The notes under the pieces are model-generated. The model was not told the origin of the DNA, ran no database searches, and worked only from the letters and a program-made list of their open reading frames with translations. From Cyanobacteria bacterium MAG CAR3_bin_5 (GTDB lineage Bacteria; Cyanobacteriota; Cyanobacteriia; PCC-6307; Cyanobiaceae): a stretch of 64,000 bases of DNA. The stretch spans positions 1 to 64,000 of the forward strand of contig JAPOTR010000031.1 of assembly GCA_026709085.1 (NCBI GenBank), read 5' to 3'. A program made the translations under genes and the position numbers. This document shows, piece after piece, positions 1 to 64,000 of this stretch (its first letter is position 1; the number at the start of each line of letters is the position of its first letter).

Positions 1-63
1 ACACCAGCACACCAGCACACCAGCACACCAGCACACCAGCACACCAGCACACCAGCACACCAG
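1..63. repeat. 8-bp tandem repeat array
   Basis: About 7.9 perfect copies of the unit ACACCAGC run from the first base of the window and end abruptly at position 63. The array probably continues beyond the left edge, so its full size is unknown. The unit is not a multiple of three, so a perfect array would not keep one reading frame across unit-number changes. Confidence 0.95.
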
Positions 64-224
64 ATTGTAACGAGCTCCTAAGATCTGTAGGATGTCTTGA
101 AATACTTTGTGATATCCGGCTCAGTCTCTCTTCCAGTTCTCTTTCCACCCCGGCTACCGCCGCCTGCCACCGGGCATGGGCAGCGTTAAAACGCTTTCTG
201 AGGCGACCACTCCCCTCCTGCACA

Positions 225-836
225 TTGGCCTGGGCTGCTGCCCCACTTGCTGCTGCTTGTCTTTCCCTCTCACCAAGCGCTGTAATTGCAGCAGAGTGTA
301 AGCCAATAATCGTATTCTATAACGGGTTCTTTGAGCAAGATAGAGATCAAGGCCTCTGGCGAATTTGCAATAACTATAATGCCCCAGAAGGAGCCACAAA
401 GAAGTGTAGATCTTGGTCTAGAAGTCATGGAGGCTATGAGACAGATTTTATAAAAGAGCACCGGGATTCAACATCTTTAAAAACACCTATAATTCTGATA
501 GGTTATAGTTATGGTGGAGATACCGCTTACGATGTGGCGGAATCTCTCCCATCAAGTTACGCGCCAACTTTAATTACACTTGATCCGGTAGGGAAACAAG
601 GATTTACAAGTTATCTTCCGAAGCCAACTCGGGGAGATTGGATAAATGTTTATACAGATCCTCCATGGCTGCCAAATAGATCTGACTTAATTGCAAGATC
701 AGGTGTTCGTTGGAAATGGCAAGACAATGCAGATCGCAATAGGGAAATGGAAATACATCACGACGATATTGGAAAAATGTTCAGGAGGGTTGCCAAACCG
801 ATTATCGAGGAAAAGCTTGCGTGTCTTAAAGAATAG
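225..836 (+). CDS. exported lipase-like alpha/beta hydrolase
   Basis: This 203-residue protein begins with a hydrophobic Ala/Leu-rich segment that looks like a signal peptide ending near residue 23, so it is probably exported. The mature part has the nucleophile elbow GYSYGG (GxSxG), a later TLDPVG that could supply the acid, and EIHHDD near the C-terminus that could supply the histidine, in the order expected for an alpha/beta-hydrolase lipase or esterase. The start used is TTG; no in-frame ATG precedes it, and the frame stays open a little further upstream (Lys/Arg-rich codons just before the hydrophobic run), so the true start may be further left. Its base composition is clearly more AT-rich than the core genes, which suggests transfer. 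The substrate is unknown. Confidence 0.6.
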   Translation: MAWAAAPLAAACLSLSPSAVIAAECKPIIVFYNGFFEQDRDQGLWRICNNYNAPEGATKKCRSWSRSHGGYETDFIKEHRDSTSLKTPIILIGYSYGGDTAYDVAESLPSSYAPTLITLDPVGKQGFTSYLPKPTRGDWINVYTDPPWLPNRSDLIARSGVRWKWQDNADRNREMEIHHDDIGKMFRRVAKPIIEEKLACLKE

Positions 837-952
837 AGGACGAGCTGGCCTTGTTTGCCTCGCTCGACAACTATGCAAATCACGATGACGAAGATCTCGG
901 CCAGTACGACTACTGGATTTCATGGCCTGGATGGTCGTATTGGCCGAAATAG
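833..952 (+). pseudogene. remnant reading frame, unknown family
   Basis: A 39-codon stretch that overlaps the end of the lipase-like gene reads as an acidic, aromatic-rich peptide ending in WISWPGWSYWPK and a TAG. It has no start codon. The composition looks protein-like, so it may be the tail of a lost gene, but no family is recognised and chance cannot be excluded. Confidence 0.25.
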
Positions 953-990
953 ACCACCATGCTCCTCAACGATTTCCGCAAACCCCCCCC

Positions 991-1172
991 GTCCTCTCCG
1001 GCAATCGGCTGGTGAACCTGCAATCCGGCGCGTTCAACGGCCTCGGCGATCTGTAGAAGAACTGGACCTCGCCGATAACGGCCTGGTCAGCCTCTCGGCC
1101 GCCTCCTTCAACGGCCTCTCCGACCTGGAACTGCTGGGTCTCAACGGCAACAAGCTCTCCAACCTCTCCTGA
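991..1172 (+). pseudogene. leucine-rich-repeat protein remnant
   Basis: Two successive reading frames give leucine-rich-repeat units. The first ends GNRLVNLQSGAFNGLGDL followed by TAG. The second, one frame over, begins VEELDLADNGLVSLSAASFN and ends GLNGNKLSNLS with a stop. Joined across the shift they form about two and a half units of the 23-24 residue type (LxxLxLxxNxL plus an AFNGL cap). There is no start codon, signal or C-terminal cap, so this is a fragment of a formerly longer repeat protein with at least one frameshift. Confidence 0.7.
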
Positions 1173-1496
1173 AACTCTTCCTTTTGTATCCCATGTCTCA
1201 CTCTTCCCTGTCTCCAACTGTCCTGGCTCAGCAAATCAGCAGCCACACCCCACCCTCTTCCAACACCCGTCCACCGTGGGCGCTGGAATCAAAGATGGAC
1301 AGAGACCCCTGTCCTGGAGTACTGCTGCATCACTGGGCAAAGCAGCGCCTTGCAAAAGCTTTCAAGAAGTTTGCATGGTCTGAAACAGGAGGACTTTTTA
1401 GATTGCCTTCCCCCCAGCCAGGCAAATCTTCTCGTTCATGCAACCCCTCCGCTCCACAACCTACTTTCTCGCGTCGAGAGGAGATCTCACGGCTTG

Positions 1497-1640
1497 GTGC
1501 TAGGGAAACACTGAAAAACCCAAAGGCAGGTCTGCATAGGATTCTGACTACTTTGTCGTGGCAAGTGTTTTCAAAAGGCCAGGGATATGGAAAAGGAGTT
1601 TTCCAGTGTTTCCCAAGTTTTCTTCCTCTTGGCTCGTCAA
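1497..1640 (+). repeat. dispersed repeat A, copy 1
   Basis: This segment is a diverged copy of the sequence at 55711-55833. Shared blocks include GGGAAAC-CTG-AAAACC, CATAGG-TTCTGA, TTTTCA-AAGGCCAG and GAGTTTTCCAG-GTTTCCC in the same order and spacing. In both places it lies upstream of an AT-rich accessory gene. It has no obvious open frame of its own and no clear terminal inverted repeats. Confidence 0.65.
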
Positions 1641-2233
1641 AACTCTGGAACACCCTGGCTTGTGTGCTAGCTATTTCTCTTTCTACTCCTATTCCTTCAT
1701 GGGCGCAGACGGTATCCAGGAACATAAAAGTATGCAATTACCTAAACCTAAACAGGACGCTTAGTGTAGCGTTAGGATATTCATATCAGAATGAAAAAAC
1801 ATCTAAAGGTTGGTTTGTTGTATATCACAATAGCTGTAAAGACATTACCTTAACAACTGATAGGAGCACCATAGTTTATGGTTATGTACACGCAGGCATC
1901 TCTGCCCCATATGCTTGTGGCACTAGAATTGTAGGAGGAATTAGAGGACCATTCGGAGTCCTTAAAGGCACGGGCAGGAGAGTCACTAACTATTGTGACG
2001 GGCGTCGCCTGGAGGAGCCTTCTCAGGGGAGTCATTGTCCGCCTGGACCACATGCCTGCCTGGGTTATAATTTTAACAACTCACATAGATTTTGCATAAG
2101 GACGCCATCGGCCTTTAATATTGTTCATCGGGACGGGAGATGCACCACCTCCACTAACACTAGATTTAATGACTTTAAACAGATAGTACAACCCTATTCA
2201 TCTGGTGTAACATGGACAGTGCGTCAATTATAG
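1553..2233 (+). CDS. exported DUF1036-type protein
   Basis: The protein has a hydrophobic leader ending PIPSWA before Gln, consistent with a signal peptide. It is followed by a Cys-rich domain that opens VCNYLNLNRTLSVALGYS and continues with KGWFVVYHNSCKD, the pattern of the DUF1036 family of small secreted proteins (a CN motif, then a Gly-Trp stretch and a second Cys). The C-terminal half, starting at IVGGIRGPFGVLKGTG, is duplicated just downstream. The start is uncertain: no ATG lies in frame close to the leader, and the TTG chosen here falls inside dispersed repeat A; a GTG at 1565 is an alternative. The gene is AT-rich against its surroundings. The molecular role of DUF1036 proteins is not established. 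Confidence 0.55.
   Translation: MSWQVFSKGQGYGKGVFQCFPSFLPLGSSKLWNTLACVLAISLSTPIPSWAQTVSRNIKVCNYLNLNRTLSVALGYSYQNEKTSKGWFVVYHNSCKDITLTTDRSTIVYGYVHAGISAPYACGTRIVGGIRGPFGVLKGTGRRVTNYCDGRRLEEPSQGSHCPPGPHACLGYNFNNSHRFCIRTPSAFNIVHRDGRCTTSTNTRFNDFKQIVQPYSSGVTWTVRQL
1928..1996 (+). repeat. direct repeat, copy 1 (inside DUF1036 gene)
   Basis: This 69-bp segment matches 2227-2295 at 66 of 69 positions by hand comparison. The near-identity at DNA level, including synonymous positions, points to a recent tandem duplication of the 3-prime half of the DUF1036 gene. The sequences after the repeat have diverged far more than the repeat itself. Confidence 0.9.
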
Positions 2234-2508
2234 GAGGAATTAGAGGACCATTCGGAGTCCTTAAAGGTACGGGCAGGAGAGTCACTAAATATTGTACGAG
2301 AACCATGGAGCTTCCTCGCCAGTGGCGGGGGTGTCCTGCTGGACATTTTTGCCTGCCTGCTACTTTTGGCGGCCCAGATCAATTTTGCCTGAATATGCCA
2401 GGACGCTTTTATTTTGAACATTCTAAAACCAGATGCACCGCCGACACTAGGTTTCGAGAGATAGTAGAACCCTATTCGACTGGTGCAATATGGAGACTGT
2501 ATCGTTGA
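2212..2508 (+). pseudogene. duplicated C-terminal half of the DUF1036 protein
   Basis: This 98-codon frame begins at an ATG inside the last codons of the upstream gene and repeats its C-terminal half: IIGGIRGPFGVLKGTGRRV, then Cys-rich spacing, CTADTRF, and the ending EIVEPYSTGAIW, aligned with QIVQPYSSGVTW upstream. It lacks the signal peptide and the N-terminal CN motif, so it is a truncated tandem copy. It could still be translated by coupling to the upstream stop, but without a leader it would stay in the cytoplasm. It is most simply a pseudogene or a reserve module for recombination with the full-length copy. Confidence 0.6.
2227..2295 (+). repeat. direct repeat, copy 2
   Basis: This is the second copy of the 69-bp near-identical segment, 299 bp downstream of the first. 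It marks the 5-prime junction of the duplicated gene half. Confidence 0.9.
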
Positions 2509-2551
2509 GACATCTATCCATTTCTCCCTCCCCTATCCTTCCAACCCACCA

Positions 2552-4258
2552 ATGCTGAATCTCCCCAAAAGAATCAGGCCAGCACGAGTGGCCCTCCCCC
2601 TGGCTACAGTCCTTGCTTTCATCCTCCCCCTGACCACCGCCTGCAGCAGTAGGGGGCAGCAAGCCTCTTCCCCGCCAGCCCAAGCAACAGAAACATCCCA
2701 GCAAGAGCCGGTGGAGCAGGGAACCGGCGATGGCGATATGACCAGCCCGTTGCCGGCTGGTGAAGGCTCATCTGCGGCTGTCCATCAAGACAACCCAACT
2801 TCAAGAGATAACGACTCTGTTGTGCATTCCGACTTGTACAATGCAGTGGCTAACGGTCACACGGAAGTTGTGGACACTCTCATTGCAGCAATGAGAAAGG
2901 GGGGAAACTTTGATGGCTATTATGGATGGGATATGAATACAGTCGGTGTGGAAGACGCGAAGGCCAATACCCTGCTGCATGTAGCCGCCGCCAACGGTCA
3001 TGGCGAAGTCGCCAACCTCCTTCTTCAAGCCGGGGCCGCCGTGAACGCTCAAAATAACGACAACAACACCCCGACTGACCTTGCCCGCCAGCACGGCCAT
3101 GAAAGCCTGGCGCAGCGGCTGGAGCGCATCCCTGCATTGCTGGAAGCGGCAGCGGCAGGCAACGTGGCGCAAGTGGAGACCTTACTGGCGGCCAGCGTCT
3201 ACGTCAATGCCCATCAGTTTCCTGGGCGTCCTGTCGGCCCGACGCCACTGCATCACGCAGCCGAGAAAGGATATGCTCATATGGCCCGGCTCCTCGTTGA
3301 GGCCGGGGCCAACGTCAATGCCCGCGTCCCGGAGGATTTTTACAACACCCCCTTGCACCTGGCCGCCCACGGTGGTCATGCAGCAGTGGTCAAACTCCTC
3401 ATCGAAGCCGGGGCCGGTCTCGATAAACAGGCTGAGGACGCCAGCACCCCGCTGCTACTGGCTACCGGCAACGAGCGCAGGGAGCCGGAAGCGATCCGGC
3501 TGTTGCTCCGGGCCGGCGCTGATCCCAATATCCCCAATCGCTACGGTAGAACGCCGCTGTTCTGGGTGGTGATGAACGGGGAGACGGAGCTTGTCCGTCT
3601 CCTGCTTCAGGCCGGGGCGGACGGGAACGCCGCTGATCGTTACGGCGCCACGCCATTAACATTTGCCGCAGAAAGCGGTTCAGTCGAAATTGCTGAAGCA
3701 CTCCTCAGCGCCGGGGCCGACGTCAATCCTGTCCCCAGCACCTTGCCCACACTATATGACGGCAATACACCGCTCCTGGCGGCCATGAACGGAAGGAATC
3801 CCATGGCAATGGTGGCGCTGCTGATTCAGCGCGGAGTCGATGTCAACCTCAAGGATGAGCACGGCACTGCGCCGTTGCACCTGGCCATCCACTCCGGCCA
3901 TGGGGATCTCGCCAGGCTGCTCATCGAGGCCGGGGCCGATGTGCAGACCGCCAACAACGCGGGCAACACCCCCGTGCAGGTGGCGGCCTTCGCCGGCCTG
4001 CCGGAGGTGATCAAGCTGCTTGTTGAGGCTGGCGCGCCGGTCAACGTTCCCGATCAGGTGGGGGACACCCCGTTACATGACGCAGCCTTGCAAGGCCAAG
4101 TCGAAGCGGCCCGGGTGCTCCTTGAAGCTGGCGCGGACGTACACGCCAAAAACAACGCAGGCAAAACACCCCTGGACCTTGCCCGGCAGCACGGCCATGA
4201 AAACATGGCCGCAGTGCTCCGGGCAGCCGGTGGCCACCAGGGCGGCGACATTCCCTGA
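2552..4258 (+). CDS. ankyrin-repeat lipoprotein
   Basis: The 568-residue product starts with a basic n-region and a hydrophobic core (LPLATVLAFILPLTTACSS) that fits a lipoprotein signal, with the Cys as the probable lipidation site; the box LTTAC is not the textbook form. A low-complexity Gln/Ser/Glu linker follows, then roughly a dozen ankyrin repeats to the C-terminus with the usual TPLHLAA, GH-EVVKLLIEAGAD and N-GNTP elements. Two repeats share the ending DLARQHGHE, evidence of internal duplication. The ATG at 2552 is preferred over an upstream in-frame start because it places the signal at the N-terminus. Ankyrin proteins bind other proteins; exported ones in symbionts are suspected of acting on host cells, but no target is visible here. 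Confidence 0.8.
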   Translation: MLNLPKRIRPARVALPLATVLAFILPLTTACSSRGQQASSPPAQATETSQQEPVEQGTGDGDMTSPLPAGEGSSAAVHQDNPTSRDNDSVVHSDLYNAVANGHTEVVDTLIAAMRKGGNFDGYYGWDMNTVGVEDAKANTLLHVAAANGHGEVANLLLQAGAAVNAQNNDNNTPTDLARQHGHESLAQRLERIPALLEAAAAGNVAQVETLLAASVYVNAHQFPGRPVGPTPLHHAAEKGYAHMARLLVEAGANVNARVPEDFYNTPLHLAAHGGHAAVVKLLIEAGAGLDKQAEDASTPLLLATGNERREPEAIRLLLRAGADPNIPNRYGRTPLFWVVMNGETELVRLLLQAGADGNAADRYGATPLTFAAESGSVEIAEALLSAGADVNPVPSTLPTLYDGNTPLLAAMNGRNPMAMVALLIQRGVDVNLKDEHGTAPLHLAIHSGHGDLARLLIEAGADVQTANNAGNTPVQVAAFAGLPEVIKLLVEAGAPVNVPDQVGDTPLHDAALQGQVEAARVLLEAGADVHAKNNAGKTPLDLARQHGHENMAAVLRAAGGHQGGDIP

Positions 4259-4296
4259 ACAGGGAGGCTGTCCTGAAAGCCCCAACCGGTAGCCCC

Positions 4297-4389
4297 ATGG
4301 ATGAACACAAGCCCCTGCGCAGCCCAGGGAAACGCCCCCCTGTGAGCATCGTGATGGGCAGTGATTCGGATGTGCCCACCATTGCTGGC
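4297..4389 (+). pseudogene. purE 5-prime fragment
   Basis: The frame reads KRPPVSIVMGSDSDVPTIAG, which is the N-terminal strand and MGSDSD loop of N5-carboxyaminoimidazole ribonucleotide mutase (PurE). After this the PurE pattern stops: none of the conserved sequence that should follow is present, and the frame runs on into a different small gene. Only about 30 codons remain, so this is a scrap of a duplicated or rearranged purE. A functional purE is presumably elsewhere, since purine synthesis is essential. Confidence 0.65.
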
Positions 4390-4482
4390 GGGAAGACCAT
4401 CAAGCGCCCCATCAGTTCTGATCAGGGGCGCCACCGATGCCTGTCAGGCCTGGTACACTTTTCCCGTTCCCCATCCAGCCCG

Positions 4483-4728
4483 ATGCCTGTCATACCCCCT
4501 GGACTGAGTGAATGGCTGGCGCTGCTTACCCAACCAGCCGTGATCCTGGTGGGGGTGGGGCTGATCGTGAATCAGCAGAACAGGCTGATCGATGCCCTGC
4601 GGGATTCAATGAACAAGCGGATTGACGACATGAACAAGCGGATTGACAACCTGCAGGGGGACGTGAAGGAGATACAGAAAGACGTAAAAGAACTCCTCCT
4701 GCGCCAGGCCGCCACTACCCCCCGCTAG
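4483..4728 (+). CDS. small membrane-anchored coiled-coil protein
   Basis: The 81-residue protein has one hydrophobic segment (residues about 9-29, LALLTQPAVILVGVGLIV) followed by a heptad-like helix with MNKRIDDMNKRIDNLQGDV and a Lys/Glu-rich tail. This suggests a single-pass membrane protein with a cytoplasmic coiled coil that self-associates. The ATG at 4483 is chosen because the codons before it belong to the purE scrap and filler. A decayed relative is visible at 50177-50381. The function is unknown. Confidence 0.55.
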   Translation: MPVIPPGLSEWLALLTQPAVILVGVGLIVNQQNRLIDALRDSMNKRIDDMNKRIDNLQGDVKEIQKDVKELLLRQAATTPR

Positions 4729-5024
4729 CCCGCCACAGATCACCACGTCCCAGGCTCGGGACTCGGTAACGGCTCATACCGCGAGACCGGGGGAAGAAGG
4801 GCTTGATCCTCGCAGCCATGGGGTTGGGAGCGCTGTGGGGTTCCAGTTGGCCAGGCTGCAAGAGCGGTAGGGCGGCGGCACTGGAGAGCGTCCGCCCATG
4901 GGCCGGGGACGGGGGCCGCCAACCGGGCAACAGCCGGAATACGGAGCCAGGGCCAACCATGACAGCGGCGCCAACGGCAACCGTGGGTACTGCCCTGTTT
5001 CACCAGTTTAATCCAGAACCCGGG

Positions 5025-7070
5025 CTATACCATGCCTTGCAGGGCGTCCGTGGCCATGGCGGCCATGGCCTGGCTGGTGGCCTTGGGCAGGCGCACGTAG
5101 CGGCCCATGGCGGCCTGGGCCAGATCCTCGCCAAAGCCGCTGCGGATGAATTTGCGCTCCGTGTCGATCACCAGTAACTTGATGCCCAGCCGCACGTACT
5201 GGGCCGCCACCTCCAGCAGTTCCTGGCGCACGTCCTTGCCGGGGTCCTCCTCCTGACCCAGGGAGCGGCTGAGGGGAACGTTGCCCCGTCCGTCCGTAAT
5301 GGCCACCACCACCACCTGGGCAATATCCCCCGCGGCGATGGCGTTGACCCCCACCCGGGCCGCCTGGGTGAGGCCGTGGGCCAGGGGTGAGCCGCCTCCA
5401 CAGGGGAGTGTTTCCAAACGCCGCCGCGCCGCGGTGATGGAGCGGGTGGGGGGGAGCAACACCTCCGCCTGTTCCCCCCGGAAGGGAATCAGGGCCACCT
5501 GGTCGCGGTTTTTGTAGGCTTCCCCCAGCAGACGCAGCACGGCCCCCTTGGCCGCCTGCATCCGGTTCAGGGCCATGGAGCCGCTGCTGTCCACCAGAAA
5601 CACCACCAGCGCCCCGGCGCGCCGCTCCAACTGCTTGGCCCGCAGGTCGTTCTCCTCAATGACGACAGGGCGGCCGGCAGCCCGTTGGCGGCGTTGCTTC
5701 TGGTAAGGGGCTGCAGCCCGCAGGGTGGCATCCACCGCAATCCGCTTCACCGGCCCCCGCGGCAGCATGGGGCGCACGTAACGGCCCCGACTGTCACTGT
5801 TCACTACGGCCCGGCGACCACTGCGCCCGGCCCGGGACTGTGCCGCCTGGAATACCAGCAGATCCGGATCCACCGCCGCCGCTTCCGGCTCCAGGAGAAA
5901 CTCCTCCGGGACGGTGGCGGGGCCTTGCTGTTCAGGGTCGTTGTCCGGCTCATCCGGCGAGTCTGGCTCCATGTCCGGTTCGGTGTCCGGCTCTTCCTGG
6001 CCTGTGTCCGGCTCCGGGGTGGGGGGCGGCTGATCCTGGGGCTGCTGGCGCTCGTCAAACCGGGCCCGGGGCGCAATGACCAGTTCCACCGCGGTGCGCA
6101 GATCCTCCGCCACCACCTCGTCCCGCCCCGCCAGGGCCGCTGCCGCCCTGGCCACCCCCATGGCAAACAACTCCGCCCGATGTCCTTCCACCCCGCCCCG
6201 GGTGGCTTCTTCCACCAGATAGGCCACCTGGGCCGTGCTGATGCGCACGTCCGGGAGCCACTGGCGCGCCAGCAGGAGTTGGGTGGCCATGGCGTCGGTC
6301 TGCTGTTGCCACTGTTCACGAAACCCCCGGGAATCATGGGCTGCGTCCAGCACCGTGGCAACCGCCGCCGCCCGGTCGTCCCGGCTCAGCAGTTGATCGG
6401 CGCTGATGGCCATGGCAAAGCGGTCCAGCAGGTGATCCCGCACGGGTCCCTCCTCCGGGTTGTAGGTGGCCAGCAGCAGGCAGCGGCAGGGATGACTGGT
6501 GCTGACGCCTTCCCGTTCAACCCGATTGCAACCACTGCCCACCGCCTCCAGCAGCAAGTTGATGATGGCGTCGTCCAGCAGGTTCAGCTCGTCCAGATAG
6601 AGCACCCCCCGATGGGCATCCGCCAGCAGTCCCGGCTGGAACACCGCCTTGCCGCTGCCGAGGGAGGCGCCCACGTCCACGGCCCCCAACAGCCGATCCT
6701 CGGACACGCCAACAGGCACCTGCACAAAGGGGGCCGGCGCCACTCGGGTGGGCAACTGTTCGGGCGCCACGCCGGCCCAGCGCTCCCGGGTTGCGGGGTC
6801 CCAGTCCTGGGGATCATGGGGATCGCTGTTGAGGCTGCCGGTCAGGATTTCAATGGGGGGCAGCAGGGCATGGAGCCCCCGCGCCAGCACCGACTTGCCC
6901 GTGCCACGGCGACCGGCAATCACCACCCCCCCCAGGCGGGGATCCACCGCCGCCAGGAGGAGGGCCAGCTTGGCCGTGTCATGGCCGGTGACGGCGGCCA
7001 GGGGAAAGGCCTGCCGCGCCACGGCGCCCACACCAACAAAGGGAGCAGGGCTGGCGTCGCTGGCAACCAT
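5025..7070 (-). CDS. chlD: magnesium-chelatase subunit ChlD
   Basis: ChlD is a subunit of the ATP-dependent Mg-chelatase that inserts Mg2+ into protoporphyrin IX, the first committed step to chlorophyll. The 681-residue product has an AAA+ domain with a Walker A GRRGTGKS near residue 53 and [11 protein letters not shown] further on. An acidic Pro-rich linker lies at about 340-380, with many PEPD and EPD units. A C-terminal von Willebrand A domain carries the MIDAS VDSSGSM near residue 493. The start at 7070 is preferred because codons further upstream read through a dispersed hairpin repeat. Shortened pieces of the same gene occur at 18265-18371. The gene lies downstream of hsdR on the same strand but is functionally unrelated to it. 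Confidence 0.95.
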
Positions 7071-7158
7071 GGGAGGGGATCTGATGGTTGGGCATTGTAG
7101 AGCTTGACTTCCTGTCTGCCCTGGAGCGAAGGACGTGGTGGTGGCGTTCGCTGTTGAA

Positions 7159-10158
7159 CTATGGATTCCCGCTTTTGCGGGAATGACGATTTTTCCTCCC
7201 GTAGGCAACGCCAAAGCTGGATTTGATCACGAATTGCTTGAAGCTCGGGTTGTCCATGAAGTATTTGAAGAACTGGATATCGTCCTTCATCATGGCCATG
7301 ATGACCCGTTTCACCGCGGCGGTGTACTCGACACGGGCATTGTCGCGATCCGAGTATTCTCTTGCGTTCTTGAAGGCGGGATCTTTTCCTGCTTTGGCCG
7401 GAATGTCCTCCGTGATCATCTTTTCGGCTCGATCCTTGTCCTTCCACTCGATGTCACCGAACAGGTCGTTGAAATCGGCGATGATCTGGGAGAGCAGATC
7501 CAGCTCCGCCTCCCGCTCTCCGCCGCTGCCCTCCCCCGGCACGGGGTCGATTTCCCCGTCCTCGTCCTTCAGGAGGATTGCCTGCATGGCTCTCTTCTCG
7601 GCCCGGTAGCTGTCCATGTCAACGGTCTCAAGGATGCCTTTTGATAAATCCTCCTCCACCGGCGCCGGCAGCTTGGGGATCAGCAGGTTCAGGAAAATGG
7701 AACGTTCTTCCCAGTCCCGGTTGTTATAGGGAAGGATGGAGGCGAGGAAGTCATAGGTGCGCACGAAAGCCTTGGCCTTGCTCTTGAACGCCACCTGGGC
7801 GTCTTCGTCCAGGCGGCTCCGATACACCGCCACGCAGGGATCCAGAATCGCATCCAGTTGACCCCGCCCCACGCCGTCCAGGTAGCGCCTGACGCACACT
7901 TCCACCTGATCCGGCCCGTACACCTGGGTATGGTCCAGGTCCCTCTGCAGGTCGTGGAGTTTGTCGGGGTCGGTGGCGTCGGACAAGACCGTGGTGCGGT
8001 AGTAATCCGAGAAGGCCGCCTTGATGGTTTCCGTGTCGTTCTGGAAATCCAGCACGAACACATCACGCTTCCCGGCATGGGCGCGATTGAGGCGGGAAAG
8101 GGTCTGGACCGCCTTGACCCCGGAGAGGGCCTTGTCCACGTACATGGTGTGGAGCAAGGGTTCGTCGTAGCCGGTCTGGAACTTGTCGGCGCACACCAGG
8201 AAACGGTAGGGCTCCTCCTGGAACCTGTCGGCAATCCTGGCGGACGGGAACCCGTTGAGGGTGGCCTCGGTCAGTTTTTCGTCGCCGTATTCCCCCGAGA
8301 AAGCGACGATGGCCCGGTAGGGACTTTTGCGCTGCTTCAGGTAGTCGCGGATGGCATGAAAATACTGAATGGCCCGCTCAATACCGTTGGTGATCACCAT
8401 GGCCCGGGCCTTGCCGTCGATTTTGCGCCGGGCAATCACCTGTTCAAGAAAATGGTCCACCATGATTTCCGCCTTGTGGCGGATGGCGTGCTGATGCCCT
8501 TCCACGTAGCGCCGCAACTTCTTGTGGGCCTTCCTGGCATCGAACTTCGGGTCGTCCGCCACGGTCTTGGCCAACTTGTAGTAGCTGCTGACCGGGGTGT
8601 AGTGGCGGAGCACGTCCAGGATAAACCCCTCCTGGATGGCCTGCTTCATGCTGTAGACGTGGAAAGGCCGATGGCGCACCGTGCCGTCATCCTGGGGATC
8701 CGGATCCCCGAAAATCTCCAGGGTTCTGTTCTTGGGGGTGGCGGTGAAAGCATAATAACTGGCGTTGGGGAGCAGCTTGCGGGACGCCATCAAGTGGTTG
8801 ATGCGATCCTCGTCGGTTTCCTCTTCCCCCAGGGTGCGGGACATGGCGGCGCTGGCCTTGCCCCCCTGGCTGGAATGGGCTTCGTCGATGATGATGGCAA
8901 AGCTGCGACCCCGCTGTGCATTGCCGATTTCTTCTACAATGACGGGGAACTTCTGCACCGTGGAGATAATGATCTTCCTGCCCTGTTCAATGAAGCGGCG
9001 CAAATCCCCCGAGCGTTCCGCATGGGCTACGGTGGCCCGCACCTGGGTGTATTGCCGGATGGTGTCGCGGATCTGCTGATCCAGAATGCGGCGGTCGGTG
9101 ACCACGACGATGGAATCGAAGACGAGCCTGCCGTTGCGCTCCAGCCCGATGAGTTGATGGGCCAGCCAGGCGATGGAATAACTCTTGCCGCTGCCGGCGG
9201 AATGCTGAATCAGATACCGCTTCCCCGCCCCGTGCCGGCAAGCGTGCTCCAGGAGCCGCCGCACCACCTCCAACTGATGGTATCTGGGCCAGATCTGCAC
9301 CTTCTTGCTCTTGCCGGTCTTGCCGTCCTTCGACTTCACCAGTTGGGCGTAGTTTTCCAGAATGTCGGTCACGCTCCGGCGGGTGAGGATGGCGCGCCAC
9401 AGGTAATCCGTCTTGATGCCGTCCGGGTTGGGGGGATTGCCGGCCCCCTGTTGCCAACCCCGATTGAACGGCAAGAACCGGGACGTCTTGCCCTGGAGAT
9501 GGGTGCAGAACTGCGCCTGGTGGTCGTCCACCGCGAAATGGGCCACGCACCACCCAAGCTGGAACAGGGGCTCCCGGGGGCTGCGGTCCCGTCTGTACTG
9601 CTCAACGGCGTCCGCCACCGTCTGCCGGGTGAAGCTGTTCTTGAGTTCGAGGGTGAAGACGGGCAACCCGTTGATGAACAGGGCCATATCCAGCGCCCGC
9701 TGGGCGTTGTCCCGGCTGTAGCGGAGTTGGCGGGTGACGGTGAACCGGTTCTGGGCAAACCGCCGCCGGGCCGTGTCGTTGTGGGGGGAGGGGGCGCCAT
9801 AGAATAGGTCGATGTCATGGGCGCCGTGGCGGATGCCGTCCCGGAGCACAGCAACGACGCCGTGTTTGGCGATTTCCCCGTGCAACCGGGCCAGGAACTT
9901 GCGGCGGGTGGGGCCGTCCTCCTCCAGCCGGAGGGCGGGGGCGGCGTCCGGCTGGGTGGCGTGAAGAAACGTGCGGAATTGGACGATGTCGATGCAATGC
10001 TCCCGGTCGTAGTCATGTCGGTTGCCCGGCGACCAGCCGCACCCCCATGGCACCGCCGGTTCGCCGATGGTGGGACCGGCGGGGGGATCGCAAAAATCGC
10101 CGGTGAGGGCCTGGCAAATGAGGCGTTCCAAACCCCGTTCGCTGAGATCGGTGGTCAT
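7159..10158 (-). CDS. hsdR: type I restriction enzyme R subunit
   Basis: HsdR is the ATP-dependent translocase and endonuclease of a type I restriction-modification complex, working with HsdM and HsdS. The 999-residue product has the N-terminal PD-(D/E)xK nuclease core ([13 protein letters not shown], near residue 170), a Walker A HSAGSGKS near residue 322, an IIDEAHSSQ box near 424 and later SF2 helicase motifs ([20 protein letters not shown]). Its ATG overlaps the hsdS stop by 4 bp, so the two are translationally coupled. The C-terminus ends [12 protein letters not shown], which is encoded by a dispersed hairpin repeat rather than by native family sequence. The gene itself looks intact, but its partner hsdM is interrupted. 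Confidence 0.93.
7165..7184 (-). repeat. hairpin repeat (PAKAGIH type), possible terminator
   Basis: ATTCCCGC and GCGGGAAT form a perfect 8-bp stem around a TTTT loop. Translated, the surrounding bases read PAKAGIHS on one strand and RHSRKSGNP on the other, the signature of a dispersed bacterial hairpin repeat. It overlaps the last codons of hsdR and lies between hsdR and chlD on their shared strand, where it could end hsdR transcription. Confidence 0.7.
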
Positions 10159-11579
10159 GGGCGAGGGCTCCGGCCGGGGGCGGCAAGCTCCGTTCCATCC
10201 TGACAGTTGGCGGCCGTCGGGAGCGGGTCGCTTTGGGGCAAGCGGGCCGCCGCTTCCCGCACATCCAGCTTGCCGGTGACCACGTCGGCAATGAGGCGGG
10301 TGCGGTATTCGTGGAGTAGGTTAATCGTGCGCTTGACTGTGGCGCAGTGCTTTTCAATGCGTTGAGTGGTGTGGGTGAGGAAATGGGCGATGACAGTTTG
10401 TTCCTGAACTGGGGGCACCTGCACCTCAAGATTCAGCACTCGATCAACAGACAAGCCCGGCTGGGCAGCAGCAATCGAGTACTGATTCAAGTCCATAGTC
10501 TTTAACGCTGCTCCGAACCACTCAAGGACGTGATTGCAGCGAAGCGTTGTGACCACTGCATGTTCAGAAGCCCAGAAACGTCCTCGTGCGATGTGGACAT
10601 TCCCGCAGAGGGCACCCTGCCGACCAATCAGAACAAAGCTGCCGTCGTGTGTGTACTGTGACGTGTAGCCGCGGATGCCATTTCCGCCAAACACTGGGTA
10701 CTTCCCGACGTCATCAATCGACATTGCCGTAATAGCATCACCACTTTGCATATCACACAACGTCTTTAGTCTCCGCATTGTCCAATGCTCCGGCACCTCC
10801 CCCAACCACTCCACACCAGAATCCTTGTAGGCCGGATAGGGCTGGCCGGTTTGGACGTTGATTTGGCCCGTGACGGCTTGATGGATAATGACCTGTTTTT
10901 GCTCTTCCAGGAGTTTGATTAGTTTTTGCTTGGCTTGGATGTGGCGTTGAATGCGTTGAGTGGCGTGGTCGAGGAAGTGGGCGATTGCAGTTTGTTCGGA
11001 GAGGGGTGGGATGCAAACTGAAAATGTCCCCAATCGTGTCTCGGCAATTGCAGGATACGCGATTCCCACTGATTCTGACGTGACAAGGTCTGTGAAAGGA
11101 TTGCTCTGGCATATGTAGCTGACAAATTTCGGTAACGTGTTTTTATCTGGCGTCAGCACCGCGAAACCAGTTGAAGCAATCAGAGGTTCTTGGAGGTTGT
11201 CAGCATACCAGACTGCCTTCAAGTACGTTCGTACCGTAGAGACAATTGTGTCGCCGTGAGCAACGATACGTCTAGCCCGTGAAGGTGCGTTGCCAAATCG
11301 AAGCCGTTTGGGAGTTTCTGTGAGGTAGCCTGTAGAAACGGATCCGATGTCTACATACCGGAATGTGTACTCTGGATCTGTGTCCTCAGGCAAGGTTTTG
11401 TTGTTGATTCCCAACCAATTTTTGAGACGTCGCACCTCCCAATGCTCTGGCACTTGCCCCAGCCACTCCACGCCGGAGTCCTTGTAAGAAGGGTAGGGCT
11501 GGCCAGTCCACGCTTTGGCAGGGGGCTGCCGCATGGTGGCTTTGTGGTTCCCTTGGTAAGGTTGCTTGCTATTCGGCAT
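10155..11579 (-). CDS. hsdS: type I restriction-modification specificity subunit
   Basis: HsdS recognises the bipartite DNA target for HsdM and HsdR. The 474-residue product has two half-subunits, each opening with a similar motif (SGVEWLGQVPEHWEVRRLK and SGVEWLGEVPEHWTMRRLK), a target-recognition domain, and a conserved helical spacer (EQTAIAHFLDHATQRI and EQTVIAHFLTHTTQRI). The start at 11579 is chosen because it overlaps the stop of the upstream DUF2806-type gene by 11 bp and removes a low-quality extension. The recognition domains are more AT-rich than the conserved parts, as is usual when these domains are exchanged between loci. Confidence 0.93.
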   Translation of the reverse strand: MPNSKQPYQGNHKATMRQPPAKAWTGQPYPSYKDSGVEWLGQVPEHWEVRRLKNWLGINNKTLPEDTDPEYTFRYVDIGSVSTGYLTETPKRLRFGNAPSRARRIVAHGDTIVSTVRTYLKAVWYADNLQEPLIASTGFAVLTPDKNTLPKFVSYICQSNPFTDLVTSESVGIAYPAIAETRLGTFSVCIPPLSEQTAIAHFLDHATQRIQRHIQAKQKLIKLLEEQKQVIIHQAVTGQINVQTGQPYPAYKDSGVEWLGEVPEHWTMRRLKTLCDMQSGDAITAMSIDDVGKYPVFGGNGIRGYTSQYTHDGSFVLIGRQGALCGNVHIARGRFWASEHAVVTTLRCNHVLEWFGAALKTMDLNQYSIAAAQPGLSVDRVLNLEVQVPPVQEQTVIAHFLTHTTQRIEKHCATVKRTINLLHEYRTRLIADVVTGKLDVREAAARLPQSDPLPTAANCQDGTELAAPGRSPRP

Positions 11580-12654
11580 TGGTGGGCTCCTCCTTTGGGT
11601 CGCGCTCTTCAGGTTCGACGAATGGTTCAATGATGCGTATGTTGGAGAATTGGTTACTGCTAGCTTTCTGGTCTGCAATCTTAATCAGCTTAAGTGTACA
11701 ATCTTGTACTGCCAAACATGTCGCAAAGTGAGACAAGTACTGGAAGTCTGGTTCTTTATGTTGACACATTTTTGCGAGCTCCAAACCTGCATCGGTTATC
11801 AAATGCGGTATAAAGCGATCAAAATGCATTGACAACATTTCCAACGTCTGGCCTGCCAATCCTTCAATAATCAAATTGTGTCCACAGTGCTCAACTATCC
11901 ATTTTCCGTCATCTCCTAGCGTTATTATCTCAATTTCTCCACGACTGCCGAACAGTCCGATATGCGAAAAATGAACTACCTGACTAATATTTTCACCTAA
12001 CATTTTTTCTGTCCTATTGTTAAAAACTTGACGGCCAATTCGGAAACGCATTAACTTTGAGAAATCTCTAGCCTCCTGCTGCGTCATATTCTTAAGGATA
12101 GAAAGTGTACGCAGTGAGGTTTTCCCAGATGATTTGACCTCTCCTGCAAGAATTCTTCCCCATAGTTTTTGCAGTTCTTCGGAGGATACATCCTGGGCGC
12201 CATCAAAGAAACGGGCGATCCAATCTGGGTCGGGATCGTGATCAGAGACTTCCTTGCCTTTCAGTTCTTCAGCGGCGTGGCCTGCAATCGCCCCAACGTT
12301 CATCAGTCGCTTTTTCGCCTGGAACTCCATTGCATTTTGTATCTCGCTGGGGCCGATTCGTAGACTCCCGTCAGGCTCCAGCTTATCGGGAACGACAGAT
12401 TCCCTTGCTTCAGCCTGTACTTTTGCGATCAACTGCAATGTGCTACCTTCCTCGGCAGCCTGAATCTGCTGAAATTTTGCATCTGTTTCAGCCGTGATTA
12501 TCCTGGCCTTGCCTTCCCGTGAAGCGCGCCAGGGGGCAAGCATTGGCCCTGCGATTGCACCAACACCACTGGCCACGTAGTCAACCAGCTTCTCAACTGC
12601 GGGTACCTTTACCTCTACCTTGCCAGATACCTTCACAAGGTTAAGCTCAGTCAT
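11569..12654 (-). CDS. DUF2806-type protein in the type I locus
   Basis: The 361-residue product resembles DUF2806 proteins, which are often found next to type I restriction or phage genes. Recognisable parts are an N-terminal membrane-like stretch (VDYVASGVGAIAGPMLAPW), a charged helical segment, the block SSEELQKLWGRILAGEVKS typical of the domain, and an acidic C-terminus. The ATG at 12654 sits two bases after the stop of a decayed hsdM tail and gives operon-like packing; a start at 12696 is possible. Its 3-prime end overlaps hsdS by 11 bp, so it belongs to the same transcript. Its biochemical role is unknown; an accessory role in restriction is only suggested by position. Confidence 0.65.
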   Translation of the reverse strand: MTELNLVKVSGKVEVKVPAVEKLVDYVASGVGAIAGPMLAPWRASREGKARIITAETDAKFQQIQAAEEGSTLQLIAKVQAEARESVVPDKLEPDGSLRIGPSEIQNAMEFQAKKRLMNVGAIAGHAAEELKGKEVSDHDPDPDWIARFFDGAQDVSSEELQKLWGRILAGEVKSSGKTSLRTLSILKNMTQQEARDFSKLMRFRIGRQVFNNRTEKMLGENISQVVHFSHIGLFGSRGEIEIITLGDDGKWIVEHCGHNLIIEGLAGQTLEMLSMHFDRFIPHLITDAGLELAKMCQHKEPDFQYLSHFATCLAVQDCTLKLIKIADQKASSNQFSNIRIIEPFVEPEERDPKEEPTNAE

Positions 12655-12656
12655 CT

Positions 12657-12866
12657 TCAACCGGCCCCCATCAGCGTGGCCGTTAATGGCCGCCATCCGT
12701 CAACCGCCTCTCCCAATAGCTCCTCTGCCTCCCTCTCCACTGTCCGCATTGGCTCGGGCTTGTGGGAGTGTTGGTTGAGGCTGATCTCGTGGTCGGTCTG
12801 CACATGGTGCGGGCCATGCCAGGCGTCTGGGGCGGGCACAATCGGCCCATGGCGTGGGAACTTCTC
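12657..12866 (-). pseudogene. hsdM 3-prime remnant
   Basis: The frame encodes EISLNQHSHKPEPMRT followed by a Glu-rich helix, aligning with EISFNRYFYKPQPMRT near the C-terminus of the hsdM at 15758-17902. It stops two bases before the DUF2806-type start. The rest of the methylase, including the SAM and NPPY motifs, is absent upstream. It is the leftover end of an hsdM that once preceded DUF2806-hsdS-hsdR in the standard M-S-R order; many His codons replace expected Arg/Tyr, which shows advanced decay. Confidence 0.7.
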
Positions 12867-13715
12867 AATTCTGGCCTTGGTTTGCGGTGGGGGCTGCTTC
12901 ATGGGCTGTGGCTCGGTGTGTGGGAATAGGGATATAGCATACCACACGCCCCACGCCCGTTGCTCCAGCTTGGGCAGGTCTTGTTCAGGCATTTCCAGGG
13001 GGCTTCCAGTGCCTGGGGATTGGGTGGGGAGTGTTTGGTGCAGGGGCGTGGGGTGGAGCTTCGTGGGTGCGTGGTGAGAGGAAGCCAAAGCCAGTTTCAG
13101 CACTTGCTTTTTGGTGAGGGGCTGCATAGTAGTTTGGCCAAAGCTTGCCAACTGGAATCCATGGCCATAGCGACCTATTGGGCCACCTTGACGAGTTGGA
13201 CGCAATCTAACGATTGCGATGCTTCCCTGATCGTCACTGCGCCCGGATGGTCCATCCCGTCTTCCACCGGGTTAGCCTGAAAGAGAGTCCATAGCAAAGT
13301 TGTCCTGCAAGCCTGCTGTGCAAAGCCTGCTGGGTGATGGTGACGTGTCACCACTAAAACCTGATAGCTGGTGAAGAACATCCGTTCTGGATTGGCGTGT
13401 GCTGGTGCTGGTGCTTGGGTACTCTGTCCTGTGCCCACGGATCGGCAGCCAACTCCCAGAGGCAGTTCAAGGTAGTGGTGAGATCCAATTGGCGGCGCCA
13501 CTGGGGAAGGTAAGAGGGAAGATGACCTCAATGAAGGGGCTGACGGCAATGGTGTGGGTGGACTGCTTCGCTTCACCTCTGTTTCGACCACCAGGGTCCA
13601 CCAGCCCGCGGTGGTGTTCAGCCCATCGCTGAGGAAGGACGGGACGATGGCGCCAAACTCAAACCCCAGACCACTGCTTACCCCTAAGCCCAGTCTTGTA
13701 AGTCTTGAATTGACC
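12867..13715. other. 849 bases without a recognisable gene
   Basis: Both strands have open frames, but their translations are Pro/His/Ser-rich and match no family I recognise. They do not share the codon use of the neighbours. This is probably decayed coding DNA left by the loss of the body of the first hsdM and adjoining genes. Confidence 0.5.
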
Positions 13716-14231
13716 TCAGTTTTGTATGTTTTTATAGCTCAGCAGTCCAATAAGGAAAATTTCAGCTTGGTCTTTATTTGCAACCTTTAGTTCATTCCAT
13801 GCGTCAAATGCTTGTTCAGTTTTGTCAGCTAAAATCAAAACTTCTCGACGACTGAAACGAGATGTTCGATTATAGTCTGCTTCATGGCGAGCTTGTTGAA
13901 GCTTACAAAAGGCGGAGGCTACTTTGATTAACTTCTGTTCAAGTGGTTGTCCATTAAAAGCGGGGACAAGTTTTGTGGGATAATTTGAATTAGAAATACC
14001 TTTTGCAAAGTCTCTCATGTCTTTGTGCCTAAATGCCCTTGCAAGACAGTCTCGCAAAATCTGATTTCTCCCCGGCAACATGAACTTTGTTGCTTCGTCA
14101 ACTAGGAAATGAAAGAGTGCGTAATAAGAAGCAGAAACCGAGCGACGAAGATTCGCTTGTGTGGGCTTCATTGAATCTCTCTTCTGAGCAAGAAAACGAG
14201 CTTGTTCTAATAAATCATTATGGAGAGACAT
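13716..14231 (-). CDS. HEPN-like protein of a two-gene module
   Basis: This 171-residue, largely helical protein has the segment RRSVSASYYALFHFLVDEAT and later QQARHEADYNR, a pattern seen in small HEPN-superfamily proteins. The classical catalytic R-x4-6-H of RNase-active HEPN toxins is not visible, so it may be a non-catalytic or atypical member. The start lies 5 bp after the stop of the upstream 93-residue gene, so the two are one transcript. The pair is AT-rich relative to the core and sits inside the restriction region, as defence or toxin-antitoxin modules often do. Fold assignment is by pattern only. Confidence 0.55.
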   Translation of the reverse strand: MSLHNDLLEQARFLAQKRDSMKPTQANLRRSVSASYYALFHFLVDEATKFMLPGRNQILRDCLARAFRHKDMRDFAKGISNSNYPTKLVPAFNGQPLEQKLIKVASAFCKLQQARHEADYNRTSRFSRREVLILADKTEQAFDAWNELKVANKDQAEIFLIGLLSYKNIQN

Positions 14232-14236
14232 GGTTG

Positions 14237-14518
14237 TTACACTTCCTCAGAGACGCCACGAAAACGAACATATGCGGTGGTATCAGAACCGGCGATCTGC
14301 TTAACTTGTTTGGTGATTATAGATTCTAATTCTTCTATTTTATTAAATTCTATTTTATCTTCATCTTCTTTCAACATTGCCCAAATCCAGACAGCTTCTT
14401 CGTCAGTAGAGTCAATACCAGTCTCGATAATCCAATCACCAACAGGAGTAGGCAAGTCGGAAAGTTTGCCCATTGCATTCTTGATCATATCGGAAGTGTG
14501 TTTTGATAAAATTGACAT
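14237..14518 (-). CDS. small acidic partner of the HEPN-like protein
   Basis: This 93-residue protein is predicted to be soluble. It has the segments DSTDEEAVWIWAMLKEDED, then a helix, and AGSDTTAYVRFRGVSEE at the C-terminus. The last block is reminiscent of small conserved proteins encoded just upstream of HEPN-like proteins in other bacteria, but I cannot name the family. It is the first gene of the pair and would be made just before the HEPN-like protein, as an antitoxin or regulatory partner often is. No catalytic motif is evident. Confidence 0.55.
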   Translation of the reverse strand: MSILSKHTSDMIKNAMGKLSDLPTPVGDWIIETGIDSTDEEAVWIWAMLKEDEDKIEFNKIEELESIITKQVKQIAGSDTTAYVRFRGVSEEV

Positions 14519-14819
14519 TTGATTAGAACTTTTGCGAAGGGTTAGCTCCCATTTAAGTTAGGCATTAACGTCTTGTCAACTCCACCTATGCCACTAATTA
14601 CTCTGGCACCCTCGTAGAGGCCGCTCGGTGATGGTAGCAGATCACCACTTGGCCCGATGGCCGCAACAATGCCGTCCCAATCCTGGTCACTACGCTCGCT
14701 TGCTCACGGGCAAGTGTCACAAAGCCGTGACAAGGCGGCCCGTTGGCGGGGCTTTGCCCACCCTCCTCCGCGATCCGCGGGATCCCGTCCAGAGAGATCG
14801 CGGGGGTCTCACGCGGCAA

Positions 14820-14938
14820 TGGCCTCCCCTCATGTGATGCAGTCTGATCACACCGGGAACATCTTCGCCGGTGAAGTGGCAGCGCACCGCGTCCCGCACC
14901 ATATCCTTCAGATCGTTTCCAGCCACCTGCGCAACACG
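14820..14938 (-). pseudogene. HicB-like antitoxin remnant
   Basis: The frame reads GNDLKDMVRDAVRCHFTGED and then VPGVIRLHH, the C-terminal half of short HicB-like proteins that are common in cyanobacteria (pattern LKEMVRDAVRCHF followed by RIIRLHF). The N-terminal half is missing because the frame is closed by the stop codon of the adjacent membrane-protein gene. No HicA-like partner is seen. The surrounding bases from 14519 to 14819 hold nothing else that I recognise. Confidence 0.55.
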
Positions 14939-15229
14939 TCACCTGGACCTGGATTGCCGCCGCCTTTCCAGCCTTTGCAACTTCAGCAGCGTCACCCAGA
15001 ACCAGGCGACCTCTACTGTCGCCACAACCTCGGCAATCAAAAACCCGTAAGCCAGGTAGGTGTAGGTATCCTTTGCCAGGTTGAAGCCTGTCACCAAGAG
15101 GGATATTATCACAATCAGGCTGCAGGTGATGCGCTCAACGAAGCTCAACTCGCGCCTGATTTTGGGCAGGGCAATGATCAGCGTGTAGACACAAGCCACG
15201 ATGCCGAACAAGATCACCTTGAAGTCCAT
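14939..15229 (-). CDS. small three-helix membrane protein, paralog 1
   Basis: The 96-residue protein starts MDFKVILFGIVACVYTLIIA and continues with a basic ALPKIRRELS loop and two more hydrophobic stretches before a Lys/Arg-rich tail (ERRRQSRSR). It is a paralog of the next gene upstream: the pattern FGIVACVYTLIIALPKIRREL matches LGVIACVYSLIIGLPRIRREL. The ATG at 15229 is preferred over upstream in-frame ATGs because it aligns with the paralog start. The function is unknown. Confidence 0.6.
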   Translation of the reverse strand: MDFKVILFGIVACVYTLIIALPKIRRELSFVERITCSLIVIISLLVTGFNLAKDTYTYLAYGFLIAEVVATVEVAWFWVTLLKLQRLERRRQSRSR

Positions 15230-15397
15230 CCATGGCCCCGTGGCGATATCCATCCATGACTCCGTGACGGCTTCAAGCCTAGCGCACACCGAATGCTGAA
15301 GCTGCCCCCTCGCCTGCGGATCGCCATGGAAGATTGGGGCGCTTCGACTGACCGGGCAGGCTTCCCCCCGATCTCCGCCGATTGATTGCCCGCCCCA

Positions 15398-15670
15398 TCA
15401 CCCGGACTGCCGCCTTCGCTCCACCATCCTCGCCATCCACCCATAAACGATCCATCCTCCCACCCCAAGCTCGGCAAGCACAAATCCGTTGGCAATCTGG
15501 GGGTGGATGTCCTTGGTCACGTTGAAGCCCAGCACCAGGAGGGATAGCAACACCGTCAAGGCGGAGGCGCGGATCTCCCCGGCGCTCAGTTCACGCCTGA
15601 TCCTGGGCAGACCAATAATCAACGAGTAGACACAAGCAATGACGCCAAGAAAAACGACGACAAGGTTCAT
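15398..15670 (-). CDS. small three-helix membrane protein, paralog 2
   Basis: The 90-residue protein has the same architecture as its downstream neighbour: a first helix with VIACVYSLIIGLPRIRREL, a second helix around TVLLSLLVLGFNVTKD, a third near the C-terminus and the basic end ERRRQSG. Conserved features between the two are the CVYxLII helix, the PxIRREL loop and the GFNxxKD turn. They are tandem duplicates about 170 bp apart on one strand, between the HEPN-like module and hsdM. No family or function is recognised. Confidence 0.6.
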   Translation of the reverse strand: MNLVVVFLGVIACVYSLIIGLPRIRRELSAGEIRASALTVLLSLLVLGFNVTKDIHPQIANGFVLAELGVGGWIVYGWMARMVERRRQSG

Positions 15671-15757
15671 GCGCGACTCCGGGGCGACTTGAAGCTTAGC
15701 GCCTTGAGCGGCGGATGCCTGAGTTCCCCCAGGCCGAGGGATCTCCAGTCCTATCCA

Positions 15758-17902
15758 TCACCCACCCCCACCACCCATGGCCAGGATGTCGTGCATCAAT
15801 CCTTCCGTCTCCTTGTCCACCTGGGCAATGTCCGCCTGAATCTCCTCCAATGTCCGCATGGGCTGGGGTTTGTAGAAATAGCGGTTGAAGCTGATCTCGT
15901 AGCCGATCTTCACGCTCTCGGGAACGACCCATGCATCCGGCGCGTAGGGGAGCACTTCCCGTCTCAGGAAGCCTTCAATGCCACCCTCTTCCTGTAAGGG
16001 AATCTGCTCCGTGTCCCGTAGCTCGCTGTCGGGCTCGACCTCCACCACCCGCCCACCGGGGCCAGCCGCGAACAGGCCATGGAGAGGGTCGGCCGTTGTT
16101 CCCCGCCGATGGACTTTCTTCACCACCGGCTCTGCCGCCGCGTCCCGCTGGGCCAGCCGGGTTTGCAGGAGCGTCTTCCGCCTGGCCGTCATCTTGAGTC
16201 CACGGCGTTGCATCTCCCCCTTCACCAGCTCCAGGAACCTATGGAAATCCCGATGGGGTCCCGGCCCCAGTTGGTCCAGAACGTCTTGCACGGTGTCGGC
16301 CAACGGGGCCTCGCCAGCCTTGATGCAGGCGTTGAAGAAGGGCTCCCGCCGCTCCTCCCGCCAATCCACCGCCAGCCGCAGGGGTCGCTCCACCGTTACC
16401 TTCCAGTACCCGAAGGCTGCGTTGTCGAAGATCCTGCTCTGCTCCGTCTCCTGGAAGTCCAGGAACGTCCGGCAGATTGTCTCGATGTCCTGTTCCCCCA
16501 GTTCGCAGTTCTTCTTGCCCAGGTTCTTGCGCAGGGGCTGGAACCGGGCGCTGGCATCGATGAGTTGCACCTTGCCCCGCCGGTGTGGGGGTTTCCGGTT
16601 GGTGAGCACCCACACGTAGGTGGCGATGCCGGTGTTGTAGAAGATATTGAGAGGCAAGGCGACGATGGCCTCCAGCCAGTCGTTCTCCAGGATCCAGCGG
16701 CGGATGTTACTCTCCCCCTGCCCCGCCGAGCCGGTGAAAAGGGAACTGCCGTTATGCACCTGGGCGATGCGGCTGCCCAACCTGCTCCCCTGCTTCATCT
16801 TGGCGAGTTTGTTGGCGAGGAACAGCATCTGGCCATCGCTGGAGCGGGTCACCAGGGAGTATTGGGAATCGCCGGCGTGCTGAATCGCGAAGCGGGGATC
16901 CCTCAGTTCCTTCTTGCCCCCCATGCGCTGCAAGTCGGTCTCCCAACTCTTGCCGTAGGGTGGATTGGAGAGCATGAAGTCAAACTCCCATGACGGGAAG
17001 CCGTCGTTGGCGAGGGTTGAGTGCTCCGGCCCACCCTTGATGTTGTCGGCGGCCTCCCCCTCTCCTTTCAAGAGGAGGTCGGCTTTGCAGATGGCAGTGG
17101 TTTCCCCGTTGATCTCCTGGCCGTAGAGGTGGGTGGATACCGTCTTGCCCTGCTCCCTGGCGATCTGTTGAAGCACGGTCTCCGCCACGGTGAGCATCCC
17201 GCCGGTGCCGCAGGCGCCGTCGTAGAGCAGGTAAGTGGCGGACTCGATCCGGTGGGCGATGGGGAGGAACACCAGTTTCGCCATAAGGGTCACGGCGTCC
17301 CGGGGGGTGAAGTGCTCCCCCGCCTCCTCGTTGTTCTCCTCGTTGAAACGCCGGATCAACTCCTCGAAGACCGTGCCCATGCCGTGGTTGTCCAGGCCGG
17401 GATGGCGCACCGCGCCGTCGGGATCCACCACGGGATTCGGACTCAGATTGATGGCGGGGGAGGTGAACTTCTCGATCAAGGCCCCCAGGGCGTCGGCTTT
17501 GGAGAGGCGGGGGAGCTGATTGCGGAACTCGAAGTTGTCGAGGATATCTTGAACATTGGGGGAGAAGCCGTCCAGGTAGGCCTCGAAGTCTGCTTTGAGT
17601 TGCTGCCGGCCGGCCTTGGCCCGCAGGCGGTGAAGGGTGAATTCGGAGGTGTTGTAGAAGGCCTGTTCCGCCGCTTGTCGGAGTGGGGCGTCCTAGCTGC
17701 TGATGCTGTTTTTGTCCAGAAAGGCTTTCGTGTTCAGCACCTCCTGTTTGGTGGGTTCCAGCACCGCATCAAGGCGGCGCAACACCGTCATGGGCAGGAT
17801 CACGTCCCGGTACTTGCCGCGAACATAGACATCCCGCAACACGTCGTCCGCAATGCTCCAGATGGCGCCGGCAATCCAGTTGAGATTTGCTCCGTTGCTC
17901 AT
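15758..17902 (-). pseudogene. hsdM: type I methylase subunit with in-frame TAG
   Basis: HsdM is the adenine-N6 methyltransferase subunit of type I systems and is needed for both modification and restriction. The frame encodes the N-terminal helical domain (NWIAGAIWSIADDVLRDVY, ILPMTVLRRLDAVLEP), the SAM motif DGACGTGGML, the catalytic NPPYG and a long C-terminal region ending near KPQPMRTLEE. A TAG at 17693-17695 interrupts codon 70 after FLDKNSISS; the sequence then continues in the same frame with DAPLRQAAEQAFYNTSEFTL, so there is no frameshift. A single C-to-T change from CAG (Gln) would explain it. Unless it is suppressed or a sequencing error, the protein is not made and the restriction system is inactive. 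Confidence 0.88.
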
Positions 17903-17939
17903 GGGATAGGAAGGTAGCAGGGAACGTCCTTTCCCGTAT

Positions 17940-18134
17940 CCTCACGAAGAAGGAATTGGCGTCGGTCTTGGTGATCAGGCCAATGATCGCGCCGTCTGCC
18001 CTGGCCGGGGGCGCAACCAATCCAAACGCCAATCCCGCGATGGCAAGCGAATGAATTGCAGGGCGCATCGCGGTGGCTGCCTGCGGGGGGATCCCTGCTT
18101 TAGCAGTCCCCAACCAAGACACCTGCTTCTTCAT
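17940..18134 (-). pseudogene. 5-prime fragment of a periplasmic sugar-binding protein gene
   Basis: The frame starts MKKQVSWLGTAKAG, has a signal peptide core (IAGLAFGLVAPPARA) and then reads GAIIGLITKTDANSFFVRIRE, the opening strand and first helix of ribose-type ABC-transporter binding proteins. The similarity stops after this, and the frame runs into the upstream flank of hsdM. It is therefore only the first 60-65 codons of the gene. No transporter partner genes are present here. Confidence 0.6.
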
Positions 18135-18264
18135 GTGCGCTGGCCCCCGGTCCTCCTGGACCAAAGGCATTGTCGTGATCTTGATCCCGATGGGGATGGT
18201 CTCGTCAATCTGCCCTCCCCGCCGCCCTACAGCCCCACTGCACTTGGCCAGGCCGGCGCCCAGA

Positions 18265-18371
18265 CCACCTGGGCCGTGCTGATGCGCACATCCGGCAACC
18301 ACTGCCTGCCGCGCCACGGCGCCAACACCAGCAAAGGAAGCAGGGCTGCTGTTGGCGTCACCAGCCGCCAT
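18265..18371 (-). pseudogene. internally deleted chlD fragment
   Basis: From an ATG at 18371 the DNA repeats the first codons of chlD (MAAGDANSSPASFAGVGAVA compared with [20 protein letters not shown]). It then jumps directly to the piece encoding [12 protein letters not shown], which in the intact gene lies about 270 codons further on. Homology also continues upstream of the ATG to about 18396, with the same GGGAGGGGATCTG context. The order is kept, so this is a chlD copy that lost about 760 bp and was then truncated. Confidence 0.8.
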
Positions 18372-18419
18372 GGGAGGGGATCTGGTGGTTGGGCAAGCCC
18401 CCCCATCGGCAGCAAAGCC

Positions 18420-18815
18420 GCCGGGGCCGGCTTCAAGGATGCCTGGACCCTGGATGGCGATATGGCGCCGGATCCTTTCTGTGGCTGCGCCACTACCCTG
18501 GTGGCGGCAGACAGGCTGGGGCGGCAATGGGCGGGCATTGCCCTTTCGTCGTTGGCCATCAAGCCGGTGAATGACCGCGCTGCTGAAGAGCGGGGGCTAT
18601 GGGGCGGCCCCACCGCTTTGTTGGATGTTCCGCCCCAACGCGCCGACCTGGCGCATCTGCTCAACTACCGCACCCATCGCCATCGCCTCTACGGTGAGCA
18701 GGAAGGTATCTGTGCAGGCTCAATACCCATGTGTTCCGGCTGCAACCGCAGCAAGGGCGGCAAGACCATGGCCGAGTGGTTGGCAGTCCTTTCATTACGG
18801 TGGTCAATGGGCTGA
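18420..18815 (+). pseudogene. DNA methyltransferase-HNH fusion remnant
   Basis: The frame reads GFKDAW, then DPFCGCATTLVAADRLGRQW (the SAM-binding motif of a beta-class DNA methyltransferase), a linker with INYR-like LLNYRTHRHRLYGEQEGIC, and finally CSGCNRSKGGKTMAEWL, the end of an HNH nuclease zinc site. The middle of the HNH domain and the whole N-terminal methylase part are missing. It resembles site-specific methylases fused to an HNH domain, reduced here to the C-terminal third with an internal deletion. Confidence 0.65.
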
Positions 18816-18965
18816 GCGTTGACTGGGGCACAATCCGTGCCCCGTGGGGGAATTACACAAAGAAAAGTTATATAAGATTGTGAAGAAGGATATCGAATAT
18901 GGATTTCTGGACGTAGAGAGCTTCCGGCTTGTGGCATCTTGATCGATACGCAGTGCGGAGGGGAG

Positions 18966-19943
18966 ATGAAGGTGGATTGTTTTGGCTGGATGCTGGACGG
19001 AATTGGCCGTTCCAGCCTGTTGGCCCCGGATCAGGAGGTGAGCCTGGGGCGGGCTGTGCGGGCCTGGATGGATTACCCCGGTGGACCCGAGAAGGCCCCT
19101 GTCGGGGTGTCAAAGGCAGGCCGTCATGCACGGGGAGAAATGATTTGCTCCAATCTTCGCTTGGTGGTTCACCTGGCCAAGAAATACCGAACTCGAGGTC
19201 TGCCGATTGAAGACCTGGTCCAGGAGGGCAGCTTTGGTCTACAGCGGGCTGCGGAAAAGTTTGATCCCGCCACCGGATATCGCTTCAGCACCTATGCCTA
19301 CTGGTGGATCAAACAATCACTGCAACGGGCCGTAAGCCAGCAGGTGTCCAATATCCGCCTGCCGTTCCATGTGGCGGATCGCTTGGCGCGTCTCACAGCC
19401 TGCACCCATCGTCTTACTCAACAACTTGGCCGCCCCCCCAGCCTGGAAGAGGCGGCCCGTGCGATGAACGAGACCAAGGAGCAGATTCGCCAGTTGGAGC
19501 AGACGTCCCGGTTGTTGAGTGGGGCGAGTCTGGATGCCCAGATCAGGAACGAGGGTGATAGTAGTTCCCTGGGCGAATTGATCGAAGACGAGCGTACTCA
19601 ACCCATGGACGCCTTGGAGCAGGTTGACGTTTTGACGCAACTGGAGGAGCTTATGGATACTGCCCGGCTCAGCGAACGGGAGCGACAGGTGGTCAGGCAG
19701 CGCCATTGCCTCCATGAACCTCTGCCCTTTCAAGGGATTGCCGGAAACCTGGGCCTCAGCCGTGAGCGTGCCCGTCAGATTGAGCAAAATGCCATGCGCA
19801 AGCTACGGCGGGCCGCTCGGGGCGGGTCACCCCATTGCCGACAACCCCGCACTGTGGAAAAACAAGGAAAAACAATCTGCCGCCCCGAACTGGTGAAGCG
19901 GGCGTGTGTACCACAGCTTGAATCCTCTCCTTCCCACCCATGA
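18966..19943 (+). CDS. group 2 sigma-70 factor, first of a tandem pair
   Basis: Sigma factors direct RNA polymerase to promoters. The 325-residue product has region 2 ([53 protein letters not shown]), region 3 ([13 protein letters not shown]) and region 4 with the recognition helix [19 protein letters not shown]. It lacks the long region 1.1, as expected for cyanobacterial non-essential group 2 factors. The ATG at 18966 is chosen because a strong GGAGGGG Shine-Dalgarno precedes it. A Cys/Pro-rich tail follows region 4. The next gene is a paralog that begins about 50 bp downstream. Confidence 0.9.
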
Positions 19944-19990
19944 CACACAGCAGATTGGGAGAAACCCGGAACAACCCAGAAGTCTCCATT

Positions 19991-20866
19991 ATGGATCATA
20001 TGGCTATTGAAACAACGGTCTTCTCATGGATGCTTCGGAAAATCTCTCAGTTCCGGATGTTGTCCCCTGAAGAGGAAGTCAGCCTGGGCCGGATCATCTG
20101 CACATGGCGAAGCTATCCTGGTGGTCTGAAGTTGGCGCCAGCCAAGTTGCGCAGGGCAGGGATTCAGGCCCAGGAGCAAATGATTCAGTCCAATCTCAGG
20201 CTTGTGGTCCACCTGGCGAAAAAATATCGAACCCGTGGTCTTCCTCTGGAGGATCTTATTCAAGAGGGGGCCATCGGTTTGCAGAGAGCGGTGGAGAAAT
20301 TTGATCCTTCCAAGGGGCATCGCTTCAGCACGTATGGCTATTGGTGGATTAAACAGTCGTTACAACGGGCCATCACCCAGAAAGCATCCACTATTCGTCT
20401 GCCGTTGCACGTGGCGGATCGCCTGGCCCGCCTGGCGGTGGTGGCCCAGCGCCTATCCGACAAGCTGGGGCGATCACCCACCGTGGCGGAAATGGCCAGG
20501 ATCAGTCAGGAGACCCCAAGCCAGATCCGCCAACTGCTCCACACCGCCCAACTGCTCCGCACAGTCAGTCTTGAGCAGGACATGCAGGGTGACGGGGACC
20601 GGACTTCCCTTGATCTGTTCATTGACGAGCGCCCCCAGCCCATGGATACGTTGATGGAGGCGCAGGAGGAAGACTACCTGGCGGCGCTCGTCACCACGGC
20701 TCGGTTGCAGGAGCGGGAATGGGCAGTGGTGCGGCAACGCCACTGCCTGAATCGGCGACCCACCTTCCAGGATATTGCCAAGCGTCTGGCCATCAGACCT
20801 GAAGATGCGTACCGGGTCAATCAGCGGGCGCTCTCCAAGCTCCGCACCATTGCGCGAACCATGTGA
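19991..20866 (+). CDS. group 2 sigma-70 factor, second of a tandem pair
   Basis: The 291-residue product is a close paralog of the preceding sigma factor: [40 protein letters not shown] and [13 protein letters not shown] are nearly the same. Region 4 differs: where the first factor has SRERARQIE in the recognition helix this one has [17 protein letters not shown], so its -35 preference may have changed. The ATG at 19991 is chosen because it aligns best with the paralog N-terminus; an ATG at 19940 that overlaps the upstream stop by 4 bp is also possible. The two genes probably share a transcript. Confidence 0.88.
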
Positions 20867-20914
20867 ACCGGGTCGCTCTCAACGCCTGGGGTGTCCCCCT
20901 GGCGGCTCATCGCC

Positions 20915-21580
20915 TCATCGGGCCGGCCCGTAGGAGGGGCAGAGCTGAGCCAGGCCGCAGCGTCCACAGGCCGGTCGCCGCGCCTTGCACACAGCACGGC
21001 CATGGAAAATCAGGCGGATGGAGAGCAGGTCCCAATCGGACTGGGGCAGCAAAGCCATCAGTTCCCGTTCGATGCGGGGCGGGTCCGTTGCAGCCACGAG
21101 ACCGAGCCGGTTGCTGAGACGCCGCACATGGGTGTCCACCGTGACACCCACGTTGAGACCATAGGCTGTGGTCAGCACCACGTTGGCTGTTTTGCGGGCC
21201 ACGCCGGGGCATTGCAGGAGCGCCTCCATCGACTTGGGCACACGGCCCTGGTGGCGCTCCTGCAACAGGCGCGATGTGCCTACAATATGGCGGGCCTTGT
21301 TGCGGTAGAATCCTGTGGAGCGCACATAGGGCTCCACCTGCTCCGGCTCTACGGCGGCAAAACTGGCGGCGTCGGGGAACCTGTCAAAGAGGGCCGGCGT
21401 CACCCGGTTCACCCGCTCATCCGTGCATTGGGCCGAGAGGATGGTGGCCACCAGCAACTGGAAGGGATTGCGCCAATCCAGTGAACAGCGGGCTTCCGGG
21501 TAAAGCCGGCCCAACTGTTGAAGGATCAGCGCCGCCCGCTGGGGTCGGGGTGGCCAGTCCGGGTTCTCCACCTCCGGCAT
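20915..21580 (-). CDS. nth: endonuclease III
   Basis: Nth is a bifunctional DNA glycosylase and AP lyase that removes oxidised pyrimidines. The 221-residue product has the helix-hairpin-helix with its catalytic Lys (CPGVARKTANVVL), the catalytic Asp in VDTHVRRLSNRLGL, and the C-terminal iron-sulfur loop with spacing C-x6-C-x2-C-x5-C (CKARRPACGRCGLAQLC). The ATG at 21580 shares bases with the TAA of the upstream protease gene (TAATG), a coupled start; a GTG at 21595 is an alternative. Length and motifs are normal for the family. Confidence 0.95.
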   Translation of the reverse strand: MPEVENPDWPPRPQRAALILQQLGRLYPEARCSLDWRNPFQLLVATILSAQCTDERVNRVTPALFDRFPDAASFAAVEPEQVEPYVRSTGFYRNKARHIVGTSRLLQERHQGRVPKSMEALLQCPGVARKTANVVLTTAYGLNVGVTVDTHVRRLSNRLGLVAATDPPRIERELMALLPQSDWDLLSIRLIFHGRAVCKARRPACGRCGLAQLCPSYGPAR

Positions 21581-22674
21581 TAGCTGCTCCACCACGCTTT
21601 GAAGATGCCAAGCTGGGATGTGTCACGGACCATCAGCACCCCCACCAGCCCCAGCAACAGGGCGAATCCCAGGCGGTTTACTGCTTGGGTCCACCGTTCC
21701 GGCAGCGGTTGTCCCCGCAGCCCTTCCCAGAGCAGCAGCAGCATTTGGCCCCCATCCAGTGCGGGCAGGGGCAAGGCATTGAGCACCGCCAGGTTAATGG
21801 AAATCAATGCCGTGAACAACAGCAGACTGGCCCCCCCCTGCTGCGCCAACCGGGCCCCCACTTCCACAATCCGGACAGGTCCCCCCAGTTGCCGGGCCGT
21901 GGCCTGGAAATGGGTCAGCAGTTGCCCGTAACCCGCCAGAGTATTGGTCGTGATGGCCCAGAAGCCCCGACTTGCCGTGGTCAGCCATTCCCCCACGTTC
22001 TCCACAGGCCGATACCGGCTCGTCCCATAGGGTTGAAGCTGAGTGCCGATGCGGCCGATCCCCTTCTCGTCAAGGCGTGGGGTCACCTGACGCTCCTCCG
22101 TCCCGGAGCCGCCCTCCAACTGGAAGGTCAGGGGGGCGCCGGGCCGGGTCTGAACCGCCGTGATCAGGGTTTTCACGGCCTCGTTCCCCTCCCCAAGGGG
22201 CTGGCCGTTGACGGCCACCACACGGTCCCCCGGTTGCAGGCCGGCCACGGCAGCGGGGGAGCCGGGACTGACTCCGGTCACCACAATGCCCTCGGCGGCG
22301 GTGACCCCATCGGGCACGCCGTACACGGCCCCCTGGGCCAGCAGCGCCACCCAGGCAAAGATCAGGTTGGCCAGCACCCCTGCCGCAATCACCAGCGCCC
22401 GCTGGCGAAGAGGGCGATTCTGAAACAGATCGGGATCCTGGGGATGAATTCCCTCTTCGCTCTCGGGATCAGGGAACGCCACGTAACCGCCGATGGGAAC
22501 GGCCCGCAGGGCGAACTGAACTCCCCGGCGGCGCCAGCCCACAAGCCTCGGCCCCAGGCCGATGGAGAAGCTGCTCACCCGAATCCCCTGGCCTGTGGCT
22601 GCCAGAAAATGTCCCGCCTCGTGGATGGTAATCAGCAGCCCCAGCACAGCCAGGGCTGCCAAGATATGAATCAC
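21580..22674 (-). CDS. site-2 protease family zinc metalloprotease (RseP-like)
   Basis: This intramembrane protease family cleaves membrane-anchored regulators. The 364-residue product has the zinc motif HEAGH in the first helix, a PDZ domain (GSPAAVAGLQPGDRVVAVNG) at about 140-190, and the second zinc-ligand motif NALPLPALDGGQ near the C-terminus, with several hydrophobic segments. The start is GTG. It is co-transcribed with nth and close to serS, similar to the serS-rseP neighbourhood in marine picocyanobacteria, although mqo now separates them. The substrate is unknown. Confidence 0.9.
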   Translation of the reverse strand: MIHILAALAVLGLLITIHEAGHFLAATGQGIRVSSFSIGLGPRLVGWRRRGVQFALRAVPIGGYVAFPDPESEEGIHPQDPDLFQNRPLRQRALVIAAGVLANLIFAWVALLAQGAVYGVPDGVTAAEGIVVTGVSPGSPAAVAGLQPGDRVVAVNGQPLGEGNEAVKTLITAVQTRPGAPLTFQLEGGSGTEERQVTPRLDEKGIGRIGTQLQPYGTSRYRPVENVGEWLTTASRGFWAITTNTLAGYGQLLTHFQATARQLGGPVRIVEVGARLAQQGGASLLLFTALISINLAVLNALPLPALDGGQMLLLLWEGLRGQPLPERWTQAVNRLGFALLLGLVGVLMVRDTSQLGIFKAWWSS

Positions 22675-22721
22675 GGTGGCAACAGCATGGTTGGCGCCAT
22701 TCTGCCCTTTGTGAAGGAGTT

Positions 22722-24206
22722 GTGGAGCGAATCCAGGCGGATGCCGTCCTGGTGGGAGCAGGCATCATGGGCGCCACCCTGGCGACGCTGCTCCAGCAAC
22801 TGGAGCCGGGGCTCACGGTGTTGATTGTGGAGCGGCTGGGGCGGGTCGCCGGGGAAAGCAGCGCCGCCCTGAACAACGCCGGCACCGGCCACGGGGCCAA
22901 CTGCGAACTGAATTACACCCCCATGGACGGCCGTGGACGACTCGATCTTCGCAAAGCTCTGGCCATCAACGGGGCCTACGAGCAGAGCCTGCAATTCTGG
23001 GCCGCGCTGGTGGAGCAGGGGGCGCTGCCCGGTCCTGGGGGGGCGTTTCTTCACCAGGCGCCCCACTACAGCCTGGTGTGGGGCGAGGAGGACGTGGCTG
23101 CCCTGGCGCAGCGGCAGCAGGCCATGGCCGCCCTGCCCCAGTTTGCAGGCATGGCCTTCAGCCGGGATCATGACGCTCTGCGGGACTGGCTGCCCCTGGT
23201 GATGGAGGGTCGTCCGGCTGGGGAGGTGATGGCCGCCACCCGCTACGGCCGGGGCACGGACGTGGACTTCGGCGCCCTCACCGAGTCTCTGGTGAACTGG
23301 CTTCAGCGGCAGCCTGGGGTGGAGCTGCGTCTCAACCACGTGGTGCGGCGTCTGGGACGCCGATCCGACGGCCGCTGGCGTCTGGACGTGGACCACGACG
23401 GCAGGAGGATGCAGGTGGATAGCCCCTTCGTGTTTCTTGGCGCCGGCGGCGGCGCCCTGCCGCTGCTGCAACGGGCCGGTCTGCCGGAGGCCCGGGGGTA
23501 TGGCGGCTTCCCCGTCAGTGGTCAGTGGCTCATCTGCAAGACGGCGCCCCTGGTTGGTCGCCATTGGGGCAAGGTCTACGGCAAAGCGCCGGTGGGGGCG
23601 CCCCCCATGTCCATGCCCCATCTGGACAGCCGTTGGATCAACGGGCGCCGGGGCCTGTTGTTCGGCCCCTATGCCGGCTTCAGCAGCAAGTTCTTGAAAA
23701 ACGGTTCCCTGTGGGACCTGCCGGCCTCTGTGCGTTCCCATAATCTGTTGTCCATGGTGGGGGTGGGGCTACGGGAACGTCATCTGGTGGGCTATCTGCT
23801 GCAGCAACTGCGCCAAGACCACGGGCAACGGCTTGCCAGCCTGCGCCGCTTTTTCCCCCAGGCGCAACCGGAGGACTGGCGCTTGGCCGTGGCGGGTCAG
23901 CGGGTGCAGATCATCAAACGGGAGCCCGGCCACAGAGCGCAACTGAAGCTGGGTACGGAGGTGGTGGCGGCAGCCGACGGCAGCCTGGCGGCCCTGCTGG
24001 GGGCATCGCCGGGGGCGTCAACCGCTGTCACCATCATGGCGGACCTGTTACGGCGCTGTTTTCCACAACGCTTCCAGGGTGGCCACTGGTCCCAACGGCT
24101 GGCCCGGCTTCTGCCCTACGACCCGACGGCGGCCCCTGCTTCCACTGCCGACCTGGCCCGGTGGCGCCAGCGCTGTGACGCTATTCTGGGGCTGACGGAG
24201 GCGTGA
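22722..24206 (+). CDS. mqo: malate:quinone oxidoreductase
   Basis: Mqo oxidises malate to oxaloacetate with FAD at the membrane and passes electrons to quinone. The 494-residue product opens with a dinucleotide-binding motif (VLVGAGIMGATLATLLQQLE), followed by NNAGTGHGANCELNYTP, FGALTESLVNWLQ and the family-typical GPYAGFSSKFLKNGS. GTG is the only usable in-frame start near the motif. An AAGGAG lies unusually close upstream (2 bp), so initiation may be weak. The gene diverges from the protease gene and converges on serS with a 26-bp 3-prime overlap. Confidence 0.93.
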   Translation: MERIQADAVLVGAGIMGATLATLLQQLEPGLTVLIVERLGRVAGESSAALNNAGTGHGANCELNYTPMDGRGRLDLRKALAINGAYEQSLQFWAALVEQGALPGPGGAFLHQAPHYSLVWGEEDVAALAQRQQAMAALPQFAGMAFSRDHDALRDWLPLVMEGRPAGEVMAATRYGRGTDVDFGALTESLVNWLQRQPGVELRLNHVVRRLGRRSDGRWRLDVDHDGRRMQVDSPFVFLGAGGGALPLLQRAGLPEARGYGGFPVSGQWLICKTAPLVGRHWGKVYGKAPVGAPPMSMPHLDSRWINGRRGLLFGPYAGFSSKFLKNGSLWDLPASVRSHNLLSMVGVGLRERHLVGYLLQQLRQDHGQRLASLRRFFPQAQPEDWRLAVAGQRVQIIKREPGHRAQLKLGTEVVAAADGSLAALLGASPGASTAVTIMADLLRRCFPQRFQGGHWSQRLARLLPYDPTAAPASTADLARWRQRCDAILGLTEA

Positions 24207-25545
24207 TCACGGTGCAACCCATGTAGGGCTGTAGCGCCTGGGGGATGGCCACGGAGCCGTCGGGTTGCTGGTGCCACTCCAGCAGGGCGGCCATGGTGCG
24301 GCCAACGGCCAGGCCGCTGCCGTTGAGGGTGTGGAGGAGGCGATTGCGCTTGCCGTCCTTCATGCGGATGGCGGCGCGGCGCGCCTGAAAATCCCCGCAG
24401 GTGCTACAGCTACTGACTTCCCGATATACCCCTGCTCCCGCCAGCCACACCTCCAGGTCGTAGGTGCGGCTGGCGGAAAATCCCAGATCGGCGGTGCAAA
24501 GCTCCACAACCCGATAGGGCAGGTCCAGGGCTTGCAGAACCGCCTCCGCATCGGCGGTCAGTTGTTCATGGGCCGCAGCGGAGCCATCGGGATGGCAGAA
24601 CCAGTAGAGCTCCACCTTATTGAACTGGTGCAGGCGAATCAGGCCACGGGTGTCCCGGCCGTAGCTGCCGGCTTCCCGGCGGAAGCAGGGGCTGTAGGCC
24701 ACGTAACGACGGGGCAGATCGGAGGCCGGCAGGATCTCGTCCCGATGCAGGTTGGTGAGGGGCACCTCCGCTGTGGGACTCAGCCAGAGGTCGTCTTCCG
24801 CACAACGAAAGCTCTCCTCGGCAAATTTGGGCAGTTGGCCGGAGCCGGTGAGGCTGGCGGTGTTCACCAAGGCCGGGGGCAGGACTTCCACATAGCCCCG
24901 GCCAACATGCAGATCCAGCATGAACTGAATCAAAGCCCGTTCCAGGCGTGCGCCCAGGCCCAGCAGCGTGATGAACCGACTCTGGGCAATGCGCACGGAG
25001 CGCTCGCTTTCAAACAGGCCCAGGGTCTTGGCCAACTGCCAATGCTCCAGGCCGGGGGCAGCAGGTTTGGGGTCCCCCCAGCGGCGCAACTCCACGTTAT
25101 CGGCTTCACCCCGGCCGTCGGGGCAATGGGGGGAGGGCAGATTGGGGAGGTGCAGCAGTTCATCCCGCAATTGCCCCTGGGCAGCACGCTCCTCAGCCTC
25201 CAGGGCAGCCACCGCTCCCTTGATGACTTTGCCCTTCTCTTCAAGGGCTTTTATCTCGATGTGAAAGTTCCTGGGCTCCATGGCGGAACGAGCCGCGCCG
25301 GAGCCGGGGCCAATGGGGGCGCGGAGTTGTGTGGGCTTCTCTGCTTCCTGGTGCGCCCGGATCCGCTGACGCACCAGCCCGCTCACCTGTTTTCCTTCGG
25401 CTTGCAGTTGAGCGCGCTTCTCCGCCAGCTTCTGCACCTGCCGGGCATGGTGATGGAGCGCGTCAATATCCACCACAAGACCACGACGGGTCAGTTGCGC
25501 CGCCACGTGGGCAGGGTCCTGGCGAACAAGGCGTGGGTCAAGCAC
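24181..25545 (-). CDS. serS: seryl-tRNA synthetase
   Basis: SerS charges tRNA-Ser. The 454-residue product has the N-terminal coiled-coil arm, the class II motif 2 (YSPCFRREAGSYGRDTRGL) and motif 3 (GSGLAVGRTMAALLEWHQ). The arm carries an insertion of about 29 residues between AHQEAE and KALEEKGKVIKG (residues about 70-98, Pro/Gly/Ala-rich then charged), at the place where the arm turns; relatives I know lack it. That makes the protein longer than the usual 420-430 residues. The start is GTG. Its 3-prime end overlaps mqo. Confidence 0.95.
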   Translation of the reverse strand: MLDPRLVRQDPAHVAAQLTRRGLVVDIDALHHHARQVQKLAEKRAQLQAEGKQVSGLVRQRIRAHQEAEKPTQLRAPIGPGSGAARSAMEPRNFHIEIKALEEKGKVIKGAVAALEAEERAAQGQLRDELLHLPNLPSPHCPDGRGEADNVELRRWGDPKPAAPGLEHWQLAKTLGLFESERSVRIAQSRFITLLGLGARLERALIQFMLDLHVGRGYVEVLPPALVNTASLTGSGQLPKFAEESFRCAEDDLWLSPTAEVPLTNLHRDEILPASDLPRRYVAYSPCFRREAGSYGRDTRGLIRLHQFNKVELYWFCHPDGSAAAHEQLTADAEAVLQALDLPYRVVELCTADLGFSASRTYDLEVWLAGAGVYREVSSCSTCGDFQARRAAIRMKDGKRNRLLHTLNGSGLAVGRTMAALLEWHQQPDGSVAIPQALQPYMGCTVITPPSAPE

Positions 25546-25574
25546 AGCGGTGGTCCATGGGCGCTTTCAGGCTA

Positions 25575-25599
25575 AGCAAAGCCTGGGAGCCGCTTTGCT
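25575..25599 (-). terminator. hairpin between nfu and serS
   Basis: AGCAAAGC and GCTTTGCT form a perfect 8-bp stem with a 9-base loop just downstream of the nfu stop codon. There is no clear U-tract, so termination at this site is a guess. Confidence 0.4.
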
Positions 25600-25604
25600 C
25601 CGTA

Positions 25605-25850
25605 TCAGAGCACCTGCACCACGTCGCTGATTTCCGGGATCATCTCCCGCAGCTTGCGCTCAATGCCCATCTTCAGGGTCATGGTGCTACTGGGGCAACT
25701 GCCACAGGCTCCCTGGAGGCGCACCTTCACGATGGGGCCGTCCAGTTCCACCACCTCCACGTTGCCCCCATCCGCCAGCAAAAAGGGCCGCACCTCGTCC
25801 AACACTTTCTCCACGTTGTCCTTGGTGAGGGCCATGGTGTCCATGGTCAT
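25605..25850 (-). CDS. nfu: NifU-like iron-sulfur scaffold protein
   Basis: The 81-residue protein is a stand-alone NifU C-terminal domain: [20 protein letters not shown], then [18 protein letters not shown] with the CxxC that holds a transferable Fe-S cluster. Cyanobacterial Nfu of this size is the main scaffold supplying photosystem I and other Fe-S proteins. The ATG at 25850 ([12 protein letters not shown]) is chosen because the codons before it do not fit the domain; an ATG a few codons later is also possible. It lies downstream of the helicase-like gene on the same strand. Confidence 0.93.
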
Positions 25851-25927
25851 CGGGATGGATAGCAGCAGATTCCACTCTAACCCCAGTTCCGGATCAGGAG
25901 ATCGAGAGATGCAGGAGTCTCTTCCCG

Positions 25928-27409
25928 TCATTGTGAGGGCGGGTTGATGGACGGATTCAAGCCCCGGTTCTCATCGGGCAACAGCCGGGAGACGCTAACC
26001 CAGGGTTGCAATTCATCCAGCACCAGTTGCCCCCAGCTTCGGCAGTGGATGCGTCCGTCCAGGATGGCCAGCCGTGTATCCCACTGCCCCCGCAGACAGG
26101 CAACCACGTGTTGCAGGGTGGCCAGGGCATCGGGCAGGAGCAATTCCCGGAACCAGTCCCGGCCCTGTTGGCGCCAATGCCGGACCCTGGCCGCCGTGAT
26201 GGGATCTTCCAGGCTCAGCAGCGGCAGAGAGCCGATCACCAGTTGTCTGGGTAGGGGAAGCTGATGATGGTGTTCCTGCCACCAGCCCCAGCTTGCACAG
26301 AGCACGCCATGTTCTCCAGGCGTACGGCACTCGTGAACAACACGACTGCCGAATTCCGCCGCCAAGGCGCTGGTCAGGGCTTGCCGCAGGGGCACATCAT
26401 CCAGCAGTACGGCCGTCAGTCCGGAACGGGCCAGTATCAGGCGGCAACACTGGTCCGAGAGATGGCGGGGAAAGACGAGGGCGTTGGGCAGGGGCTGACG
26501 ACGGGGGGCGTAGAGGGGAAGAGGATCTTGCAGGGGCGGGTCACCCAGCTTGACCCGCACCATGGGGCGATTGCCGAGACTCGCCTCCAGTGTTTTGCCG
26601 GGGCCGGGGCTACCGCAGAGAATCATGCCCCTGGCGGCGAGCAGGGGTTGGAGCAACCGGAGGGGGTCCAGGGGTTGGCGCCGCCACCGCCAGCGCAGCA
26701 GACGGTAGTCCACTTCCGCCCAGCTCACCCAGGGACCACGGGCATGAAGCCAGCGCCGCCACGGGTCCGGCATGGGGCCGTGGTCCCCCAGCAGCTGCCG
26801 CAGGGGAGCCTCCGCCGCCGCACTGATGGGAACACGGCCCAGGGGATTGGCGGGATGGGCAAACACCTGCTGATTGAGCCGATCAAAGCAGGAGGCAACA
26901 GCCTGGGCCAGGGGGGGGTAAGCCTGCTGGAGGCGGTTCCAGTCCCGGGGCTCCAGGGTCACCCCCATTGCCGCTTGCAGCTCCTTCTCCAGTTGTCCAC
27001 TGTCCAGAACCACCAGTTGCCGCTTGTGCAGTTGCCCGGCCTGGTAAGCCCGCACCAGTTCCTCGGGCTTCAGCAGCCATAGGGGAATATCCTGTGGGCA
27101 GTTCTCCCCTTCCCAGAGGGGTGTTGCAATGCCGGCGCGATGCAGACGGGGCAGTTCCACAAGCTGGAAGCGCTGATGCAACTGCCGGCTCACCACCAGG
27201 GCAACGGCCTCCCCCGCCAGACAGCAGGGCAGCAGGGCGCTCAACCGCCAACCGGGTTCACTGCCGGGGACAATGCTGATCAGCGTGACGTCATGCCGTC
27301 GCAGGCTGCGGGCCACCAGCCGGGAGAGGCTCAGATGATGGGCCCAGAGGGGACGGCCATCCTGGCGAAGCAGCCGCTTGAGCTGCTCGTGAACACGGGC
27401 CTCCAACAT
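25928..27409 (-). CDS. helicase-related ATPase, cyanobacterial type
   Basis: The 493-residue product has a Walker A-like CGSPGPGKT near residue 280 and a possible Walker B in [10 protein letters not shown]-terminal segments such as [14 protein letters not shown] and the final Trp-rich part recall a conserved cyanobacterial protein annotated as a DinG/DEAD-type DNA helicase. The N-terminal half has [20 protein letters not shown] and a Gln/Leu-rich region without clear motifs. It diverges from tyrA, with 35 bp between starts, as in related genomes. The assignment rests on gene order and weak motifs. ATP binding is likely; helicase action is unproven. Confidence 0.55.
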
Positions 27410-27444
27410 GGGGCAATCGTAACGGCCTACTGGCGCTGGAGGAC

Positions 27445-28350
27445 ATGGCAATGAGCGACCCGCAGTCCCCTCTGCATACCCTGCGGTCCTGTTTGGCGGG
27501 ACGGCCGGTGGGCTTGGTGGGTTTGGGGCTGATGGGAGGCTCCATCGGCCTGGACCTCAAGGCCCGGGGCGTCCCCACCGTAGCCCTGGCCCATCGCGCC
27601 AGGACGGCGGAGCGGGCCCGGCAGCGGGGTCTGGCGGACGTGGTCTCCACGGATCCGGCGGTGCTGCGGGGGGCGGGTCTGGTGGTGCTCTGCCTGCCGC
27701 TGGACCGTCTTCTTGCCCCCACCCCCCAACTGTTGTCAGCATTGCCCCGGCAGGCCCTCGTCAGCGATGTGGGCTCCGTCAAGGGTCCGGTTCTGGCCGC
27801 ATGGCAAGCAGCCTGGCCTGGCCGCTTCATCGGGGGGCATCCCATGGCCGGAACCACGGCGGCCGGTGTGGATGCGGGGCAGCCCGATCTTTTCCAGGGC
27901 CGACCCTGGGCCTTGACGACGGCGGAAACCACACCCCCTTCCGCTGATCTCCAGCTTCTGCAAGCCCTCGTCGGCGTCCTGGGGGCCCGGGCGATCCATT
28001 GCACCGCCCAGGACCACGACCATGCCGTTGCCCTTGTTTCCCATTTGCCGGTGCTGGTGAGCGCAGCATTGGTTCACGCCGTAGCGAGGGAGCAGAATCA
28101 ACCCATCCGCCGTCTGGCGGAGAGCCTGGCCAGCAGCGGCTTTGCCGATACCACCCGTGTGGGCGGCGGCAATCCCCGGTTGGGGGCGCTGATGGCGTCC
28201 CACAACAGACAGGCCCTGGGACAAGCACTGGTGTGCTATCGGGAAGGCCTGGACGCCCTGGAGGTTCTGGTGCGGGAAGAGCGCTGGGATCAACTCTGCG
28301 CCGCACTGCAACGGAGCCAAGCCCTGAGACAGCAGATTGCCGGCCCCTGA
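27445..28350 (+). CDS. tyrA: prephenate/arogenate dehydrogenase
   Basis: TyrA makes tyrosine precursors by oxidative decarboxylation; cyanobacterial enzymes mostly use arogenate and NADP. The 301-residue product has the Rossmann motif GLVGLGLMGGSIGLDLKARG at the N-terminus, the SDVGSVK and GGHPMAGTTAAGV active-site segments and the His in VSHLPVLVSAAL. GGAGG precedes the ATG by a few bases; a second ATG two codons later is also possible. No ACT or chorismate-mutase domain is fused. Confidence 0.93.
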   Translation: MAMSDPQSPLHTLRSCLAGRPVGLVGLGLMGGSIGLDLKARGVPTVALAHRARTAERARQRGLADVVSTDPAVLRGAGLVVLCLPLDRLLAPTPQLLSALPRQALVSDVGSVKGPVLAAWQAAWPGRFIGGHPMAGTTAAGVDAGQPDLFQGRPWALTTAETTPPSADLQLLQALVGVLGARAIHCTAQDHDHAVALVSHLPVLVSAALVHAVAREQNQPIRRLAESLASSGFADTTRVGGGNPRLGALMASHNRQALGQALVCYREGLDALEVLVREERWDQLCAALQRSQALRQQIAGP

Positions 28351-28437
28351 CGCGCCATGGCCAACGACGGGACTTGGGCTCAGGATCCATAAAGCAGGGG
28401 CCGCGTCTTGGGGAAATGGCCTACATGGGGGCTGATT

Positions 28438-28617
28438 TAACGGCTGCTCGGTTGTCTTCCGGAGACGTGGCAGCAGTTGCGCCAGGTTGCAGGGGCGGGT
28501 GACCTCATCCAGTTGGGCCCGGATCAGGTGATCCCGGGCGGTGGTCACTGCGTCCGGAGAACCCGGCAGCACAAACAGGATCGTGCCGTTGGCGCGGTTG
28601 CCTAGGATCGGGCATCC
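28438..28617 (-). pseudogene. moaB-like 3-prime remnant
   Basis: On the strand opposite tyrA and tig, a frame without a start codon reads NRANGTILFVLPGSPDAV, then LDEVTRPCNLAQLLPRLRK. This is the C-terminal part of the MoaB/MogA family (FxLPGSxxA loop and the RPCN end), which acts in molybdenum cofactor synthesis. A stop lies directly upstream and the N-terminal two thirds are gone. If no other moa genes exist in the genome, this fits loss of molybdoenzymes such as nitrate reductase. Confidence 0.65.
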
Positions 28618-28640
28618 TTACATGTTGTACTTCCCCCGCC

Positions 28641-30074
28641 ATGGCTTCTGACCTTCAGGTCAAAACGTCTCCGCGCCCCCAGAGCCGGCTGGCCCTGGAG
28701 GTGGTTGTCCCTGCCGAGCGTTGTCAGCACAGTTACGACAAAGCCATGCGGGAACTGTGCCGCACGGTGCGGCTGCCCGGCTTCCGCCCGGGCCGGGTGC
28801 CCCGAACCGCCGTGCTCCAGCAACTGGGCGCCCGGCAGGTGTGGATCACCGCCCTGGAGCAGTTGCTGGAGGACACGGCCCAGGACGTGCTGAACGACGA
28901 GGATCTGAACCTGCTGGGGAAGCTGCAGCTTCAGGATTCGTTTGACGCCTTGGCGCAACGGTTCAAACCCGGAGAGAGCCTCACGTTCAACATGGAAGCG
29001 GATGTGCGCCCCAGCGCCACCCTGAAGGCCTACCGGGATCTGGAAGTGGAAGTGGAGGAAACCTCCGGCGAGGGCATGCTTGCGTTCGCGCTTGAGCAAC
29101 GGCGCCGGGAGGCCAGCACCACCGTGCCTCTGGAGAGGACCACGGCGGAAATGGGAGACGTGGCGGTGATCAAGCTGCTGCCGCTACGTGAGGGACTGGA
29201 GGAGGAATCCCCTCTACCCAGGGAACGGGAGGTGGAGGTGGATCTGGAGGAGAAGTTGGATGATGAGACCATGGCCAGGATTGTGCCCTTGATCGTTGGC
29301 ATGGCGGTGGGGGAGACCAGAGCGCTTCCCGACGACGCCAACGGGGACGACGGCAAGACGGAAAACAGCACCCCGGCCCGGCAAGACCTGGATCCCGAGA
29401 ACGGGACGAACCGTGTATCCTTCACCTTGTGCGGATTGAAGGCGCGGCAGTTGCCGGAGTTGGACGATGCCTTTGCGCAGAAGGTGAGCCGCTTGTCCAC
29501 CATGGCCGAGTTGAAGGAGGCATTGGGCCGGGAGATTGACCGCCAGGTCCAGGAGGACAACAGGGAGAGTCGTCAGGATGCTCTGGTGGCCAAGCTCTGT
29601 GAAGGGATGGACGTGGAGTTGCCCCAATCCATGGTGGACAACGAGATGGAAGTGGTGAAGGAGGACCGTAAGAACGAACTCATCAGGAGGCTGGGGTTGA
29701 ATCCGGATTTCACGTTTAGCGACAAGCTTCTGGAGCAGCTTGAGCCGGCCAACCTGGAGGAGGCGCGGCGGCGCCTCCAACGCAACCTTGCCCTTGAGAC
29801 CGTGGCCAGGGCAGAGCAGCTAACGGTTACAGAGACCGAGTTGGAGGACCAGATTCAGGCCCTGCGCAAGCAACTCAAAACCGGGCAGACTCGCAAGCTG
29901 GACTCCAGGAAACTGCACACCTTTGTGAAGACGGGTCTGCTGCGGGAGAAGGCCATGGGCTGGCTGGAGGAGCACAACACCTTCAAGGTGCGCGCGGCCA
30001 TGGTGGAGAATGGGGAAGGGGGGCAAAGCAGCCCCGCTCCGACGATCGGGGGGACGGATGCCAAGGACGGGTGA
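28641..30074 (+). CDS. tig: trigger factor
   Basis: Trigger factor is the ribosome-bound chaperone and prolyl isomerase. The 477-residue product has the N-terminal ribosome-binding domain with the signature LPGFRPGRVPRTAV (GFRxGxxP), an FKBP-like middle domain (MGDVAVIKLLP to VSFTLCGLKARQLPELDD) containing an acidic insert rich in Asp/Gly/Asn around residues 235-255, and a helical C-terminal domain with QSMVDNEME. It heads tig-clpX-dnaX. The clpP gene usually found between tig and clpX in marine picocyanobacteria is not here: only 47 bp separate the two. Confidence 0.95.
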   Translation: MASDLQVKTSPRPQSRLALEVVVPAERCQHSYDKAMRELCRTVRLPGFRPGRVPRTAVLQQLGARQVWITALEQLLEDTAQDVLNDEDLNLLGKLQLQDSFDALAQRFKPGESLTFNMEADVRPSATLKAYRDLEVEVEETSGEGMLAFALEQRRREASTTVPLERTTAEMGDVAVIKLLPLREGLEEESPLPREREVEVDLEEKLDDETMARIVPLIVGMAVGETRALPDDANGDDGKTENSTPARQDLDPENGTNRVSFTLCGLKARQLPELDDAFAQKVSRLSTMAELKEALGREIDRQVQEDNRESRQDALVAKLCEGMDVELPQSMVDNEMEVVKEDRKNELIRRLGLNPDFTFSDKLLEQLEPANLEEARRRLQRNLALETVARAEQLTVTETELEDQIQALRKQLKTGQTRKLDSRKLHTFVKTGLLREKAMGWLEEHNTFKVRAAMVENGEGGQSSPAPTIGGTDAKDG

Positions 30075-30121
30075 ACTGAAGTGGCGCCGACCACTTCCAC
30101 AATCAACTCGGGCGGTGAATA

Positions 30122-31522
30122 ATGGCGGGTGGTAACCTTGCGCGAAGAACTACGACAGGGAAACGCGACGCCCAGCTTCGGTGCTCCTTTTGTAGAAAAC
30201 CCCAAGACAAAGTCCGGCGGCTGATCGCCGGACCTGGGGTCTACATCTGTGACGAGTGCATCGACATCTGCAACGACCTCCTGGACGAGGAATTCGCCGG
30301 GCTGGCGGGTGACGGCCGCGGCAGCTTGCAGCCGGCCCTGGCACCGTCGTCAGGAACCTCCTCCCATGGCGGCCCAGCCCCCATCACCCTGGTGAGCGTG
30401 CCCAAACCCCAGGACATCAAGGCCCACCTGGACGACTACGTCATTGGACAGGATGAAGCCAAGAAGGCTCTTTCCGTGGCTGTGTACAACCACTACAAGC
30501 GCCTGGCCTGGTGTGGTGGGCGCAGCGACGAGAAGCATTCCCTCGGCACCCAACTGGAAAAGTCCAACATTCTTCTCGTGGGTCCGACGGGCAGCGGCAA
30601 GACCCTGCTGGCGCGCTGCCTGGCGGAGGTGCTGAATGTGCCGTTCGTGGTTACGGATGCCACCACCCTCACGGAAGCGGGCTATGTGGGGGACGACGTG
30701 GAAAACATCCTGCTGCGCCTCCTGCAGAAAGCGGATATGAATCTGGCGGAGGCCCAGCGGGGCATCATCTACATCGACGAGATCGACAAGATCTCCCGCA
30801 AGAGTGAAAGCCGCTCCATCACTCGGGACGTGTCCGGTGAAGGGGTGCAGCAGGCGTTGCTCAAGGTTCTGGAAGGCACCGTCGCCAACGTGCCCCCCGA
30901 AGGAGGCCGCAAGCACCCTCATCAAGAAACCATCGCCATTGACACCAGCCATATCCTCTTCATTTGCGGCGGTGCTTTTGTGGGTCTGGAAGACGTGGTG
31001 AAACGTCGTCTGGGCAGGAACTCCATCGGCTTTGTCCATGACCCGAACGAGGATCAGAGACGTCAGACGTCCACAGCCAACCTTTTGAGAAAGCTGGAAC
31101 CGGAGGATCTGGTGCAGTATGGGCTGATTCCGGAGTTTATCGGGCGCGTGCCGGTGGTTACCGTGCTGGATTCCCTGGATGAGCAGTCTCTACGGGCCAT
31201 TTTGACGGAACCACGCAACGCCCTGGTGAAGCAGTTCCAGACACTGCTGAGCATGGACGACGTGCAGTTGGTGTTTGAAGAGCGCGCCATTGAAGCCATT
31301 GCCCGGGAGGCGGTACGACGACAGACCGGGGCAAGGGGGCTGCGCAGCCTGGTGGAGGATCTGATGCTGGACGTGATGTATAGCCTGCCCTCCAAGCATG
31401 ACGTCAAAACCTTCAACATCACTGCGGAGATGGTCACTCAGCGCCAGCACCATGGCAACAGGGTGACGCTCCAGTCCGACATTCCGAGCTGCCAGGAAAC
31501 CGCCGTCAACCATGGCCTATGA
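30122..31522 (+). CDS. clpX: ATP-dependent Clp protease ATPase subunit ClpX
   Basis: ClpX unfolds tagged substrates and feeds them to ClpP. The 466-residue product has the N-terminal C4 zinc-binding domain ([18 protein letters not shown] and [10 protein letters not shown]), Walker [10 protein letters not shown], Walker [11 protein letters not shown], a pore loop GYVGDD and sensor regions ending in [19 protein letters not shown]. All four zinc cysteines are present. It overlaps dnaX by 11 bp, so the two are co-transcribed. Its usual partner gene clpP is absent from this position. Confidence 0.96.
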
Positions 31523-33347
31523 GCCGTTACACCACCGCTACCGCCCCCAGCGGTTTGACCAGCTTGTGGGTCAGGCCCCGATTGTGCGCACCCTGACCAA
31601 TGCCATCCGGCTGCAGAGGATTGCTCCGGCCTATCTGTTCACCGGACCCAGGGGAACGGGCAAAACCTCCAGCGCCCGCATTCTGGCCCGTTCCCTGAAC
31701 TGCACCAGCAGCCTGGAACCCACGGCGGAACCGTGCGGCCGGTGCGAGGCCTGTGGCGCCATTACCGCCGGCAACGCTCTGGACGTGATCGAGATTGACG
31801 CCGCCTCCAATACAGGGGTGGACAACATTCGGGAACTCATCGAGCGGGCCCGTTTTGCGCCTGTGCAACTGCGCTGGAAGGTCTATGTGGTGGACGAGTG
31901 TCACATGTTGTCCACCGCAGCTTTCAACGCTCTCCTCAAAACCCTGGAAGAGCCGCCGCCACGGGTGGTTTTTGTGCTGGCCACAACCGACCCCCAGCGG
32001 GTTCTGCCCACCATTGTTTCCCGGTGCCAGCGCTTTGACTTCTGCCGCATTCCTCTGGCGGAACTGGTGCAGCATCTAAGCTGGATCAGCCAGCAGGAGC
32101 AGATTGCCATTGCTCCGGATGCCCTGCGCCTGGTGGCCCAATTTGCCCAGGGCGGCCTCCGGGATGCGGAAAGCCTGCTGGACCAGCTCAGCCTGCTGCC
32201 CCCCCCCATTGAGGCCACCGCTGTCTGGGAACTCATGGGCGCCGTGCCGGAGCAGGAAGCGCTGGAACTGGGAACCGCATTGGCCAACGGGGAGCCCCTC
32301 CCCTTGCTGGCGCTGACCCGCCAGTTGTTTGACCGGGGCTATGAACCCAACGCCATTCTGCAGGCATTGACCACGCTGCTGCGGGATCTGCTCGTGGCGG
32401 TTCTGGCCCCTGATCGCCAGGCGCTCACCACCGTCAGTCCCGCCAGTTGGGAGAAAGCCGCCAAGCTGGCCCAGCAGTTTGGCCGAGACCCGCTGCTCAG
32501 CGTATTGCGGGATCTCAAGGGCGCTGAAACCCAACTCCGCCACAGCAGCCAGCCCCGCCTCGCCCTGGAGGTGCTACTGGCCAGCCTCCTGGCGGAACCG
32601 GAGACCACAACCGCGCCCGATCCGGTCCGGTCGCCATCATCCACCACGGACCGTTCCGCTCCGCCCCGCCACAGTTTGCCTGCGCCATCCTCCGCGCCCG
32701 CCCCGCCACCATCGCCACCACCGGCAACCTCCCGGCGTCCCCAGGCATCCCCATCGGTTGCCCCACCCGCTCCTGTCTCCCCTTCGGCGGAGGACGACGG
32801 AAAAGCCGCAGAACTGGACAAGCTCTGGCAGAGCATCTTGAGCCGGTTGCAGTTGCCCTCCACCCGAACCATGCTGCGGCAAAACGGCAAAGTGGCCTCC
32901 TGGGATGGATCCCGGGTGGTGGTGCAGGTCAATCAGGCATGGCTGGAGATGGCCAAGGCCCGGAGCCCGTTGCTGGAGCAGGCGGTCGCTGCAGCCCTTG
33001 GCGAGACGGTCCGTCTGGCGCTCATAGGGGGGCCTCATCAACAGGTTGGCCGCCGCCAACGCCCCGCCTCTCCGCCAACTCCGCCAACCGCTTCCCAGGA
33101 GACGGTTCGCCCCAGCCCGGCGGCCCCAGCCCAGACCCAGCCCAGGCCTCAACCCGCCCCGGATACCGGCCTGCCGAAGCAAAGCCACAGGCGCCCAGCC
33201 CCAGCCCATCCCCCACCCTCAAGAACCTCCCCTGGCGCAGCAGGCTCATCGCTGGACGCCACCGCCAAAAACCTGGCCGATTTTTTCAATGGCGAAGTGG
33301 TGGACAACGACAATACAAGCGGGGGGAATCCATCCACACCCACCTAA
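31512..33347 (+). CDS. dnaX: DNA polymerase III subunits gamma and tau
   Basis: DnaX is the clamp-loader ATPase. The 611-residue product has Walker [14 protein letters not shown], a zinc module ([14 protein letters not shown]) in which two Cys pairs are partly visible, [17 protein letters not shown], and the Walker [10 protein letters not shown] with the SRC sensor VSRCQRFDF. After residue 360 a long Pro/Ser/Ala-rich linker separates a C-terminal segment around [18 protein letters not shown]. No programmed frameshift heptamer was identified. The end of the gene converges on a glycosyltransferase gene with 10 bp between them. Confidence 0.94.
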
Positions 33348-33357
33348 ACCCCGGCGG

Positions 33358-34650
33358 TCACGTCCCGTGGACGGTCTTGTCCCAAAGCCGGTTCCTGGGC
33401 TTGAGGACCATACCCATGGCTACGAAGGGAATCACCAAGCTCCAGTGCAGGACGTAGGCCAACGTCATCAGGATGGTAAAGCCGCGGATCGCCGGCACAG
33501 GAGGGCCGCTGTTGGCGGCGGGACAACGCAACATGGCCGTGACCGTGAACAGGAGCGTCATGGTGGTGAGTGGCCAGGCCAGGGGAACGAAGGAGCGGGA
33601 CGCCACGGCTCCCACAACATCCCCGGTCATCACCAGCGGTTGAACATATTGCAAGAGGAAAAAGGCCAGCACGTCCCGCTTGAACCGTGGTCTGAGACGG
33701 GGACTCAGCAGTGCGGGCCAGTAGTCGAAAAAGCGTTGCAGTCCCCCTTCCGCCCAGCGCTGATGTTGCCGCCAAAGGGCGGCGACGGAACTGACCGCTT
33801 CCTCGGCCACCGGCGGGTTCCACACCACGGCAATGGGGACACCGTGAAGCTGGAGCCGCATGGTGAGGTCCAGGTCATCGGTAATGGTGGCTTCATTGAA
33901 GCCGCCGCAATGCAGCAGGGCCTGGCGGGGAATGATCTGGCCGTTGCCCCGCAACTCGCCACAGCCTTGACGGGCAATGCGACCCTGCTGGATCAGGGCA
34001 TCCACGGCCATCTCGACGGCTTGAACCTGGGTGAGCAGGTTGCAGTCCGCATTCTGCACCGCCTTGCGCAACTGAAGCGCACGGCTGCTGTCCTGCAAGA
34101 GGGGGTTCAAGTGCTCCAGCAGTTCCGGGGCAACCTGGGCATCGGCATCCAGCACAAGAACCCACTCCCCCTGCAGGTGAGGCAGCACCGCGTTCAGGGC
34201 GCCGGATTTCCATCCCTTGGCTCCCGGGGGACGGTGGATCACATGAAGACGGTGGTGTTGTTCTTGCAGGCGGTCCAGAAGCTCTCCGGTGCCGTCCACG
34301 CTGCCATCATCCACGATCCAGAGCTGTAACTGGTCCTCGTCACACTGCAGGGCCAGCAGATTGTCCACCAGTGCCTCGATCACGGCGGCCTCGTTTTTGG
34401 CCGCCACCAGCACGTCCACCCGGGCGGATCCGGATGGTTGCGTGGTTGGCGCCGGGGGCGACGAAGACCCGCCCCCGGGCTGACCTACCGCCGTGGGAAA
34501 AATATGGATCCCCAGCAGCACAGCCCCCACCAGGGGCCACCAGGGGCCACCAGGGAGCCAGTGGGGCAGCAATCCCAGCAGAAGAGACGTGGCCACAAAC
34601 AGGGCCGCCTTGCGGCGGCGACCTCCTCCCCAGTAAGCAACGGGATTCAT
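33358..34650 (-). CDS. family 2 glycosyltransferase, probable glucolipid synthase
   Basis: The 430-residue membrane enzyme has two N-terminal hydrophobic segments and a GT-2 domain with ARVDVLVAAKNEAAVIEAL, IVDDGS, VLDADA (the DxD that binds UDP-sugar and metal), DDLDLTMRL and QHQRWAEGG (QxxRW). Several C-terminal membrane helices follow. This is the layout of processive GT-2 enzymes and of the cyanobacterial monoglucosyldiacylglycerol synthase, which starts galactolipid synthesis. Position next to rpmI fits picocyanobacterial orthologs. The ATG at 34650 opens the first membrane helix and avoids an unlikely extension. The exact product is inferred. Confidence 0.75.
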   Translation of the reverse strand: MNPVAYWGGGRRRKAALFVATSLLLGLLPHWLPGGPWWPLVGAVLLGIHIFPTAVGQPGGGSSSPPAPTTQPSGSARVDVLVAAKNEAAVIEALVDNLLALQCDEDQLQLWIVDDGSVDGTGELLDRLQEQHHRLHVIHRPPGAKGWKSGALNAVLPHLQGEWVLVLDADAQVAPELLEHLNPLLQDSSRALQLRKAVQNADCNLLTQVQAVEMAVDALIQQGRIARQGCGELRGNGQIIPRQALLHCGGFNEATITDDLDLTMRLQLHGVPIAVVWNPPVAEEAVSSVAALWRQHQRWAEGGLQRFFDYWPALLSPRLRPRFKRDVLAFFLLQYVQPLVMTGDVVGAVASRSFVPLAWPLTTMTLLFTVTAMLRCPAANSGPPVPAIRGFTILMTLAYVLHWSLVIPFVAMGMVLKPRNRLWDKTVHGT

Positions 34651-34780
34651 GGACACCCTGAGACCTTGGACTCTCCAGCTTCGTAGCGGTCGCCCCAAGG
34701 GCGGCAAACCATGGCGTTCATCATGCCACATTAATGTCGGCTAAAATGATTCCCCTCTGCTCTGCCGAACCACCCCCGCC

Positions 34781-34981
34781 ATGCCCAAGCTCAAAACCCG
34801 CCGCGCCGCGGCCAAGCGTTTCCGGATCACGGGAACTGGTAAGATTCAACGTCGTCATGCGTTCCGTAATCACCTGCTGGGCCATAAGAGTTCCAAGCGC
34901 AAGCGCTTCCTGGCCACTTCAGCAACGGTGGACCCCACGGATCGTGATCGGGTCCAAGGAATGCTGCCCTACGGCAGTTGA
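34781..34981 (+). CDS. rpmI: ribosomal protein L35
   Basis: The 66-residue, highly basic protein reads [20 protein letters not shown], then the [19 protein letters not shown] block and a C-terminal [12 protein letters not shown]. This is a full-length bacterial L35. It forms the usual rpmI-rplT pair with L20 starting 46 bp downstream. A TAAAAT at 34742-34747 could be the -10 element of its promoter. No infC gene is adjacent. Confidence 0.97.
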
Positions 34982-35027
34982 CCCACCCACTTGACAGCGT
35001 CCCGAATTATCCCAGGAATTCCCGTCC

Positions 35028-35375
35028 ATGAGCCGCACCAGGAGAGGCAATGTTGCCCGTAAACGCCGCCAGAAGATCCTGAAGCTGGCCAAGGGCTTCG
35101 TGGGATCCAACGGCACCCTGTTTCGTACCGCGAACCAGCGGGTGATGAAGGCCCTCAGCAATGCCTATCGGGATCGCCGCCGCCGCAAGCGTGATTTCCG
35201 GCGTCTGTGGATCGCCCGCATCAATGCCGCCGCCCATGGCCATGGATTGAGCTACAGCACCTTCATCGGCGGCTTGAAAAAAGCCGACGTGCGCCTGAAC
35301 CGCAAAATGCTAGCCCAGTTGGCCGTTCTGGATCCCGCCAGCTTCGCAGCCGTGGCCGCCACCGCCCAACCCTGA
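35028..35375 (+). CDS. rplT: ribosomal protein L20
   Basis: The 115-residue product starts [20 protein letters not shown] and carries the [20 protein letters not shown] and [14 protein letters not shown] segments that define L20, which binds 23S rRNA early in 50S assembly. In many bacteria L20 represses its own operon; no leader structure was worked out here. A TPR gene follows 22 bp downstream. Confidence 0.97.
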
Positions 35376-35397
35376 ATCATCCCCGTCTCCAGCCGTC

Positions 35398-35934
35398 ATG
35401 GATTCCCCTCTGCCTTCCCTCTACCTGGTGGGCTTGGTGGTCTTGCTGGCCATCCTCAGCATTGTCATCGGCATCCAGGCGTGGAAGGTGCGGCGTGACG
35501 AAGCAACGCTTCAGCGACTGCAACAGGAACTCCGCAATGGGGAGGCCGACCCCGTGAAGCTTTATGAACTGGGGTCCGTGCAACTGCGCAAGCGACTCTT
35601 CCCCCAGGCAGCGGCCACCCTGGGCAAGGCAGCCCAAGGGGCAGGCCAGGAATCCTCGGAGGGACAGGCGCTCATTCACAACGCCCTGGGCTATGCCCTG
35701 GCGGCCCAGAAGCAGTACGCCCAGGCCATCCGCCACTACCGCAAGGCCCTGGCGGCCAAGCCGGACTATCCTGTGGCCCTCAACAATCTGGGCCATGCGC
35801 TGGAGCGCCGGCAACAGCGACAGGAGGCCGCCAAAGTCTATGCTCAAACCCTGGCTCTGGATGCCGGTAACCCCATTGCCAGGCGCCGTCTGCAGCGCCT
35901 GGAGAAAGCCCAGACATCCACCCTGGACCAATAA
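35398..35934 (+). CDS. membrane-anchored TPR protein (Ycf37-like)
   Basis: The 178-residue protein has one N-terminal transmembrane helix (LYLVGLVVLLAILSIVIGIQ) and then about three tetratricopeptide repeats, including ALIHNALGYALAAQKQYAQA and PVALNNLGHALERRQQRQEA. The anchor plus short TPR array and its place after rplT and before thiG match a conserved cyanobacterial protein related to Ycf37, which helps photosystem I assembly. The specific function is inferred from this layout. Confidence 0.7.
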   Translation: MDSPLPSLYLVGLVVLLAILSIVIGIQAWKVRRDEATLQRLQQELRNGEADPVKLYELGSVQLRKRLFPQAAATLGKAAQGAGQESSEGQALIHNALGYALAAQKQYAQAIRHYRKALAAKPDYPVALNNLGHALERRQQRQEAAKVYAQTLALDAGNPIARRRLQRLEKAQTSTLDQ

Positions 35935-35947
35935 CGCCTCTGAATGA

Positions 35948-36769
35948 ATGGTCTTGCCTTTGTCCAGCACCACCGAGGATCAGCCACTGCGGATTGCAGG
36001 GCGCTCCTTCAACAGCCGCCTGCTGACGGGCACAGGGAAGTATCCTGACCTGGCAACCATGCAAGCCAGCCTGGAGGCCAGTGGTTGCCAGATGGTCACC
36101 GTGGCGGTGCGGCGCATACAGAGCGGCGCGGCAGGCCACCGGGGCCTCATGGATGCCGTTGACTGGTCCCGGTTGTGGATGCTGCCCAATACCGCGGGCT
36201 GCGCCACCGCAGAAGAGGCGGTCCGCACAGCCCGCCTGGGCCGTGAGTTGGCGCGACTGGCAGGGCAGGAGGACAACACTTTCGTGAAGCTGGAGGTGAT
36301 CCCCGACCCCCGGTACCTGCTGCCGGATCCCATCGGTACGCTCCTGGCCGCCAAGCAACTGGTCAAGGAAGGCTTCAGTGTTCTGCCTTACATCAATGCC
36401 GATCCACTGCTGGCCCGCCGGCTGGAGGAGGTGGGCTGCGTCACGGTGATGCCCCTCGGCTCTCCCATCGGCTCCGGGCAGGGGTTACGCAACCGTGACA
36501 ACATCCGCTTGATGATCGAGGGGGCCGGGGTACCCGTGGTGGTGGATGCCGGCATCGGCGTTCCCAGTGATGCTGCAGAAGCCATGGAGTTGGGAGCTGA
36601 TGCGGTGCTCATCAACACCGCCATTGCCCAGGCCGGCACACCGGTGGTCATGGCCAGAGCCATGGCCCTGGCCACCCAGGCGGGGCGCCTTGCCCACGTG
36701 AGTGGTCGGATGCCTCAACATCACGATGCTGTTGCCAGCTCACCGCACCATGGCCGCATCGGCGGCTGA
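35948..36769 (+). CDS. thiG: thiazole synthase
   Basis: ThiG forms the thiazole phosphate of thiamine from deoxyxylulose phosphate, dehydroglycine and the ThiS thiocarboxylate. The 273-residue product has [14 protein letters not shown] at the start, the Schiff-base Lys in [17 protein letters not shown], the phosphate site [15 protein letters not shown] and [20 protein letters not shown] near the C-terminus. It starts 13 bp after the TPR gene. Confidence 0.96.
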
Positions 36770-36879
36770 ACCGGACCCATGGGCCGGACTCTGTGAAGTC
36801 TCGCAACAGTGACGGGACGGACAGCCATGGAATCCGCCATTCGCCATACATTCGCCCCCAGTGTTCTTCTTGACATGCC

Positions 36880-37062
36880 ATGACCGTCACCCATGAGGAT
36901 GGAGGCCGCCTCAATGCATTTGCCCGTGAGCCCAAGATGGTGATTGCCGAACCGCTCACCGGCGCGGAGCAACGCCAGCGGCTCTGGCTCTATGGCCTGG
37001 GTGCGGGGCTGGTGGCCGTCATGGTGGCCGTCACAACCTGGGTGAGTCGTGGTCTGGTGTAG
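36880..37062 (+). CDS. psb34: Psb34-type photosystem II assembly protein
   Basis: The 60-residue protein has a conserved N-terminal part (NAFAREPKMVIAEPLTGAEQ) followed by one transmembrane helix (LYGLGAGLVAVMVAVTTWV). This matches the Ssl1498/Psb34 family, small single-helix proteins related to high-light-inducible proteins that bind photosystem II assembly intermediates. It lies just upstream of sqdB. The family call rests on the FAREPK motif and the size. Confidence 0.75.
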   Translation: MTVTHEDGGRLNAFAREPKMVIAEPLTGAEQRQRLWLYGLGAGLVAVMVAVTTWVSRGLV

Positions 37063-37100
37063 CTTGCCCAACTGGAACGCCCTTGGCTGGAGAGGCACGC

Positions 37101-38291
37101 GTGAAGGTTCTTGTTCTTGGTGGTGATGGCTTTTGCGGCTGGCCCTGTGCCCTGCACCTTGCGGATCAGGGACATGACGTTGTCATCGTCGACAACCTCA
37201 GCCGCCGCAAAATTGACGTTGATCTGGGCGTCACCTCCCTGACTCCCATTGCCACGGTTGAGGACCGGCTCGGGGCCTGGCAGGAAACGGGAGGACAGCC
37301 CATTGGCTTTGCGCTCCTGGATCTGGCCCGGGAGTATGAGCGGCTGGTGCAACTGCTGCGGGACGAGGTCCCTGATGCAGTGGTCCACTTCGCCGAGCAG
37401 CGGGCAGCGCCCTACTCCATGAAATCCGCCGCCTGCAAGCGCTATACCGTCGACAACAATGTCAACGGCACCCATAACCTGCTCTGCGCCATTGTGGAGA
37501 GCGGTCTGGACGTGCATGTGGTTCACCTGGGCACCATGGGGGTCTATGGCTACGGCTCCCATCGGGGCGCCACCATTCCCGAGGGCTACCTCACCGTGGA
37601 GGTGCCCCAGCCGGACGGCAGCCGCTTTACGGAGCAGATTCTGCATCCCGCCAATCCGGGCAGCATCTACCACATGAGCAAAACCCTGGATCAACTCCTG
37701 TTTTTCTATTACAACAAGAACGATGCCCTCCGCATTACAGACCTGCACCAGGGCATTGTCTGGGGAACCAACACGGAACTCTGCGCAAAAGATCCTCGGC
37801 TGATCAACCGTTTTGACTATGACGGGGACTATGGCACCGTGCTCAATCGCTTTCTGATGCAGGCAGCCATCAACTACCCCCTCACCGTTCACGGCGCCGG
37901 CGGGCAGACCCGGGCCTTCATCCATGTCCGCGACTCGGTCAGGTGTGTCCAACTGGCCCTGGACAACCCGCCAGCCCCTGGGGAGAAGGTGAAAATCTTC
38001 AACCAGATGACGGAAAGCCATCAAGTGGGTCGCCTGGCGCAGAAGGTGGCGGACATGACAGGGGCCCAGGTGGCTCACCTGCCCAATCCCCGCAACGAGG
38101 CCAGGGACAACGACCTGATCGTGGACAATCGCTGTTTTCTGGATCTGGGTCTGGAGCCCACCACGTTGGATGATGGTCTCCTGACGGAAGTGGTGGACAT
38201 TGCCCGTCGCTACGCTGGGCGTTGTGACCGTCGGCGGATCCCCTGCACGTCCGCCTGGACGCGAACCCAGGCAGAGGCCATCAACCCGTAG
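37101..38291 (+). CDS. sqdB: UDP-sulfoquinovose synthase
   Basis: SqdB converts UDP-glucose and sulfite to UDP-sulfoquinovose, the head-group donor of the thylakoid lipid SQDG. The 396-residue product begins VKVLVLGGDGFCGWPCALHL (GxxGxxG NAD-binding turn) and has the short-chain dehydrogenase active-site residues in MGVYGYG and in YHMSKTLDQ (YxxxK, with the family-typical YHMSK). The GTG start at 37101, with GGAG about 9 bp upstream, puts the Rossmann strand at the N-terminus. sqdX follows after 2 bp. Confidence 0.96.
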   Translation: MKVLVLGGDGFCGWPCALHLADQGHDVVIVDNLSRRKIDVDLGVTSLTPIATVEDRLGAWQETGGQPIGFALLDLAREYERLVQLLRDEVPDAVVHFAEQRAAPYSMKSAACKRYTVDNNVNGTHNLLCAIVESGLDVHVVHLGTMGVYGYGSHRGATIPEGYLTVEVPQPDGSRFTEQILHPANPGSIYHMSKTLDQLLFFYYNKNDALRITDLHQGIVWGTNTELCAKDPRLINRFDYDGDYGTVLNRFLMQAAINYPLTVHGAGGQTRAFIHVRDSVRCVQLALDNPPAPGEKVKIFNQMTESHQVGRLAQKVADMTGAQVAHLPNPRNEARDNDLIVDNRCFLDLGLEPTTLDDGLLTEVVDIARRYAGRCDRRRIPCTSAWTRTQAEAINP

Positions 38292-38293
38292 CC

Positions 38294-39439
38294 GTGCATA
38301 TCGCGTTCTTCACCGAGACCTTCCTGCCCAAGGTGGACGGAATCGTGACCCGGCTGACCAGGACCATTGAGCACCTGGTGGCGGCCGGGGACAAGGTGCT
38401 GGTGTTCTGCCCGGAAGGGGCGCCCGACGCCTATTGCGGCGCCCGGGTGATGGGGATTCCCGCCGCACCCCTTCCCCTGTACCCGGAACTCAAGCTGGCC
38501 TTGCCCCGCCCTGTGGTAGCCGAAGCCATCGACCACTTCCAGGCGGACCTGATCCACGTGGTCAATCCCGCCATCCTGGGATTGGGGGGGATCTGGCTGG
38601 CCAGAACCAAGGCCATTCCCCTGGTGGCCAGCTACCACACCCATCTGCCCAAATACCTGGAACACTACGGGCTGGGCATGTTGGAGCCGCTCCTCTGGGA
38701 ACTTCTCAAGGCGGCTCACAACCAGGCCAGCCTCAACCTCTGCACCTCCACCGCCATGGTGCAGGAACTCTCCGAGCGGGGGATTCACAACATTGATCTC
38801 TGGCAACGGGGCGTGGATACGGATGCGTTTCAGCCGGGGCTGGCCTCGGTCCAGCGCCGGCGCCGGTTGTTTGGCTCCTACCGGGATGGAGATCCTCTAT
38901 TGCTCTACGTGGGCAGGCTCTCGGCGGAAAAACAGATCGAGGCCATTCTCCCTGTTCTCAAGGCCCTGCCCCGGGCACGGCTGGCTCTGGTGGGGGACGG
39001 CCCCCATCGTCAGCAACTGGAAAAAACCTTTGCCGGCACCACCACCCGTTTTGTGGGCTATCTGAGGGGGGAAGAGCTGGCCGGGGCCTATGCCAGTGCG
39101 GATGCTTTCCTCTTCCCGTCCAGCACGGAGACCCTGGGCCTAGTGCTGCTGGAGGCCATGGCGGCAGGCTGCCCGGTTGTGGCCGCCAGCCGTGGCGGCA
39201 TCCCCGACATCGTGACCGACGGGGAGAACGGCTGCCTCTATGACCCGGATCAGACCGACGGGCTTCTGCAGGCCACCCGCCGCCTGCTGGACCATAGGGA
39301 ACACCATCAACAGATGCGGTTGGCGGCCCGCCGTGAAGCGGAGCGCTGGGGATGGCGGGCCGCCACGGCACAACTACGGGGCTACTACAAGCAGGTGTTG
39401 GCGTCCGCCCCCCGGAAGCCTGGAGAGGAAGCCTTTTGA
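38294..39439 (+). CDS. sqdX: SQDG synthase (sulfoquinovosyltransferase)
   Basis: SqdX moves sulfoquinovose from its UDP form onto diacylglycerol. The 381-residue GT4-family product starts (GTG) with MHIAFFTETFLPKVDGIVTR and has SYHTHLPKYLEHYGLG, LWQRGVDTDAF, LLYVGRLSAEKQIEAILPVL and the nucleotide-binding PSSTETLGLVLLEAMAAGCP with its EAMAAG block. Two bases after the sqdB stop, it clearly belongs to the same transcript. Confidence 0.95.
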   Translation: MHIAFFTETFLPKVDGIVTRLTRTIEHLVAAGDKVLVFCPEGAPDAYCGARVMGIPAAPLPLYPELKLALPRPVVAEAIDHFQADLIHVVNPAILGLGGIWLARTKAIPLVASYHTHLPKYLEHYGLGMLEPLLWELLKAAHNQASLNLCTSTAMVQELSERGIHNIDLWQRGVDTDAFQPGLASVQRRRRLFGSYRDGDPLLLYVGRLSAEKQIEAILPVLKALPRARLALVGDGPHRQQLEKTFAGTTTRFVGYLRGEELAGAYASADAFLFPSSTETLGLVLLEAMAAGCPVVAASRGGIPDIVTDGENGCLYDPDQTDGLLQATRRLLDHREHHQQMRLAARREAERWGWRAATAQLRGYYKQVLASAPRKPGEEAF

Positions 39440-39957
39440 CACCGGTTGCGCCTGGGCCGGCCCACCGGGGTGGGTGGGTCTCCAGGGGCGGCGGGAGGTC
39501 CACCGCCACGGGAACACCATGCCCGTATGATCGGTCACGTCAATTAGTTACATTAAGGATTGTGCAATTCAAGAATTATTGGGCTACGAATCAAGTATCA
39601 GGCTCCCGCGCCATGGCTCGGTTCAAGAACAACAAAAGGTCAGACATTGCCGGACAACCGCACCTCGCCACAGGCCCGGTTCTACCCTCCCCGAGGGAAA
39701 CTGACGCCGCCCTGTCCTGAGAATGAGGACCCGGCTGCTGCACTCAGCCGCCACCCGGTTGCTCCCAGCCATGATCCCTCACCCCCCTGGCGGTGAGGAC
39801 AGCCCTGTTTGTTCGCCTTCCATCACCCCCTTGCCTCCATTGATGCCCTGCCCCGCCACCCGTAGCTCCTGCCCCAACCCGATGCTCTCTCTGAGGATGT
39901 CCCATGTACCTCCCCTCCACAGGGTGAAGGCCGGAACAGTCGCCCTGCTCTGACCAA
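39440..39957. other. intergenic stretch without a gene
   Basis: A short AT-rich segment near 39540-39600 (TTACATTAAGGATTG) interrupts otherwise GC-rich DNA. Short frames on both strands have no recognisable features. The last 60 bases may hold the ruined leader of the surface-protein remnant that follows (VKAGTVALL before a stop). Confidence 0.5.
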
Positions 39958-40236
39958 CGGCCCCCCTGACGGCCCTGCTCCTCTTCTCCTCCGCCGCTCA
40001 CCCACAGCAGCACAATAGCGTATCTTTCTCCCGCTCCAGCGGGAGCGTCAGGGAGGATGGCGGCGCCCACAACGTGACGGTCAGCCTGGCTCCAGCACCA
40101 TCGTCGAACATCGGCCTGTCCTACACGATGGGGGTAGCGCCAAGGCAGGGACGAACTACACGGCGTTATCGGGCACGGTGGCAGTGGCTGCGGGCAAGAC
40201 CAGCGCCATCATCCCGGTGGTGATTACGGAGGACAG
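39958..40236 (+). pseudogene. Calx-beta surface-protein remnant
   Basis: One frame reads a leader-like TALLLFSSAAHPQQ, then GSVREDGGAHNVTVSLAPAP and IGLSYTMG. A +1 shift then gives SAKAGTNYTALSGTVAVAAG and KTSAIIPVVITEDS. Together these make one Calx-beta domain (EDGG, then AxAGxxYTxxSGTV, then ITxD), as found in large repetitive exported proteins. There is no start codon, there is one internal frameshift, and the gene ends at a TAG in the TEDS region, so it is dead. Confidence 0.75.
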
Positions 40237-40295
40237 TAGAGCATTCCCTCAGGCTCTCCTTCTCCACACTCTTCTGAAAACCCGTCCTGCTCCAC

Positions 40296-41381
40296 TTAGC
40301 CGGAACCGGGGTTACCGGGGAAAGCTTCCGGCCCCGCACCAGCCAGGATCCAGTTCTCCAGTCGTTGGGCAAACGGGGCGATGCCGAAGCGCTCCTCGCA
40401 ACGACGGCGAACCCTGTGGCGGTCCAGACGGCAAGCCCTCTTCACCATGGTGACCAGGTCCCCAATCCGGCCAGGCTCCACCAGGAATCCCGTGAGGCCA
40501 TGGTCAACGGTTTCCCGGGGTCCCCCCCGTCCATAGGCCACCACGGGCACACCGCAGGCCATGGCCTCCACCACCCCGTTGCCGAAGGCTTCCCGCCAAC
40601 GGGGCGTCATCAGCAGAGCTGCGCAGCGCCCCAATTCCCGGCGCAACTGCAAGGGGGGCACAAACCCCTGCCAGCGGAAATCACAGGTGGGGTGGTCCCC
40701 CGTCACCCGGGCCTTGTAGGCAGGATCCTCCACCCGCCCCCACACCGCCAACGGCATGTGCAACAGGGCGGCCGCGGCGGCGGCATCCTCAAGGCCCTTT
40801 TCCGGCGCAATGCGTCCCACCCAGCCCAGGAGGGGCTCCGGCTCCCGGACAAAGCAATAGCTGTTCAGGTCGAAGCCGTTGCCCACAACCACCCCCTGGC
40901 GGATGCCGAAGCTCTCCATCTGGCTCCTGCTGTGAAACGCCAAGCGCCCGGGCCGGCTGCCGGCCACCTCCGCAATGGCCTCATCCATGGCCCGGCTCAG
41001 GCTGCCCATGCTGATCAAATGGAGGACGGGGGTGGTGAAGCAGGAACCCAGCCAGAGGGGCAACCAGTCGTAGCCCAGATTCACCACCACTTGGTGGCGG
41101 GTTTGCAAGGCCCAGGCCTCCCGCCACAGGTTGGCCAGTACGCCGTCAGGCGGCTGCAGGATGGGGGCATCCCGTGGTTGCTGTTGCCAGGGGGGCTGGA
41201 GTTGACCGGCCACGGCGCCCATGGGACACCCGCATGGCTCCGATCCTTCCGGCGCCAACACCATGAGTTGATGCCCCCGATCCACCAGACCACGCACCAG
41301 GGAACCAATGGTCACCTCCACCCCACCGCCACGGCCCTGACCAATGGGTCCTACGGCCGTGGAGACAACCAGAATGCGCAT
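40296..41381 (-). CDS. GT4-family glycosyltransferase
   Basis: The 361-residue product starts MRILVVSTAVGPIGQGRGGG with the GGG loop of GT-B glycosyltransferases. It has GWVGRIAPEKGLEDAAAAAA in the second domain and the nucleotide-sugar signature WREAFGNGVVEAMACGVPVV (E-x7-E). The gene faces sqdX across about 850 bp containing surface-protein debris. The ATG at 41381 is preferred because upstream codons are not family-like. Acceptor and sugar are unknown; a cell-envelope polysaccharide or lipid is likely. Confidence 0.8.
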   Translation of the reverse strand: MRILVVSTAVGPIGQGRGGGVEVTIGSLVRGLVDRGHQLMVLAPEGSEPCGCPMGAVAGQLQPPWQQQPRDAPILQPPDGVLANLWREAWALQTRHQVVVNLGYDWLPLWLGSCFTTPVLHLISMGSLSRAMDEAIAEVAGSRPGRLAFHSRSQMESFGIRQGVVVGNGFDLNSYCFVREPEPLLGWVGRIAPEKGLEDAAAAAALLHMPLAVWGRVEDPAYKARVTGDHPTCDFRWQGFVPPLQLRRELGRCAALLMTPRWREAFGNGVVEAMACGVPVVAYGRGGPRETVDHGLTGFLVEPGRIGDLVTMVKRACRLDRHRVRRRCEERFGIAPFAQRLENWILAGAGPEAFPGNPGSG

Positions 41382-41501
41382 GGCTCCGTTTCCTGATGGA
41401 AAGCCCATCTTCGGACAACCGTCCCCTTGCCCGGCAAGCGCGGGGCTGGCCGCGCCGCTCCTCCCCGGCAACAGCGCCTCTGCCCCGCTGTGACACGGGT
41501 T

Positions 41502-41765
41502 TCAGGATTGAGCAGGATGTCCCCTGGCCGCCGTCAGGATCCGTTGCACGAAAGACTCATCGGAACCTTCGCCCAGCAGGGGATCCAGGACCTGAGACAC
41601 GGTGGCCGCGCCTTTGCTTTTGCTGTAGATCCGGTCCCAGAAGGCAAAGGGGGAACCCTCAAAGCGTTCCCAAAGTACCTTGAGTTCCGCAACGGAAAAA
41701 GGACTGTCCATGGGCGAGGCGGGCTGAGCCGGCCGCGGCTGGGCCGGGAAGCGGGCATTCATCAC
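41502..41765 (-). CDS. conserved hypothetical, coupled to a glycosyltransferase
   Basis: The 87-residue protein has a Pro-rich N-terminus and then FSVAELKVLWERFEGSPFAF with WDRIYSKSKG and a C-terminal helix. Its ATG overlaps the stop of the upstream GT4 gene, so it is translated with it. It looks like a soluble small protein conserved next to this glycosyltransferase in picocyanobacteria. No catalytic motif is present and the role is unknown. Confidence 0.6.
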   Translation of the reverse strand: MMNARFPAQPRPAQPASPMDSPFSVAELKVLWERFEGSPFAFWDRIYSKSKGAATVSQVLDPLLGEGSDESFVQRILTAARGHPAQS

Positions 41766-43018
41766 ATCAAAACATGCTGACGGTAGAGACGTTCCAGGGC
41801 GCTGACGTTGTCAGCCAGGGTGTAGCGCTCCAGCACCCGTTGCCGGGCCTGATGCCCCAGATCAGCGGTAAAGCGCGGTTGATCCCGAAGAATGGGCAGG
41901 ACGGTGCGCAATTGTGCGGCCACGTTCTCCGTAGACAGGACGATGCCGGCGCCTCCGGCCAGCACCTCCCCATGGGCCCCTGCGTCGGTGGCCACACAGG
42001 CGGTCCCCACGGCCATGGCCTCCAGCAGCGCCAGGGACAACCCTTCCACAAGCGACGGCAGGATGAACACGTCCCCATTGCGCAGCAGGTTGAGGCGTTG
42101 CTCCAGCCGCTTTTCATAGCCCCACCAGTAGATCGTTCCCTCGTCACCGGCCAGGGGAAGGGAGGTGCGCAACGGCCCATCCCCCACCACCACCAACATG
42201 CAACCCTCCGGCCGCACAGTGCGCCATGCCTTGAGCAGGGCTTCCACGTTTTTCTCCGGCGCCAGGCGACCCATGTACAGAAACAGTCGTTTCCCCTGGA
42301 AGACCGGAGGCATAGCGCCGGGGCCAGGACACCACAACCGGGAATCAATGCCGTTGGGGATGATGGCCAGGCGGGACTCGGGCACCCCCAACCGCGCCAG
42401 CTCCTCCGCCTGCAACGCGGAGAACACCACCACACTGCCGTAGCGCGCCAGGGCCGGCGCATAAAGCTTGTAGAACTGCCGCATGGTGGCTGCCGTGGCA
42501 TTGCGCAGCCGAGCGCTGAACGGGGAGTGGAAGGTGGCCACCAGGGGAAGCCCCAACTGCTGGCAGATTTCCGGCAAGCGGAAATCCAGGGGCGAGAGGG
42601 TGAGGCTGGCATGGACCAGATCCGGCTGGAGGCGCTCCAGGGCATGGCGCAGGTCACGGGCAGCCTGGGGGCTGGGGATGGTGTACATCTGTGACCGGAG
42701 CAGATAGGGGAGGGCCACCTCCGGCTGAATGTCCCCCAGGTCCGTCGTGGGGACCGGGGTGGCCGGCCCATCATCCCAATCCCCCTCCGCTTCGTCGCCG
42801 GCGTCCGGGGCGGCCGCATCCTGCGGCAGGGTGTTGCGGAACATGCGCCCCAGGCTTAACTGGGCCGCTGGGGTGTCGAAGTGGAAGAAAGACACCCCAT
42901 GACCCCGCTCCCGCAGCGCCTTGGTGATGGCCAATCCATAGGTGACGTTGCCGCAGAACGGGGACTTCTTGCCAAGCCAGGCAATATGCACCGGTCCCGT
43001 TGCGCCTACGGCCTCCAT
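41762..43018 (-). CDS. GT4-family glycosyltransferase
   Basis: The 418-residue product begins MEAVGATGPVHIAWLGKKSP and has FCGNVTYGLAITKALRERGH, VHASLTLSPLDFRLPEICQQ, PNGIDSRLWCPG, LYMGRLAPEKNVEALLKAWR and the E-x7-E block LVEGLSLALLEAMAVGTACV. An acidic Asp/Glu-rich loop interrupts the N-terminal domain around residues 80-110. The ATG at 43018 removes an Ala-rich extension that overlaps recO. The gene lies directly downstream of recO, a placement kept in marine picocyanobacteria. Its substrate is unknown. Confidence 0.82.
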   Translation of the reverse strand: MEAVGATGPVHIAWLGKKSPFCGNVTYGLAITKALRERGHGVSFFHFDTPAAQLSLGRMFRNTLPQDAAAPDAGDEAEGDWDDGPATPVPTTDLGDIQPEVALPYLLRSQMYTIPSPQAARDLRHALERLQPDLVHASLTLSPLDFRLPEICQQLGLPLVATFHSPFSARLRNATAATMRQFYKLYAPALARYGSVVVFSALQAEELARLGVPESRLAIIPNGIDSRLWCPGPGAMPPVFQGKRLFLYMGRLAPEKNVEALLKAWRTVRPEGCMLVVVGDGPLRTSLPLAGDEGTIYWWGYEKRLEQRLNLLRNGDVFILPSLVEGLSLALLEAMAVGTACVATDAGAHGEVLAGGAGIVLSTENVAAQLRTVLPILRDQPRFTADLGHQARQRVLERYTLADNVSALERLYRQHVLM

Positions 43019-43029
43019 GATAACAGGGT

Positions 43030-43839
43030 TCAATGAACGGCTCCCCCAGGATCGGCTGCCAGTTGCTCCAGAAAACCGAGGGAGCGTGGTTGCCGCTGCA
43101 GGTGCTGGCCCATCCAGAGCCGCAGCAGCCGCAGCAACCGTTGCCACACCGGCAAGGGTCCCATGAGATCCCCATCCACCCGCCGCCGGGGCAGGGCAGG
43201 GCGTTGCAACCGTTGCAGCAGCGCCAACTCGGAGGCATTCAACACCATGGCGGCACCGGGCTGCCTGCCCCGGTGAAAGCCGTCGGCCGGGAAGAAACTG
43301 CAACGCCAGTCCCGATGCCCCAAGGGGGGCGCCAGAGGACTGTGGTCACCACAACACCAGCCCGTGGGCAAGGCCAGGCCGCCGCTGGTCAGCAGGTGCA
43401 TACTCCCCTGAACGGCAATGGCCACGGTCTCCCGCAACGCCGGTTGACCGGGAAGCAGTTGGTCCAGCCGTTGCCAGTGGAGCCGCAGCAACTCCACCCC
43501 GAGTGGGGCAGGATCCCCCTGGGACACCAGCAGGAGGACGAGTTCAGCCAGCAACTGGGCTGCCGCCAGAGATTCCAGACGCCGCCCCAGGCCTGCAAAG
43601 GTTTGTCGCACCTCAAGCTGGGTCACCCGCCCCAGGGGGCTGCGCCCTCTGGCCACCAGAAGGCGCAACTCCCGCAAGGGGGCCGCCCCCGCCAGACTGG
43701 AACCGGGTCGCCGGGCGCCGGGCGCCACCAGCCGGGTGATGCCCTCCTCGGGGGTGATCACCGTGAGGAGACGGTCCCGCTCCCCCAGGGCGGAAGCCTT
43801 GAGGCTCAGGCTGACATCAACCAGGCGGACCTGGGCCAT
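43030..43839 (-). CDS. recO: DNA repair protein RecO
   Basis: RecO loads RecA on SSB-coated DNA together with RecR. The 269-residue product opens with the OB-fold start DVSLSLKASALGERDRLLTV, followed by LVAPGARRPGSSLAG and a helical C-terminal domain. The zinc-finger Cys set seen in some RecO proteins is not complete here. It lies between deoC and the GT4 gene in one run of genes on this strand. Confidence 0.92.
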   Translation of the reverse strand: MAQVRLVDVSLSLKASALGERDRLLTVITPEEGITRLVAPGARRPGSSLAGAAPLRELRLLVARGRSPLGRVTQLEVRQTFAGLGRRLESLAAAQLLAELVLLLVSQGDPAPLGVELLRLHWQRLDQLLPGQPALRETVAIAVQGSMHLLTSGGLALPTGWCCGDHSPLAPPLGHRDWRCSFFPADGFHRGRQPGAAMVLNASELALLQRLQRPALPRRRVDGDLMGPLPVWQRLLRLLRLWMGQHLQRQPRSLGFLEQLAADPGGAVH

Positions 43840-43851
43840 AGGGCTGGCCCG

Positions 43852-44574
43852 TCAGCGCAGCTTGCCGGTCTGGCGACGGCGGGCGGCCTCCAGCAGCGCC
43901 GGGGCGCCACTGAGCCCCAACCGCTGGGCGCCGGCCTCCAGCAATTGCAAGGCCTGCTCCAGACCGTGGATTCCCCCGGACGCCTTCACGGCAGCCCGCC
44001 TGCGGGCCAGCTTGACCAACCGACGCACCAGTTCGGGGGTGACCCCCGGCCCATAGCCGGCGCCGGTCTTGAGCCACTGGGCCCCCGCATCTACCGCCGC
44101 CTCCACCAGTTGCTCCAGCAGGGGGCCGGGCAGACGGGCCGCCTCCGTGATCACCTTCACCGGCAGCCCCAGTTGCACAATAGCCGCCAACTCCCCGTAG
44201 ACCTGTTCCGTGTCGCCATCGGCAAGGGCGGCAAAGTCCGGCGCCACGTCCAGCTCATCGGCTCCGGCCTCCGCCACCCACTCCGCCTCCGCCAGCTTCA
44301 CGGCGGCGGGCACAGCGCCGGTGGGGAAGCCCACCACCGCCACCAGCCTGGTGGGTCCGTTGGCAGGCAGGTGGGGACGCACCTTCCCGACCCACCCGGA
44401 CGGGATGCAGAAGCCGCCACAACCCCAGAACCTGGCCGCCTCCAACTGTTCCTGCAGGACACTGCCGCCTTGCAGGGGATCAAGGCAGGCGTGATCCAGC
44501 ACAGACGGCAGGTCAATGGTGGTCAGCACCCCCTGCAGAGAGTCGTGGTCTTCCGTGGCAACCGGACGGTTCAT
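43852..44574 (-). CDS. deoC: deoxyribose-phosphate aldolase
   Basis: DERA splits deoxyribose 5-phosphate into acetaldehyde and glyceraldehyde 3-phosphate. The 240-residue product has the Asp-bearing strand ADELDVAPDFAAL, the Schiff-base Lys strand LPVKVITEAARLPG and the second Lys in RRAAVKASGGIHGLEQAL, in the usual TIM-barrel order. Its ATG overlaps the stop of the hpf gene by 4 bp, so the two are coupled. Confidence 0.94.
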   Translation of the reverse strand: MNRPVATEDHDSLQGVLTTIDLPSVLDHACLDPLQGGSVLQEQLEAARFWGCGGFCIPSGWVGKVRPHLPANGPTRLVAVVGFPTGAVPAAVKLAEAEWVAEAGADELDVAPDFAALADGDTEQVYGELAAIVQLGLPVKVITEAARLPGPLLEQLVEAAVDAGAQWLKTGAGYGPGVTPELVRRLVKLARRRAAVKASGGIHGLEQALQLLEAGAQRLGLSGAPALLEAARRRQTGKLR

Positions 44575-45161
44575 GAGCCCCGGGGTTCAATCACGCCGTA
44601 GCCCCCGTGGTTGCGACGATAGACCACCCGGATCTGCCGGTCTTCCTGGTCCCGGAAGACGTAGAAGTCGTGGTCCACCAGCTCCAACTGGGTGATGGCC
44701 TGCTCCAGGGTCATGGGGGGCATGGCGAAATACTTGCGGCGGATTGCCGGTGTGGGCAGAGCCGGTCGAGACTGCCCCTGTGCATTGAGCCGGTCGATGG
44801 CCTCACTGCTGCCGTTGAGGGCAGCGCTATCCCCATCGGAACGGTTGCCCTCGGCCCGGTGGTGATCCTTGATGCGCTCCTTGTAGCGGCGCAGTTGACG
44901 GCTCAGCTTGCTGGAGACCAGATCGATGCTGGCGTAGAGATTCTCCGAGCGCTCTTCGGCGCGGATGACGGCGCCGTTGGCAAAGATGGTCACCTCCGCA
45001 GTCTGCTGCTGCACGCTGGGATTCTTGGCCACGGAAAGATGCACTTCGGCTTCGCTGACCAAGCCCTCGAACTTGGCCACGGCGCGGATCAGCTTGTCTC
45101 TGGTGTAGTCACTGATGGCCTGGGTGATCTTGAGATTACGGCCATGGATCAACAGCTTCAT
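44571..45161 (-). CDS. hpf: ribosome hibernation promoting factor (LrtA type)
   Basis: Long-form HPF dimerises idle 70S ribosomes into 100S particles. The 196-residue product has the N-terminal S30AE fold (MKLLIHGRNLKITQAISDYT, SVQQQTAEVTIFANG, NLYASIDLVSSKLSRQLRRY) and the C-terminal dimerisation domain MTLEQAITQLELVDHDFYVF followed by QIRVVYRRNHGGYGVIEP. In cyanobacteria the homolog LrtA is dark- or stress-induced; no regulatory site was identified here. It diverges from lipB. Confidence 0.95.
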   Translation of the reverse strand: MKLLIHGRNLKITQAISDYTRDKLIRAVAKFEGLVSEAEVHLSVAKNPSVQQQTAEVTIFANGAVIRAEERSENLYASIDLVSSKLSRQLRRYKERIKDHHRAEGNRSDGDSAALNGSSEAIDRLNAQGQSRPALPTPAIRRKYFAMPPMTLEQAITQLELVDHDFYVFRDQEDRQIRVVYRRNHGGYGVIEPRGS

Positions 45162-45220
45162 AGGCTGCTCCTGAACACAGGTGCTGGCCTCAGGGTAATG
45201 ACCAACCCCCCTCCTGAACC

Positions 45221-45901
45221 ATGGGACAAGCGGATCTGTTGCAGCTTGGGCTGACGCCCATTACGGAGGCCCTGGCGCAGCAGCAGCGGCGACAGCAGCA
45301 ACTCCTGCTCCAGCCCGCTGGTCGCCAGGCGTTTCTGCTCATGCAGCATCCCCCCTGCTACACCATGGGACGGGGCGGCAGCGCCGTCCATCTCCGCCAT
45401 GGGGCCCAGGGCCTGCCCCATCCTCTGCACCACCTGGATCGCGGTGGCGAGGTGACCCACCACTGCCCCGGCCAGCTTGTGCTCTGGCCCGTCCTGAACC
45501 TGCAACGCCATAGCCCGGACCTGCATTGGTATTTGCGCCGACTGGAGGACGTTGTGCTGGCGGTGCTGGCGGCATTGGGGTTGCCCGGTGAGCGGCAACC
45601 GGGCCTGACCGGGGTGTGGTGCGCTGGCCGCAAGGTGGCCGCCGTGGGCATTGGCTGCCGCCGCTGGATCACCCGCCATGGCCTGGCCATCAACGTGAAC
45701 TGCAGCTTGCAGGGGTTTGACCCCATTGTTCCCTGTGGATTGCGGGATCATGCAGTGGGTCGTCTCCTGGACTGGCGTCCCGGCCTCACCTGTGCCCATG
45801 TGGAACCCCTGCTGCTGGCGGCGGTCCGGCGGCAGTTCAATCTGGAATTGCTCCCCGTCCGCCTGTGGGATAATGGTGGCCAACGTGCTGACGTTCGGTG
45901 A
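45221..45901 (+). CDS. lipB: lipoate-protein ligase B (octanoyltransferase)
   Basis: LipB moves octanoate from acyl carrier protein to lipoyl domains. The 226-residue product has [32 protein letters not shown] (the RGGxxTxHxPGQ signature, with HHCPG rather than the usual YHGPG), the catalytic Lys in [19 protein letters not shown] and the catalytic Cys in [10 protein letters not shown]. It starts divergently from hpf and its stop is 1 bp from the acyl-ACP synthetase start. Confidence 0.93.
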
Positions 45902-45902
45902 G

Positions 45903-47882
45903 ATGAGCAGCCAATCCAAGGCCCATATCTCCTGGCAGGCCACCCGGGCCGACGCCCGCGCCCAGCAGTCGGGACCCGATTGGAGCGGGTTGAAGCAACT
46001 CCATGACCTCTGGCCGGAACTGACCCGCCGCCATGGTTCCCTTGGGGCGCTGGCTGCCCCCCACGCCACCCCGCCGGAGGAGTTCACCTTCGCCCAACTG
46101 GAAGCGGCCATCGGCAGAACCCGAACAGCCTTGCGCAGCCTGGGTCTGGAAGCCGACCACGTGGTGGCGCTCCTGGCGGACAACAGCCCCCGCTGGCTCA
46201 TGGCGGATCAGGCGGTGATGAGTTGCGGGGCCGCCGATGCTGTGCGGGGCTCCACAGCGCCGGTGGAGGAGTTGCACTACATCATTGAAGACTGCAACGC
46301 CTGTGGCCTCATCCTGCAAGACTCCGCCCTGTTGAAGCGTCTGCAAGGTCTGCCCCTCAGTCGGAAAGTCTGGGAGCAGCTTCGTTTTGTGGTGCTCCTG
46401 AGCGATGAGGCCCAACCCGCCGAACTCCATTGGCCCCACCAGCAGCCCCGCTCCGACGGCGCCCCGGTGCCGCTCCTGTCCTGGTCCGGGTTGCAGCAAC
46501 GGGCCCAGGGCAGGCCCATCCATGAAGCCGCGGTGCTCAGCGGCGAGGCGGTGGCCACCATCCTCTACACCTCGGGGACAACGGGCCGTCCCAAGGGGGT
46601 TCCCCTGCGCCACCGCAACCTGATCTACCTGATCCAGCAACTGGCCGTGGCGGTTCAGGCCGGTCCGGGGGAACGGGCCCTCAGTGTGTTGCCCATCTGG
46701 CATTCCTACGAGCGGGCGGCCGGCTACTTTCTCCTCAGTTGCGGCTGCCAGCAGACCTACACCACCATCCGCGACCTGCGGGACGATTTACAGAAGGTGC
46801 GGCCCCATTTTCTCACCAGCGTGCCGCGCCTCTGGGAAAAGATTCAGGAGGGTTTTGACAACGCCCTGCGCCAGGCGCCGCCAAGCCGCCGCAATTTGGT
46901 GCGCTTTGCTCTGGCCTGTAGCCGCTTCCACTGTGGGCAGTGGCGGGCTTGGCGGAATCTCCACCCCGTTCCCTGCAACCCCGGGCAACAGTTGTCGGGC
47001 TTGGCCCTGGCGGGGTTGAGCTTGCCCCTTCATCGTCTGGCGGGGGTGCTGTTCTGGCCCAAGCTGCGGCAAAAGCTGGTGGGGGGGCAGTTGCGCCTTG
47101 CCATCAGCGGCGGCGGCGCCCTGAGCCCATCCGTGGACGGCTTCTTCGAGGCGGTGGGCATCGAGTTGCTGGTGGGGTACGGCCTTACGGAAACCAGCCC
47201 CGTGCTCACGGTGCGGCGCCCCTGGTGGAACCGGCGGGGCAGCGCCGGCCAACCCCTGCCCGGCACGGAAATCCGCATTGTGTCCACGGAACAGACCATG
47301 GGGCCCCGGGAAGTGATGGGATGGGGAGAAACGGGGATCGTGCAGGCCCGGGGTCCACAGGTGATGGGGGGCTACCTGCGGCGGCCCGAGGCCACAGCCC
47401 AGGTTCTGGACGAGGAGAACTGGTTTGACACCGGTGATCTGGGATACCTTCTCCCGGACGGCTCCCTGATGATCACGGGACGGGCCAAGGACACCATTGT
47501 GCTGGCCAGCGGGGAAAACATTGAACCCACGCCCCTGGAAGACGCCCTCCTGGCCCATCCCCTGGTGCAGCAGGCGATGGTGGTCGGCCAGGATCGCCGC
47601 ACCCTGGCGGCTCTGGTGGTTCCGGACGAGTCCGCTCTGGCGGAGCAGAAGGAGGAAGGGGGGCCTGGGGAATCGGCCCGGCTTGTGGAGATCTTGCGTC
47701 GCGAACTGAACCAGTTGCTGGCTCAACGGCGCGGTTCGCGGCGGGAGGAGCGCCTCAGCGCCCTGGCCATCGTGGACCCCTTCACCATCGAGAACGGCCT
47801 GCTCACCCAGACCCTCAAGCAGCGACGAGACCGCATCGCCGCCACCCACCAAGCGCGGATTGACGCCCTCTACACCCCCTAA
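45903..47882 (+). CDS. acyl-ACP / long-chain acyl-CoA synthetase
   Basis: The 659-residue AMP-forming enzyme has the P-loop-like ATILYTSGTTGRPKGVPLRH, LSVLPIWHSYERAAGYFLLS, ISGGGALSPSVDGFFEAVGI, YGLTETSPVLTVRR, WFDTGDLGYLLPDGSLMITG and GRAKDTIVLASGENIEP. Cyanobacteria carry a single Aas enzyme of this type that reactivates free fatty acids onto ACP for recycling into lipids. The ATG at 45903, just after the lipB stop, follows GGTGAG and opens the conserved N-terminus. Confidence 0.93.
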   Translation: MSSQSKAHISWQATRADARAQQSGPDWSGLKQLHDLWPELTRRHGSLGALAAPHATPPEEFTFAQLEAAIGRTRTALRSLGLEADHVVALLADNSPRWLMADQAVMSCGAADAVRGSTAPVEELHYIIEDCNACGLILQDSALLKRLQGLPLSRKVWEQLRFVVLLSDEAQPAELHWPHQQPRSDGAPVPLLSWSGLQQRAQGRPIHEAAVLSGEAVATILYTSGTTGRPKGVPLRHRNLIYLIQQLAVAVQAGPGERALSVLPIWHSYERAAGYFLLSCGCQQTYTTIRDLRDDLQKVRPHFLTSVPRLWEKIQEGFDNALRQAPPSRRNLVRFALACSRFHCGQWRAWRNLHPVPCNPGQQLSGLALAGLSLPLHRLAGVLFWPKLRQKLVGGQLRLAISGGGALSPSVDGFFEAVGIELLVGYGLTETSPVLTVRRPWWNRRGSAGQPLPGTEIRIVSTEQTMGPREVMGWGETGIVQARGPQVMGGYLRRPEATAQVLDEENWFDTGDLGYLLPDGSLMITGRAKDTIVLASGENIEPTPLEDALLAHPLVQQAMVVGQDRRTLAALVVPDESALAEQKEEGGPGESARLVEILRRELNQLLAQRRGSRREERLSALAIVDPFTIENGLLTQTLKQRRDRIAATHQARIDALYTP

Positions 47883-48125
47883 GGCCAGGACTCGTCACCA
47901 GAAGATAACGGAGGAGTGATGGCCTCACCTACAGACGGCCTGCCTGCCATCCTCCCGGGCTGAATCAATGGTTCACGCCAGCGATCATCGTGGCTGTGGC
48001 AGGGCTGCCTCCAAAGAGAGCAAGACAAGAGGTTCGATATCCCATGCCCAACACCATGTCCCTCCTGCCCTTATCCAGAATTGGGCGAGGAGAGGATGCC
48101 CAGGGTATTGACGAAACAGGGAGAC

Positions 48126-48410
48126 ATGGCTAAAGGTCTGAATCGTTCCACCACGACCGAGACTCGACAACCCATGGACATGGAGTGGGAATTCACGGAA
48201 GATGCGGCCTTTATGGCCCTGGCCGATGCGTTCAAGGAAAGTGGCCAGATCTCGGCCATGGAGTTCCTGGCCAACGGGGAGGGGGCCTTTCACTTTCAAG
48301 ATCTGGCCCAGACCGCGGCCGGGGAAGGAGTGGATCTGGCGGAAAGCGGCGCCATGGAAGAGTTCCAGCAGCAGGTGATTGACGCCCTGGAGATGTTCTG
48401 CCGGGATTGA
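48126..48410 (+). CDS. hypothetical acidic protein
   Basis: The 94-residue, acidic, mostly helical protein contains WEFTEDAAFMALADAFKESG and ALEMFCRD at the C-terminus. GGGAG precedes the ATG by a few bases. It has no signal, membrane helix or known motif. It follows the acyl-ACP synthetase by about 240 bp and precedes the surface-protein debris. I do not recognise a family. Confidence 0.5.
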   Translation: MAKGLNRSTTTETRQPMDMEWEFTEDAAFMALADAFKESGQISAMEFLANGEGAFHFQDLAQTAAGEGVDLAESGAMEEFQQQVIDALEMFCRD

Positions 48411-48477
48411 AGGTCAGATTCCCGTGTCTCCTAATGTTAACGTACTGGAAGGGATCGGTGCTTGGAGCTTGGCGTCA

Positions 48478-49433
48478 TGGTGAGCCTGGAGAGGACTTCT
48501 GGAGAAAGTCCCGTTCCACTTCTGAACATTTATGGCGCCCGCTCTGGTCCCAGCCTGCTGTGCCTGTCCTTGCTCGCGGGCTTCACCACAGAGGCGCACG
48601 CAGAGCACGGCGCCTGATCGGCAATACGGGGGAGACAGCTAGTGGAGTCACAAATAATCTATATGCAACAGGATTCAAGACAGGGAACAACACGGCGGGA
48701 GACAGGATATCCTCGGTGGAGTGGGACTCGGCATGGTGGCCACAGGAAGCACCAGTGTAACCATTTGGACAAGAGAAGATATGAACAGGTCCGGCACCGT
48801 GGTCGCCACGCTGACCGATTCCGATAGTTTCACGGCCAGCGCAGTCAATATCTTCATCGCGTCTGCGACCACGGTGCTGGCGGCAAACACCGACTACTTC
48901 CGTGAGATAGAGGCCAAAAAGGATTTTCGAGTAGCCATCACACTGTCTGATGATCAAACGGGAGCGACGGACTGGAGTATTCAAGACAGTGGTCTCTCCA
49001 ACAGCGATGGAAGCTGGAGATCCGATACCCGCTCCCTGATGGTCGCCATCAACGGCACCGCCAACAGGGTGGTGCAGGGCGTAGCGGTATCGAAGGAGGA
49101 GATGGCGGCGCGGGAATCGGCACCGGCGAACACGGAGACCGACATGGTGGTGCTGAACAGCAGGCCTTCAGCGGACGTGACCATTGCAGCAGCATCGAAA
49201 GAGACGGATGTGGCCACAGTAGACGCCTCCAGCCTCACTTTCACGAGCACCAAGCCAACTGGGACGAACACCAGACGGTGACGGTCACTAGCGTAGTTGA
49301 CAGCAGGAGCAACAACCGACGGGCCACCACCATCAACCATACGGCCACATCAGCCGATGCCAACTACAACAACATCAACATTGCAGACGTTGGCATGAGG
49401 GGTCACGGACTTGCCGTTGATTTTTATCGCTGA
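48478..49433 (+). pseudogene. large exported surface-protein gene, N-terminal remnant
   Basis: The first 44 codons read as a leader (LLCLSLLAGFTTEAHA) and stop at EHGA. Two further frames continue the same protein: GVTNNLYATGFKTGNNTAGD, then GLGMVATGSTSVTIWTREDM and IASATTVLAANTDYF, a beta-sandwich pattern of choice-of-anchor type proteins. A second domain follows with VVLNSRPSADVTIAAASKET and VDASSLTFTS. A further shift gives TVTVTSVVDSRSNNRRATTI and ADANYNNINIADV, completing a repeated Ig-like module. At least three frame changes and stops are visible, so the gene is dead; its order of parts is still intact. Confidence 0.75.
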
Positions 49434-49579
49434 GGTGAACATGAAATCGGATTGGCAGCGACGGCAAGGAGTCAAGGTTTACCCCGAATCGATAGGACGA
49501 CTTCCGTTTATCATTGTATCAGTCATATCTAGGAACATCAACCAGGTCGTCTGCGTGCAGCAAAGATCGAAGAGTACGG

Positions 49580-50008
49580 AAGCCGGGTGAGAGATGGCAG
49601 CGGCACGCTGGCCATCTCACGGAGGAATTCTAATCAGCGGCTCAGAGTAGACAACAACGGCAAGGGTGATCGAGACAGCCTGGTCACGGTGACGATTGTG
49701 CCCCCATACGACAGAAGTTGTGGGGACCGGCTATACGGTCTCTCCGAACGCGGGGACTTTTCAAGCATGGATTCGGGACGACGAGTCCACACCCGTCAGC
49801 CTGACCAGCGGCGGCGACCTGGATATGAGCGAAGGGGATGCCAGGGATACCGCTACGGTCGGGGTCAGGCTCGGTCACCGCTTGTACGAGGGCGAGACGG
49901 ACGGCGGTCGTGCCGATCAATCCGGCAACAACCACCGGCGCCAGGCTACCGAATGATGCATCGCCGGACTTTGCAGTGTCCGTCAGCGGCGATCATGCAT
50001 TTTCCTGA
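49580..50008 (+). pseudogene. surface-protein gene, downstream remnant
   Basis: Successive frames give RLRVDNNGKGDRDSLVTVTI, then GTGYTVSPNAGTFQAWIRDD and ESTPVSLTSGGDLDMSEGDA, then, after another shift, VVPINPATTTGARLPNDASP and DFAVSVSGDHAFS with a stop. The EGDARDTATVGVRL-type strands resemble Calx-beta or related repeats of the same kind of exported protein as the preceding remnant, so both are probably pieces of one former gene. The 150 bases between them hold nothing that I recognise. Confidence 0.65.
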
Positions 50009-50176
50009 TTTCCTTACCCCGAATGGGGGTTCTGGCTTAGAAGTCATTCTTGAGTTCTGAACCGTGACTGGCGCCACGACCACTGACAATGGCCTCCGCT
50101 CCTTCCGCCACAACCAAGCCAGCAGAGCAGGGGAGATCCATGCCCCATCTTGCCGGCATGGTGCATGGGTGGCACA

Positions 50177-50381
50177 ATGGCTGGCCCCGGCGTGGTGGCG
50201 GCTGTGGTTCTGGCTATGGGCTCTTTGCAGCGCACTGACCTTCAGGAGTTCAGGGCTGCAGTGCAGTCCGACGTTCGCATGATCAACGGACTGCCTTGAC
50301 CAGGTTGACGGCCGCTTCGATCAAGTGAATGCCTGTATTGACCATATTGACCAAGTGAACGACCGCATCAACAGTCGTTGA
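50177..50381 (+). pseudogene. decayed membrane coiled-coil gene
   Basis: From an ATG the frame reads MAGPGVVAAVVLAMGSLQRT and then a helix, stopping at INGLP. One frame over, the sequence continues LDQVDGRFDQVNACIDHIDQ and VNDRINSR before a stop. This is the same design as the intact gene at 4483-4728: one short membrane helix followed by a repeated heptad helix with D-x-I/V-x-D/N. A single indel near 50297 broke it. Confidence 0.65.
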
Positions 50382-50471
50382 TCAGATCCATCAGCTTCTA
50401 CTGTCCTGAACCCACCAGGTACACACTCCCACCCCGCAGCATCCCGTCATTCCCCCGGAGGACAACACCCC

Positions 50472-51635
50472 ATGGTTCGCCTGATCCATACAGCGGATTG
50501 GCAGATTGGCAAAGGCTATGGAGCCATGACGGAGGAGGCCGCCTGTCTCCTGAGACAAGCGCGCCTTGGCGCCATTGACCGCCTTGGCGCCGTGGCGCAG
50601 GAGTGTGGCGCGGCTTACGTGGTGGTGGCAGGGGATCTCTGGGACGCCCCCAACCTGCCCATGGACACGGTGCATGAGTGTTTTGACGCCATCGGCAGGG
50701 TGGGATGCCCTGTGCTGGTGATTCCCGGGAACCACGACCACGGCGGTTCGGACGGCATCTGGCACAGACCGGAGGTGCAGGCGTCCCAGCAGCGCTACGC
50801 CCCCAATCTGACACTGCTGGACCAGGCAAAACCGGAGGTGCTGCCGGACCTTGTGGTGCTGCCCTGTCCGTTGTTGCGCCGCCACAGCGCCACGGATCCC
50901 ACGGCCTGGCTGCAGGCTTTCCCCTGGAACACCCTGCCGGCGGATCGGCCCCGCCTTGTGCTGGCCCATGGGAGCGTCGCCAACTTTGGCGAGCGGGTTC
51001 ATCACAACGTGATCGCTCTGGAGCGGCTAGCCGCCGCTGCCGTGGATTACGTCGCCCTGGGGGACTGGCACGGCCTCAAGCAGGTGGCGCCCAAGGCCTG
51101 GTATTGCGGCACACCGGAGCCGGACTGCTTTGACAGGGACGGCGGCAGCAGACGGTCCCAGGTGCTGCTGGTTGAGGTGGAGCGGGATGAAATGCCCCAT
51201 GTGACCCCCCACCCCACAGGGCGCTTCCACTGGCGTCAGTTGAAGGCGGAACTCTCCAGTGGGGAGGACCTGAATCACCTGCAGCGGCAGGTGGAGGAGG
51301 GCATCGGGAATCGGGTGCGCCGTGACCTGCTCAGCCTGGATCTTGGCCACAGCACCCTGGATTTTGACAGCTACGACCGCTATGTAGAGTGGAGTCGTGG
51401 TCTGCGGGAGCAACTATTGGTCGTGGTTGGCAAGGGCTCCTGCACCGCTGTGCCCGCAGGCGAGCATCTGGACGCACTTCTGAACCGACCCGAGGATCCT
51501 CTCGTTTGCTCCGTGGCCACCCGGTTGCAACAGCAGCGGCTGGAAGGCGAAGGCCCCAGCCGCGAGACCGCCTCCAGAGCGCTGGCGGAGTTGTTCCGCA
51601 TGGTGCGACGGGAGGAGCAACCGGGACCTGCTTAA
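50472..51635 (+). CDS. SbcD/Mre11-like DNA exonuclease
   Basis: The 387-residue metallophosphoesterase has all the metal-binding motifs of Mre11/SbcD: RLIHTADWQIGK (D-x-H-like), VVAGDLWDAPN, VIPGNHDHGG, LAHGSVANFG and ALGDWHGLKQ. The C-terminal half is less conserved and probably binds the ATPase partner encoded 40 bp downstream. Such pairs process DNA ends and hairpins. The first motif reads ADWQ rather than the commoner SDxH/ADxH, a feature of the YhaO-like branch. Confidence 0.85.
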   Translation: MVRLIHTADWQIGKGYGAMTEEAACLLRQARLGAIDRLGAVAQECGAAYVVVAGDLWDAPNLPMDTVHECFDAIGRVGCPVLVIPGNHDHGGSDGIWHRPEVQASQQRYAPNLTLLDQAKPEVLPDLVVLPCPLLRRHSATDPTAWLQAFPWNTLPADRPRLVLAHGSVANFGERVHHNVIALERLAAAAVDYVALGDWHGLKQVAPKAWYCGTPEPDCFDRDGGSRRSQVLLVEVERDEMPHVTPHPTGRFHWRQLKAELSSGEDLNHLQRQVEEGIGNRVRRDLLSLDLGHSTLDFDSYDRYVEWSRGLREQLLVVVGKGSCTAVPAGEHLDALLNRPEDPLVCSVATRLQQQRLEGEGPSRETASRALAELFRMVRREEQPGPA

Positions 51636-51675
51636 GGGACACAAGCCTCGAACCATGACGAACTGACGGGAAAGG

Positions 51676-54357
51676 ATGCGACTGGCCCACTGTCGGATTT
51701 GCAACGTTCGCATCCATCGGGAGTTGAGCCTGGACTTTGCGCCAGGATTAACCATCCTGGGCGGCGCCAATGAAACGGGCAAGAGCACACTCCTTGAAGC
51801 ACTGCACCGGGCGCTTTTCCTGAAGTCCACCGCCCGCGGCGCCGTGGTGGATCGGCTCCAGTCCCGCATCCATCAAGGGGTTCCGACGGTGGAGCTTTCG
51901 TTTGAGGCCAGGGGCGGCAGTTGGCGGCTCCACAAGGAGTTTGGCGGCGCCCGTGGACGGACGGAACTGCACCCCCATGGCGGCCTGCCCCTGATGGGAC
52001 AGGAGGCTGAGGAGAAGCTTGCAACCCTGCTGGAGAGTGGTGGTCCCCTGGACGGCCGCCGGGCCGTTTCCGCCCTTGACAAATGTTGGGGCCACCTCTG
52101 GGTTGTGCAGGGGCAAGCGGGGAACGACCCTCTCCAGGACCGGGAGACCTATCCCCTGCAGCCACTGATCCGGCAGTTGGAGCAACAGGGGGGCGCGGCG
52201 CTGCAATCCCGTCTGGATCAACAGGTGGCGGGGCGCATCGATGAACAACTCAAGGCCGTCTTTACCAACCTGGGCAGGACCCCCAGGCCCAGGAAGCATT
52301 CCCCCCTGTGGAAGGCTGAGCAACAGAAGGCGTTGGCGGCGGAGGCGTTGGCCCAGGCGGAGCAACTGGTGGAAGAGGACAGGGCCGTGAGCCAGCGGCT
52401 GGCCCGGGTGCGGGACGAACTGGAGCAGTCGGCTGACCAGTTGGAGGCCCTCAACAACCGTCTGCCCCGCTTGCGACGCCTGCAGAGCCGGTGTCTCATG
52501 GAGAGCAGGGAACTGGACACCCTGAACCTGAGGGTGAAGGGGTTGGCTCGGGATCACCGCAGCCTCCGGGAGTTGACCCGTGCGGCCCGGCAGCACAAGC
52601 TGGATCAGGAGCAATACCGGAACCAAGCCCGGACGCTGGCGCAACAACTGGAGAGGGACCAGCAGATCCAGGCGGAACACCAGCAGCAGGTCAATCACCT
52701 GAGGGAACGGGATGCCTACCTGTCCCACAGGTTGCGCCAACTGCAGTGCTGGAAAGACCAACGGCGACTCCAGCAGGCCGTTCAGGCATGTCAACACCAG
52801 CAGCGGGCCCGGGAGCGGTTGCGCAGCCAACTGGGGCGGTTGCCTGCCATCGGCCCCGACGAGATGAAGGAACTGCGGCGGCTGGAGGGCCGGCAGCGGG
52901 ATTGCCAAATCCGCCGGGACGCCATGGCGGCCACAGTGGAACTGCTCCATGGTTCTGGCCATGGGGAGGTGCGGTTGGGGGATCAGGCCCTCGCCATAGG
53001 CCGGCCCCTGCAGTTGACCAGGGCGGCGGACTTGCGGGTGGGGGAGGAGGTGACGGTGCGCATCAGTCCCGGCGGGGACCAGGTGACGTTGACCCAGGCC
53101 CACCGGAATGCCGCCCAGGCCCTGGCTGAAAAACTGGAGCAGTTGGGTGTGGCCAGTGTGGAGGCGGCTGATGAAATCCTCCGTGAACGGCAAGGGTTGG
53201 AACAGCAGTTGCGGGTCCAGCTCCAGCAGATGGATCCCGGGGCGCTCCCGCGCCTTCAGGAAGAACTGGCCCACGTGGAAGCCCAGCAACAGCAGTTGGC
53301 CCAAGCCGGCCTCGACAAGGCTGGCGGAACAGCAACCGGGAACGCACCCCTTACCAACCCTGTGCTGGAACAACAGCTTCGGGAGCACCAACACACCAGC
53401 CGGCAGGTGAAGCACCGCTGTGGGCAGGCGGAGGTGGCCTTGAACACGGCCCGGCAGCGGGTGAGCGCCGTCAAGGCCGAGCAAGCCCGGGTGGAAACCA
53501 CCCTGCGAGTGCGCGCCAACGAGGAAAAATCCTGTCTGGAGCAGGTGAAGCAGCTTCTGGCCACCCATGGAACGGTGGAAGCGCTGGACACCCGTTACAA
53601 CCGGGAGACGGGGGAGCAGGCCCAGGCCCGGGCCAGGCTGGATGAACTGCGGCAACAACTCCGGGCGTTGACCGCACCGGAGCAGGACACGCCGGAAGTG
53701 CTGATCCCCAGGCTGGAACGGCGGGAGGCAACGCTACGGACCCGGCAGCAACAGTGGCTCAACGAAGAGGGCCAACTGCAGGAACGCCGCCGGAGCATCG
53801 GCAGCCAGGATCCGGAAGCCACCCTGGAGAAGGCCCAGGCAGCCTTGGCCCAGGCTCAGGAGCAATGGGAACAGCAGCAGCAGTTGGGGGCGGCCCTGTT
53901 GCTGCTGCAGGAGCACTTCCGCCAGGCTCAGGCGGACCTCTCCAGCCGCTACACCGAGCCCCTGGCCCGGGCCGTCAGCAGTTACCTGGCCCCCTTGCAC
54001 CCTGAACACCGGGGCGGCCCCATCTGCCGGATGAACTACAGCCGGGATACTGGCCTGCAGGGTCTCCAGTTGTGGCGCGGCCGGAACGTGTACGACTTCA
54101 CCCAACTGAGCGGCGGGATGCGGGAACAACTGAGCGCTGCGCTGCGCCTTGCCATGGCCGATGTCCTGAAGGATCGCCACGATCACTGCCTGCCCCTGAT
54201 CTTTGACGATGCCTTCGCCAACACCGACCCGGAGCGGGCCCCGATGGTGGGCAGGATGTTGAACACCGCTGTGGCCAACGGCCTCCAGGTGATTCTGCTC
54301 ACCTGTGATCCTCAAGCCTATGGGTCTCTCGATGCGGAGAGGGAGCACTCCTTGTGA
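51676..54357 (+). CDS. SbcC/Rad50-like (YhaN-type) ATPase
   Basis: The 893-residue product has Walker A in LGGANETGKSTLLEALHRAL at the N-terminus, and the ABC signature LSGGMREQLSAALRLAMADV with Walker B LPLIFDDAF at the C-terminus. Long Gln/Glu/Arg-rich coiled coils join them. The middle (residues about 425-480) has no CxxC zinc hook. Instead a beta-rich segment reads EVRLGDQALAIGRPLQLTRA and EEVTVRISPGGDQVTLTQ. It pairs with the upstream nuclease gene. A role in DNA-end processing is likely from the family; the insert is the unusual part. Confidence 0.85.
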   Translation: MRLAHCRICNVRIHRELSLDFAPGLTILGGANETGKSTLLEALHRALFLKSTARGAVVDRLQSRIHQGVPTVELSFEARGGSWRLHKEFGGARGRTELHPHGGLPLMGQEAEEKLATLLESGGPLDGRRAVSALDKCWGHLWVVQGQAGNDPLQDRETYPLQPLIRQLEQQGGAALQSRLDQQVAGRIDEQLKAVFTNLGRTPRPRKHSPLWKAEQQKALAAEALAQAEQLVEEDRAVSQRLARVRDELEQSADQLEALNNRLPRLRRLQSRCLMESRELDTLNLRVKGLARDHRSLRELTRAARQHKLDQEQYRNQARTLAQQLERDQQIQAEHQQQVNHLRERDAYLSHRLRQLQCWKDQRRLQQAVQACQHQQRARERLRSQLGRLPAIGPDEMKELRRLEGRQRDCQIRRDAMAATVELLHGSGHGEVRLGDQALAIGRPLQLTRAADLRVGEEVTVRISPGGDQVTLTQAHRNAAQALAEKLEQLGVASVEAADEILRERQGLEQQLRVQLQQMDPGALPRLQEELAHVEAQQQQLAQAGLDKAGGTATGNAPLTNPVLEQQLREHQHTSRQVKHRCGQAEVALNTARQRVSAVKAEQARVETTLRVRANEEKSCLEQVKQLLATHGTVEALDTRYNRETGEQAQARARLDELRQQLRALTAPEQDTPEVLIPRLERREATLRTRQQQWLNEEGQLQERRRSIGSQDPEATLEKAQAALAQAQEQWEQQQQLGAALLLLQEHFRQAQADLSSRYTEPLARAVSSYLAPLHPEHRGGPICRMNYSRDTGLQGLQLWRGRNVYDFTQLSGGMREQLSAALRLAMADVLKDRHDHCLPLIFDDAFANTDPERAPMVGRMLNTAVANGLQVILLTCDPQAYGSLDAEREHSL

Positions 54358-54711
54358 TTACTGCTGGTGCTCGTGTTTCCCTGGCCCAAGCCCTGCGGGA
54401 GACCACCCTGGAAGAGCTGTTCCTTGACGTGCGCTCCTCTGGCAGGCCATCCTGGAGGACGACAACGTCTTGATGATTTGACAGGGAGTCAGGGGCGGAC
54501 CAAGGTGGTCAGTGGAGACAACAGAAAGCGGCGCGTTGCGGGCCACCAAGGAAGGCCCTCTTGGGGAAGGCTTTCCTTGAAGATTCGCTCCTGCCGGCCC
54601 CTGGGAAATGCCCTCTTCGGGTTCCCCGATAGAGGGCCGGTCAACGGCGCAGCTTGGGTTCCAAGAATCACAACATTCTGCAACTTGACAGCAGCAGGGG
54701 CTTGGGGGCAG
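54358..54711. other. 354 bases with at most a small fragment
   Basis: A GTG at 54355 opens a frame reading ITAGARVSLAQALRETTLEE and LFLDVRSSG; one base out of frame it would continue QAILEDDNVLMI and stop. This looks like a short antitoxin-type protein with a single-base deletion, but the evidence is thin. The rest is GC-rich with no gene that I recognise. Confidence 0.35.
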
Positions 54712-54854
54712 GATGAAAGGTGAACTTCTTTCTCCATGCCCTTTCCCCAGGCTTTCCCAAGGCTGCTTACCGCCCCGGTCTTGACCTTGCCCCTCATTGG
54801 TAGACCTTCTCCAGTATTGGCCAGGAAAGCCTTGAACTTCGAGGAGCCTTGAAA
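54712..54854 (+). repeat. dispersed repeat B, copy 1, with ribosome-binding site
   Basis: This segment matches 55930-56061. Shared blocks are GGTGAA-TT, AAGCTGCTT-CC, CGGTCTTGACCTTG, TTGTCCAG-ATTGGCCA and the identical 3-prime end GAACTTCGAGGAGCCTTGA. The GAGGAG in the last block sits 8-9 bp before the ATG of the next gene and is its probable Shine-Dalgarno. Confidence 0.85.
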
Positions 54855-55529
54855 ATGACGTTTCTAGCCTTTGTATTTGTTGTCTGTTTATTTTCTTATG
54901 TGTTTCATTGCCCAAAGCATTTCAAGAATAAGAGAAATAAAGGAATAATGAAAGATATTCATTTTAATTTAGACAAAATAAACCGATATACTGATGAAAT
55001 AAGAGTTTTTCTTCTGGAAGGCTATAGTCTTAATAATACAAGTTTGTCGAGTGATTTTAATAGAATAAAAATTCAAGACAAGAGATTGCAAAGAGAAAGA
55101 GGAATCTTTGGTGGTTATGGTGATGCTGATGAAGGAGTGTTAAATGATATTTTGTCCTCACTTAAAAACATAGTGTCAGAATATGAAATAGAAATTAAAC
55201 TTCTAAATGAAAAAAGAAAAATCATTCAAGAACTCATAGATAAATGTACAACATGGGAAATAACAAGAGATAAAGTAGTTGAATTGGAAGAAAATGGAAT
55301 CCCTATATCTCTTGATTCTGAACTTGTAGCTAATATAGAGAAAAACTATAATACTATCTATCAATTATGTATTAAAAAGAACTGGCGCGGAGATGTACAA
55401 AAATGCTTCAAGAAAATCAGAAAAGAAGATATGAAGTTGCTTCAGAATTATTTATCCTATTTTGCACAAGAAGAAGTGGTTGCTCACATAGAGGATGTCG
55501 CAAAATTAGACTCTATTCTTAAATCCTAG
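54855..55529 (+). CDS. AT-rich membrane-anchored coiled-coil protein
   Basis: The 224-residue protein starts with one membrane helix (MTFLAFVFVVCLFSYVFHC) and then a long, highly charged Lys/Glu/Ile/Asn-rich helical region with heptad character (NIVSEYEIEIKLLNEKRKII). Its composition is far more AT-rich than the core genes, a strong sign of transfer from a low-GC source. The start is set by the GAGGAG of repeat B. No domain family is recognised. It lies between an SbcCD-like pair and a restriction gene, so a defence role is possible but unproven. Confidence 0.6.
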   Translation: MTFLAFVFVVCLFSYVFHCPKHFKNKRNKGIMKDIHFNLDKINRYTDEIRVFLLEGYSLNNTSLSSDFNRIKIQDKRLQRERGIFGGYGDADEGVLNDILSSLKNIVSEYEIEIKLLNEKRKIIQELIDKCTTWEITRDKVVELEENGIPISLDSELVANIEKNYNTIYQLCIKKNWRGDVQKCFKKIRKEDMKLLQNYLSYFAQEEVVAHIEDVAKLDSILKS

Positions 55530-55710
55530 CTTGATTTCAGGATTGACTACTTATGGCCACCTCGAAAAATCGCCGTTTCCCCGCCTGGGAAAGCTGACTG
55601 GTCCTACGAAACCCTCTCCAGGACTGACTTTCTCAGGGTGAGACGGCAGCCCATTGAGGTTTTGCTCAATTTTCGAGGCGCCCTTATTGTCTATAAAATG
55701 ACTGATAGGT

Positions 55711-55833
55711 CTTGGGAAACGCTGGAAAACCTCAAAACGAGTCCACATAGGGTTCTGATTCCCCTTTCACAGCAAGGCTTTTCAGAAGGCCAGAGCTGGG
55801 GCAGATGAGTTTTCCAGGGTTTCCCTTATGGTA
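55711..55833 (+). repeat. dispersed repeat A, copy 2
   Basis: This is the counterpart of 1497-1640. It lies about 100 bp upstream of repeat B copy 2, so A and B together form a 350-bp block before the next gene. The DNA from 55530 to 55710 has no gene that I recognise. Confidence 0.65.
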
Positions 55834-55929
55834 GTTGGCCTCTGCCTTGACCCATGGGTAAAAGGTCTTATGGAGGCTTGACAGCTTACCTTTAAGAATT
55901 GTATCAATAACTTGAGAGAGTAAGGGCAG

Positions 55930-56061
55930 CATGGAATAATCCAAATGGTGAATTTTTCTTTACATGCTCTCTCCCACCCAAGCTGCTTGCCACGGTCTTG
56001 ACCTTGGTAGCTCTTGTCCAGCATTGGCCAAGAAAGCCCTGAACTTCGAGGAGCCTTGATT
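55930..56061 (+). repeat. dispersed repeat B, copy 2, with ribosome-binding site
   Basis: This copy ends in the same 19 bases as copy 1, with GAGGAG at the same distance from the following ATG. Copy 2 is slightly more AT-rich and has small indels relative to copy 1. Confidence 0.85.
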
Positions 56062-56337
56062 ATGGACTATACTATTGTGGACTTTTTTCTTCTTCTGGTT
56101 CTTTTTCTGATTATCTGGATACCCTATGCCTTAATTGTGGTTCTTGTATCCCTTATCTTCAAGATTAAACGGAGCCATGAAGAATGGGTCAACGTACTTC
56201 TTGCTGGTCCTTTGGTAACTTTTGCTATAGGCCTCATTATGGATATTTTAAGTGGCGGTTACTTGGGAGAGAAGAAAAGGAGAAAGAAAGAGAAAAGACT
56301 GGAAGAACTAGAGGAAAGACTGGAAGAACTGGAATAG
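56062..56337 (+). CDS. small AT-rich membrane protein with coiled-coil tail
   Basis: The 91-residue protein has two membrane helices (IVDFFLLLVLFLIIWIPYAL and a second around LLAGPLVTFAIGLIMDILSG). A basic stretch EKKRRKKEKR then leads to an exact repeat of RLEELEE heptads at the C-terminus. The ATG at 56062 is set by repeat B. It shares no sequence with the gene at 54855 except the upstream repeat. The function is unknown. Confidence 0.55.
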   Translation: MDYTIVDFFLLLVLFLIIWIPYALIVVLVSLIFKIKRSHEEWVNVLLAGPLVTFAIGLIMDILSGGYLGEKKRRKKEKRLEELEERLEELE

Positions 56338-56446
56338 GAACTTTGAGTCTCATGGTAGGCTGATAACGCCTTCAGTGAAGGCACGGGCAACCTGCTGCGG
56401 TTCCCGCCAGCTTATCCTACTACCCATCTCCTCGTCAAGCCAGACC

Positions 56447-58222
56447 ATGGCCCCCGCGTCGGATTCCGTCTCGTCACCAGCCCCTTGGCGCAGCAGCCTG
56501 TTTGCCCAGGATTTTCTCAGCGGGCCGTTGATGAATTCTCCGGCCTGGCAAGGGCTGGAGGATGGGGAGTTGGCAGCGGTGGCGGCGGGGCTACAGGAGA
56601 TTCTGAAGCGTTTTCCCCAGGGCCACCAGCCCAACGAAGCCACCACGGAGGACGAGTTGATCTGGCCCGTGCTCAGGCGCCTGGGTTGGCGGGATGTCTT
56701 GCGGCAACAACGGCTCAGCAGCCGGGGGCGGGAGGACGTGCCCGATGGGGTGTTGTTTGCCGATGAGGCGGCCAAGGCCAAGGCGCTGGCGCAGGAAGAG
56801 GAATGGCGCCGCTATGGCCATGGGGTGGTCCTGGTGGAAGCCAAGCGTTGGGGGGTGGGGTTGGACCGCAGCAGCCCTCAGCAGCGGGTGCCGGCCGGCC
56901 AGGTATTGCGCTATTTGCGCCGTGCCGACGACCTGACCCATGGGGCCCTGCGGTGGGGCATCCTCAGCAACGGCCACTGTTGGCGCCTCTATTACGCTGG
57001 CGCCCGCTCCGTGGCGGCGGAGTTTCTGGAAATGGATCTACCGGCAATCCTGCGTCATCAGGACCGCCAGGGGCTCAAGTTGTTTGTGCTGTTGTTCCGT
57101 CCCCAGGCGTTTGCGCCGGGTGTGAACGGCCATAGTTTGCATCAGTTCATTCTGAACGAGGGGCGCCGTTATGAAGAACGGGTGGCCGCCAATCTCTCGG
57201 ATATGGTGTTTCATCAGGTATTTCCCCGGCTGGCCAAGGCCCTGGCCGCTGCCGCCGAAGATGCTGACCAGCCCTTGACCACGCCCGCCTCCCTGGCCCA
57301 GGTGCGCGAGGCGGCCCTCACCCTGCTTTACCGGCTGCTCTTTATCCTTTATGCGGAGGATCGCGGCCTGTTGCCGGTGCAGAATCCTGGCTACTATAAC
57401 TATAGTCTACGCTGGCGGCGTGATGCCGTGAGATGCCGGAAAGAGGCCAATGGTACTTTCTCCACCAAGTTTTGCCGCTACTGGTGCGATTTGCAGGGTC
57501 TTTGCCAGGCCATCGATAAGGGGGACCCCTCCATTGGCCTGCCCCCCTATAACGGCGGCCTGTTCAACGCTGCCCAAGCACCTCTGCTGGCGCAGCCGGC
57601 CGTGCGCCTCAGCGACCGGGTAATGGCGGACGTACTGGCGGCCCTCTCCTTTGACAGCAAGACGGGAAACTATATCAATTACCGGGATTTGAGCGTTGAG
57701 CAGCTTGGCTCCATTTATGAACGGCTGCTGGACCATGAACTGGCGCATCGAGACGGGGTCGTCACGGTGCAACCCAACCTGTTTGCCCGCAAGAAATCGG
57801 GCAGTTACTACACGCCGGATGCCCTGGTGCGGCTCATCATCAAGGAAACCTTGACACCCCTGGTGGAAGGGCGCAGCGCCGAAGAAGTCCTGGCGCTCAA
57901 AGTCTGCGATCCGGCCATGGGCTCCGGCCACTTCCTGGTGAGCCTGGTGGATTATCTCAGTGATCGGGTGATCGAAGCCCTGGCCGCCGCGCCGGAGGAG
58001 GAAACAGAATCCCATGGCGCCGCCGGGCTGAACGGGACGCCGGTGGCGGAGCGCATCGAGGCCGTTCGCGCCACCATCCGGGAGAATGCCCGCCGGGGCG
58101 GCTGGCAGTTGGAGGAAAGTCAACTGGACGACCGCCACATTGTGCGGCGTCTGGTGTTAAAGCGGTGTGTCTACGGTGTGGACAAGAATCCCATGGCGGT
58201 GGAACTGGCCAAGATGGATTGA
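56447..58222 (+). pseudogene. type IIG restriction-modification enzyme, truncated
   Basis: These enzymes combine an endonuclease and an adenine methyltransferase in one chain. The N-terminal part has the nuclease core (EDVPDGVLFADE followed by GHGVVLVEAKRWGVG), then a helical linker (LYRLLFILYAEDRGLLPV), YNGGLFN, and the methylase motif I CDPAMGSGHFLVSLVDYL. It ends right after CVYGVDKNPMAVELAKMD, where the catalytic NPPY motif and target-recognition domain should follow, so about the last third or more is missing. The following 440 bp contain no continuation in any frame. Methylation is therefore impossible; any cutting activity would be unprotected, which argues that the remnant is silent. 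Confidence 0.8.
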
Positions 58223-58662
58223 GCGCAGAAGCACACCTAAATTGAGAGAAACAAGGCCCATCAACATCTCCACCCACCACAGAAGCGCCCACCAACTACC
58301 CTCAGAGAACCAGGCACCAGAAACAGATGGCGACCCGCAACCCTGAAGCTCCTTTGATAAGCGGCAGGGCCAAAGCGCTGGATGGCAGAGGTCCTTCATC
58401 AAGGCTTGCCCCATCCCTGGCCCGCTGGATAAGCAGGAGGCCTGATCAGACGGGTGAGCAACCCAAAGCCGTCGTGACCATGACCGATCTCTGTGGCCTC
58501 CGCCTTGAATGGCTTACGATGGTGTACTACTGACTTTCCCATGGCGAGAGGGCCTTGTAGGTAGTATGCAACGAGACGTCCTCCCAACCATCCCCATGAC
58601 CCAGGCCAGTTGATCCCGCCTCGGCGATTCTAGGATCACAAAGCCCCTGCTCCACCCACGCT
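58223..58662. other. 440 bases without a gene
   Basis: No start-to-stop frame of convincing composition is seen on either strand, and no continuation of the truncated restriction gene. Short frames are present by chance. Confidence 0.55.
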
Positions 58663-59970
58663 TTGACCGTAATCAGCCCTTCTGCGGAACTCCAGCGCCG
58701 CGCCCGGCGGGTGCGCCGTGGCGCTCTGGAACTGGCCCAATGCAGCGATGCCCAGCGGGCTGCGGCGCTGGAGGCCATGGCGGCCGCCCTGGAGCGCCAT
58801 AGGGACGCCATTGTGGCAGCCAACACAGTGGATCAGGAGGCCGCCGCCCGGGAGGGTCTGGCGGTGCCCCTGTTGGCGCGCCTCAAGCTCAACGAGGCCA
58901 AGCTGGCTGACTGTATTCACGGCTTGCGGCAGGTGGCCACCCTGCCTGACCCCATCGGATATCGTCAATTGCATTGGGAACTGGCGGCAGGACTGGAGCT
59001 GGAACGGGTAACCGTTCCCGTGGGGGTGTTGGGCGTTGTCTTTGAATCCCGCCCCGATGCAGTGATCCAGATTGCGGCCCTGGCCATTCGCTCCGGCAAC
59101 GGCGCCATCCTCAAGGGTGGCCGGGAAGCGCTGAACACCTGCCAGGCCGTTGTCACAGCCTTGCAGGAGGGCCTGGCCAGCAGCGCCGTGGACCCCAACA
59201 GCCTGGATCTGCTCACCAGCCGCGAGGAGATCATGGCCTTGCTCCGGTTGGATGGCCTGGTGGATTTGATCGTGCCCCGGGGCTCCAACGCCTTTGTGCG
59301 CACCGTCCAGGACAATACCCGCATCCCCGTGCTGGGCCACGCCGACGGGGTTTGCCACCTCTACGTGGACCAGCGGGTACGCATCGACATGGCCATTGCC
59401 GTGGCTCTGGATGCCAAAATCCAGTATCCTGCCGCCTGCAACGCCATCGAGACGCTCCTGGTGCATCGCCATGTGGCCGGGCAATTCCTGCCGCCGGCCA
59501 TTCAAGCCTTCACCGCTGCTGGCGTCACGTTGCGGGGGGATGAGCAGGCCATGGCATTGGGCGTGCCCGAAGCCGCCACCCCGGCAGACTGGGGGCAGGA
59601 ATACCTGGATCTGATTCTGGCGGTCCGGGTGGTGGAGGATCTGGAGGCCGCCTTGGAGCACATTCGCCGCCATGGCTCCCGCCACACCGACGTGATCTGT
59701 ACGGATGATGAGGCTGCCGCCGCCCGTTTCCTCAACACCGTGGACAGTGCCGGGGTGTTTCACAACTGCTCCAGCCGCTTTGCCGACGGCTTCCGCTATG
59801 GATTGGGCGCCGAGGTGGGCATCAGCACCCAGACCATGCCCCCCCGAGGCCCGGTGGGTCTGGAGGGGTTGGTGACCTACCGCTACCGCCTCCGTGGCCA
59901 TGGCCATACCGTGGCCCCCTTCGCCTCTGGCGCTGAGCACTTTTCCCACAGGGATCTTCAGGGGGCTTGA
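58663..59970 (+). CDS. proA: gamma-glutamyl phosphate reductase
   Basis: ProA reduces glutamyl phosphate to glutamate semialdehyde in proline synthesis. The 435-residue product has [60 protein letters not shown] and the catalytic Cys in [17 protein letters not shown]. The start is TTG, the only in-frame start near the aligned N-terminus. folB follows, but a small membrane-protein gene lies between them here. Confidence 0.95.
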
Positions 59971-59991
59971 GAAATTTCTACTTCTGAAGCA

Positions 59992-60405
59992 GTGGTGTTT
60001 TCATGGCTACGCTGGCGGAAATGCTTTTCCATGCTTCCCGAGGAGAAGAGACGACTTGCCTATGAAGCTCGACAGAAGGATGGATGGAAGCAGGCTGCAG
60101 CCCATTATATTCCCTTCTATTGGGCCTATTATGCCATTAGTCGACGCACCATCACTCCGTCTCTCTACCAACTGGGTGCAGAGTTCATCGTGGCGATTAT
60201 CACAGCAATGCTACTAATCCTGAGCAGGCTAATCACTGATCAGGAAGCGGAGTCTTTCTTCGAAGAACCATTGATTCTTGTATGGATTTCTGTTACCACT
60301 CTTATGGGAATTATGGGAACGAAGCTCGGGATTGATCGGTCTCGGGAAGCCGCCCGTATGGTTCTGAAGACCGAGGATGAATCGCCAACTAGCCACACCA
60401 AATGA
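59992..60405 (+). CDS. small two-helix membrane protein
   Basis: The 137-residue protein has a soluble N-terminal part with PEEKRRLAYEARQKDGWKQA, two membrane helices (LGAEFIVAIITAMLLILSRL and ILVWISVTTLMGIMGTKLG) and a short basic tail. The start is GTG; an ATG at 60031 is equally plausible. Its stop overlaps the folB ATG by 4 bp. It is more AT-rich than proA and folB, so it was probably inserted between them. The family is not recognised. Confidence 0.55.
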   Translation: MVFSWLRWRKCFSMLPEEKRRLAYEARQKDGWKQAAAHYIPFYWAYYAISRRTITPSLYQLGAEFIVAIITAMLLILSRLITDQEAESFFEEPLILVWISVTTLMGIMGTKLGIDRSREAARMVLKTEDESPTSHTK

Positions 60406-60788
60406 ACAACACCCCCCCTGTAAACCGTGGCGATGCGATCCATGTGGAGGGTCTGAAGGTGTGGGCGCGGGTGGGGGTGTTGCCGGAAGAACGGAGCCTG
60501 GGGCAGTGGTTTGTCGTGGACTTCACCATCTGGCTGGATCTGGCCCCCGCGGGTCGGTCCGACGATCTATCCCTCACCGTGGACTACGGCCAGGCCGTTG
60601 CCGCCATCCGGGCCTGTGGCGAGCAGGTGGTGTGCCATACCGTGGAGTGCTTCTCGGAACAACTCCTGGATCAGGTGGAGGCGGTCCATGGAGCCTGCCC
60701 GGTGCGGCTGATCCTGCGCAAATGTCATCCCCCCATCCCCGGCTTTGACGGCTCCATCAGCGTGGAGCGCTGGCGGTTCGCCGGGTGA
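60402..60788 (+). CDS. folB: dihydroneopterin aldolase
   Basis: FolB splits 7,8-dihydroneopterin in folate synthesis. The 128-residue product has HVEGLKVWARVGVLPEERSL with the catalytic Glu region, LTVDYGQAVAAIRAC, VECFSEQLLDQV and the C-terminal catalytic Lys in VRLILRKCHPPIPGF. Its ATG overlaps the preceding membrane-protein stop (ATGA). Confidence 0.93.
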   Translation: MNNTPPVNRGDAIHVEGLKVWARVGVLPEERSLGQWFVVDFTIWLDLAPAGRSDDLSLTVDYGQAVAAIRACGEQVVCHTVECFSEQLLDQVEAVHGACPVRLILRKCHPPIPGFDGSISVERWRFAG

Positions 60789-60857
60789 GCGCGTCGCCGG
60801 ATGATGTCGTGATGTCCCGTTATCATCCGGGGCACCCGCCCTTGCCGCCCCACTGCC

Positions 60858-61649
60858 ATGACATTGCCCCAGGAACTTGTGGTGAGCACCCTGTTGCGGG
60901 CCAGGGTGCAGGACGACCAGGGGGCTGATCATGGTGTGGGGCATCAGGTGTGGATGCACCCACCAACCCATCGGGTGTTGGGTTGGGCCAGTCGCCCCAC
61001 CAGCTTTGGCCCCACCCGCTCGGTGTGGCGTCTCAACCAGTTGCGTCACCTGCAGGAGGACGTGGCGGTGGTCAGTGAAACCCCGGCCCGGACCCAGCAG
61101 AGCACCCTGGACTTGCTGCCCACCCTCATGGACGCCCATCTCTACGGCCATGACGGCCTGGTCCTGGGGCGGGTGGTTGATGCTGTGGTGAATACCAAAA
61201 CCGGCGCCATTGGCCACTATCTGGTGGCCCGCAGTGATCCCCGCCTGCCGGGGGCCAGCCGTTGGCGCTTGCAGCCGAACGCCATTCTGGATCAGCAGCC
61301 GGGCCGGGTGGTGGCCGTTGTGGGCGCCCTGGATGATTTGCCGCTGGCGCGGGCCGGCCTGCGCACCCAGGCCCTGCAAGCCGGTCAACGGTGGCGGGAG
61401 CGGTTCCAGGACACCACCGTTCAGGCAGGTCGCCGGTTGGAAGACTGGCTCCACGATCATGCCTCCTTACCCCGGGACCATGGAGGCCCGGGTGCAAGGG
61501 GGCGACGGGAGGATATGGCCAATCCCCCAGGCAGCGACCGGAGACCGGAGCGGGAGGTTTGGGATGAATGGGAGCACCCTCCCCATCGTCGGCCTTCCCC
61601 CCACCGGGACAGGGAGATCCATGATCCTGATCAGGAGCCCTGGCTGTGA
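60858..61649 (+). CDS. PRC-barrel domain protein
   Basis: The 263-residue protein has two PRC-barrel-like units: a first with HRVLGWASRPTSFGPTRSVW and a second with HDGLVLGRVVDAVVNTKTGA and HYLVARSDPRLPG followed by RLQPNAI. A charged, Pro/Arg-rich, probably disordered tail follows. PRC barrels bind other proteins or RNA; this arrangement is conserved in cyanobacteria with no assigned function. It follows folB by 69 bp. Confidence 0.75.
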   Translation: MTLPQELVVSTLLRARVQDDQGADHGVGHQVWMHPPTHRVLGWASRPTSFGPTRSVWRLNQLRHLQEDVAVVSETPARTQQSTLDLLPTLMDAHLYGHDGLVLGRVVDAVVNTKTGAIGHYLVARSDPRLPGASRWRLQPNAILDQQPGRVVAVVGALDDLPLARAGLRTQALQAGQRWRERFQDTTVQAGRRLEDWLHDHASLPRDHGGPGARGRREDMANPPGSDRRPEREVWDEWEHPPHRRPSPHRDREIHDPDQEPWL

Positions 61650-61707
61650 AGACCAGGAAGATTGGGAGGCCTTACGGTTTTGGCAGTGTTTCCCCGGGTA
61701 GCCTGCC

Positions 61708-62811
61708 TCACGCGGGTTTCCTTGCCAGCCACAGGCGGGAGAGGAAATGGGTTTCACTGGGCAGCAACGTGAAGCCGGCCTGCTCCAGATGGGTCTCGAT
61801 GGCGTCCACCATGTAGTCCCCGTAGAAGGGCTCGTGGTAGACGCGCCGGAAGTTGTCCGAGAGCACCTTGAATTGTGGGGAATCCTTGGGCTGGACGGAA
61901 TCCAGGACCGCCAGAACGCCGCCGGGCTTGAGGAGGCGGAACGCTTCCTTCATGCAGTTGGCCCGGGCCGAGCGCGGCAGTTCATGGAGCAGGAAAACAC
62001 AGGTGACGGCGTCAAACCAACCGTCCACAAAGGGAACGGCTTCCACGTTGGCCTGCACAAGCTGGGGCAACTCCCCTGGTCGTTCCGCCAGCCAGCGCCC
62101 CGCCTGCCGCAGATAGGCCTCGGACAGATCGCAGCCCACAAGCTGGGCCCGGGGGAATGCAGCCCGCAACTGGTGCATGGTGCGGCCTGTGCCTGTGGCC
62201 AGATCCAGAATCCGCACCGATTGCAAGGGGTTGCCGCCAACTGCTGCCGACCGGGGCGATGCCTGCTTCAAAGGCCGCAGCAGGCGCCGGCGCATGGGGT
62301 CCGCAGCCCCGTTGAACAAAATCTCCACCTGCAGGTCGTAGAGGGCGGCGGAATGGTCACTCAGATACCCATCCGTCTGGTTGTGGAAGTTGCGCAGGTA
62401 GTAGGCGGGGTAATGCTGGCGGTTGACGGTTCCGGGCAGGTCCTGAAAATCCCGCCGTCGCTGGCGATCCCAGGCGGCAGGGCTGTCCAGCCACAGCAGG
62501 GGATACCGGATGGCCCAGTCTTTCCAGGGACTGGAAAACAGCAACTCGATGGGATAGATTCCCTCTTCCCCGTCTTGCCAATCCCGCTCCAGCAGAAGAT
62601 CCATGGCGTCATGGAGCGCCTGAATGACGCCGGGCTTCAGGGGAAGGGTTTTGACCACTGCATCGGGGGCCATGGTCTTCAGCAGGCGGAGGCTCACCTC
62701 CTTATGGGCAAGACTGAAGGCCCCTTTGCCTTTTTGCAGTGCCTGGTACGTCAATTTTGCCAGCGGGGCGGGCATGGACAAGTCGAGAGACGCAAACCCC
62801 ATTGTGGCCAT
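61708..62811 (-). CDS. class I SAM-dependent methyltransferase
   Basis: The 367-residue product has a long N-terminal helical region and a UbiE-like methyltransferase domain: motif I VRILDLATGTGRTMHQLRAA, the acidic loop VGCDLSEAYLRQAG, VEAVPFVDGWFDAVTCVFLL and FRLLKPGGVLAVLDSVQPKD. The N-terminal half, with PAYYLRNFHNQTDGYLS, is typical of a cyanobacterial and plastid subgroup. The substrate is unknown. It lies downstream of sucrose-phosphate synthase on the same strand. Confidence 0.82.
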   Translation of the reverse strand: MATMGFASLDLSMPAPLAKLTYQALQKGKGAFSLAHKEVSLRLLKTMAPDAVVKTLPLKPGVIQALHDAMDLLLERDWQDGEEGIYPIELLFSSPWKDWAIRYPLLWLDSPAAWDRQRRRDFQDLPGTVNRQHYPAYYLRNFHNQTDGYLSDHSAALYDLQVEILFNGAADPMRRRLLRPLKQASPRSAAVGGNPLQSVRILDLATGTGRTMHQLRAAFPRAQLVGCDLSEAYLRQAGRWLAERPGELPQLVQANVEAVPFVDGWFDAVTCVFLLHELPRSARANCMKEAFRLLKPGGVLAVLDSVQPKDSPQFKVLSDNFRRVYHEPFYGDYMVDAIETHLEQAGFTLLPSETHFLSRLWLARKPA

Positions 62812-62911
62812 ACGCCACAGAAGTCGTGGTCAGGATTGCCCCACCCTGTTGCCGTCCCATACCCATGGGGAGGCGTCGTGGCGCACCTGAGCAGGACCCG
62901 GAGGAATGGAT

Positions 62912-62935
62912 TCCCGCGCAAGGAAATCAGCGGGA
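62912..62935 (-). terminator. hairpin at the end of the sucrose-phosphate synthase gene
   Basis: TCCCGC and GCGGGA form a 6-bp stem around 12 bases, overlapping the stop codon. The bases AATGGATTCCCGC also match the start of the hairpin repeat at 7162-7172, so this may be a degraded copy of the same repeat. Confidence 0.35.
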
Positions 62936-64000
62936 GAAGAAGCGGTAGTGATCCATGCCCTCCAGGATCCCCCAGGCCTGGGGACGGCGGGCAAAGAACA
63001 CGCTGCGCTGGTTGCGGAGTTCATCCAGGGACGGGTCGTGGTTGGCCAGAACCACCCCCAGGGGCAACCCGCGCAGCACTTCACCGTCTCCATGCTGGCT
63101 GGCGGCCACCAGGATGTGTTCCAGGGGAATGCCTTGCTGCAGGGCCACATGGCGGATGGCATCGGCACGGCCCGCCGTGAAAGGCAGCAGGTCCAGAAAT
63201 ACGTGGTCCACCAGCACCACCTTGGCCCGTAGCCCCTGCTCACAGATGGCCTGGCGGATGGCGGCCACCAGGCTGAAGTCTTCCCCGTCGAGCCAGTAGC
63301 TCAGCTTGTACTCGCTTTGCTGGGAGGAGGGCTGCATGGTGAGGCAGTCCTGGAACTCGGCCATGGCGTCCTCCAGGGCGGCGCGATCCCAGCCCCCGTT
63401 GATGTGGTCGCGCCAGAGAAGGTCCGGGGTCTGGTCCGGGCCGTAGGAAATATCCGTGCCGTTGCGGCAGAGCCACACATCGGCAGGGGGAAGCTCCAGG
63501 GCCGCCAACTGCTCCCGGGCCTGCCGGGGTCCCACGCCGGTGAGAATGCCGAAGCTGGTTCTGGGGCGGGTGGCGTGAAGGCGCTTGTTGAGAGCCTGCA
63601 GACTGGCCTGATCCGCGTCGGCCAGGGCCCCGTCCAGGTCGCAGTAAAACAGGCGGCGCCCCAGGCGCGCCGTCACGCCGGGGGTGCGGGTGAGGGTGGG
63701 AGCCGGTCGGGGCAGGCTGTAATCCTTTACGATGTCGGCGCCCAGGCCCAGGTAGCGCCGGGCATGGGCCGTCCAACTGTAGTGGTGTTGCACCGCCTCA
63801 AGGCCGTTGCGGGCAAAGGGTTGCCAACGGCTGGGCTGGCCCAGCAACCGCTCGATGGCCGTGCGCAACTGGTCGATGTTGGTCACGTCCGCCAGAAGGC
63901 CGTTCTGACAACGGCCCAGAATGTCCCGTGGTCCCCCATCATCGGTGGCCACCACCGGCAGACCGCTGGCCGCCGCTTCCAGAAGGGTGAGGCCGAAGGG
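62927..64000 (-). CDS. sps: sucrose-phosphate synthase, 3-prime part
   Basis: The gene begins beyond the right edge; 357 C-terminal residues are present. The GT-B glucosyltransferase end is visible (PFGLTLLEAAASGLPVVATD with the E-x7-E block, then NGLLADVTNIDQLRTAIERL). A HAD-type sucrose-phosphatase-like domain follows, starting RLFYCDLDGALADAD and containing LLVASQHGDGEVLRG-like AASQHGDGEVLRGLPLGVVL. The DxD of the HAD site is kept, but the usual Thr after DLDG is Ala. The enzyme makes sucrose 6-phosphate from UDP-glucose and fructose 6-phosphate for osmoprotection. Confidence 0.92.
   Translation of the reverse strand, partial: PFGLTLLEAAASGLPVVATDDGGPRDILGRCQNGLLADVTNIDQLRTAIERLLGQPSRWQPFARNGLEAVQHHYSWTAHARRYLGLGADIVKDYSLPRPAPTLTRTPGVTARLGRRLFYCDLDGALADADQASLQALNKRLHATRPRTSFGILTGVGPRQAREQLAALELPPADVWLCRNGTDISYGPDQTPDLLWRDHINGGWDRAALEDAMAEFQDCLTMQPSSQQSEYKLSYWLDGEDFSLVAAIRQAICEQGLRAKVVLVDHVFLDLLPFTAGRADAIRHVALQQGIPLEHILVAASQHGDGEVLRGLPLGVVLANHDPSLDELRNQRSVFFARRPQAWGILEGMDHYRFFSR

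Follow-up and report, generated by a model that had tools for sequence, protein, structure and literature searches.

The window analyzed here is a 64,000-nt stretch, contig G000:C53, of a genome (G000) of 2.37 Mb in 67 contigs. On sequence grounds, the genus is placed in the 'Candidatus Synechococcus spongiarum' group, that is, among the sponge-symbiont Synechococcus; the Rrf2 protein encoded on another contig of the same genome, G000:C25, has counterparts with 77-85% identity in six picocyanobacterial genomes, two of which are named Ca. S. spongiarum (SP3 and LMB bulk15M). The locus of interest contains two AT-rich genes, each preceded by a copy of the same repeat, and the copies end almost at the start codons of the genes that follow them. 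Each copy comprises a promoter region, a short leader open reading frame (ORF) and a conserved tail that holds the Shine-Dalgarno (SD) sequence of the next gene. The features are collected in Table 1.

Table 1. Features of the repeat locus, with positions in the window.
Feature	Position	Strand	Basis or remark
rrf2 (Rrf2-type regulator) 3′-end remnant, 2-nt frameshift	54377..54485	+	G000:C25 alignment
Repeat copy 1: promoter region, leader ORF and tail	54651..54852 (5′ edge approximate)	+	Alignment
Operator-like imperfect palindrome, ATTCTGCAACTTGACAGCA	54675..54693	+	Putative function
Leader ORF 1, MPFPQAFPRLLTAPVLTLPLIGRPSPVLARKALNFEEP-stop, 38 aa, signal-peptide-like	54736..54852	+	Homology to 5′ end of the C2 exported-protein gene
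Conserved tail of copy 1, KALNFEEP-stop; GAGGAG at 54841-54846 is the gene 1 SD	54826..54852	+	
Gene 1: orphan AT-rich protein, 224 aa, N-terminal TM helix	54855..55529	+	Relative searches
MITE-like element, 17-nt terminal inverted repeats, 82%	55552..55686	.	Not part of leader
MITE-like element, 17-nt terminal inverted repeats, 94%	55714..55825	.	Not part of leader
Repeat copy 2: promoter region, leader ORF and tail	55905..56059 (5′ edge approximate)	+	Alignment
Promoter-like TTGAGA-17-AATAAT, TG ahead of second hexamer	55912..55940	+	Consensus match only
Leader ORF 2, MLSPTQAACHGLDLGSSCPALAKKALNFEEP-stop, 31 aa	55964..56059	+	Translation and alignment
Conserved tail of copy 2, KALNFEEP-stop; GAGGAG at 56048-56053 is the gene 2 SD	56033..56059	+	
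Gene 2: orphan AT-rich membrane protein, 91 aa	56062..56337	+	Relative searches

Repeat copies and their surroundings

The initial annotation had described a repeat carrying a ribosome-binding site, and its existence is borne out by local alignment of the two copies, which gave a score of 118, whereas none of 1000 Markov shuffles exceeded 34 (their maximum). The final 61 nt of the copies are 87% identical. The identical 3′ end that had been noted is common to both (TGAACTTCGAGGAGCCTTGA) and is 20 nt long rather than 19 nt, and GAGGAG does lie at the same distance from each ATG, namely 8 nt upstream. The extents originally proposed (54712-54854 and 55930-56061) proved too short: similarity of copy 1 begins at ∼54674 when compared with G007, another genome of the genus, and at 54377 when compared with G000:C25. 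The match to G000:C25 (window 54377-54740, 76% identity over 377 alignment columns) includes the end of rrf2, and the rrf2 remnant in the window is part of a duplicated segment that continues into copy 1. In copy 2, indels totaling 21 nt have put the signal-peptide part out of frame.

The upstream palindrome of copy 1 contains a −35-like TTGACA (54685-54690), and G000:C25 holds a better-preserved form of it (TTCTGTAACTTGACAGAA). At G007:C63, a perfect palindrome (TTATTCTGTCATGTGACAGAATAA) spans the −35 region (stretch L024, ∼1389-1412). The palindrome at G007, copy 1 and C25 is a possible operator for a regulator.

We considered whether the repeat might be a MITE and rejected this, as the ends of the leader copies carry no terminal inverted repeats. 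The two MITE-like elements of the locus both sit between gene 1 and repeat copy 2, and the second of them (55714-55825) has an 84% copy in G005:C185, a contig of a further genome of the genus. An Rfam search gave no match. Matches in G005 to the CCCCAGGCTTTCCC stretch of the repeat, mostly at contig ends, were also set aside; they resemble the end of a multi-copy G005 element and not the leader. Such matches lie at or near the ends of contigs C128, C35, C13, C89, C99 and C7 and have the same CCCCATTCCCCAGGCTTTCC end, a pattern pointing to a mobile element whose multiple copies interrupted the assembly.

The locus had been assigned to a cluster with an SbcCD-like pair and a restriction gene. 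The SbcD/SbcC-like pair is present; the restriction-modification gene (56375-58222) is a truncated DrmMI/type IIG-like fragment, which ends once the methylase domain has begun, aligns with no more than the front of the DrmMI/type IIG models and has no continuation that could be found downstream. The suggestion that the two downstream proteins are accessory defense factors was not upheld: the restriction gene is truncated, and PADLOC gave no match for gene 1, gene 2 or the related exported protein encoded at G000:C2. A conserved site was likewise rejected, as the region ahead of proA varies among the genomes of the genus.

A tail with a coding signature in front of start codons

The repeat copies were searched in ten genomes of the genus. 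A 26-nt core occurs six times, in three of the ten genomes, and a reversed control pattern found no match in the genus. Besides the two copies in the window, the core sites are G000:C2, G007:C63, G005:C185 and G005:C170. Every tail is followed by an ATG (6/6), 2-5 nt past the stop: the gap from TGA to ATG is 2 nt in copy 1, copy 2 and G007, 4 nt in C170 and C2, and 5 nt in C185. The check proposed in the initial annotation, a search for further copies in relatives and for their placement relative to start codons, thus came out in favor of non-random placement. The copies are nevertheless few and restricted to one genus.

The last 27 nt of the tail read AAA GCC CTG AAC TTC GAG GAG CCT TGA, which encodes KALNFEEP-stop. 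Among the six tails, seven of the nine distinct differences leave this reading unchanged, as would 16 of the 81 possible single changes (P = 9e-5, a value that serves only as a guide because the tail differences are not fully independent); in the other two frames, 3/8 and 0/8 of the differences are silent. The SD is written within this tail, as the Glu-Glu codons GAGGAG or GAGGAA, and forms an anti-SD duplex of −5.6 to −7.6 kcal/mol. All six tails retain the SD at its spacing, and the upstream halves have diverged. Sequestration of the SD by RNA structure was rejected: in folding calculations the SD was no less accessible than in shuffled sequences, from which it could not be distinguished, and no structural switch was seen.

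The sequence ahead of the tail is not always an open leader. G007 has a TAA stop ahead of ALNFEEP, the C170 tail has no start-codon ORF in front of it, and the C185 tail is preceded by a broken relative of the C2 gene (53% identity, two stops). The leader peptide is thus not conserved in every copy, given the frameshift in copy 2 and the stop in G007.

Exported-protein genes with both ends of the repeat

At G000:C2, the tail is the end of an intact 185-aa gene with a clear N-terminal signal peptide and the C-terminal sequence ...VLTQKALNFEEP-stop. The two halves of the repeat are found in this gene, one at its front (promoter and signal peptide) and one at its end (KALNFEEP-stop), and the gene body between these conserved ends has a GC content of 40%. 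R1, a sequence model trained on three full repeat copies and three tails but not on the fronts of C2 or C25, matched the promoter and signal-peptide region of the C2 gene (G000:C2:58117-58262, E 7e-4) and also G000:C25:20352-20446 (E 6e-4). It is R1 that tests the shared front, and not a second model, R2, because C2 and C25 were included in the training set of R2. In pairwise alignments, the C2 front scored 52 with copy 1, 62 with G007 and 40 with copy 2. None of 1000 shuffles scored as high for copy 1 or for G007 (shuffle maxima of 48 and 47, respectively), and 11 of 1000 did so for copy 2; for copy 2 taken alone, the apparent homology to the 5′ end of C2 is weak.

At G000:C25, an intact rrf2 is followed by a lipoprotein gene (...FLLAMVSFVLSSC...) that has the same promoter region as the repeat and ends in AKFYFEEP-stop, with no coupled gene after the stop. 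In named relatives other genes sit after rrf2, aroA in several, which marks the C25 gene as a lineage-specific insertion. In the lipoprotein ORF (minus strand; stretch L118 ∼2870-2890), 10 consecutive C lie between the ATG and the signal peptide, and reading in frame from that ATG would take 9 or 12 C; this could reflect phase variation, use of another start codon (an in-frame TTG lies just upstream) or a sequencing error. In G005:C102 (stretch L134 ∼1510-1530), ATCTTAATATCCTGTAACA, which is found in the C2 front too, stands ahead of a different lipoprotein-like gene (MKTKAGLLIAFSLALSACGGG...), and this site matches model R2 with an E value of 0.005. Signal-peptide-like protein matches in other genomes were all judged on inspection to be due to chance, and the predicted structure of the C2 protein was too uncertain for structure searching.

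The surroundings of the C2 gene, which adjoins genes resembling, by eye, a DUF262 protein and a type IIG-like methylase (G000:C2; stretch L119 8650-13999), look on the same visual comparison like a defense or variable island. The defense-like neighbors in the window and at C2 are compatible with variable islands and prove nothing about function.

Both window copies have the shared promoter and signal-peptide front and the C-terminal FEEP-stop of these genes, and in both the mature body is absent, so that they are derivatives and not full family members. Since C2 carries both halves, and C25 has the same front together with a FEEP-stop, the window repeats are best described as a FEEP-tailed gene minus its body.

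Genes downstream of the tail

The genes behind the window copies agree with their initial description as unrelated, AT-rich and membrane-anchored: their GC contents are 29.5% (gene 1) and 38.8% (gene 2) versus 61.7% for the window, BLASTP detects no similarity between their products, and both N-termini are hydrophobic (best KD19 of 2.16 and 3.07, respectively). The coiled-coil character also attributed to both is seen in the charged, coiled-coil-like C-terminal end of gene 2, and is only plausible for gene 1, whose all-helical structure prediction is of low confidence (pLDDT 56) and too uncertain for structure searching. No credible relative of gene 1 was found in 98 other genomes, phages, plasmids, IMG/VR viral contigs and Pfam/family libraries, and none of gene 2 in 59 genomes, IMG/VR, family libraries and GTDB contigs; with these searches empty, an assignment of either gene to phages, plasmids or known families was rejected.

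Four types of gene follow the same tail, namely gene 1, gene 2, the C185 ORF (103 aa) and the C170 ORF (a 56-aa TM ORF). The gene downstream of the C2 tail is of the C170 type and is reduced to six codons, apparently through a deletion between CGTTG repeats. In G007, gene 2 is present as a degraded partial copy after the same leader, within a mosaic: its first ∼90 bp adjoin the leader, and a C185-type gene, itself degraded (83% over 146 bp), comes after them. No other observation speaks as strongly for exchange of coding sequences behind the leader. The cassette originally envisaged, in which a fixed 5′ region is joined to different coding sequences, is retained to this extent, with four kinds of downstream gene in three genomes. 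It has to be recast in another respect, as the fixed region is not a mere ribosome-binding-site repeat: one half is the front of a separate exported-protein gene and the other its C-terminal codons.

Discussion

The repeats in the window are probably an exported-protein gene that is without its body and feeds the gene behind it. In the parent family, which would be specific to this lineage, we envisage conserved ends, a promoter and signal peptide at the front and a C-terminal ...FEEP-stop, around an AT-rich variable middle. That the body was lost and not gained would be the simpler course and is favored here because full genes exist at C2 and C25. In the trimmed copies, the promoter-like elements (TTGACA in copy 1, TTGAGA-17-AATAAT in copy 2) would drive a short leader ORF of 38 codons (copy 1) or 31 codons (copy 2), and the penultimate leader codons, GAG GAG, would act as the SD of the next gene. 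Translation of the leader would end at the TGA, and reinitiation would occur 2 nt downstream, using the GAGGAG that had just been translated. The AT-rich membrane-protein gene would then be the second cistron, most likely expressed by termination-reinitiation. Recombination may swap different AT-rich genes in behind the junction, as the junction (tail, stop, SD and ATG) would be self-sufficient. Points against this explanation are the frameshifted signal peptide of copy 2 and the stop in the G007 leader, the C170 tail without a start-codon ORF, the weak homology between copy 2 and the C2 front, an SD as accessible as in shuffles, the small number of copies and their confinement to one genus.

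Some of the same points would be expected if the repeat were a non-coding cassette, a promoter and 5′ UTR with a ribosome-binding site copied before unrelated genes, with KALNFEEP incidental. This was in essence the view of the initial annotation, and we regard it as unlikely. Such a cassette accommodates the loss of the signal-peptide frame in copy 2, the TAA in G007 and the C170 tail without an ORF, and retention of the SD and its spacing in all copies also speaks for it. However, the silent-site bias is limited to one frame, the tail is the true C-terminus of the intact gene at C2, and FEEP-stop appears again at the end of the C25 lipoprotein, where no coupled gene follows.

Alternatively, the repeats might be pseudogene remnants of an exported-protein gene, in which the tail persists for lack of time, and genes 1 and 2 might be recent AT-rich insertions that may hardly be expressed. 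The two propositions taken jointly appear less probable still. Remnants do lie all around, among them the frameshifted rrf2 end, the truncated restriction gene and the MITEs, the G007 copy is a pseudogene, and the second gene at C2 has been deleted; yet both gene 1 and gene 2 have an intact ORF and an SD in a suitable position, and the SD has been kept in 6/6 tails despite diverged upstream halves. Finally, it is very improbable that the signal peptide and (K/R)KALNFEEP are secreted as a peptide for which the membrane protein is a receptor or immunity partner: leader 1 does resemble a signal peptide plus nine residues, these residues are conserved through silent changes and the downstream genes encode membrane proteins, but the same tail ends the full-length C2 protein, FEEP ends the C25 protein, a signal peptide is missing from leader 2, the peptide in G007 is directly preceded by a stop, and the downstream genes are mutually unrelated.

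If the window repeats are indeed trimmed exported-protein genes, they illustrate how foreign AT-rich orphan genes could come to be expressed in a new genome by simple means, as a gene tail at the landing site would already provide the ribosome-binding site. The repeat would then become a testable exported-protein family with fixed ends and changing middles, in a sponge symbiont for which few host-contact proteins are known. We tentatively extend this, as a possibility short of being likely, to a two-slot cassette in the genus, in which an exchangeable AT-rich body and an exchangeable second membrane-protein gene are combined with the conserved promoter and signal peptide and the FEEP-stop/SD junction. 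Recombination at the conserved ends would in that case supply the sponge symbiont with new exported and membrane proteins, and each incoming gene would be expressed at once via the fixed junction.

Comparison with known systems

MITEs and other short mobile repeats can carry promoters or ribosome-binding sites, and the leader is like them in being a short dispersed repeat upstream of genes. It differs in that it ends without terminal inverted repeats, its 3′ boundary is always a start codon, and its two halves occur at the two ends of a complete gene. The prochlorosin precursors are a secreted gene family with a conserved leader and variable bodies, and the family described here similarly has a conserved N-terminal region joined to unrelated bodies. 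The shared part is, however, a promoter and signal peptide in place of a modification leader, and the family has two further elements, a conserved C-terminal tail and a variable second gene.

Short leader ORFs that control the next gene are known from iraD, where the leader stop overlaps the next start codon (PMC5574718), and from mgtQ, ahead of mgtB (PMC8092293). As in these coupled upstream ORFs, a short ORF lies immediately ahead of the gene, its stop is 2 nt from the start codon in the window and 2-5 nt in all six cases, and the SD of the downstream gene is inside the leader ORF. In contrast to them, the leader is an exported-protein gene in trimmed form, present ahead of several unrelated genes, no SD-sequestering structure beyond that of shuffles is seen, and coupling is proposed from the arrangement. 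Termination-reinitiation requires that the genes overlap or lie very close together and is nearly lost at ∼20 nt, and the common natural spacings of closely spaced gene pairs are −4 and −1 nt (PMC10666635). The 2-nt gap in the window fits this need for an overlap or a very short gap, and the stop-to-start distances of 2-5 nt, with the SD upstream of the stop, liken the arrangement to such pairs. What sets it apart is that the second gene is of four kinds and not one fixed partner.
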